Positions 1 through 38,542 of a stretch of DNA of 38,542 nucleotides are shown here, piece after piece (positions within the stretch are counted from its first letter, which is position 1; each line of letters begins with the position of its first letter). Position numbers and translations under genes: made by a program. This DNA is from Halieaceae bacterium MED-G27. Its GTDB lineage: Bacteria > Pseudomonadota > Gammaproteobacteria > Pseudomonadales > Halieaceae. The DNA lies in NCBI GenBank assembly GCA_002456975.1, contig NTKA01000015.1:1-38542 (forward strand), given 5' to 3'. The notes under the pieces are model-generated. The model was not told the origin of the DNA and did not search any database. It was given only the letters and a program-made list of their open reading frames with translations.

Positions 1-1
1 G

Positions 2-838
2 CTTACCGATAATGCGGGTGTGCCGTGGTGGCTAACCGGCGTCGTACTGATGGTGCTAGTCGGAGCCGTTATCTTAGGTGGTATTAAGCGCATAGCCGAT
101 ACCGCGGGTGCTGTTGTCCCAGTCATGGCTATCAGCTACGTGTTGATGAGTTTGATTGTCATTCTGATGAATGCGAGTGAAATTCCAGCGGCTTTTGCTG
201 TGATCATTGACAGCGCGTTTAACGGGGCGTCGGCGGCCGGTGGTTTCGCAGGCGCTACCGTGTGGGCAGCGATTCGATTTGGTGTTGCGCGCGGCGTATT
301 TTCGAATGAAGCAGGCTTGGGTAGCGCGCCGATTGCTCACGCAGCCGCGAAGACTAATGAGCCAGTTGAGCAGGGCTTGGTGGCCATGTTGGGAACTTTG
401 ATCGACACGCTAATCGTTTGCACGATGACAGGTCTTGTCATCGTATTAACGGGGGTCTTGGAGGGTGGAAATACGGGCGCGAGTTTGACTGCGGAAGCGT
501 TTGGTAGCGTGATACCCGGCGGACACTGGATTGTCACAATAGGTGTGGTCGTGTTTGCAACGACAACCATGATGGGCTGGGCGTTCTACGGCGAGCGGTG
601 TGTGGTTTATTTGTTCGGTACCAAAGGCATCTTTCCATTCAGATTGCTCTGGGTGTTGGCGATCCCAGTCGGAGCCGGTGCTGATCTTGGCTTGATCTGG
701 CTGGTAGCAGATACCTTGAATGCGTTCATGGCCATCCCGAATCTCGTCGGTTTGTTGCTGTTATCGCCGGTGGTCTTTGCTTTGTCGCGTGAGTACTTTG
801 CTAGAGATCGCAAGACGTCAGTGACACAGGCTGAATAA
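2..838 (+). CDS. Sodium:alanine/glycine symporter (AGCS family), 3' part only
   Basis: This is the C-terminal 278 residues of an inner-membrane Na+-coupled amino acid carrier (alanine/glycine:cation symporter family). The reading frame is open from base 2, so the gene begins outside the window. The family hallmark, a GVARGVFSNEAGLGSAP stretch followed by IAHAAAKT, is present near visible residue 95. Several hydrophobic segments follow, for example around GTLIDTLIVCTMTGLVIVL and WIVTIGVVVFATTTMMGWAF. Full-length members are usually about 450-500 residues, so roughly the first 40 percent is missing. The stop lies 3 bases before the start of the 5'-nucleotidase gene, suggesting co-transcription. 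The family call is firm; the substrate (alanine, glycine or another small amino acid) cannot be read from the sequence. Confidence 0.9.
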   Translation, partial: LTDNAGVPWWLTGVVLMVLVGAVILGGIKRIADTAGAVVPVMAISYVLMSLIVILMNASEIPAAFAVIIDSAFNGASAAGGFAGATVWAAIRFGVARGVFSNEAGLGSAPIAHAAAKTNEPVEQGLVAMLGTLIDTLIVCTMTGLVIVLTGVLEGGNTGASLTAEAFGSVIPGGHWIVTIGVVVFATTTMMGWAFYGERCVVYLFGTKGIFPFRLLWVLAIPVGAGADLGLIWLVADTLNAFMAIPNLVGLLLLSPVVFALSREYFARDRKTSVTQAE

Positions 839-841
839 GTC

Positions 842-1747
842 TTGGCAGCGATGGCGCCCGAGAAGTTAGTTATTGCCATATCGTCCAGGGCGTTATTCGA
901 TCTGGACGAAGAGCATGAGGTCTATGAGTCGCAAGGCTTGGCGGCGTACTCGCAGTATCAAATCGATCATGAGGATACGCCACTCGCTAAAGGGCAGGCC
1001 TTTCCATTGGCGTCTAAACTGTTAGCTCTGAACGATCAGTTAGAAGATCCGTTGGGCGTTGAAATCGTTTTGTTGTCTCGGAACTCCGCCGATACCGGGT
1101 TGCGGATATTCAATTCGATCGAACATTATGGATTGCCCATCACGCGTGCTGCTTTTTGTGGCGGCGAGCCACCATGGCGTTATATTCAGGCTTTTGGCTG
1201 TCATTTGTTCCTTTCATCGGAGTCGGCAGACGTTAGAAAAGCATTGGATAACAATGTTGCGGCCGCCACCTTGGTGTCTCGTCCTCTCGATGGACCCGCG
1301 CGCGATGACATTAGGTTTGCGTTTGATGGCGATGCCGTCATTTTTTCTGATGAAGCCGAGCAGATCTTCAAAGCCGAGGGGCTTAAAGCGTTCACCGAAA
1401 GTGAGGTGGCGCAACGCAATGAACCTTTAAGCGGTGGGCCATTTAAAAACTTTCTCAGTGCGCTACACGCTTTGCAGCGGGCTTTTCCAGAGTCCCAAAG
1501 CCCTATTAGAACTGCCTTGGTGACTGCCAGATCTGCGCCAGCGCACGAGAGGGTGATTCGCACATTGAGGGCTTGGGACATTCGGCTCGACGAGTCGATT
1601 TTCCTGGGTGGATTACCCAAAGTAGAGTTTCTGCGTGCCTACGATGCGGATGTTTTCTTCGACGATCAGCAGTCACACTGTAATCTGGCCGCAGACCATA
1701 TTGCCACCGGCCACGTGCCTCACGGCGTCGCCAATAAGGAGCGCTGA
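842..1747 (+). CDS. 5'-nucleotidase (cytosolic NT5C1-like family)
   Basis: A 301-residue soluble protein of the 5'-nucleotidase family that also includes vertebrate cytosolic nucleotidase I (Pfam 5-nucleotidase, PF06189). It is expected to remove phosphate from nucleoside monophosphates in the cytoplasm. The family pattern is visible: an N-terminal ISSRALFDLD segment supplying the HAD-type aspartates, LLSRNSADTGLRIFNSI, a GGEPPWRYI segment, and a C-terminal FFDDQQSHC acidic motif. The reading frame opens with TTG at 842; an ATG at 851 would shorten it by three residues and is equally plausible, as neither has a strong ribosome site. It sits 3 bases after the symporter. No signal peptide or membrane segment is seen. 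The exact nucleotide preferred is unknown. Confidence 0.85.
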   Translation: MAAMAPEKLVIAISSRALFDLDEEHEVYESQGLAAYSQYQIDHEDTPLAKGQAFPLASKLLALNDQLEDPLGVEIVLLSRNSADTGLRIFNSIEHYGLPITRAAFCGGEPPWRYIQAFGCHLFLSSESADVRKALDNNVAAATLVSRPLDGPARDDIRFAFDGDAVIFSDEAEQIFKAEGLKAFTESEVAQRNEPLSGGPFKNFLSALHALQRAFPESQSPIRTALVTARSAPAHERVIRTLRAWDIRLDESIFLGGLPKVEFLRAYDADVFFDDQQSHCNLAADHIATGHVPHGVANKER

Positions 1748-1812
1748 TTTTTATTACCTTCGGTTCATAAAAAGTTACACTTAGGCTGTTTGGTAATAAA
1801 GCGACGGGTAGT

Positions 1813-2787
1813 TTGAAACTTCAGCAACTAAGATACGTTTGGGAGGTCGCGCATCACGATTTAAACGTGTCGGCGACAGCCCAGAGTCTATTTACTTCGC
1901 AGCCTGGTATCAGCAAGCAGATTCGTGCACTCGAGAGCGAGCTGGGCGTTGAGATCTTCGCCCGCAGTGGCAAGCATCTGACTCACATTACGCCAGCAGG
2001 GGAAGTCATTATTGACCTGGCTGGCGAGATTTTGCGGAAAACCGAGTCGATCAGGCGGGTGGCATCTGATCACTCGGACAACGTCGCTGGGAGCTTTTCG
2101 CTCGCGACAACCCACGGCCAAGCTCGTTACGTGCTGCCAGATTCGATCTCTACCTTTCTGAATAAGCACCCCAAGGTCAATCTGGAGTTGAAACAGGGTA
2201 GCCCACAACAAATAGCTGAGATGGCCTCTAAGGGCGATGTTGATTTTGCGATTGCGACTGAGGCGCTGCATCAATATTCATCGTTGGTGACACTGCCGTT
2301 CTTTCGCTGGAGTCACTGTGTTGTTGTGCCGAGTGATCATGCTCTAGCACAACTGGCTAGCCCGCGGTTGGAAGAGGTAGTGAAATACCCAATCGTGACA
2401 TATACCGAGGGATTTACCGGTCGCTACCGTATCGACGAAGGCTTCGCAGCGAGGGGGCTGACCCCGCAATACACGGTGACGGCAGCTGATGCTGATGTCA
2501 TAAAACGTTATGTGCGCTTGGGCCTCGGCGTCGGGGTCATATCGAGTATGGCCTATGACGTAGCCGATGACTCGGACCTCGTAAAAATTGGAGAGGGCAG
2601 CTATTTTTCTCCAATGCTTTCTTGCATCGCGTTTCGGCGTGGTAGCTACCTTCGTGGTTTTATGTTCGAGTTTATTGAACAGCTTGCACCACACCTGTCC
2701 CCTGACTTTGTGAGGGATGTTATGTCGATTGCTAGTCAAGAGGAGCGAAGTCAATTGTGCGAGCGTCTCGATGTTCCGCGCATTTGA
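1813..2787 (+). CDS. cysB: LysR-type regulator CysB
   Basis: A 324-residue LysR-family DNA-binding regulator, matching E. coli CysB in length and almost column by column: MKLQQLRYVWEV, TSQPGISKQ in the N-terminal winged helix-turn-helix (residues 1-60), FARSGKHLT, then the effector-binding domain with ATTHGQARY, EALHQY, and TYTEGFTGR. CysB activates sulfate assimilation and cysteine synthesis genes in response to N-acetylserine and is countered by sulfide or thiosulfate. The start is TTG at 1813, fixed by alignment to the conserved N-terminus. At residue 102, where E. coli CysB has an effector-contacting threonine, this protein has glycine; Thr100 and Gln103 are kept. It appears monocistronic, with 65 bases before it and 156 after it. 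Identification is very secure; the effect of the substitution is unknown. Confidence 0.95.
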   Translation: MKLQQLRYVWEVAHHDLNVSATAQSLFTSQPGISKQIRALESELGVEIFARSGKHLTHITPAGEVIIDLAGEILRKTESIRRVASDHSDNVAGSFSLATTHGQARYVLPDSISTFLNKHPKVNLELKQGSPQQIAEMASKGDVDFAIATEALHQYSSLVTLPFFRWSHCVVVPSDHALAQLASPRLEEVVKYPIVTYTEGFTGRYRIDEGFAARGLTPQYTVTAADADVIKRYVRLGLGVGVISSMAYDVADDSDLVKIGEGSYFSPMLSCIAFRRGSYLRGFMFEFIEQLAPHLSPDFVRDVMSIASQEERSQLCERLDVPRI

Positions 2788-2943
2788 ACGATAAAACCAA
2801 TAATTCGATGTATTTCTTCGGTGATTACGGGTGTGAGAAACTGCGGTTTTAGGTCATCGACTTGCGCGCTCGTGCGTATTACTAAACAGCAAAGCACGCG
2901 GCACTAAATAAAGTCTAAATCTCGCTCACAAGTAGGACAGACA

Positions 2944-4653
2944 ATGAATTCTAAAGCCAACGCAGCCCCTGAGTTGCGACTCGATAATCCGTTTGTCAGC
3001 AGCGGCAATAAAACGGAGCCCTCATCGCAATACGAGTCAGCGATAGCGCGTGGCGCAGCCCTGCAGAAGATGCCGAGGGCCGCAGCATGCGACAGGAATA
3101 TTCAGCGTCAGCACAGCAAGGATCGAATGACCGTTTGGGAGCGTATCGAATTCTTGGTCGATAGCGCTCCTACTGTTTTGTACCAAAACTGGGGACCTAA
3201 TTTGGATGGTGCCTCACTGGTAACCGCGATCGGGCAGATCGATGGTAGAGATGTTGCCATCTACGGTCATGATTTCACGGTCCGCGCGGGCTCTATGGAT
3301 GCGACTAATGGCGAGAAGCTCGCGCGCTTATTTGAGTTAGCCGGTGAGCGTAAGATCCCACTGGTGGGCCTGAATGATTCTGCGGGCGCCTATATACCCG
3401 CAGGCGTCGGCGGACTCGATGGCTACGCAGAGGCATTTACGGGGCTCAGAAAAATCAGTGGTGTGGTTCCGAGCATTATGTGCATGTTCGGTTTTAACGC
3501 AGGCGGTGGCAGTTACTTGCCCCGGCAGGGCAGTTTTCTGATCCAACCGAAGAATACCTTTTTTGGTCTGACAGGTCCGGGCGTCGTCAAATCAGTTTTG
3601 GGAGAGGACATAACGCCCGATGAGCTAGGAGGGCCGGGGGTGCACAGCCAAACCGGCGTGACCGACTTCGTGGTTGAAGATGAGGTGGCGGCGCTTCATA
3701 AGGTGCGAGAGATCCTCCGATATCTCCCCGACAACAATGGAGCGAGCGCTCCAGTACAAAATTGCTCTGATCCAATAAGCCGTAGCACAGGCGATATCGA
3801 CACTCTGCTCAAAACGGCTTTTGAGTCAGCAACAGGCTTCAATACGCCGGTTGATATTACGATTATCATTCAGCAGCTCTGCGACCACGGCGACTTTTTA
3901 GAGATTCAAGAAGAACGAGCCAAAAACACAGTGACCTGTCTCGGAAGAATTGGTGGGCATGTGGTTGGTTTCGTCGCGAACAACTCCGCTGTCGCCTCGG
4001 GACAGATCGATATTGATGCAGCATACAAAAATGCCCGATTTATCCGGTTTTGTAATCTCTACAACATCCCGGTGATGTTTCTTGAGGATACCACCGGGTT
4101 TTTACCGGGTCGCGAGCAGGAACACCGGGGTATTGTGCAAGCCGGGCGCGCGATGCTGGACGCTATTGTTGATCTCAGAACTCCGAGATTCCTGATCTTG
4201 ATTCGAAATGCGTTCGGCGGTGCTTATGCGTCGTATAACAACTACCCAACGGGCGCCGACTTCGTCGTTGCCTTGCCGACCACGCGTGTCGCCGTGATGG
4301 GCCCTGCAGGCGTCGAGTACGTTTACAAGGACGAGTTGAAAGCTATCCGCAATGCCCGCTCGGGGCGCGTCCAAGCCCTTGTATCGGAGGCGGAAGCGAA
4401 CGGTGTGGGCCCAGAGGTAGCGCTGACGGACGCCGAGGCTCAGGTCTCTGAGTGGATGAAAGCGCAAGAAGCCGACCTGGCAGCTCGCTACGAGCGCGAA
4501 ATAATGAATCCTGAAGAAGCACTCAGCTTGGGATCAGTATCGCAGATTGTGATGCCTTCTGAATTGCGTCACGTCATTGGGGAGCATCTGATGTTCTGTC
4601 TTCGACATTACACCCCGGAACCACTGTCTGGTATTCAGCGAGAATTCCACTAA
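2944..4653 (+). CDS. Acyl-CoA carboxylase, carboxyltransferase (beta) subunit; probable propionyl-CoA carboxylase
   Basis: A 569-residue carboxyltransferase of the biotin-dependent acyl-CoA carboxylase family. It would move carboxyl groups from carboxybiotin to an acyl-CoA, here probably propionyl-CoA giving methylmalonyl-CoA, because the epimerase and mutase genes follow in the same operon. Two crotonase-like halves are visible: the N-half with [18 protein letters not shown] and [13 protein letters not shown], and the C-half with [14 protein letters not shown] and [16 protein letters not shown] (from residue 425) followed by [11 protein letters not shown]. The N-terminal [11 protein letters not shown] also recalls glutaconyl-CoA decarboxylase alpha subunits. 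A 50-residue polar extension precedes the conserved part. The ATG at 2944 has AGGA about 7 bases upstream. The biotin carboxylase subunit follows after 28 bases. Acyl-CoA specificity rests on context only. Confidence 0.88.
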
Positions 4654-4681
4654 ATACAGTGGGTTAGCTTGGAGTTATAAC

Positions 4682-7456
4682 GTGTCAAACGAACACTATT
4701 TGAACAATGCTCTCGTCCATCAAGATCGACGCTTGGGCGACCGATCTGAACCATGGGTTAGCCAATTCGACTGTTCTCACATCAAACCTCTGATTATCTG
4801 CAGAGGGCCTATCCGCAAAGAGGCGATGGACGTTTTTGATGAAATGGGGATTGCACATTACGGCATCTTGCTGTCAGAAAAGGATTCGATTACGTATCCA
4901 AGGGCACTGGCGCCCGAGCTTCGGTTGATTGCTGAGCCTGATCGGGTGCACCGAGTGACTGACTATTCAGGGGTTGATAAGGCAGACCGAGAGGCGCGTA
5001 TCAACGAAATAATCTCGATCGCCAAGACTCACGGATACAACGCTATCTTCGCAGGCTATGGCTTCATGGCGGAAGACGAAGTCATGGTGGCTGCGATGGA
5101 GCAAGCGGGCTTGAATTTTATCGGTCCCTGCTCGCGTACAGTCCGCCAGGCAGGCCTAAAAGACGAGGCGAAGCGCACGGCCTTGAAAGCGGGCGTTTCG
5201 GTAACCCCTGGTGTCGACAATGCGACCGCACTGACTTTAATTAAAAAACATTCCACCGTTGAGGCGCTCCTAGCAGTGGCTGAGGCGAATAACCTGTCGC
5301 TGGAAGAGGCTGATGATCACCTTGAAGCGCTCGCTGATCGTGTCTTGGCGGCGTCTTATCGTGCCGGTATTGATCTTTATACCGTTGACGAGCTGATCGA
5401 TACGTTGCAAGAAGCGGTTGAGGGGATGAATGAAAAATATCCTAATAACCGCGTCCGATTGAAGGCAATTGGCGGTGGCGGTGGTAAGGGGCAACGCATT
5501 GTCGAGCGCGGTGGGGCCGCACGGACTGGAGAGCTAGTTAAAGAGATTCTTCAGGAGGTCAAAGCGTCCGGAGTTGGTGATAACAAGAATGTACTCGTAG
5601 AACTCAATATTGAGTCGACGCGCCACCAAGAAATCCAAGTCATCGGTAATGGCGAGTGGTGTATGACACTGGGCGGCCGAGATTGCTCGTTGCAAATGCA
5701 CGAGCAGAAGCTGTTAGAGGTGTCTGTTACCCGAGAATCGCTGATCGACTCAGCAACCCAAGCAAGGACAATGGGTGCTGATATCACCGCTGATGCCCTA
5801 GATCGCGATGTGGCGACTCTAGATGCCATGGAGGATGAAGCAGCCCGATTTGGTGAAGCAGTGGGGCTCGATTCGGTATCGACTTTTGAATGCATTGTTG
5901 ATACCGACAGTCATTTCTTTATGGAGATGAACACCCGAATACAGGTTGAGCATCGCGTGTCGGAACTTTGCTACGCCTTAGAGTTCAGTAATCCCGACAA
6001 TTCCGCCGAATCTTTTGTAGTTAATTCCTTAGTGGAGGCCATGGTTTTACTGGCTGCCCACAGATCAAAACTACCAAAGCCTCAACGGCGTGCACGCTTT
6101 AACGATAGTCTCGAGGCGCGGCTTAACGCCACAAACGATGCGCTACAACCCCATGCCGGTGGCCAGATTGAGTATTGGTCCGACGCTGTAGAGGGCGAGA
6201 TACGGGATGATCAGGGTATCTGCGTCCATAATCCAGATACCGATGTATTCATGAAGTACACCTTGGCCGGCGCCTACGACTCCAATATCGCACTGCTGCT
6301 AACCGTGGGGGAGAGTCGTCACACCACCTATGAGCGGATGGCAGAGCTGTTGCGCGTGACGACGCTTCGGGGCCGGGATTTGAGTACAAACCTCAACTTT
6401 CACTACGGGCTCGTGCATTGGTTTTTGGGGCGTACAGTTGACGCGCGCCCTACGACCAAATTCATCGTGCCTTACCTCACGGCGGTCGGTGAGTTAGCTC
6501 AGTTGTCCAATACAGTTGATCTGGATGTGGCCTGGCATCGACTAGCAGCACGCCACAGTGGTATTGCCGCACAGGTCCTCGAGGCAAAGCGAACACTGCT
6601 CACAAGACCAATCAGCGCTCTGCTTGAGTGTCCGCATCAATTATCGGGTTGGTTAAGCGCGAATCAATCCGCTTTTTCCTTTGATGGCTCTGGCATTCGT
6701 TTTGCGGAAAATCCGATAGGCTTGCTGGCAGACACCTACCATTACTTGAATCTTTCGGCCGACAGACAGGGTGCTGCGGCAGAGAGGATTTGGTCGTTGG
6801 ATGCAAAGACTCTCGAGCAGGCGGAAGGTTTTTACAGCGACTTAAGCAAGGCCAGTAATCTCGATGATTGGAGTGCTCTCGAGCAGTTGCTGGCCAGCGA
6901 TGAGGTGCCTAATTGCATTGCGGAGGAGCAGTGGCCTGCGATCCGAGCCGCTCATGCCGGACATCAGCTTGGCCTGGAACTACTCTTTTTGTTGGCCGCT
7001 ATGGCGAAGTCGACGGGTTTTTATGACTTAGCAGTCAATGATGATCTGAGTATCCACATACCTGAGCGCCTTCTAGATGAGTCGCACCAAGATGCCATGG
7101 CGAAAGCACTAGCGCCTCCACCAGTAGCCAAATCGGATGAGATTGTCGCGACAAGCGGAGGAATGTTTTACGGCAGGGAGGCGCCGGAGTCGCCACTCTA
7201 TGTCGAGGCGGGCTCGACTTTCGCCGTAGGCGATCCGTTATTCATCGTTGAGGTCATGAAAATGTTCAATAAAGTCAATGCGCCCTTTGCCGGTCGGATT
7301 GACGAGGTCTTGGTAGAGGGTGACGGAGTCATTATCAAAAAGGGCCAAGCAATTTTTAAGGTGACCCCCGATGACAAGCCTGAGGATATCAGCCCAGAAG
7401 AGGTAGCTCAGCGTCGTGCTAAAGCCACGGATGCCTTGCTCGCAGCTATTGATTGA
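4682..7456 (+). CDS. Biotin carboxylase/biotin carrier fusion subunit of the acyl-CoA carboxylase (alpha subunit)
   Basis: A 924-residue protein joining a biotin carboxylase to a biotin carrier domain; it carboxylates its own biotin using ATP and bicarbonate. The N-terminal domain has FAGYGFMAE and GPCSRTVRQAGLKDEAKR. The ATP-grasp glycine loop GGGGGKG lies at residues 264-270, followed by RDCSLQMHEQK, STFE and MEMNTRIQVEHRV with the metal and bicarbonate residues. The carrier domain carries the biotinyl lysine in EVMKM at residue 860. Oddities are a roughly 60-residue insertion before the glycine loop (about residues 183-255), glutamate where classical enzymes have an active-site histidine, and a 250-residue linker without recognisable motifs. 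It is much longer than usual alpha subunits (about 670). The start is GTG, 28 bases after the carboxyltransferase gene. It may carboxylate propionyl-CoA; other acyl-CoAs are possible. Confidence 0.87.
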   Translation: MSNEHYLNNALVHQDRRLGDRSEPWVSQFDCSHIKPLIICRGPIRKEAMDVFDEMGIAHYGILLSEKDSITYPRALAPELRLIAEPDRVHRVTDYSGVDKADREARINEIISIAKTHGYNAIFAGYGFMAEDEVMVAAMEQAGLNFIGPCSRTVRQAGLKDEAKRTALKAGVSVTPGVDNATALTLIKKHSTVEALLAVAEANNLSLEEADDHLEALADRVLAASYRAGIDLYTVDELIDTLQEAVEGMNEKYPNNRVRLKAIGGGGGKGQRIVERGGAARTGELVKEILQEVKASGVGDNKNVLVELNIESTRHQEIQVIGNGEWCMTLGGRDCSLQMHEQKLLEVSVTRESLIDSATQARTMGADITADALDRDVATLDAMEDEAARFGEAVGLDSVSTFECIVDTDSHFFMEMNTRIQVEHRVSELCYALEFSNPDNSAESFVVNSLVEAMVLLAAHRSKLPKPQRRARFNDSLEARLNATNDALQPHAGGQIEYWSDAVEGEIRDDQGICVHNPDTDVFMKYTLAGAYDSNIALLLTVGESRHTTYERMAELLRVTTLRGRDLSTNLNFHYGLVHWFLGRTVDARPTTKFIVPYLTAVGELAQLSNTVDLDVAWHRLAARHSGIAAQVLEAKRTLLTRPISALLECPHQLSGWLSANQSAFSFDGSGIRFAENPIGLLADTYHYLNLSADRQGAAAERIWSLDAKTLEQAEGFYSDLSKASNLDDWSALEQLLASDEVPNCIAEEQWPAIRAAHAGHQLGLELLFLLAAMAKSTGFYDLAVNDDLSIHIPERLLDESHQDAMAKALAPPPVAKSDEIVATSGGMFYGREAPESPLYVEAGSTFAVGDPLFIVEVMKMFNKVNAPFAGRIDEVLVEGDGVIIKKGQAIFKVTPDDKPEDISPEEVAQRRAKATDALLAAID

Positions 7457-7465
7457 GGAAGCAAC

Positions 7466-7873
7466 ATGATTACCGGACTAGATCATATCGCTATTGCAGT
7501 ACCTGATTTAGACGCTGCAATACAGCGTTTCATGACCGATTTTGGTCTCGACTACGAAGGGACTGAAGAGGTAGAAGCGGCAAAAACGTCGACTGCGTTC
7601 TTCCCCTTACCACCTACCAGCATTGAGCTCGTTCACCCACTACGTGGTGAGGGTGCAATCGCTAAGTATTTAGAGAAGCGAGGCGGTGGTATCCATCACC
7701 TGTGCTTCCGGACTGACGATATCGAAGCAGACGTGGCTCGACTTAAGGACAAGGGCTACATCTTTACCAGCGATGCGCCGACACCGGGTGCGCACGGTGC
7801 TACTGTTATTTTTATCCATCCAAAATGCTGCGACGGGGTTCTAATCGAACTGTCTCAGCCTGCTGAGGCCTAA
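7466..7873 (+). CDS. mce: Methylmalonyl-CoA epimerase
   Basis: A 135-residue member of the glyoxalase/vicinal-oxygen-chelate fold that interconverts (S)- and (R)-methylmalonyl-CoA, supplying the isomer used by the mutase encoded next. The typical pattern is complete: [15 protein letters not shown] at the N-terminus (metal-binding His), TSIELVHPL with the metal-binding Glu, a [14 protein letters not shown] segment (second His) and VLIELSQP at the C-terminus with the final Glu. Length is normal for the family. It lies 9 bases after the carboxylase alpha gene and 4 bases before the mutase, which strongly supports the function against other members of this broad fold family. The ATG at 7466 is preceded by GAGGAAG. 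Confidence 0.93.
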
Positions 7874-7877
7874 TTGC

Positions 7878-10025
7878 GTGAGCGTTTACGACCCAAATGA
7901 TGCGACCCCTGAAGCGTGGGCGAGCCTTGTAGAAAAACAAAGTAAAGGACTCACTCCCGATGAGTTCACCTGGCTGACTCCCGAGGATATTCCGCTAAAG
8001 GTGTTGTACACGGCTGAGGATACTGAGGCCTTGCCCTATACCAATACTATGCCGGGAATGAGTCCATACATTCGAGGGCCTCAAGCGACGATGTACGCGG
8101 GTCGGCGCTGGACAATTCGCCAATACGCGGGCTTCTCCACGGCCGAGGAATCAAACGCGTTCTACCGCAAGGCACTGGCGGCGGGCGGACAAGGGGTATC
8201 GGTAGCATTTGACCTCGCTACCCACCGTGGCTATGACTCAGATCATCCGCGAGTTGCGGGCGATGTAGGCAAGGCGGGAGTTGCTATCGACTCGGTCGAG
8301 GATATGAAAATCCTTTTCGATGGCATTCCTCTGGACAAGGTTTCGGTATCGATGACCATGAATGGCGCTGTTTTGCCGGTGCTTGCCGGCTACATTGTCG
8401 CTGCTGAAGAACAAGGGGTGTCGACTGATGCGCTTGCGGGCACCATTCAGAACGATATTTTGAAAGAGTTCATGGTGCGAAACACCTATATCTATCCTCC
8501 GACCCAGAGTATGCGAGTCATTGGCGACATTATTGCGTTCTGCTCAAGCAATATGCCGCGTTTTAATACGATTTCTATTTCTGGTTATCACATGCAAGAA
8601 GCGGGTGCCAATGCGGCGCTGGAACTCGCTTACACCCTTGCTGATGGCAAGGAATACATCCGGACCGCGATCAAAGCGGGTCTTGGAATCGATGATTTTG
8701 CCCCACGGTTATCGTTTTTCTGGGGTATTGGCATGAACTTCTACATGGAGATTGCCAAGATGCGTGCGGCCCGTTTGCTCTGGGCAGAAATAGTAGGAGA
8801 GTTTGAGCCTACGAATCTAAAAAGCAGCATGTTACGGACGCATTGTCAGACCAGTGGCTGGTCGCTGACTGAGCAGGATCCTTACAACAACATCGTGCGA
8901 ACCACTATAGAGGCGATGGCGGCCGTTTTTGGCGGAACACAGTCGCTCCATACCAATGCATTGGATGAAGCGATCGCATTGCCATCGGACTTTGCGGCAA
9001 GGATCGCAAGGAACACGCAGTTGGTACTTCAGGAAGAGACGGGAATTGGCCAAGTCGTTGATCCGTGGGGCGGTTCCTACATGATGGAGTCACTGACCAA
9101 CGATATTGCGGAAAAAGCTCGCGAATTAATCGCTGAGGTAGAAGCCGCAGGTGGTATGGCGCAAGCGATTGAAACCGGCCTGCCCAAACTTCGGATCGAA
9201 GAGGCTGCAGCGAAGAAGCAGGCCCGCATCGATCGTGGTGAAGATGTCATTGTTGGTGTTAACAAATACCGTATCGAAGAGCAGGATGAAGTCGATATCC
9301 TTGAGGTCGATAACGATGCCGTGCGCGAGTCACAGATTGCGAGACTGAAATCGATTCGTGAATCCCGCGATGAGGATAAGGTGCAGGCGTGTTTGGCCGC
9401 GTTGGCACATGCTGCGGAAAGCGAGGAGGGGAACTTACTCGCATTGGCGGTCGATGCTACCCGGCATCGAGCGACGGTAGGCGAGATTTCGGATGCGCTT
9501 GAGAAGTGCTTTGGTCGTTTCGTCGCGAGTGCACAAACGGTCTCAGGAGTATATGGTGCGGCTTACGAGCTAGACGAAAGCTGGAAACAGATCGCCATGG
9601 ATATAGACAGCTTTGTTGAGACACACGGTCGCAGGCCGCGTCTATTGGTCGCAAAGATGGGTCAGGACGGACATGATCGTGGTGCAAAGGTGGTAGCTAC
9701 CGCCTTTGCAGACGTAGGCTTTGACGTCGACCTATCACCGATGTTTGCCACACCCGAGGAAGTGGCAAGACAGGCGGTGGAGAATGATGTGCATATTGTG
9801 GGCGCCTCTAGCCTCGCGGCGGGTCACAAAACTTTGGTGCCTCAATTAATCGAAGCGCTGAAAGCCGAAGGTGCCGACGATATTATTGTCATTGCCGGTG
9901 GCGTCATTCCGCAGCAGGACTACGATTATCTGTACGAAGCCGGTGTGGAGTTGATTTTTGGCCCCGGCACCCCGATTCCCGATGCTGCGAGGCGTGTGCT
10001 AGATGCGGTCAACGCCGTCAGCTGA
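7878..10025 (+). CDS. scpA: Methylmalonyl-CoA mutase (adenosylcobalamin-dependent), single-chain
   Basis: A 715-residue mutase, the same size as E. coli Sbm/ScpA. It rearranges (R)-methylmalonyl-CoA to succinyl-CoA with adenosylcobalamin. The catalytic barrel shows [58 protein letters not shown] and [10 protein letters not shown]. The C-terminal B12-binding domain has [11 protein letters not shown] with the cobalt-ligating His at residue 599, then GASSLAAGH and [11 protein letters not shown]. It is complete with no missing catalytic segment. It starts with GTG at 7878, 4 bases after the epimerase, and its last 23 bases overlap the meaB gene, a typical tight coupling. The gene symbol follows the E. 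coli name; mutA/mcmA would also be used. Confidence 0.96.
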
Positions 10026-10983
10026 GGCTATTCTTGCGGGCGATCGTAGAGCCTTGGCCAAGGCGATCACGCTGGTTGAAAGTATCCGTCCGCAAGACAG
10101 AAAAGCCAGCCAGGAATTACTGAACGAGTTATTACCGCACACTGGCAACAGTATAAGACTTGGCATCACGGGTGTTCCGGGGGTCGGAAAATCGACCTTC
10201 ATCGAATCCTTTGGCCAAACAGTGCTAGCCCAGGGTAAAAAGGTGGCCGTTTTGGCAGTTGATCCTAGCTCACCGGTTGCCGGCGGGTCGATTCTCGGCG
10301 ATAAAACCAGAATGGAGCAGCTGTCGCGGGAGACTCACGCCTTTATCAGGCCGTCCCCAGCAGGCAAGGCTCTAGGGGGTGTCGCGCTCAAAACCCGTGA
10401 ATCGATGCTGTTGTGTGAAGCAGCAGGGTTTGACGTCGTAGTGGTCGAGACCGTCGGCGTCGGTCAATCCGAGCATCAAGTCGGTAGCATGGTCGATTTC
10501 TTCCTGATTCTTTTATTACCAGGCGGCGGTGATGAGCTTCAGGGCATCAAGAAGGGCATTCTCGAATTAGCGGATGCGATTCTCATCAATAAAGCCGATG
10601 GTGAGAGCGCGAATTTAGCCAACAAAACACGGCTTCACTACCAGAGTGCCTTATCGTTGCTCACGCAGAATGGGTTCTGGTCGCCAGAGGTGCGAACCTG
10701 TTCTGCGCTTGAGCGTTCGGGGATTAGCGAGGCTTGGGACATGATCACGCGATTCCATGACGAAGCGGTATCAGCGGGTCATTTGGCTACGCTTCGGTCA
10801 GAGCAAAATCTACAATGGATGTGGCAGTTGACCGATCAGCTCTTGCGTCAGCAAATCACGGAGCACCCAACGTTAGCGACCCGCCTACCAGCCATTGAGG
10901 CGCAAGTGGGTGCGTCAACACTTACGCCCCTGTCTGCCGCACAGAGCATCATCGATCACTTGCAAACAGGAAGTGAAGACTGA
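10003..10983 (+). CDS. meaB: Methylmalonyl-CoA mutase chaperone GTPase MeaB (ArgK/YgfD type)
   Basis: A 326-residue G3E-family GTPase that protects and reactivates methylmalonyl-CoA mutase and gates loading of intact adenosylcobalamin. The Walker A motif GVPGVGKST is at residues 57-65, followed by [34 protein letters not shown], the ETVGVGQSE switch region and the NKAD base-specificity motif. Length and motif order match bacterial MeaB and human MMAA. The start codon lies inside the mutase gene in another frame (23-base overlap), and the next gene begins 2 bases after its stop. The old ArgK name (arginine transport kinase) should not be used here. Confidence 0.95.
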
Positions 10984-10985
10984 TC

Positions 10986-11294
10986 ATGCGCTTTATGCCG
11001 CTCGATCGTCTAATTAACCTCCGTGACGGATACCGACGCCGCTTTAAAGTCGATGCACTTGACTTAGTATTGGCGCAAGAGTACGGCACGCTTTACGCAT
11101 TTTCGTCACGATGCCCGCACCAATACCAGTCGCTCGTGGATGCCGATATCGAGGAGGGCACTGTGTTTTGCCCTCGCCACAATTTCGCATTTTCGCTAGA
11201 TACCGGACTGCATGCCGATGGCTTTTGCGATGCCATTTCAATATACCGGATTCATTACGAAGGTAATGCAGTAGGCATCCTACTCGAGCACTAG
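10986..11294 (+). CDS. Small Rieske [2Fe-2S] ferredoxin-like protein
   Basis: A 102-residue stand-alone Rieske domain. The cluster-binding pattern is Cys43-Pro-His45, sixteen residues, then Cys62-Pro-Arg-His65 (motifs CPHQ and CPRHNFAFS). No signal peptide or membrane anchor is seen, so it is probably a cytoplasmic electron carrier or an oxygenase ferredoxin component. It lies 2 bases after meaB at the end of the propionate operon, but nothing in the known methylmalonyl-CoA pathway needs a Rieske protein. The downstream gene on the opposite strand encodes a 2-oxoglutarate oxygenase homologue, not a Rieske oxygenase. Its stop codon shares the CTAG tetramer at 11291-11294 with that gene. The partner is unknown. 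Confidence 0.82.
   Translation: MRFMPLDRLINLRDGYRRRFKVDALDLVLAQEYGTLYAFSSRCPHQYQSLVDADIEEGTVFCPRHNFAFSLDTGLHADGFCDAISIYRIHYEGNAVGILLEH
11291..11294. other. CTAG: shared convergent stop codons (Rieske gene / roxA)
   Basis: The plus-strand Rieske gene ends with TAG at 11292-11294 and the minus-strand oxygenase gene ends with TAG at 11293-11291. The two stops occupy the same CTAG palindrome, so the genes overlap by four bases with no intergenic DNA. Confidence 0.95.
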
Positions 11295-12400
11295 TGCGTT
11301 GTGGTTTGGCTGACAGCCTCGATGACTCCTAAATCCGCTAAGGCTTCAAGTAAGTCCTGACCCTTAGAATCAAGACGTTCAACATCAATCACCCGGCCCT
11401 CAGCAATAGCACTCAACAAGTCGAGATCGGTGACATCGCTCACAACTTGTTCCCCATCAGCAAAGATCAGTGGGGGTGTGTTCTCAGGTCGATGCCAAAC
11501 CAAGCGGACATCGGATCGAAGCGCCATCAGTGATGACACTGGTTCAGATGCAGTGATCGGATCCTCACCGGATTCACTCAATAACTCTAGTAGCCATTCA
11601 CCCGTATCGAGTGCGTTGATAGCGTTTATGACTGCGTGGCGGGCGTTTTCGAGTTGAGCCGCGGTGACTTCCCCCGCGCGACCGGGGTCGTCGATACTGG
11701 ATTGATCCGCTAATAACAGCGTGTCAGATATGCGTTCGAGCACGTGATCAGTGAGTCGAGCCGCCAGAGTGCTAATTGGTGGTGCCCGAAACCCAATCGA
11801 ATAAGTCATGCACTCACCGATCGCGGTTCCCCAGTGAGCCAATCCAGGTGGTACGTACAAGGCATCTCCAGGGTTGAGGATGAACTCCTCCTCGCTGTCA
11901 AAGTCATGCAGCAGGCTTAATCCATCGCTTTCAATAGTGGGTGTATCGTCATCGCATAGTGGTCCCAGCGTCCAGCGGCGTTGCCCTAGACCTTGTAGAA
12001 GAAAAACATCATAGCGGTCGAAGTGCGGCCCGACGCCGGCACCGTCTACTGCATAACTCACCATAACATCGTCCAACCGCCAGCTTGGAAGAAAGCCAGC
12101 AAGCTGCCTTAGGTCTCGAACCTCAGGGATGAGCTCATCTACCCGTTGCACCAGCAGGGTCCAAAGACCCTCGCTATCGTAATCGCGTGCATGAAAAGGC
12201 CCCGATTTTAGACTCCATTGCCCGCTGTTGTTGCTGATGATGCGGCTCTCTACATCGGCTTCCATGGCCAAGCCAGCGAGCTCTTGAGGGGAGAGCGGGT
12301 TAAGAAAGTTAGGAACTGCGTTTCGAATTAGTAACGGCTTTTGCTGCCAATAGTCGCGTAAGAAAGCGCTCGTACTGATCGGAAACTTCATGTGCGTCAT
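11291..12400 (-). CDS. roxA: JmjC/cupin 2-oxoglutarate oxygenase, ribosomal protein uL16 3-hydroxylase homologue
   Basis: A 369-residue cupin-type Fe(II)/2-oxoglutarate oxygenase resembling E. coli YcfD/RoxA, which hydroxylates an arginine of ribosomal protein uL16. The iron triad is visible as His126-x-Asp128 in GPHFDRYDVFLLQ and His189 in PPGLAHWG. The N-terminal FLRDYWQQKPLLIRNA and SYSIGF-type strand after the last ligand are typical. The C-terminal part (from about residue 210) is the less conserved dimerisation and winged-helix region. It follows purB with a 3-base gap, the neighbourhood seen in other gammaproteobacteria. The start could be the ATG at 12400 or the ATG three codons later; neither has a clear ribosome site. 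Function is inferred from the family. Confidence 0.87.
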   Translation of the reverse strand: MTHMKFPISTSAFLRDYWQQKPLLIRNAVPNFLNPLSPQELAGLAMEADVESRIISNNSGQWSLKSGPFHARDYDSEGLWTLLVQRVDELIPEVRDLRQLAGFLPSWRLDDVMVSYAVDGAGVGPHFDRYDVFLLQGLGQRRWTLGPLCDDDTPTIESDGLSLLHDFDSEEEFILNPGDALYVPPGLAHWGTAIGECMTYSIGFRAPPISTLAARLTDHVLERISDTLLLADQSSIDDPGRAGEVTAAQLENARHAVINAINALDTGEWLLELLSESGEDPITASEPVSSLMALRSDVRLVWHRPENTPPLIFADGEQVVSDVTDLDLLSAIAEGRVIDVERLDSKGQDLLEALADLGVIEAVSQTTTH

Positions 12401-12403
12401 TGT

Positions 12404-13801
<1,398 letters not shown>

Positions 13802-13822
13802 TTACCATGCACGGCAGATAAT

Positions 13823-14473
13823 TCAGTGCAATGTGTCGACTGGCGAGAGCTCGCGAGAGAGTTTGGCCGCCGCGTTTCTGATCTGTCCATTTTTTAAAAT
13901 AAAATGTCGTGGTCGACCCCCAACTTGATGCCAGAGATGCGCTGCTCTGACACCCGCGAGAAGAAGAGTTCTAACGAGGTCGGCGTTGGATATAGATTGA
14001 AGATGTTGCGCATTGCCTTTGACTTTAATTCGATAGGGCAGTTGGCTCAGCGTGTCTTGGTAGATGCTGCCTACGCTCGCGCTGATCTCCGTGACGTTAT
14101 CGGTAAAATGTGTCGCTTTATAATTAACGTGACCAAGCCGCGAGTGAATCACTTGCTGCAGGTCATCGCGCGATCTAAATAGTTTTTCTAGTTTTAAAAT
14201 GCCCCTGACGTAGCCGGCAGTGGCGAGACTGACCTCGTCTTGCGCCTTAGAAGTGATATCCATGATATTTTGGAGCCCAAGTTTTACCCCCTGAATATTC
14301 CCATAGACAGACTCTACGTCTGGGGCATCAAAGCTGAATAACGAGCGCAGGGAGGCCTCGAAGAATGCCTGAGGAAAAGATCCTGTTCGGGCAATTTGAT
14401 CGACGAGTCGAGCCGTCTGGGCAATACCCGCAAGTGCAATCACTTGTTCTTCGATGACGCTCCGTTCAGTCAT
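13823..14473 (-). CDS. hflD: High frequency lysogenization protein HflD homologue
   Basis: A 216-residue, largely helical protein of the HflD/YcfC family, recognised by [22 protein letters not shown] near the N-terminus, [15 protein letters not shown], and the C-terminal [22 protein letters not shown]. In E. coli HflD is a peripheral inner-membrane protein that binds phage lambda CII; its cellular role is uncertain. The gene always travels between mnmA and purB in gammaproteobacteria, and does so here, overlapping mnmA by four bases (ATGA). No transmembrane segment is apparent. Identification is good, biological role unclear. Confidence 0.93.
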
Positions 14474-15561
14474 TTTACTCCCTCGATAACGCCACCACCA
14501 AGACAGGTTGCACCGTCATAAAATACCACTGATTGACCCGGTGTTATTGCTCGTTGCGGTTGCTCAAATGTCACTGTGAACCCTTGACTGTTCGCTACCA
14601 GAATGCAGCCTTGATCCGGCTGTCGATAGCGGACTTTCGCTTTGCACTCCAGTGGTAGCGTAGGGCTGCTGCCTTTGATCCAAAAGATATCGCGCGTGAC
14701 TAGGGAAGTGGCAAACAATGCCGGGTTGTCGTTACCCTGACAGACCACCAACGTGTTGCTGTCAGTGTGTTTTTCAGCCACGTACCACGGGGCCTCCTCA
14801 GCATCCTTGAGGCCCCCAATCCCGAGTCCTTGCCGCTGTCCGATAGTGTGATACATCAAGCCTTGATGCTCACCAACGTGCGTGCCCTGCAGATCCACCA
14901 CAGGTCCGGGCTTTTTCTCCAAATAGCGCGATAGGAAATCCGCAAATCGTCGTTCTCCAATGAAGCAAATGCCTGTGCTGTCCTTTTTTTCTGCGGTTTT
15001 TAACTCGTACTGGTTCGCGAGACGTCGCACTTCGGCTTTTTCTAGACCGCCGACAGGAAAGTGGGTGAGCGACAGGGCATCGCTCGATACCTGGTGCAGA
15101 AAGTAGCTTTGGTCTTTGGATTGATCTAGGCCTTTTTCTAGCGTGGTGGTGCCTTCGCTTGCTCCGGCTTGGACATAGTGACCTGTCGCTATTCGGTCGG
15201 CACCTAATTGCTGTGCGTAGTCCAGAAAGGCTCTAAACTTGATCTCTCGATTGCAGAGAATGTCGGGGTTCGGTGTTCTGCCCGCGTTATATTCACTCAG
15301 AAAGTGCTCGAACACCCCATCCCAATATTCGGCCGCAAAGTTTGCAGCGTGGAGCTTGATGCCGATTTTATCTGCAACTGCTTGGGCATCCGCCAGATCC
15401 TCCTTGGCAGTACAGTACTCGGTTCCATCATCCTCTTCCCAGTTTTTCATGAAGAGGCCTTCGACCGAGTAGCCTTGATCCCGTAGCAGGAGTGCCGAGA
15501 CCGACGAGTCGACACCACCTGACATACCCACGATCACTTTAGTCGAATGATTAAAACTCAT
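14470..15561 (-). CDS. mnmA: tRNA-specific 2-thiouridylase MnmA
   Basis: A 363-residue enzyme that adds the 2-thio group to wobble uridine 34 of tRNA Lys, Glu and Gln, receiving sulfur through the Tus relay. The PP-loop SGGVDSS is at about residues 14-20, the catalytic cysteine lies in [12 protein letters not shown], and the second cysteine in [12 protein letters not shown]. The C-terminal beta-barrel [10 protein letters not shown]-like segment ([18 protein letters not shown]) is present. Length is normal. It overlaps the preceding nudJ and the following hflD by four bases each, so the three are translationally coupled. Confidence 0.97.
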
Positions 15562-16010
15562 GATTGACGAACAATAGTCAGTGGCACGGCTGCATCTAAA
15601 AGGTCCTGATCGATGAGATCACCAACCACAGGATGTCGCAGTATCCAGTCGCCAGACATAATCTCTCCACGTGTTAGCCAGTGCACATCAAGAATACTAT
15701 CGTCACGCTGCAAGGAGTCGTCGAGCCCGATCGGTCTCGCGAGGAAGCTGTGACGCAGATAATCGACTCCAGTATCGCCGGTTAGCAGCGTTGGACCAAG
15801 ATAAGCGGTGAGTGCTGCTCGCCAACAGGTTTCTTCCGCAACTTCTCTGAGTGCCGCCTCGAGTAGCGATTCACCTGCCTCAAGGTGACCGGCTGGCTGG
15901 TTGATGACGCGCACAGCATCGCTGGATCGCAGTTCTTCGACCATTAGGAAACGGTCGTCGCTTTGAATCACCGTAGCGACGGTAACGTTAGGTTTGTATC
16001 GAGCTGTCAT
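15558..16010 (-). CDS. nudJ: NUDIX hydrolase, NudJ-type phosphatase
   Basis: A 150-residue NUDIX hydrolase. The NUDIX box reads [21 protein letters not shown], matching G-x5-E-x7-RE-U-x-EE; the usual last glycine is replaced by cysteine (EETCW), which is common in this subgroup. NudJ of E. coli hydrolyses nucleoside di- and triphosphates and thiamine pyrimidine pyrophosphate. The position directly before mnmA, overlapping by four bases, is the conserved location of this gene in gammaproteobacteria. The precise substrate is uncertain. The ATG at 16010 starts at the beginning of the conserved region ([17 protein letters not shown]). Confidence 0.9.
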
Positions 16011-16024
16011 CTTCGTTTCGCAAC

Positions 16025-16618
16025 TTATTTGCTTTTTTTACTTGGTTGGCTCGGCTTCGGTTTGCGCGTCATATGTACTGCGCAATGTTCCCCTGGCAAG
16101 AGCGAGTCCAGGCTCCAGGGGCCAACCGCGGTCCTGACCAGGCGGAGTGTAGGGAATCCAACGGCCGCCGTCATTCGTCTTACTTGCCGATTTCGCCCTT
16201 CGCTGATCAAGAGTTCAATCCAACTATCAGGTGCCGACGCTCGATAGCGAATAGGGGGGAGTCTGGGCCAAATATCGGGAGGCTCAATCATTCGGCACTT
16301 GGCCGGCAGTGTATCGCCATCTTTCAAACCGACGCCTGCGGCGAGCTTATCGCAGGTGGCAGTATCGATCTTGCCTTCGACCTGTACCTTGTAGGTTTTC
16401 CACTGTCGATGCAGAGGGTGTGCAATCTCGTGCTGCAGCTGCCCGTTATCCGTGAGGATTAGTAGGCCCTCTGAGTCATAATCCAATCTGCCCGCCACTT
16501 TGTAGTTGGGTGCGGATAAATAGTCAGCCAGTGTTTTTCGAGGGTTTTCGGCTCGTTCTCGATCGGAGAACTGACTGAGCACCTGAAAAGGCTTATTGAA
16601 AAGTATGAGTGCGGTCAT
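16025..16618 (-). CDS. rluE: 23S rRNA pseudouridine synthase RluE
   Basis: A 197-residue RsuA-family pseudouridine synthase without an S4 domain, as in E. coli RluE, which modifies U2457 of 23S rRNA. The catalytic aspartate lies in GRLDYDSEGLL, and further family motifs are LFNKPFQVLSQF, HPLHRQWKTYKV and EGRNRQVRRMTAAVG. The C-terminus is basic (KPKPSQPSKKSK). It is the first gene of the minus-strand run ending with the cupin oxygenase; 14 bases separate it from nudJ. Upstream is the 177-bp divergent region shared with icd. Confidence 0.94.
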   Translation of the reverse strand: MTALILFNKPFQVLSQFSDRERAENPRKTLADYLSAPNYKVAGRLDYDSEGLLILTDNGQLQHEIAHPLHRQWKTYKVQVEGKIDTATCDKLAAGVGLKDGDTLPAKCRMIEPPDIWPRLPPIRYRASAPDSWIELLISEGRNRQVRRMTAAVGFPTLRLVRTAVGPWSLDSLLPGEHCAVHMTRKPKPSQPSKKSK

Positions 16619-16639
16619 AAGCCTGTCGTCTGTGAATAG

Positions 16640-16680
16640 TGGTAAGCTACCATTGTTAACTGAAGCGACGAAGATCGCTT
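16640..16680. promoter_or_regulatory. Two short dyads in the rluE-icd divergent intergenic region
   Basis: The 177-bp gap between the divergent rluE and icd starts contains two perfect inverted repeats close together. TGGTA and TACCA flank a 3-base spacer at 16640-16652, and AAGCGA and TCGCTT flank a 6-base spacer at 16663-16680. The second is followed at once by the A/T-rich GATAATAA, which could belong to a -10 element, though I found no well-spaced -35. These may be operator sites controlling icd or rluE. Both are short enough to be chance, so the call is tentative. Confidence 0.3.
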
Positions 16681-16795
16681 AGATAATAAGTGTCGGGCCA
16701 AGACCCGCCACAATACGAAATCGCGCAAGCGATGACACTGGGGGACAGACTAATTTTCAGTGCTGTCCGGTCAAAAGAAAAAGGATCAGACGACT

Positions 16796-18049
16796 ATGGC
16801 TTATCAGCACATCAAGGTACCAACAGACGGTACACCCATCACTGCAAATGCAGATCACAGTTTAAACGTCCCTGACGCGCCGATCATTCCGTACATCGAA
16901 GGCGATGGCATTGGCATCGATATCAGCCCCGTCATGATTGATGTGGTCGATGCGGCCGTCGAAAAAGCCTACGGTGGCCAAAAGAAGATTTCGTGGATGG
17001 AGATCTACACGGGGGAGAAGGCGGCTGAGTTGTACGAGGGAGACTGGTTTCCCGAAGAAACTCTAGATGCGATTAAAAACTATTTGGTGGCAATCAAAGG
17101 GCCACTGACAACACCTGTTGGAGGCGGCTTCCGATCGCTCAATGTGGCATTGCGTCAAGAGCTCGACCTGTACACCTGCCTGCGACCCGTTCGATGGTTT
17201 GAAGGTGTACCTTCACCACTTAAAAGCCCCGGTGACACCGATATGGTCATCTTCAGAGAGAACTCCGAAGACATCTACGCTGGTATTGAGTTCCAAGCTG
17301 ACAGCGACGAAGCCAAAAAAGTCGTCGACTTTCTGATCAGCGAGATGGGTGCGACTAAAATTCGTTTTCCCGAAAACGTTGGTATTGGTGTTAAGCCAGT
17401 ATCCTCTGAGGGTACGAAGCGCCTGGTACGTAAGTCGATTCAATACGCAATCGATCAAAATCTTCCATCGGTGACTCTGGTGCACAAAGGGAACATCATG
17501 AAGTTTACCGAGGGCTCCTTCCGTGACTGGGGTTATGAGTTGGCCATGGAAGAGTTCGGTGGTGAATTGCTAGATGGCGGTCCGTGGGTCAGCATCAAGA
17601 ATCCTAATACGGGCGATGACATCATAATCAAAGACGTAATCGCTGATGCGATGCTGCAGCAGATTCTCCTGCGCCCTCGCGAGTACAGTGTCATTGCTAC
17701 GCTGAATCTAAACGGCGACTACATCTCTGATGCCCTGGCCGCCCAAGTAGGGGGTATAGGTATCGCTCCAGGTGCGAACCTCTCTGACGATATTGCTTTG
17801 TTCGAAGCTACTCACGGGACGGCGCCCAAATACGCAGGTCAAGATAAGGTCAACCCGGGCTCACTGATTTTGTCAGCCGAGATGATGTTGCGTCATTTGG
17901 GTTGGAATGAGGCGGCTGACCTCATCATCAAAGGCATGAATGGAGCGATCCAAGCCAAGACCGTGACCTACGACTTTGCTCGTCTGACTGAGGATGCCGA
18001 TGAGGTGTCTTGCTCAGCCTTTGGCGCAGCGGTTGTCAGTCATATGTGA
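16796..18049 (+). CDS. icd: Isocitrate dehydrogenase (NADP+), E. coli-type
   Basis: A TCA-cycle enzyme converting isocitrate to 2-oxoglutarate, 417 residues from the chosen start. It is nearly collinear with E. coli Icd: [92 protein letters not shown] and the coenzyme-binding [21 protein letters not shown] (split by function). The serine of RSLN corresponds to the E. coli phosphorylation site Ser113, so control by AceK is possible. The frame is open from a GTG at 16760, but the ATG at 16796 fits the family N-terminus and has AAGGA about 11 bases upstream. A strong intrinsic terminator follows. Confidence 0.97.
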
Positions 18050-18063
18050 GGCTGCTTAAGTAG

Positions 18064-18090
18064 AAAGCCCGCGCGAGCGGGCTTTTTTTT
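18064..18090 (+). terminator. Intrinsic terminator after icd
   Basis: A perfect GC-rich hairpin, AGCCCGC pairing with GCGGGCT around a GCGA loop (18066-18083), runs into eight consecutive T residues; AA before the stem can extend it by pairing with the first Ts. It begins 15 bases past the icd stop codon. This is a textbook Rho-independent terminator and separates icd from clpS-clpA. Confidence 0.93.
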
Positions 18091-18195
18091 GCCCGTGGTT
18101 TGAGGGTTGTTGATGTCCTGTCGCTAATCAATCCAATTCAGTGCTATCGACACTAGACTCTGACCGGCGTTCACTGGTAAACAATAGGTATGGAA

Positions 18196-18567
18196 ATGCG
18201 GTTCGAAAACTCAGTGCGAATGGTGGCGTCAGACTCCGATCGACAGGGGGATGAAGGCGGCTTGGCCGTTGCGCCCGCTAAGCCAAAGTTGAAGCGGCCA
18301 CCGTTATATAGGGTGGTATTACTTAACGACGATTACACTCCTATGGAATTTGTCGTTGAGGTGTTGGAACACTTTTTCTCAATGAACCGCGAAAAAGCGA
18401 CTCAGGTCATGCTCGCGGTGCACACCCAAGGCAAAGGTGTCTGCGGCATATACCCGCGTGATATCGCAGAGACGAAGGCCGAGCAGGTCAATCAAGCAGC
18501 CCGCGACAATGGTCATCCTTTGTTGTGTGAGGTTGAACCATCCCAAGACGAGTCAGAGGGAGATTAG
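18196..18567 (+). CDS. clpS: ATP-dependent Clp protease adaptor ClpS
   Basis: A roughly 123-residue adaptor that delivers N-degron proteins to the ClpAP protease. The core is unmistakable: [20 protein letters not shown] with the N-degron pocket residues, then [23 protein letters not shown], and GHPLLCEVE near the end. A flexible 35-residue N-terminus precedes it. Two in-frame ATGs compete: 18190 lies only one base after the AGG ribosome site, while 18196 is seven bases from it, so I prefer 18196; the difference is two residues. clpA follows after 2 bases. Together with bpt (21150-21917), which makes N-degrons, it indicates a working N-end rule pathway. Confidence 0.95.
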
Positions 18568-18569
18568 TT

Positions 18570-20852
18570 GTGCTCAGTAAAGAGCTTGAGAAAGCACTTA
18601 ATGAATCATTCAAGCAGGCGCGCAGCCAACGCCACGAATACATCACGGTAGAGCACTTGTTGCTGGCCTTGCTGGAAGACTCGGCGGCTTTACGGGTACT
18701 CAATGCCTGCCAAGCGGATATCGAAGCTCTGCGAGGCGATTTAAACGAATTCATTGACGCGACAACGCCCATGGTGTCGGGAGATGACGAAGTAGACACA
18801 CAGCCGACGCTTGGATTTCAGCGGGTGCTGCAACGTGCAGTGTTTCATGTACAGAGCTCGGGTAAAGCCGAGGTCTCAGGCGCCAATGTCCTTGTGGCTA
18901 TTTTTTCAGAGCAGGAAAGCCAAGCAGTGTATTTCCTGAAAACGCAGGATATTTCTCGCCTCGATATCGTGAATTACATCACTCACGGCGTCAGCAAATC
19001 TGGCGAGGATTCAGACGCCGATGACGCGCCTTCCTCAGCCGAAAGCGAGCTGGAAGAGGGCGATGAGGCGGCGGAAAGCCCACTGACTAAATTCGCGACC
19101 AACTTGAATGAAGAGGCAGCGAATGGCCACATCGACCCACTGATCGGCCGGCTCGACGAGGTCGAGCGAGTGGCTCAGATTCTGGCGCGACGGCGGAAAA
19201 ACAATCCGCTATTAGTCGGTGAGTCGGGCGTGGGCAAAACAGCGATTGCCGAGGGGCTAGCGAAGCTTATTGTCGATGGACAGGTGCCAGACACTTTGAA
19301 GTCTGCTGAGGTCTTCTCCTTAGATTTGGGCGCTTTGCTGGCGGGTACCAAGTACCGGGGCGACTTTGAGAAGCGGTTTAAGGGCGTGCTAGCCGATTTG
19401 AAGCGCAGAGAGGGCTCGATCCTATTCATTGACGAGATTCATACGATTATCGGCGCCGGTGCTGCCTCTGGTGGTGTCATGGACGCCAGTAACTTGCTCA
19501 AGCCTCTGTTGAGCTCAGGCAAGCTCCGCTGCGTGGGATCGACTACGTACGCGGAATACCGGGGCATTTTCGATAAAGATAAAGCCCTGAGCCGGCGATT
19601 CCAGAAGGTCGACGTCTTGGAGCCGTCCGTCGATGATGCGTATAAGATACTAAAGGGTCTGAAATCCCGGTTTGAAGAGCATCACGGTCTCCGCTACACA
19701 GACAAAGCATTGCGAACTGCCACTGAAATGGCCGCACGTTATATTACTGACCGGTTCTTGCCCGACAAGGCCATAGACGTCATCGATGAGGCAGGTGCCT
19801 ATCAGCAACTCCAGCCCGTCAGCAAGCGTAAGAAAGTGGTCGGTCCGACCGATATTGAGGCGGTCATCGCGAAGATCGCCAGAATTCCTCCAAAAACCGT
19901 CAATCGAGACGATAAGGAACTCCTTGAAAAGCTTGAGAGTAACCTGTCCCTCGTTGTTTTTGGTCAGAATAAGGCGGTGAGTCAGTTAGTTAGTTCTATT
20001 AAGCTCGCTCGAGCGGGTCTTCGCTCGGGCGATAAGCCGATTGGTAGTTTCTTGCTGGCGGGGCCTACAGGTGTAGGCAAAACCGAGGTTACAAAGCAGC
20101 TTGCGATGCAGCTGGGATTAGAGTTACTTCGCTTCGATATGTCGGAGTACATGGAGCGTCACACAGTATCGCGTTTGATCGGTGCGCCTCCCGGTTATGT
20201 AGGCTATGACCAGGGCGGTCTGTTAACCGATGCGGTGACGAAGCATCCACACTCGGTCGTGTTGCTAGACGAAATTGAAAAAGCGCATCCCGAGGTATTT
20301 AACCTATTACTTCAGGTGATGGATCATGGCACGTTGACCGACAACAATGGCAGAAAAGCCGATTTCCGAAACGTCATATTCGTCATGACCACCAACGCAG
20401 GCGCCGAAAATATTTCCAAGCGTGCTATTGGGTTTGCCACGCAGGATAACAGCACCGACGCGCTCGAAGCGATCAACAAGATGTTCACGCCAGAGTTCCG
20501 CAATCGACTAGACGCAATCGTACCCTTTGAACCCTTGGATCGAGAGGTGATCCTGACAGTTGTTGATAAGTTCCTAACGGCGCTGCAAACACAGCTCGAT
20601 GAAAAGCAAGTGCAGCTGCAAGTTGATGATGCCGCGCGTGAGTGGCTAGTGGAAGAGGGCTATGATAAGACAATGGGTGCACGTCCCATGGAGCGGGTTA
20701 TTCAGGAACACATCAAAAAGCCATTGGCCGACATGGTGTTATTCGGAGCACTCAGTAAGGGAGGCGTGGCCGCCGTAACAGTGGACTCCGACGGCGATGG
20801 TTTGTTGGTGTCTGCCGACACGCAAGAGCTCGAAGAGCCTGTATCTGCCTGA
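18570..20852 (+). CDS. clpA: ATP-dependent Clp protease ATP-binding subunit ClpA
   Basis: A 760-residue AAA+ unfoldase that feeds proteins to ClpP. The N-domain starts LSKELEKALNESFKQAR and has EHLLLALLED. The first AAA module has Walker A GESGVGKTA and DEIHTIIGAGAASGG; the second has GPTGVGKTE, LLDEIEKAHPEVF and NRLDAIVPFEPLDRE. The ClpP-binding tripeptide IGF is present near residue 620 (RAIGFATQDNSTDA). The start is GTG at 18570, two bases after clpS, matching the E. coli N-terminus. clpP is not in the window. Compared with Pseudomonas the preceding cspD gene is absent. Confidence 0.97.
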   Translation: MLSKELEKALNESFKQARSQRHEYITVEHLLLALLEDSAALRVLNACQADIEALRGDLNEFIDATTPMVSGDDEVDTQPTLGFQRVLQRAVFHVQSSGKAEVSGANVLVAIFSEQESQAVYFLKTQDISRLDIVNYITHGVSKSGEDSDADDAPSSAESELEEGDEAAESPLTKFATNLNEEAANGHIDPLIGRLDEVERVAQILARRRKNNPLLVGESGVGKTAIAEGLAKLIVDGQVPDTLKSAEVFSLDLGALLAGTKYRGDFEKRFKGVLADLKRREGSILFIDEIHTIIGAGAASGGVMDASNLLKPLLSSGKLRCVGSTTYAEYRGIFDKDKALSRRFQKVDVLEPSVDDAYKILKGLKSRFEEHHGLRYTDKALRTATEMAARYITDRFLPDKAIDVIDEAGAYQQLQPVSKRKKVVGPTDIEAVIAKIARIPPKTVNRDDKELLEKLESNLSLVVFGQNKAVSQLVSSIKLARAGLRSGDKPIGSFLLAGPTGVGKTEVTKQLAMQLGLELLRFDMSEYMERHTVSRLIGAPPGYVGYDQGGLLTDAVTKHPHSVVLLDEIEKAHPEVFNLLLQVMDHGTLTDNNGRKADFRNVIFVMTTNAGAENISKRAIGFATQDNSTDALEAINKMFTPEFRNRLDAIVPFEPLDREVILTVVDKFLTALQTQLDEKQVQLQVDDAAREWLVEEGYDKTMGARPMERVIQEHIKKPLADMVLFGALSKGGVAAVTVDSDGDGLLVSADTQELEEPVSA

Positions 20853-20934
20853 TAAGAATATTCATTTTCAGGTTTTCCTTGACTGCAGTTTCCTATAGAG
20901 TGCGGCGCCAGTTTCCCGTTAATTGGTAGGTTGA

Positions 20935-21153
20935 ATGGCTAAAGAAGATCAGATCGAAATGGAAGGCGAAATCATTGATACGCTTCCAAACACCACGTTT
21001 CGAGTAAAGCTCGAAAATGGACACGTCGTTACAGCGCACATCTCAGGCAAGATGCGAAAGAATTACATCCGTATTTTGACGGGTGACAAAGTGCGTGTTG
21101 AAGTAACGCCGTACGATCTGACTAAAGGGCGTATTACCTATCGAGAACGCTAG
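20935..21153 (+). CDS. infA: Translation initiation factor IF-1
   Basis: A 72-residue S1-type OB-fold protein that binds the ribosomal A site during initiation. Length and sequence match E. coli IF-1, with [18 protein letters not shown] at the N-terminus, [27 protein letters not shown] and a [11 protein letters not shown] end. The ATG at 20935 is preceded by TAGGTTGA. It lies 82 bases after clpA. The stop TAG occupies 21151-21153 and overlaps the stop of the convergent bpt gene through CTAG. Confidence 0.98.
21150..21153. other. CTAG: shared convergent stop codons (infA / bpt)
   Basis: infA ends with TAG at 21151-21153 and bpt with TAG at 21152-21150 on the other strand, within one CTAG. No terminator can lie between them. 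Confidence 0.95.
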
Positions 21154-21917
21154 GGCGTTTCTGGAAGTTTTACCACTGGTCGTCTAGGTAAGTCGTCGTT
21201 CACGATCTCGTCACCGCGACGCCATTGGCCATTCAGCAGCATCTCTAGAGGTTGGAATCTCGTCTTATATTCCATCTTTCGGCAACCCTCTATCCAGTAG
21301 CCCAGATAAACATACGGCAAATTCGTTTGTCGCGCGTGTTCAATCTGAAGCAGAACGGCGAAGGTACCAAGGCTCCGCTTTTCAAGATCGGGGTCATAAA
21401 AAGTGTAGATAGCTGCAAAGCCATCCAGCATCTGATCCGAAACCGCAACACAGACCAGTCGATCGCCATCGTACAAACGAAAATACTGTGTACAGCCCAA
21501 GCTGTTATTCAAAAACGACTCGTACTGCTCACGATCTGGTGGGTACATGTCACCCTCTGCATGTTTCTTGCAGATATAGCGTTGATAGAGGTCGTAGGCC
21601 TCGTCATCGATGACATTGTCGGTGATTTCCAGACGTAGATCTCGATTGCTATTGATGACACGTTTTTGGCTCCGCGATGGGCTGAAGTCATCGGCTGCGA
21701 CTCGAGCCGCCGTGCAGGCATTGCAGCTGGCGCAATGTGGCCGGTAGATATGGTCGCCACTCCGCCGGAACCCCATCACCGAGAGTTCTGTATACAAATC
21801 TGATGTAATGCGCTGTCTGGGGTCAACAAACAATGTCGTAGCTTCGTGCTCAGCAAGGTATGAACAGCGGTGCGGGAAGGTCGTGAAAACCTTTATTTCT
21901 CTCAGGTTGGCTGTCAC
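21150..21917 (-). CDS. bpt: Leucyl-tRNA--protein transferase (bacterial Bpt/ATE type)
   Basis: An aminoacyl-tRNA-protein transferase that adds leucine to N-terminal acidic residues, creating N-degrons read by ClpS. Family segments are [44 protein letters not shown], and [17 protein letters not shown]. The frame is open from a TTG at 21962, but the GTG at 21917 is the better start: it gives the expected N-terminus [15 protein letters not shown], has GGGGA about 7 bases upstream, and falls one base after the aat stop codon. This gives 255 residues. It is convergent with infA, sharing CTAG at 21150-21153. Confidence 0.95.
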
Positions 21918-21918
21918 A

Positions 21919-22650
21919 TCATTTCCCCAGTGCCAAGCTCGTATCGAGCAATTTTTTGTCAAGCGAAGATAACGCAGTCGCGTCGCTGCGTATCACTTGG
22001 TCGTCGTTTATATCGACGACAGTGATACTCTCCTTTAGAATACTTTCAAAGTCCGCTCGTTGGATCAACTGCATACCTAATGAATTCAAATGATCATTTG
22101 GTAGCTGGCAGTCGATCATGTCGAGCCCGCCTGACGCGCCTATCTCGCATAGGGTGTGCAGCGCCAGTTTTGAAGCGTTAGACCATCGGCTGAACATTGA
22201 CTCCCCGAAGAATACTCGACCTAAAAATACGCCATAGAGCCCGCCTGCCAATTCGCCTTCTACGTAAATTTCCACGGAATGCGCGAAGCCTAGCTGATGG
22301 AGCTGCAGATACGCTGCTTTCATTTCATCACTGATCCAGGTTTCAAGGCGCTCAGGAGTTAGCTCCGCGCAGGCATCGATCACTCCCTCAAAGTCGTGGT
22401 CGAATGCCACCGACCAAGTATCACTTCGAATGAGCTTTTTCAACGAGCGTGATCGGTGGAAGCACTCAGGAAACAAAACCGCTCGAGGGTTAGGAGTCCA
22501 CCACAGTATGGGCTCTCCGGGCTCGTACCATGGAAATATCCCGCGAGAATAGGCATGGAGCAAACGCTGTGGCGTTAAATCGCCTCCGACCGCGAGCAGT
22601 CCATTGGGATCAGTAAGCGCATGCTCGGTAGGGGGGAAGGCATCGAGCAT
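21919..22650 (-). CDS. aat: Leucyl/phenylalanyl-tRNA--protein transferase
   Basis: A 243-residue transferase that adds Leu or Phe to N-terminal Lys or Arg, another N-degron-producing enzyme of the N-end rule. Characteristic segments are PNGLLAVGGDLTPQRLLHAYSRGIFPW (in two parts), PILWWTPNPRAVLFPE, FGESMFSRWSNASK and LIDCQLPNDHLNSLG. The ATG at 22650 gives a slightly short N-terminus (the usual start is five to fifteen residues longer), but no standard upstream start codon is available in frame within the region I read. It lies 14 bases after trxB and one base before bpt. Confidence 0.95.
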   Translation of the reverse strand: MLDAFPPTEHALTDPNGLLAVGGDLTPQRLLHAYSRGIFPWYEPGEPILWWTPNPRAVLFPECFHRSRSLKKLIRSDTWSVAFDHDFEGVIDACAELTPERLETWISDEMKAAYLQLHQLGFAHSVEIYVEGELAGGLYGVFLGRVFFGESMFSRWSNASKLALHTLCEIGASGGLDMIDCQLPNDHLNSLGMQLIQRADFESILKESITVVDINDDQVIRSDATALSSLDKKLLDTSLALGK

Positions 22651-22664
22651 GAGATAGCAGTTGT

Positions 22665-23687
<1,023 letters not shown>

Positions 23688-23703
23688 CTATTGTTGAAAC
23701 TAG

Positions 23704-23732
23704 ATTATATATTGGGCTTAATATGTTGAAAA
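23704..23732 (-). promoter_or_regulatory. Candidate sigma-70 promoter for trxB
   Basis: Read on the minus strand, TTTTCA (23732-23727) and a perfect TATAAT (23709-23704) are separated by exactly 17 bases in an A/T-rich intergenic region. Transcription would start near 23697 and give a leader of about 80 bases before the trxB ATG at 23615. The -35 matches consensus at four of six positions. The call rests on pattern only. Confidence 0.5.
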
Positions 23733-23751
23733 AATTAGATAAATCAAATTA

Positions 23752-23779
23752 TTTCAATGTCCCACCAGTGTGGTACTAT
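23752..23779 (+). promoter_or_regulatory. Possible extended -10 promoter for ftsK
   Basis: TGGTACTAT at 23771-23779 has the TG-n spacing of an extended -10 element, with a weak TTTCAA 16 bases upstream of the hexamer. It ends about 30 bases before the TTG start of ftsK and faces it. The hexamer matches TATAAT at only four positions, so this is a weak candidate in a 193-bp, unusually A/T-rich gap between trxB and ftsK. No lrp-type regulator gene lies here, unlike in E. coli. Confidence 0.27.
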
Positions 23780-23808
23780 TTTCAAAACGTGACGTAGGTT
23801 AATAAGCT

Positions 23809-26139
23809 TTGCCCAGCAAAAAAGCTCTCGCAAAAACCAATGAACCCTCCGAGTCGACCGGTAGCAGTTCAGCCTTAGCAGGCGTCGTGTTCATTGCTAC
23901 GCTCGGCTTGGCGGCGTACATACTTCTCAGCTTTTTCACGCACAGTATGAGCGACCCCAGTTGGTCGTCGAGTGGGTCGGGCGATGGCATTGCCAATCAA
24001 GGTGGAATCGTAGGCGCTCGCTTATCCGATTTGCTGTTCTTATTGGTTGGATATGTAGCCTATTGGCTACCGCTATCTCTTCTATTCTGGGGTTTTCGGC
24101 GTTTGCGGCCGGATAACGTCGCCTCAGTATCGGCGAGTGATAGGGCGGTCGTAAGCCTTGGAGTCATTGCTTTCGTTGCGGGATTTACAGGCGTTTTGCA
24201 TATCGAACTACCTTCTGTTGAATCTCTGCCACAGGGAAGTGGGGGCATTCTTGGTGGCATTATAGGCGGCTGGTTTACAGCTTATTTCTCGATTCTTGGG
24301 GCTCGACTCCTGCTTGTGGTTTTAACCGTTCTTGGTGCCACTCTCGCGTTTGATATCGACTGGTTTGCTTTGGCAAGGCAAGTGCGAGCCTGGGTTGCCG
24401 GTACGCTGGAACGAGCCCGGCTCGCCTTGGATGCCCGCAGAGACAGGCGAAGGGTTGAGCGCGATCGTGCCGAGCGAAGCCAAAAAATTGCGGCACATGT
24501 TGAAAAGGAAAAAACCCGCGCACCCCTGAAGATCAAGCCGCCAAAAACCTCGAGCGAGCTCAGTAGCAAGGCCGAAAAAGAGAAGCAGCAAACGCTGTTT
24601 GAATCATCCGAGATACTGCCTATGCCGCCGCTGGAGTTGCTCGATGCCCCTGTCATCACCGGCCCTAAGGGTTACTCGGCATCTGAGTTGGAGTCGCTGT
24701 CTAAACTCCTAGAGTTGAAACTCGCTGATTTCGGTATCACTGCGGAAGTCGTGGCAGTGTACCCAGGTCCTGTAGTAACTCGTTTTGAGATCCAGCCCGC
24801 CGCCGGCGTAAAAGTGAGTCGTATCTCCAATTTGGCTAAAGATCTGGCGCGCTCGTTGGCGGTAAATTCTGTGCGCGTGGTTGAGGTCATTCAGGGCAAA
24901 AGCGTTGTAGGTATCGAAATCCCTAATGCCGACAGGCAAACCGTTAATTTTCGCGAAGTGCTTAGCTCTAATGCCTTCGATGAGGCTCGATCTCCGCTTA
25001 CCTTAGCGCTCGGGCATGATATTGCGGGCAGTCCCGTTGTGGCCGACTTAGCCAAAATGCCGCATGTATTGGTGGCCGGTACAACCGGCTCGGGTAAGTC
25101 GGTTGGTGTGAACTGCATGCTGGTCAGCTTGCTCTACAAAGCGACGCCCGACGATCTCCGATTGATTCTGGTCGACCCCAAAATGCTCGAGCTTTCGGTC
25201 TACGATGGTATTCCGCACCTTCTTACGCCGGTCATCACGGATATGAAAGATGCGGCGAATGGGCTTCGATGGTGTGTTGCAGAAATGGAGCGTCGTTATA
25301 AACTTATGTCACTGCTCGGTGTCAGAAATCTCGCGGGCTACAACCGCAAGGTGGCTGATGCCGAAAAAGCAGGGACGCCCCTTGTTGATCCTTTGTGGAT
25401 TCCCGATCCGGTGCTCGAGCTGACTGGTGAAGAGCAGGTCGCGCCGCATCTTGCAAAGCTGCCCAGCATCGTTGTGGTTATCGACGAATTCGCCGATATG
25501 ATGATGATTGTTGGCAAGAAGGTTGAAGAACTTATAGCGCGAATCGCACAAAAAGCGAGGGCGGCGGGCATCCACCTTGTGTTGGCTACGCAGCGGCCAT
25601 CTGTGGATGTCATTACAGGTTTGATCAAGGCAAATATCCCATCGCGGATGGCATTTTCGGTGTCTTCAAGGATTGATTCCCGCACTATCCTCGACCAGGG
25701 GGGAGCGGAACAGCTGCTTGGTTATGGCGACATGCTGTACCTGCCGTCGGGGTCGAGTACGCCGACGCGTGTTCATGGTGCATTTTGTTCCGATGATGAG
25801 GTTCACCGGGTCGTGGCGGACTGGTGCAAGCGAGGCAGGCCAGATTATATTGAGGGCCTCTTGGATGAGGGTGGCCAGACACCGGTGACTGCGGCCGAAA
25901 TCCAATCGGCGAGCTCGGGTGATGAGGATCCGGAGAGCGACGCGCTTTACGACGAGGCAGTGCATTATGTGTGTAGCAGTCGCCGTGCATCGATTTCTTC
26001 GGTGCAGCGTAAGCTTCGGATCGGATACAACCGAGCTGCGCGACTCATCGAAACCATGGAGGCGGCGGGTGTCGTATCGGCCATGGGTACAAACGGGCAA
26101 CGTGAGGTTCTAGCTCCCCCACCAGTAGGCGACGAGTAG
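23809..26139 (+). CDS. ftsK: DNA translocase FtsK
   Basis: A 776-residue cell-division DNA pump that anchors at the septum and moves chromosome ends to the XerCD/dif site. About four membrane segments lie in residues 25-190 (for example [17 protein letters not shown] and [15 protein letters not shown]). A short charged linker follows (residues 195-260), much shorter than in E. coli (1329 residues) but usual for many other bacteria. The motor has Walker A GTTGSGKS from residue 424 and [12 protein letters not shown] near residue 555, then [12 protein letters not shown]. The C-terminal gamma winged helix (about residue 705 onward) contains [17 protein letters not shown] for KOPS recognition. The start is TTG at 23809 with only a weak ribosome site. 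Confidence 0.96.
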
Positions 26140-26145
26140 AGTGTC

Positions 26146-26781
26146 GTGAAACTCCATTGCTCCATTCTGAAATTCGTTGTTACCAGTTTGGCTCTGGTAG
26201 CCTGCGTGGCGCCGTTAGCGGCACCGTGGGGCGAACTCGCGAATGATAGTTCTGCTCAAGGCAGCTTCGTTCAGGTCATTTTTGACGAGAATGGTACGCC
26301 TCTCTCAAAGACGACAGGCGAGTTCCGCGCCTTGCGCCCGAGTTATATTGATTGGCGAACCGACAGGCCCGAGCGGCAGCGTTATTTGATCAACGACGAA
26401 GCATTTTGGCAGCAAGACGAGGAGCTCGGCATCGTCATCAAGCGAGACACGCTGAGCGCTGCAAATACGCCGCTTAGGTTCATCTGGGGCGACATGGCTG
26501 CTGGCAGCGATGTGACAGTGATTGAGATGACTGACACGACACTAGGCGTGGATGCGATGATCGGGACAGCGTTACAGCGGGTTATCGCCGAGTGGAAAGG
26601 GCAAAACACTCTAGCTATCTCTTCGGTGGATGCTCTCGGGCAGCGGACGGTGGTGACTTTAACGATCGACACACGGGAGTCGCTAAGCCCTCGTGATTTC
26701 AGTTTTGAACTGCCTCCTGCTTTCGACCTCTATGATGAAACCAGCTCCCGGGGCCTCATTGGTGAAGAGCTAATCCGGTGA
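26146..26781 (+). CDS. lolA: Outer-membrane lipoprotein carrier protein LolA (divergent)
   Basis: A 211-residue protein in the conserved lolA position after ftsK. LolA carries lipoproteins through the periplasm from LolCDE to LolB. The fold signature is weak but visible: GSFVQVIFDENGTPLSKTTGEFRALRPS (as a FxQ...G.f...RPg pattern), DWRTD, and VDALGQRTVVTLTI near the end. The N-terminus is a signal sequence with a hydrophobic core SLALVACVAPLAA. It contains LVAC at residues 17-20, which fits a lipobox and would be unexpected for a soluble carrier. The start is GTG at 26146, 6 bases after ftsK. It overlaps crcB by four bases (GTGA). Identification relies on context as well as sequence. Confidence 0.82.
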   Translation: MKLHCSILKFVVTSLALVACVAPLAAPWGELANDSSAQGSFVQVIFDENGTPLSKTTGEFRALRPSYIDWRTDRPERQRYLINDEAFWQQDEELGIVIKRDTLSAANTPLRFIWGDMAAGSDVTVIEMTDTTLGVDAMIGTALQRVIAEWKGQNTLAISSVDALGQRTVVTLTIDTRESLSPRDFSFELPPAFDLYDETSSRGLIGEELIR

Positions 26782-27143
26782 ATTGGGTCTTTGTGGCGAT
26801 TGGGGCCATGGTGGGTGGGCTTGGACGCTATGCCTTGGGTCTGAGTGTCGCTGATGCCGGCTGGATAACCTCGACTCTGCTCGTCAACGCTGTCGGATCC
26901 GGTTTGATAGGCGGGGCCTTGGTACTTATCGAAGCTCAAAGTCTACCGGAGCAATATCGACTATTGCTGGTGGTTGGTGTCCTAGGCTCGTTTACCACGT
27001 TTTCTACATTTTCCATGGAAGTGCTCCAGCGCGGGCTGGCGGGGGAGTGGCTTAATGCCGGTCTGCACGCTGTGACCTCAATGCTCATTTGTCTTGTCGC
27101 ATGTGCGCTCGGCTACATAATTATTCGTCAACTAGTTAATTGA
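26778..27143 (+). CDS. crcB: Fluoride ion channel CrcB/FluC
   Basis: A 121-residue inner-membrane protein with four predicted transmembrane helices, forming dual-topology dimers that export fluoride. Motifs are GGLGRY near the N-terminus, TLLVNAVGSGLIGG (pore asparagine) and GVLGSFTTFSTFSMEVL (the phenylalanine box). Length is typical. The start is GTG at 26778 and overlaps the lolA stop. In Pseudomonas-type gene order rarA would lie between lolA and crcB; here it is absent. No fluoride riboswitch is expected or seen because the gene is inside an operon. Confidence 0.95.
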   Translation: MNWVFVAIGAMVGGLGRYALGLSVADAGWITSTLLVNAVGSGLIGGALVLIEAQSLPEQYRLLLVVGVLGSFTTFSTFSMEVLQRGLAGEWLNAGLHAVTSMLICLVACALGYIIIRQLVN

Positions 27144-27191
27144 AAGCTGTTTGGCGTTAAACTACGCGCCTGCTCACTAGTCCCAGATACC

Positions 27192-28484
27192 ATGCTCGAT
27201 ATCAAAGTTGTACGACAAGATCCGGCGCGCGTTGCCGCCGAGCTGATGAAGAAAAAACATCAGTTTTCAGTGGATGAGTTTCTTCGGCTCGATGCCGAGC
27301 GCAAAACGGCGGATGTCTCATCGCAGGATCTCTTGGCTGAGCGTAAAAGAGCCTCTAAGCAAATTGGTAGTCTGATAGCGGGCGGTATGTCGGTTGATGA
27401 TGCGAAAGCTGAGGTCAACGCTACTTTGGAAAGGCTTTCATCACAGTTAGACGCTGCAGTCGAAGATGCTAAGCATGTTCAGGCGAAACTCGATGCGCTG
27501 CTATTAGACACCCCTAATCTGCCGGACGACGCTGTTCCCGAGGGTAATGACGAGACGGCAAATGAGCTAGTGTCTACGTGGGGAGAACCTACAACGTTCG
27601 AATTCACACCACAGGATCATTCGGACCTAGGGGAGGGCCTTGGGCTTCTCGACTTTGAGGCTGCTAGCCGTTTATCGGGGAGCCGTTTTAGCGTTCTTAA
27701 AGGGGCCTTGGCGAGAGTGCAGCGCGGCCTAGCGCAGTTGATGCTAGATATTCATACCAGGGAGCACGGTTACGAAGAGGTTTATGTTCCCTTTTTGGTT
27801 AACCGAGATTCAATGTTTGGGACCGGTCAGCTGCCAAAATTCGCTGAGGATTCTTTCAAGTTGGACGGCGACTCAGAGTATTACCTCATTCCTACTGCGG
27901 AAGTGCCGGTAACAAACTTGTTTCGAGATCAGATTATTAGCGACGAGGCGATGGGGCCTAACGGCGTTCAGTATGTTGCTCATACTCCCTGTTTTCGAAG
28001 CGAAGCCGGCAGTTATGGGAGAGACACTCGTGGCTTGATTCGTCAACACCAGTTCGAAAAGGTGGAACTGGTGCAGGTAGTGCGGCCTAGTCAGTCCGAT
28101 GCAGCGCTAGAGCGCTTAACCGGTCATGCTGAGCGTATTTTGCAGGTTCTAGGCCTCCCGTATCGTAAGGTGCGTCTCTGCGGAGGAGATTTAGGCTTTT
28201 CCGCAGCCATGACCTACGATCTTGAAGTTTGGTTGCCTGGTCAGCAGGCTTATCGAGAGATATCCAGTTGCTCTAATTTCAGGGACTATCAGGCCCGACG
28301 TATACAGGCTCGCTGGCGAAACCCCGAAACAGGAAAGCCCGAGCTAGCCCATACGTTGAACGGCTCGGGTCTTGCCGTGGGTCGGACGCTGGTTGCCGTG
28401 CTGGAAAACTACCAACAGGCGGATGGCAGCATAGTGCTGCCTCAGGCTCTAGCAAAGTACGTAGGTAAAGCTAGGATCGGCTAG
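27192..28484 (+). CDS. serS: Serine--tRNA ligase
   Basis: A 430-residue class II aminoacyl-tRNA synthetase. The N-terminal long coiled-coil arm that grips tRNA-Ser occupies about residues 30-105. Motif 2 is seen as [18 protein letters not shown] and motif 3 as [20 protein letters not shown]. Further family segments are [12 protein letters not shown] and [15 protein letters not shown]. The ATG at 27192 gives the usual [15 protein letters not shown]. It lies 48 bases after crcB. Its TAG stop overlaps the convergent prc stop through CTAG at 28481-28484. Confidence 0.98.
28481..28484. other. CTAG: shared convergent stop codons (serS / prc)
   Basis: serS ends with TAG at 28482-28484 and prc with TAG at 28483-28481 on the other strand, within one CTAG. 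Confidence 0.95.
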
Positions 28485-30634
28485 GGATTCATTCGCTGGA
28501 CGACAGCAGGCGATCGCAGATTAATTGCGTCTGCGAGAATTCTTGCTGTTTCTATCGCGAGGGCATCAGGCTCATCATCACTGTCGCTGGAATCTTCATC
28601 GCTCTCTATTGTGTCTGCTGAGCTTTCCTGGAGCGCTGAACTGTCGGTGACGGTGTTTTCGGCCACCTCCTCAGTGTCTGAAGACTCCTCGTCCAGCAAT
28701 TCATCGAGAGAGGACAGCAAAGTTTGGCCTTTGGCTCCTCTCCGTGCATTTTCGATAGCTAGGTAGTAGGCTTCCTGCTGCTCCCGCTCGGCTCTTCGCT
28801 CGGCTTCATTGAGCGAGACGATTTCTTCGCTGCGGATATCCTCGGCCAGTACTTGTTGATCCAGAATGTACTGGAAATCGGGGTTGTCTATCGCCCGTTC
28901 GCTGTGGCGCTTGGCAAGCACAGGTAGGATCGAACTTACAGCGCCGTAATCTCTAAATCGAATTGGGGCGATTCGGTCCCAGTCGAGTGCATTGTCATAG
29001 GCGCTCTCGCCGATTTCATCGTGCTGAAGCAGGGAAGGGAAGCTGATGTCTGGCACCACGCCACGATGCTGGGTGCTATCGCCTGAGATTCTATAAAACT
29101 TGCTCTCAGTCACTTTCAGCTGGCCTTCAGGCAATTCTAGGAGTGTTTGGACGGTTCCTTTACCAAAGCTCCGGTCGCCCACGATCACCGCTCTTCCATA
29201 GTCTTGTAGCGCACCGGCAAAAATTTCAGACGCAGAAGCCGACAGCCTATTGATCATGACGGCTACAGGGCCATCGTAGTAGGGGCCGCGCCGACGTTTG
29301 CCATCGCGATAAACACGGCTGCTAGCGCTCCGGATCTGAACGGTAGGTCCGTATTCGATAAATAGGCCAGTTAACTCATTGGCCTCACGCAAGGAGCCGC
29401 CCCCATTGTTGCGAAGATCAATAACTAGACCGTCAATTTCTTCCTGATTTAACTCCTGGATAAGTCGTGCAACGTCGCGTGTCGTGGACTTGAATTCGGG
29501 ATCACCGCGCCGGTACGCATCAAAATCCAAATAAAACGCGGGTATATCGATAATGCCAATTTTGCGAGAATTACCCTGCACATCATTGATTTCTATGACC
29601 TTTTTCTGTGCCGCCTGCTCTTCAAGCTTGACTTCGTTACGTGTGATGCTCAGCAGTCGACGCTCATCGCTTCGACTAGCGCTAGGGATTACTTCGAGGC
29701 GAACAGTTGTGTCGCGCGGGCCTCTGATCATGTCGACAACGTCATCGAGACGCCACCCGATAACATCGGTAAGCGCGCCGCTATCTCCTTGGCCTACGCC
29801 AACAATGAGTTCAGACGGTTTAAGGTCAGATTGTTTGTCAGCAGGACCCGCGGGGACGATCCTTACGACTTTCACGTATTCGTCTTCATTCTGAAGTACG
29901 GCACCGATCCCTTCGAAGCTCAGGCTCATATCGATGTCGAAGTTTTCAGCTCGTCTAGGCGAGAAATAGCTGGTGTGTGGATCGAATTGTGTCGTCAAGG
30001 CATTAGCGTACACCGCAAAAACATCTTGTTCCTTATTTTGGCCGAGCCGCATCAATTGGTTTTGATAGCGCTTTACAAGGGTAGGGGCGATTTCGTCTGC
30101 GGCCTTGTCGGCGAGTTTCAAACTCAAGGCCTGGCTTTTGATACGTTTACGCCAACGCTCTGTCAACGCATCTTGATCGCTTGCCCAAGCTCTTTCGGTA
30201 GGGTCCGCTTCGGTGTATTCGTTTGCGGTGTAGTCGAAGCTATCAACGAGTTGAGGTAACTCATCGATGACCTTGTTTAGTCTCGCGTCGGCCTTCGTGG
30301 CGTAAGTGTTGTAAATCTCAAATGCTGGGTCTAGGTTCCCGTCCTTGCCAAGGTCATCCAGCGCTGTTTGCCATTGAGAAAACTCGTTCACTTCAGCGGC
30401 AGTGAGGAAGAGGCGAGAGGGGTCTAGCCGGTCAAGGTAGGTATCTAGATGTGCCTGCGACATACCATCGTCGTACCGTCGGTCAACGTAGTGGCTGTCC
30501 TCAAGCTCTTTGATCATGGCTTTGAGGGTGTTGCTTTGGGCTTTGGTCGGTTCGCTTTCCGCGATGGCATAAACAAAACCGCTAGCGATAACTGCAAGAG
30601 TGCCGAGCACGGCGCGCGAAAGACTAAGTCTCAT
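28481..30634 (-). CDS. prc: Carboxy-terminal processing protease (tail-specific protease, S41)
   Basis: A 717-residue periplasmic protease of the Prc/Tsp family that degrades proteins by their C-termini. A signal peptide is predicted (residues 1-26, ending VYAIAESEP). The PDZ domain lies about residues 240-330 ([17 protein letters not shown]). The catalytic serine is in [12 protein letters not shown] (about Ser468) and the lysine in [12 protein letters not shown], 25 residues later. The C-terminal region resembles the E. coli Prc helical domain up to about residue 630, then becomes a Ser/Asp/Glu-rich stretch (residues 640-695) ending in a short helix. The stop shares CTAG with serS. E. coli Prc is 682 residues. 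Confidence 0.94.
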
Positions 30635-30761
30635 ACATCAACATTCCAGTGTTGTGGGTGTCTGCTACAGCTTTATAGAGTAGCGCATCTCAACAGGGTT
30701 CCGTAGATGAATACGCAGACGAAAAACGAACAGACGCACCGATAACCGATCCTTTATTTAA

Positions 30762-30777
30762 CATAATATACATTATG
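30762..30777. promoter_or_regulatory. 16-bp near-perfect palindrome upstream of the metallo-hydrolase gene
   Basis: CATAATATACATTATG is an inverted repeat with perfect 6-bp arms (CATAAT and ATTATG) and 14 of 16 bases symmetric. It sits 110 bases before the TTG start at 30887, in the 252-bp gap between the divergent prc and metallo-hydrolase genes. The size and A/T content suit an operator of a small dimeric regulator, and genes of this hydrolase family are in other bacteria controlled by sulfide-sensing ArsR-type repressors (BigR/SqrR). No such regulator is encoded here, and the link is an inference. Confidence 0.38.
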
Positions 30778-30886
30778 CGCAGTTATGCATGTGGTGGTAG
30801 ATTAATGATATTATTGAGGTCGAGGATCCTCTGCCCTGTTGGGAGACTGATTTATCACCACGCCACGTAAATCTATAGCGAATGGT

Positions 30887-31774
30887 TTGAACATTGAGCC
30901 TTTTTTTCATGCTCAGTCGTCGACACTAACCTATGTCGTATATGCGGCCGACCAATCCGAATGTATTGTTATCGACCCAGTTCTCGACTTCGACATGAAC
31001 TCGGCAACTGTTCACACCGACTCTGCGGATCGGATAATTGATTTCATCGAGCAAAACGGTCTGGTATTGCACACAGTTCTAGAGACTCACGCGCATGCAG
31101 ACCACATGAGCGCTGCCATGTGGTTAAAGCAACGCTGTGACGCGAGTATCGGCATTGGCTCAGGCATCAAAGCGATTCAGCAACATTTTGCGCCTTTGTA
31201 TGGGATGGCGCCGGAATCAGCGGACGTTACCTCTTATTTTGATTTTCTTGTTGAAGATGGCGATGCACTGACGGTCGGCGCTTTATCGATTAAGTGCATG
31301 CACGTGCCTGGTCACACACCTGCCTGTATGGCCTATGCGATTGCTGATGCCATTTTTGTGGGTGACACCTTGTTTATGCCCGACTCTGGAACCGCTCGTT
31401 GCGATTTTCCTGGTGGTAGCGCGTCCGCACTATTCGAGTCAGTACAAAAACTACTCGCAATGCCTGCAGACACGCGACTCTTCGTTTGCCATGACTACCA
31501 ACCAAACGGTCGTGAACTAAGTTACGTTGCGACTATTGGTGAGCATCGTGAAGCTAATATTCACATCAATGATGGATCGACTCAGAAAGAATTCGTGAAC
31601 CTACGAACTACACGAGACAAAACGCTATCCATGCCGTCACTCATGCTGCCAGCGCTTCAGGTCAATATTCGTGCTGGGAAGCTTCCTCGAAATGACCGGT
31701 CTAATCAGCCAGCCTTGACTATCCCACTGAATATTTTCTCAGATAATCCCTATGCTATTGATCCAATTAATTGA
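30887..31774 (+). CDS. Metallo-beta-lactamase-fold hydrolase, Blh/ETHE1-like persulfide dioxygenase
   Basis: A 295-residue member of the metallo-beta-lactamase superfamily, closest in pattern to Blh and ETHE1-type glutathione persulfide dioxygenases, which oxidise persulfides to sulfite. Visible motifs are ETHAHADHMSAA (metal-binding His/Asp), VPGHTPACMAY, FVGDTLFMPDSGTARCDFPGG and LFVCHDYQPNGRE, then the family C-terminus LPALQVNIRAGKLP. The start is uncertain: TTG at 30887 suits homologues, but the only good ribosome site, GGGAG at 30841, lies too far upstream and is followed 8 bases later by an in-frame ATC (30854). No sulfide:quinone reductase gene is nearby. Glyoxalase II-type activity is a less likely alternative. 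Confidence 0.82.
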   Translation: MNIEPFFHAQSSTLTYVVYAADQSECIVIDPVLDFDMNSATVHTDSADRIIDFIEQNGLVLHTVLETHAHADHMSAAMWLKQRCDASIGIGSGIKAIQQHFAPLYGMAPESADVTSYFDFLVEDGDALTVGALSIKCMHVPGHTPACMAYAIADAIFVGDTLFMPDSGTARCDFPGGSASALFESVQKLLAMPADTRLFVCHDYQPNGRELSYVATIGEHREANIHINDGSTQKEFVNLRTTRDKTLSMPSLMLPALQVNIRAGKLPRNDRSNQPALTIPLNIFSDNPYAIDPIN

Positions 31775-31981
31775 TAAAATTCAATTGGTTAAGAGATTAT
31801 TGTTGTATGAAGTCGACATCTATTACGAGCGGATGCGAGCCTGTAGATGTGTACAGCAAGTGTTGAGCGCCTCCTCACCCGTCACCTGATGGCTTCATTA
31901 ATCTTGTCAGATCTGCCCGATTTTCAAACTCTTCGCCATTGAGTGTGCCAGTGCACCTCTCAGGAGCGAAAGCCGCATGTC
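31775..31981. other. 207-bp gap between convergent metallo-hydrolase and sohB genes
   Basis: This is the only long gap between convergent genes in the window. I find no supported gene. An A/T-rich imperfect hairpin (CCAATT at 31763 with AATTGG at 31883-offset position 31783-31788) spans the metallo-hydrolase stop, but it has no GC stem or clear T-run and is a poor terminator. The longest open frame from an ATG in the left part encodes only 19 residues. Confidence 0.5.
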
Positions 31982-33052
31982 TTAAGGCAACTTACTCTCG
32001 TTGAGCCGTTTCCAGAGGCGCGTCACCATTCGGTCCACCATGTTTTCGGCACCTACTCCCAGTTTTTCGGCTAACTTTTGCTTTTGGCGGTAACGGACCT
32101 CGACCAGATCAGATGATTCTGAGTTCGCTTGTAAGTAGCTATCAGATGTCATTACTTCGTCAATGAGTCCGTTGTCGATAGCTTGTTGACCGTACCATAT
32201 CTCCCCGGTTGCAATCTTACCGACATCAAGGTCTGGTCTATGCGCTGAGACAAATGACTTAAACAGTTCGTGAGTTTCTTCAAGCTCACTCTCGAACTTT
32301 CGGCGTCCTTTGTCGGTGTTTTCACCGAAGACCGTTACCGTTCGCTTGAACTCTCCCGCTGTGAATGTCTCGAAATCAATGTCGTTCTTCTTAAGCAGTC
32401 GATGAAAGTTGGGAAGTTGGGCGACCACACCGACCGAGCCGATGATGGCAAAGGGCGCAGCAAGGATTTTTGAGCCGACACAGGCCATCATGTAGCCACC
32501 ACTGGCAGCCACTTTATCGACCGCGACGACCAATTCGATGCCGGCGTCTTTAATCCGCTGTAGTTGACTCGCGGCTAGGCCATAGCCATGGACAACACCG
32601 CCAGGGCTTTCAAGCCGAATAAGGACCTTGTCATTGGATGTTGCCTCGGGTAGCAGAGCTGATATCTCCTCGCGTAAAGCATCGGCTTGTGATGCGTTGA
32701 CATCCCCTTCAAAGGTGAGCACGAAAATCCTAGGTTTGTTATCAGCATCGGCCCCCTCCTCGCCCTTCGCGAGTGCCTTGGCCTTCTTTTTCGCAGTCTT
32801 CTGATCAGCCTTCGCTGCTTGTTTCTCGCGTTTAGCGCGTGCTTTAGCGGCGTGCTCGTCCTCGGTAATCTCTCGGATCGCGCTGACGTACGCGTCGTAA
32901 CGCTCGTTGATAGAGCGAACCTCTATGTATCCCTCTTCCTGCCCTCGTCTACCCTTATTGGCAGCGGCTAGAAGTAACAGGCTCACGACGATAACAGCGG
33001 CGACAACCACTAGTTGGGCCGTAAAAAGACCCAACTCATAAATAAATTCCAA
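31982..33052 (-). CDS. sohB: Inner-membrane serine peptidase SohB (S49)
   Basis: A 356-residue S49-family peptidase related to signal peptide peptidase SppA. One membrane helix lies at residues 10-30 (LFTAQLVVVAAVIVVSLLLL). A charged Ala/Lys-rich helix (about residues 65-105) links it to the protease domain. The catalytic serine is in KVAASGGYMMA and the lysine in TAGEFKRTVTVFGEN. The N-terminal IYELGLF and C-terminal LAEKLGVG are typical of SohB. The start is TTG at 33052, with GGGGA about 8 bases upstream inside the end of nudC, and the gap to nudC is 4 bases. Its natural substrate is not known. Confidence 0.94.
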   Translation of the reverse strand: MEFIYELGLFTAQLVVVAAVIVVSLLLLAAANKGRRGQEEGYIEVRSINERYDAYVSAIREITEDEHAAKARAKREKQAAKADQKTAKKKAKALAKGEEGADADNKPRIFVLTFEGDVNASQADALREEISALLPEATSNDKVLIRLESPGGVVHGYGLAASQLQRIKDAGIELVVAVDKVAASGGYMMACVGSKILAAPFAIIGSVGVVAQLPNFHRLLKKNDIDFETFTAGEFKRTVTVFGENTDKGRRKFESELEETHELFKSFVSAHRPDLDVGKIATGEIWYGQQAIDNGLIDEVMTSDSYLQANSESSDLVEVRYRQKQKLAEKLGVGAENMVDRMVTRLWKRLNESKLP

Positions 33053-33056
33053 CTGA

Positions 33057-33872
33057 CTAGTCCCCAGTTTGTTTTTTTACAAACGAATTGATGAGTTGCC
33101 CGGCGATACTAAAGGGTGGTGGTATCGGGGGCAATCGGTCGGGAGTACACCACAGCGCCTCATCGATTTCCTCCGGATCGACATTGATCTCTCCCGCACT
33201 CCATTCTGCCGTGTAGCCCAGCATAAGTTGCCCGGGAAATGGCCAGGGTTGAGACCCAAAGTAGTTGATGTTGCCAACTTCGAGACCGACCTCCTCCATG
33301 ACTTCGCGAGCTACCGCTTGTTCACAGGTTTCTCCCGGTTCGACAAAACCCGCAAGAGCGCTGTAGAACCGTCGGTTTCCGCCTGCGGCAGCGGCTAATA
33401 GGCACTCTCCCCCGCGGGTCACCAATACGATAATGCAGGGTGACAAGCGAGGATAAACGCTCAAGTTGCAGGTTTCACACTGTCGGCATTGTCCTTTATC
33501 AGCCAATTGCGTTGTGGACCCACAGCGACCGCAATGTCGATGGTCGCGATCCCAATTCAGCAGTTGATAGGCGCGACCGATCGCATCAAACAGCGATTCG
33601 TCGATGCGTCCGATCAAACCAAAAAGGTTGCTGCCCACATATCGCATCATGTCTAATTCAGCTTCATCAATAACAGCTGCATACACCGCATCATCGCCTA
33701 GATAACCCACGGGAATTAGTGCTTCTCGAACAGAGAAATTAGCAGCGACTTCTTCGTATGGGATCGGAGCACCGGGGCTCCCGAGCAGTGAGCCCACTAA
33801 TTCTCGGCCGCGAAACACCCACACCAAATCACTGGGCGCGGCCGCTCTGGTTGGCCTATCGAATGTCAACAT
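33057..33872 (-). CDS. nudC: NAD+ diphosphatase / RNA deNADding enzyme NudC
   Basis: A NUDIX hydrolase that splits NAD(H) and removes NAD caps from RNA; 271 residues from the chosen start. The four-cysteine zinc ribbon is seen as CGRCGS and CRQCETC, followed by YPRLSPCIIVLV. The NUDIX box is GFVEPGETCEQAVAREVMEEVGLE (read in two parts) and the NudC signature is SQPWPFPGQLMLGY, with glycine where many have another small residue. The frame extends to an ATG at 33893, but the ATG at 33872 has GGGAG seven bases upstream whereas the longer one has none, so the shorter start is preferred. It is followed by sohB after 4 bases. Confidence 0.95.
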   Translation of the reverse strand: MLTFDRPTRAAAPSDLVWVFRGRELVGSLLGSPGAPIPYEEVAANFSVREALIPVGYLGDDAVYAAVIDEAELDMMRYVGSNLFGLIGRIDESLFDAIGRAYQLLNWDRDHRHCGRCGSTTQLADKGQCRQCETCNLSVYPRLSPCIIVLVTRGGECLLAAAAGGNRRFYSALAGFVEPGETCEQAVAREVMEEVGLEVGNINYFGSQPWPFPGQLMLGYTAEWSAGEINVDPEEIDEALWCTPDRLPPIPPPFSIAGQLINSFVKKQTGD

Positions 33873-33946
33873 CTTTGATCTCCCGTCGGGCATTGCATAC
33901 TAGCTGGCCGAGCTTTCTTTTCACAGGTGCATTGAAACCGCTTCAC

Positions 33947-33974
33947 AACTATGACGAGTTTTCGAAACTATGAC
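33947..33974. repeat. Tandem 9-bp direct repeat in the nudC-nhaB divergent region
   Basis: AACTATGAC occurs at 33947-33955 and again at 33966-33974, so the copies are 19 bases apart, close to two helical turns. They lie between the divergent nudC and nhaB genes, about 130 bases before the nhaB ATG. This spacing would suit a protein binding as two head-to-tail units. Two copies only; chance is not excluded. Confidence 0.35.
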
Positions 33975-34103
33975 CGCGTCGCTGGAATTGTTAGCGCATA
34001 ATCGTTTACTCTCGATTCCGCTCTGAGCGTCCATATATTCGACGCACGCGTATGCATGGTCGGTGCGGTCGCACTCGCCAAAGACAATAAAGGATGTATC
34101 AAC

Positions 34104-35609
34104 ATGAATCAGACGGCAGTCAATCCCTACTGGCATAACTTTCTCGGCTCTTCACCTGACTGGTACAAGAAAACGATTATTGCGTTTTTGATTATCAACC
34201 CAATTTTGCTCTATACGGTGGGACCGTTTATCACTGGCTGGGTTCTAATCGCGCAGTTTATTTTCACGCTTGCTCTGGCATTGCAGTGTTATCCGTTGCA
34301 ACCGGGTGGCTTGCTGGCGATTGAGGCGGTTGCCATTGGTATGGCTGATCCATATACGGTGTTCCACGAAGCGGAAGCCAATTTTGAGGTGATTCTGCTA
34401 CTCATGTTCATGGTAGCTGGTATCTATTTCATGAAGGAGTTGCTGCTTTATATCTTCACCAAGTTGCTGCTGCGCGTTCGCTCCAAAAAGTTATTGTCGC
34501 TTCTGTTTTCCATGGTTGCGGCGGTCCTCTCAGCTTTTCTGGACGCGTTGACCGTTACGGCAGTGCTGATCAGCGTTGGTGTTGGCTTCTTTACGGTCTA
34601 TCACAAGGTCGCATCAGGCACCGCGTTTGACGATGCTCACCATGACCACACCACAGACGACGCGGTGAAAGCGGAAAACGAGGCCGATCTCGAGGGCTTC
34701 AGAGCATTTCTGAGAAGCCTGCTAATGCACGGCGCTGTCGGAACAGCGCTGGGCGGTGTCTGCACCTTGGTTGGCGAACCTCAAAACCTCCTGATTGCTA
34801 CAGTTGCAGGCTGGGATTTCCAGGAGTTTTTCATGTTCATGGCGCCGATTACCATGCCCGTCGCGGTCGCTGGATTCGCGACCTGTCTCTTACTCGAGCA
34901 GACGGGGTGGTTTGGTTATGGCGCACAGTTGCCACCCAAAGTTAGGACCGTTCTAGAAGAGTTCCAAGCACAGGAAAACGCAAAGGCCACGCCGGAATCT
35001 AACGCGCGCCTGGTAATTCAGGCCCTAGTGGCTGCTGTCCTAGTAGTTGGACTCGCCCTCCATTTGGCAGCCGTGGGTTTGATCGGTTTGATGGTCATCG
35101 TCTTGCTGACTGCCTTCAACGGTATCGTCGAAGAGCACAAGCTCGGACACGCTTTTGAGGAGGCGCTGCCCTTCACCGCCCTGCTCGTAGTATTCTTCGC
35201 AATTGTTGCTGTTATTCATGAGCAGCATCTGTTTACACCTGTGATTGACGCGGTGTTAGCGATGGAGAGTAGCGTTAGACCGGCCATGTTCTTTTTGGCT
35301 AATGGCGTATTGTCGATGATCTCCGACAACGTATTTGTCGCGACTGTCTACATCTCAGAGGTGAAGCAGGCGTTAGATAATGGCGTTATTACTCGAGCCG
35401 AGTTCGACCAACTCGCAATTGCAATTAACACGGGAACCAATCTGCCCTCGGTGGCGACACCGAACGGTCAGGCTGCATTTTTATTCCTGCTGACCTCGGC
35501 ATTAGCACCGCTCATTCGACTTTCGTACGGTCGAATGGTGATTATGGCGGTGCCTTACACGATTGTTCTTACTGCGGTGGGCCTTACGGCGGTCATCTAC
35601 ACGCTTTGA
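34104..35609 (+). CDS. nhaB: Na+/H+ antiporter NhaB
   Basis: A 501-residue inner-membrane sodium/proton antiporter, highly similar in pattern to E. coli Nha[13 protein letters not shown] at the N-terminus, [65 protein letters not shown], and [20 protein letters not shown] near the end. About eleven to twelve membrane helices are expected. The C-terminus stops some 12 residues earlier than in E. coli. An upstream in-frame ATG at 34056 would add 16 unlikely residues; the ATG at 34104 has AAAGGA nine bases upstream. Sodium-driven transport suits a marine organism and the symporter at the left edge. Confidence 0.97.
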
Positions 35610-35624
35610 GGCGATCGGTGGCGT

Positions 35625-36338
35625 CTAACGGCGCCACACCACTCCGGCTTCAGCGCCGCCCTCGAGGGCGCTGAGGCGGTCCTCGTGACGTTCTAGTTCG
35701 TCGGTAGTGGGCGGTACTACCTTTAGGCGCTTTCTTTCACTTGAGAGACGTCTGATTTGACCCAAGCCCGAGGAAGATGTGTTTGACGTCTCTGTTTCCG
35801 GTGACAGACCAAGAGATGTTTGCCCACCAGTCATCAGCAGATAGACATCGGCAAGGATTTCGGCGTCGAGTAAGGCGCCGTGCAGCGTTCGATTGCTATT
35901 GTCTACCTCATAGCGCTGGCACAGCGCATCGAGGCTATTTCGCTGCCCTGGATGCTTGTTCCTGGCGAGCTGGAGCGAGTCGGTGACTTGACAAATTTCC
36001 AGCACAGACTGGTGCGCCGGATTCCACAGTTTTAACTCGGCATCGATGAAGCCGATGTCGAACGGCGCGTTATGAATCACGAGTTCAGCGCCGCGGATAA
36101 ATTCAAGAAAATCATCTGCAACTCGAGCGAATACAGGCTTGTCAGCCAGGAACTCCTCGCTAATACCGTGCACCTCTAAGGCGCCTTGGTCGATGGCGCG
36201 TTCAGGTTTGACGTACTGGTGGTAATGGTTACCCGTGAGCTTACGATCAAGGATTTCGACACAGCCAATTTCAATGATCCGGTGACCTTGAGTCACTTCG
36301 AGGCCTGTTGTTTCGGTATCGAGCACTATTTGGCGCAT
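35625..36338 (-). CDS. dnaQ: DNA polymerase III epsilon subunit (3'-5' proofreading exonuclease)
   Basis: A 237-residue DEDDh exonuclease that proofreads in the replicative polymerase core. Exo I is QIVLDTETTGLE, Exo II is LVIHNAPFDIGFID and Exo III is LHGALLDAEILADVYL with the catalytic histidine and aspartate. Residues beyond about 185 form the polar C-terminal tail that binds the alpha subunit. Its ATG shares one base with the rnhA stop (TAATG), a classical coupling, and the rnhA-dnaQ pair is widely conserved, though in E. coli the two are divergent. Its stop is 15 bases from the convergent nhaB stop. Confidence 0.96.
   Translation of the reverse strand: MRQIVLDTETTGLEVTQGHRIIEIGCVEILDRKLTGNHYHQYVKPERAIDQGALEVHGISEEFLADKPVFARVADDFLEFIRGAELVIHNAPFDIGFIDAELKLWNPAHQSVLEICQVTDSLQLARNKHPGQRNSLDALCQRYEVDNSNRTLHGALLDAEILADVYLLMTGGQTSLGLSPETETSNTSSSGLGQIRRLSSERKRLKVVPPTTDELERHEDRLSALEGGAEAGVVWRR
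35647..35677. other. Strong GC hairpin in the 3' end of dnaQ, just past nhaB
   Basis: An 11-bp stem (35647-35657 with 35667-35677, one G-T pair on the plus strand) closes a 9-base loop; the same DNA also contains the perfect 12-bp palindrome GCCCTCGAGGGC at 35658-35669. It lies 38 bases after the nhaB stop and inside the last codons of dnaQ. No T-run follows on either strand, so it is not a classical terminator, but it could stop or stabilise the ends of either transcript. Confidence 0.4.
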
Positions 36339-36778
36339 TATTGTTCTTTCAGGGCGTCGATGCCGGCGTTGGCGAGTTGGTCAGCGCGCTCATTTTCTGG
36401 ATGACCTGCGTGACCCTTGACCCATTGCCAGTCAACGGAATGTCGCTGACACTCTTGATCTAGGGCAATCCATAAATCTTGATTTTTGACCGGCTTCTTG
36501 GCGGCGGTTTTCCAACCATTGGCTTTCCACTTGGTCACCCATTGAGTAATACCATCTCGCACATACGTCGAATCCGTGGTCAGTGTAACCTGACAAGTCT
36601 CGCTGAGAGCCTTCAGCGCTTCAATCGCTGCGCTGAGTTCCATACGATTATTGGTAGTGTCGGTAGCCCCGCCGCTCAGCTCTTTTTCGTGTCCGCCGAA
36701 CCGAAGCAACACGCCCCACCCGCCTGGTCCGGGATTGCCACGACAGGCTCCATCGGTGAAGGCCTCAACTTTCTTCAT
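36338..36778 (-). CDS. rnhA: Ribonuclease HI
   Basis: A 146-residue endonuclease that cuts RNA in RNA-DNA hybrids. The metal-binding residues are in [16 protein letters not shown], the glutamate in [12 protein letters not shown], and the aspartate in [13 protein letters not shown]; the basic handle is [21 protein letters not shown], and the late aspartate is in [13 protein letters not shown]. Size and layout match E. coli RNase HI (155). The gene begins inside the preceding methyltransferase gene (14-base overlap) and ends within the dnaQ start codon. Confidence 0.97.
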
Positions 36779-37607
36779 TCAGCGAGTTTGTGCCTTGATT
36801 TCGGTGAGGTTCGGCGCCGACGGCGGGACGCGAAACAGGCAGTGGTACAAGTCGAGCTCTCCGCTGACGACGCTGCACTGATGAGACACCTGCAGTGACC
36901 TGCTTCTTGGCATGAAGCACAAATGCGCCACCCAATGGCACTCTGTGGTCGATTAGCCAATCATCAATCGCTGCCATCCAGTCAAAAAGCCTTCCCTTTC
37001 CAAAAGGTCGGAGCACAAGCTTATGCTCGGGTTTATCGCATTTAAAATTAAGTAAGGTCAACCAGTCAATCAACCTTGGGAGGCGCTCTAATTTAAGGTC
37101 GCGCCAGCGCCTCGGCGACACAAAGCGTCGCAAATACCAAGCGAGCCCGAATGCGGTTTCTGGGTTGAAGCCAGCGATAAGTAGGTTGCCATTGGGTACG
37201 AGAATCCGCTGAATCTCACGCAGTACCTGGCGCGGGTCTCCTGCGACTTCTAGTCCATGGAATACCACGACAGTATCTACCGACTCCGTCTCAAAGGGCA
37301 GCCATTCATCTTCGCAGATCACCACTGGACCGGTGGATCCGTTTGATGGCATTGGTGACGCCACAATACTTGCCTGCGACCGTGCCAACGACTCCAGCGG
37401 CAAATTAGGCATGACGCCCAAAAATACGGTGTGGTAGCCGAATAAACGCTCAAGTTGCAAATCCAGCTCGTCCATCAGTTGCTGGCGTAGACGAGCGCCC
37501 ACCGCTGAATCGGCATACCAGCCAGCGAGATTGTGCCGTACAGACGAGGATAACTTTGCGACGCTAGGATTTCCCATGCCCAAAGGGTATCTTTTCCCGG
37601 TGTACAT
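36765..37607 (-). CDS. Class I SAM-dependent methyltransferase-like protein (YafS-type context)
   Basis: A protein of 280 residues (or 270 from an ATG at 37577) with the late motifs of class I methyltransferases: [39 protein letters not shown], and a final VLHAKKQ strand. It lies between gloB and rnhA, as does yafS in E. coli. The glycine-rich SAM-binding motif I is not recognisable: after [10 protein letters not shown] there is no GxGxG, so binding or activity could differ. The C-terminal 45 residues are basic and low in order ([13 protein letters not shown]). Its substrate is unknown. The last 14 bases overlap rnhA. It is divergent from gloB. Confidence 0.75.
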
Positions 37608-37636
37608 TCAAAGGTTTATGCGAGGTTCATTTCCCA

Positions 37637-38401
37637 ATGCTCACCATCACACCAATTCCAGCTTTCTCCGATAACTATATCTGGATGGGGGTTCGAGACG
37701 ATCGAGCTTGGGTGGTGGACCCAGGTGACGCCGCACCCGTATTAGCCGTGCTTCAAGCGCGAGGCCTAACACTCGATACCATTCTGATTACTCATCACCA
37801 CTTTGATCACACAGGTGGCGTAAATGAGCTTAAAGCAGCCACTCAATGTCGGGTGGTTGGCCCTAATAATCCAAAAATCAGTGATATCGATGAAATAGTG
37901 GTCGATGGGAACTCCGCTGACGTTCTTGGGGTTGAGTTTGACGTGTTGGAAGTGCCCGGTCACACGCTAGACCATATTGCTTATTACAACCGCTCCGAGT
38001 CGATTCTGTTTTGCGGCGACACCTTGTTCGTGGGGGGCTGTGGCCGCGTATTTGAGGGAACATTCCCGATGATGCAGGCGTCGCTAGCTAAATTGAAGGC
38101 CCTCCCCTCGACGACAAAGGTGTACTGCACTCACGAATACACCATGGCTAATTTGGCATTCGCCCAGAGAGTTGAGCCCGGCAATGCGGTCCTGATGGAG
38201 CACGCACGAAATTGTGCGGCACTTCGTGAGCGCGATATTCCCACAGTACCCTCGAGCATCGAAGTTGAGTGCGCTATCAACCCCTTTCTTCGCTGGGACA
38301 GTGACGAGATCGTCGCCAATCTAACGGAGAACAGGCAGCTCGATAGCCGCGCTCCCGCCGACGTATTTGCTTCGATCCGCGGCTGGAAGGACGAGGGCTA
38401 G
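37637..38401 (+). CDS. gloB: Hydroxyacylglutathione hydrolase (glyoxalase II)
   Basis: A 254-residue metallo-beta-lactamase-fold enzyme that hydrolyses S-lactoylglutathione, the second step of methylglyoxal detoxification. The binuclear metal site is visible in ILITHHHFDHTGG, EVPGHTLDHIAYY, FCGDTLFVGGCGRVFEGT and VYCTHEYTMANLAFA. The C-terminal substrate domain ends with NPFLRWDS and the short GWKDEG typical of GloB. The ATG at 37637 starts the normal LTITPIPAFSDNYIW. It is divergent from the methyltransferase gene, as in other gammaproteobacteria. Its TAG stop overlaps the stop of the convergent regulator gene through CTAG. Confidence 0.97.
   Translation: MLTITPIPAFSDNYIWMGVRDDRAWVVDPGDAAPVLAVLQARGLTLDTILITHHHFDHTGGVNELKAATQCRVVGPNNPKISDIDEIVVDGNSADVLGVEFDVLEVPGHTLDHIAYYNRSESILFCGDTLFVGGCGRVFEGTFPMMQASLAKLKALPSTTKVYCTHEYTMANLAFAQRVEPGNAVLMEHARNCAALRERDIPTVPSSIEVECAINPFLRWDSDEIVANLTENRQLDSRAPADVFASIRGWKDEG
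38398..38401. other. CTAG: shared convergent stop codons (gloB / LysR fragment)
   Basis: gloB ends with TAG at 38399-38401 and the partial LysR-like gene with TAG at 38400-38398 on the other strand, within one CTAG. The repeat of the same arrangement also supports the reality of the fragment gene. Confidence 0.7.
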
Positions 38402-38542
38402 TCGTGTTGTATCAGAGATGAGCATTCCTCGATAAGATCGCGAAGCACAGCCCCTCGACTGTCATTCCTCCAGGCCATCAGCAGTTGAGGCATTGGCGGG
38501 GCGTCAGCTATCGTTTCTGCCACTAACTCCAAGCTGCTGGTG
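38398..38542 (-). CDS. LysR-type transcriptional regulator, C-terminal fragment at the window edge
   Basis: On the minus strand an open frame enters from the right edge and ends at a TAG at 38400-38398. It encodes 47 residues, including LELVAETIADAPPMP, LLMAWRNDS and VLRDLIEECSSLI. The combination of a Pro-rich turn, a LAWR-like strand and a closing amphipathic helix is typical of the end of LysR substrate-binding domains. The rest of the gene lies outside the window. It is convergent with gloB and shares CTAG with its stop. The family call is a judgement from a short fragment. Confidence 0.6.
   Translation of the reverse strand, partial: TSSLELVAETIADAPPMPQLLMAWRNDSRGAVLRDLIEECSSLIQHD

Follow-up and report, generated by a model that had tools for sequence, protein, structure and literature searches.

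The gene at positions 4682-7456 (forward strand) of the window, the whole 38,542-nucleotide stretch of contig NTKA01000015.1 from Halieaceae bacterium MED-G27 analyzed here, encodes what is probably the alpha subunit of a two-subunit biotin-dependent propionyl-CoA carboxylase (PCC) belonging to a divergent clade. The 924-aa product, read from a GTG start, consists of a biotin carboxylase (BC) part, a helical linker and a biotin carrier domain; the first base of residue n lies at 4682+3(n-1), and the coding residues span 4682-7453. The sequence-only reading had drawn attention to an insertion in the BC part. The insertion is genuine and characterizes a separate branch of biotin carboxylase subunits, in which the linker is also rebuilt and contact residues are altered; that focus proved too narrow, as the linker is a larger difference than the insertion. 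The clade represents a genuine variant within a known kind of enzyme, no description of which came up in our searches, and is structurally surprising and mechanistically conventional. Biotin carboxylases are well studied, and a replaced linker domain, if true, would represent another way to join alpha and beta subunits.

The biotin carboxylase core and its clade

The Pfam models Biotin_carb_N, CPSase_L_D2 and Biotin_lipoyl all scored above their cut-offs in the 924-aa protein, and Biotin_carb_C stayed below its gathering score (26.1 vs 32.4 bits). This shortfall reflects divergence, since several clade members pass the cut-off, and the fold of the Biotin_carb_C region is present in the model of the window protein. 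The Biotin_lipoyl match lies at the C-terminus (residues 834-893) and contains the MKM motif, assigning K860 in EVMKMFN (7259-7261, forward strand) as the biotin-accepting lysine by position and domain match. An ATP-grasp BC core with its catalytic residues and a C-terminal carrier, both required of a biotin-dependent acyl-CoA carboxylase alpha subunit, are thus present. The protein scored under the cut-offs of the NCBIfam models for pyruvate carboxylase (182.6 vs 965 bits), accC (161.8 vs 626.5 bits) and urea carboxylase (154.6 vs 1303.85 bits).

The BC domain was aligned with E. coli AccC, 70 other ordinary BC rows and relatives from its own clade, giving 44 clade rows, 20 of them from the window's own genus. 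The alignment left out the duplicates L003 and L114-L119 and ordinary BC frames of at least 800 aa (fusions), and locus L042 fell below the length limit; the 'canonical' row C_L033 duplicates clade member L033 and was excluded from the 71 ordinary BCs. FastTree analysis of the 115 BC domains recovered the 44 clade rows as monophyletic (support 1.0) on a stem of 1.85 substitutions per site, and the window BC was at most 38% identical to any of the 71 ordinary BCs. No description of the clade was found in the open-access literature searched, without preprints. The suggestion of a separate carboxylase subfamily therefore holds, given the monophyly, the NCBIfam scores below every cut-off and the outcome of the literature searches.

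Every readable clade row kept E. coli K116, K159, E201, H209, Q233, Q237 and K238, as well as E276, E288, N290, R292, E296 and R338, which are catalytic residues of E. coli BC. A different set of residues was altered. R16 (E. coli numbering) is replaced by glutamate in 43/43 readable clade members, corresponding to E47 in the window protein, and in 0/70 ordinary rows. All 70 ordinary rows kept R16, PCC-like alpha subunits among them, and the loss of R16 is therefore not simply a PCC trait. Further clade replacements are H79 to F, P80 to A or T, R235 to H, H236 to E or D, and P298 to R, which appear in the window protein as FA for H79-P80, MHE for R234-R235-H236, and R for P298. In E. coli BC, the R16E exchange weakens the dimer. 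The title of PDB entry 3rv4 names the R16E mutant of E. coli BC; no paper on R16E and the BC dimer was found in the open-access literature, without preprints.

The AlphaFold2 model of the window alpha subunit, computed from 26 sequences that all came from the window or related loci, had a mean pLDDT of 87.5 and a pTM of 0.89. VIA-align returned E. coli BC (3rv4) as the top row (Z 39.9, rmsd 2.8), with other BC entries tied, and 436/446 residues of 3rv4 aligned within model residues 31-600, confirming the BC fold shared with AccC. Up to about 130 model residues in this range lack an E. coli BC counterpart, an upper figure because VIA-align skipped some low-confidence stretches. AccC itself differs in being a separate subunit devoid of carrier or linker.

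The insertion between the A and B domains

The sequence-only reading had placed an insertion at 5220-5472 (about residues 180-264), estimating about 80 residues before the ATP-binding lysine, compared with about 20 in E. coli. Measurement agreed on both counts. In the window protein, 83 residues separate Gly177 of the PG turn from Lys261 (equivalent to E. coli K159). The same glycine-to-lysine spacing was 81-93 in 43/43 measurable clade members, window included (row L040 is truncated and its spacing not measurable), and 23-25 in 71/71 ordinary BCs, that is, E. coli AccC and 70 others, corresponding to a net insertion of about 57-69 residues across the clade and 59 in the window. Since the long spacing is clade-wide and absent from the 71 ordinary BCs, it reflects neither chance nor a broken gene. 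A broken or frameshifted window gene was ruled out, as the frame is open and conserved among relatives; together with the retained catalytic residues, this upholds the proposal of a real variant.

In the model, residues 180-234 (5219-5383, forward strand) form three extra helices between the A domain and the B domain (181-189, 193-202 and 214-228), followed by a helix at 235-252 and a strand at 257-262, with block pLDDT values of 84-94 over residues 181-240. As modelled, the region is not an ordinary AccC B-domain free of extra elements: E. coli BC fits nearly whole, and three helices are added. The segment had also been described as mostly helical and acidic. The helices are borne out by the model, and the acidity is no more than mild, as residues 180-234 contain 9 D/E and 4 K/R in the window and the insert averages 15% D+E over 20 representatives, the same as the adjacent A domain. 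A Pfam search with residues 174-260 gave sub-threshold matches only, the best being DUF6781 (17.7 bits vs a cut-off of 27).

Mean pairwise identity was 39% in the insert and 28% in the following helix, compared with 66-72% in the core. Such low conservation would suit a structurally inert insertion, in which the A-B hinge merely tolerates extra surface helices that play no part in assembly or regulation, and this reading, which is compatible with PCC function, is possible though rather doubtful. The insert is 53-60 residues long in 20 representatives and was never lost in 43 members, L186, L196, L222 and D231 are invariant in 14 sequences, and other coordinated changes occur within the same clade, all of which argue against inertness. 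The insertion adds three predicted helices, almost uniform in length across the clade, where the A domain hinges on the ATP-grasp B domain (lid), and it most likely acts as a docking or hinge element that evolved together with the helical linker and a lengthened carboxyltransferase.

A split BC gene, with two ORFs broken inside the insertion, was considered for the Leptospiraceae locus L042 and rejected. Two N bases within the insertion (L042:9549-9550) make this gene appear split, and the gene is one open frame in five other genomes of the family, indicating an assembly gap.

The helical linker and the partner carboxyltransferase

Besides the insertion, the window protein has an N-terminal extension of about 30 residues and extra stretches at residues about 85-96, 347-368, 434-448 and 509-517 relative to E. 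coli AccC, all overlooked in the earlier reading. The second expansion, residues 347-368 (5720-5785, forward strand), comprises 22 residues missing in E. coli AccC, and the K343-E403 spacing that contains it was 55-64 in 43/44 clade rows, 41 in the sister form L033 and 37 in 71/71 ordinary BCs.

The linker domain (residues 582-805; 6425-7096, forward strand) occupies the place of the BT domain in known PCC alpha subunits. From the end of BC to the MKM motif, 42/43 clade rows have 250-270 residues and the sister form L033 has 123, compared with 125-194 in the 19 ordinary rows having the motif. When residues 583-816 were modelled alone from 9 sequences, the linker was nearly all helix (pLDDT 88.6), and DSSP on the predicted models assigned helices and two short strands to this region. 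In GCC, MCC and PCC alpha subunits, the BT domain wraps a beta-barrel around a long helix and has a hook that contacts the beta subunit (PMC4673880). MCC and GCC alpha thus share the BC-linker-BCCP layout with the window protein and differ in that their linker holds the BT domain described there, whereas the window model has almost only helices; no helix in a beta-barrel was found between BC and BCCP in the predicted models. Residues 583-816 had no Pfam match, a linker profile had a single PDB match, a globin (E 0.19), the linker model found no convincing PDB match in Foldseek (best E 0.45), and VIA-align on the Foldseek candidates reached Z 4.0 at best. Such poor database matches do not prove a new fold.

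Directly upstream lies the partner carboxyltransferase (CT, beta subunit), a 569-aa protein (2944-4653, forward strand; Carboxyl_trans, 362.6 bits) with a lengthened segment near its C-terminus. Between two conserved near-C-terminal points, this segment spans 49-67 residues in window-like CTs (more than 55% identical to the window CT; 44 rows, or 41 once the duplicates L114, L115 and L119 are set aside) and 34-44 in 21 ordinary CTs, with the 43 residues of L033 falling within the ordinary range. L033 (genome G054, 740 aa) resembles the clade in its spacing of 93, its R16 to E replacement and most clade residues, and resembles the window in having one cluster with the mutase and CT. It differs in a linker about half as long and in its short CT segment. 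As L033 combines the shortest linker with the shortest CT segment, it hints, from one case, that the two evolved together.

Compared with PCC, the window clade agrees in carrying BC and BCCP on the alpha subunit with a separate CT subunit, in the conserved ATP and biotin residues and in the methylmalonyl-CoA pathway gene context, and differs in the three-helix insert, the helical linker replacing the BT barrel, the R16 to E replacement and the longer CT segment. The last three differences hint at a quaternary structure unlike that of known PCC, which is plausible. We propose, tentatively, a PCC lineage whose alpha subunit may hold the carboxyltransferase through an all-helical, undescribed fold, and in which the hinge insert and the natural Arg16-to-Glu change might lead to a geometry unlike alpha6-beta6.

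Gene context, distribution and substrate

The window gene order is CT, BC, epimerase, mutase and MeaB, the last three exceeding curated NCBIfam cut-offs: methylmalonyl-CoA epimerase (7466-7873, TIGR03081), methylmalonyl-CoA mutase (7878-10025, NF006944, 1276.7 bits, cut-off 876) and MeaB, the GTPase chaperone of the mutase (10003-10983, NF006958), all on the forward strand. This full order recurred in 5/19 related loci (L024-L042), namely L027, L028, L034, L035 and L036. The locus ends truncate the order in four loci (L024, L025, L039 and L040), where a portion is seen, and L024 has about 2 kb between BC and the epimerase. The epimerase is missing between BC and mutase in L026 and L029, and in L031 BC is followed by the mutase and MeaB and then by an epimerase-like gene. 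The mutase and MeaB lie across the CT, on the opposite side, in L032 and L033. L030 and L038 end just past BC, and in L037 nearly 8 kb of downstream sequence contain neither an epimerase nor a mutase nor MeaB. L041 (SAR324) has no window-like CT within its 20.7 kb, and L042 has CT and BC only.

Among 58 genomes of the order (own included), BC was found in 43: 33/37 in the genus and 10/21 elsewhere in the order, the four genus genomes without it being 54-79% complete. A classical mutase was present in 43/43 BC-bearing and 0/15 BC-lacking genomes, with mutase counted from fragments beside BC at contig ends in G013 and G033, and with other mutase-type proteins (547-aa and 1237-aa frames) in the BC-lacking G028 and G042 not counted as classical. 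In 41/43 genomes, BC and mutase shared a contig and lay no more than 8 kb apart. The co-occurrence has p = 3e-14 (58 genomes), a value that overstates the case because the genomes are related. In G048 and G050, both 99% complete, an AccC-like BC and the clade BC were the only BCs found; the other carboxyltransferases of G050 are two short AccA/AccD-like proteins only, and G048 encodes one more protein of the carboxyltransferase type (523 aa) in addition to the adjacent CT. This elimination, together with the gene context, supports the PCC function.

Outside Gammaproteobacteria, the BC-mutase pairing was looser, with a mutase in 12/13 genomes examined and in 11/12 BC carriers: G355 (a Deltaproteobacteria MAG) has BC and no mutase was found in it, and G623 (Leptospiraceae family) has a mutase and no BC match. 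The two genes sit on different contigs in the Leptospiraceae and SAR324 genomes. Among the matches listed, carriers include Zhongshania aliphaticivorans and MAGs labelled Cellvibrionaceae, Oleiphilus, Deltaproteobacteria, SAR324 and Leptospiraceae, and 7/8 genomes of the Leptospiraceae MAG's family, MAG included, carry BC. A contig scan with two generic peptides, from which 80 loci were kept, recovered at least 9 clade loci. In broad draws, BC was present in at least 1/299 genomes of the phylum (own) and at least 2/275 of the class (own and one other), both lower bounds because just 2-3 candidates were scored per genome. Plasmids gave no match at E 1e-20.

These data bear on the substrate. The complex could carboxylate a different acyl-CoA (acetyl-, butyryl- or branched-chain acyl-CoA) and be encoded beside the mutase because its products enter neighbouring pathways. 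Consistent with this, the window CT is divergent, with its best PDB relative at 304.7 bits and scores far below the cut-off of every NCBIfam model it matched, and the Leptospiraceae and SAR324 genomes do not have BC next to the mutase. We nevertheless regard another substrate as unlikely, given the classical mutase next to BC in 41/43 genomes, the lack of any other BC except AccC in G048 and G050 and of another long CT in G050, and the deposition of the best solved CT relatives as PCC beta and a hypothetical methylmalonyl-CoA decarboxylase alpha subunit. Reverse use of the complex, as a methylmalonyl-CoA decarboxylase or transcarboxylase, would fit the best NCBIfam match of the CT (mmdA, 345 bits vs a cut-off of 998.8) and is highly improbable, since the carrier is joined to a BC domain that has retained its catalytic residues, and a BC domain distinguishes carboxylases from decarboxylases and transcarboxylases, as stated in a 2011 survey (PMC3199775).

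Propionyl-CoA is thus the likely substrate, judging from context and elimination, and the clade most likely serves as the PCC in some members of the Gammaproteobacteria and in a small number of other bacteria. As a PCC, the BC domain would carboxylate biotin on K860 using ATP and bicarbonate, and the carrier domain would bring carboxybiotin to the carboxyltransferase encoded directly upstream, yielding methylmalonyl-CoA, which the epimerase and the mutase with MeaB would convert to succinyl-CoA. Cells process propionate, odd-chain fats and some amino acids through the methylmalonyl-CoA route. In Table 1 of the 2011 survey, none of 69 gammaproteobacterial genomes was credited with a monofunctional PCC; the survey did score less specifically assigned 'acyl-CoA carboxylase' sequences in one spirochete and in some Gammaproteobacteria (PMC3199775), among which the clade may be found. 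The clade may supply the propionyl-CoA carboxylase step in part of the Gammaproteobacteria.

Three neighbouring genes of the window were named by reading their sequences. A 5'-nucleotidase-like gene and then a LysR-type regulator (window 842-2787) precede the carboxylase operon; both also lie upstream in L026 and L036, and the regulator alone, partly cut, in L027-L029. A small Rieske-like protein with CPH and CPRH motifs (10986-11294) follows MeaB. In L033, from the same order, MeaB is unlike that of the window in being fused to GGDEF-EAL, and this 905-aa GTPase-GGDEF-EAL protein (L033:3547-6264) is encoded between the mutase and carboxyltransferase genes, which suggests that the mutase chaperone is connected with cyclic-di-GMP.
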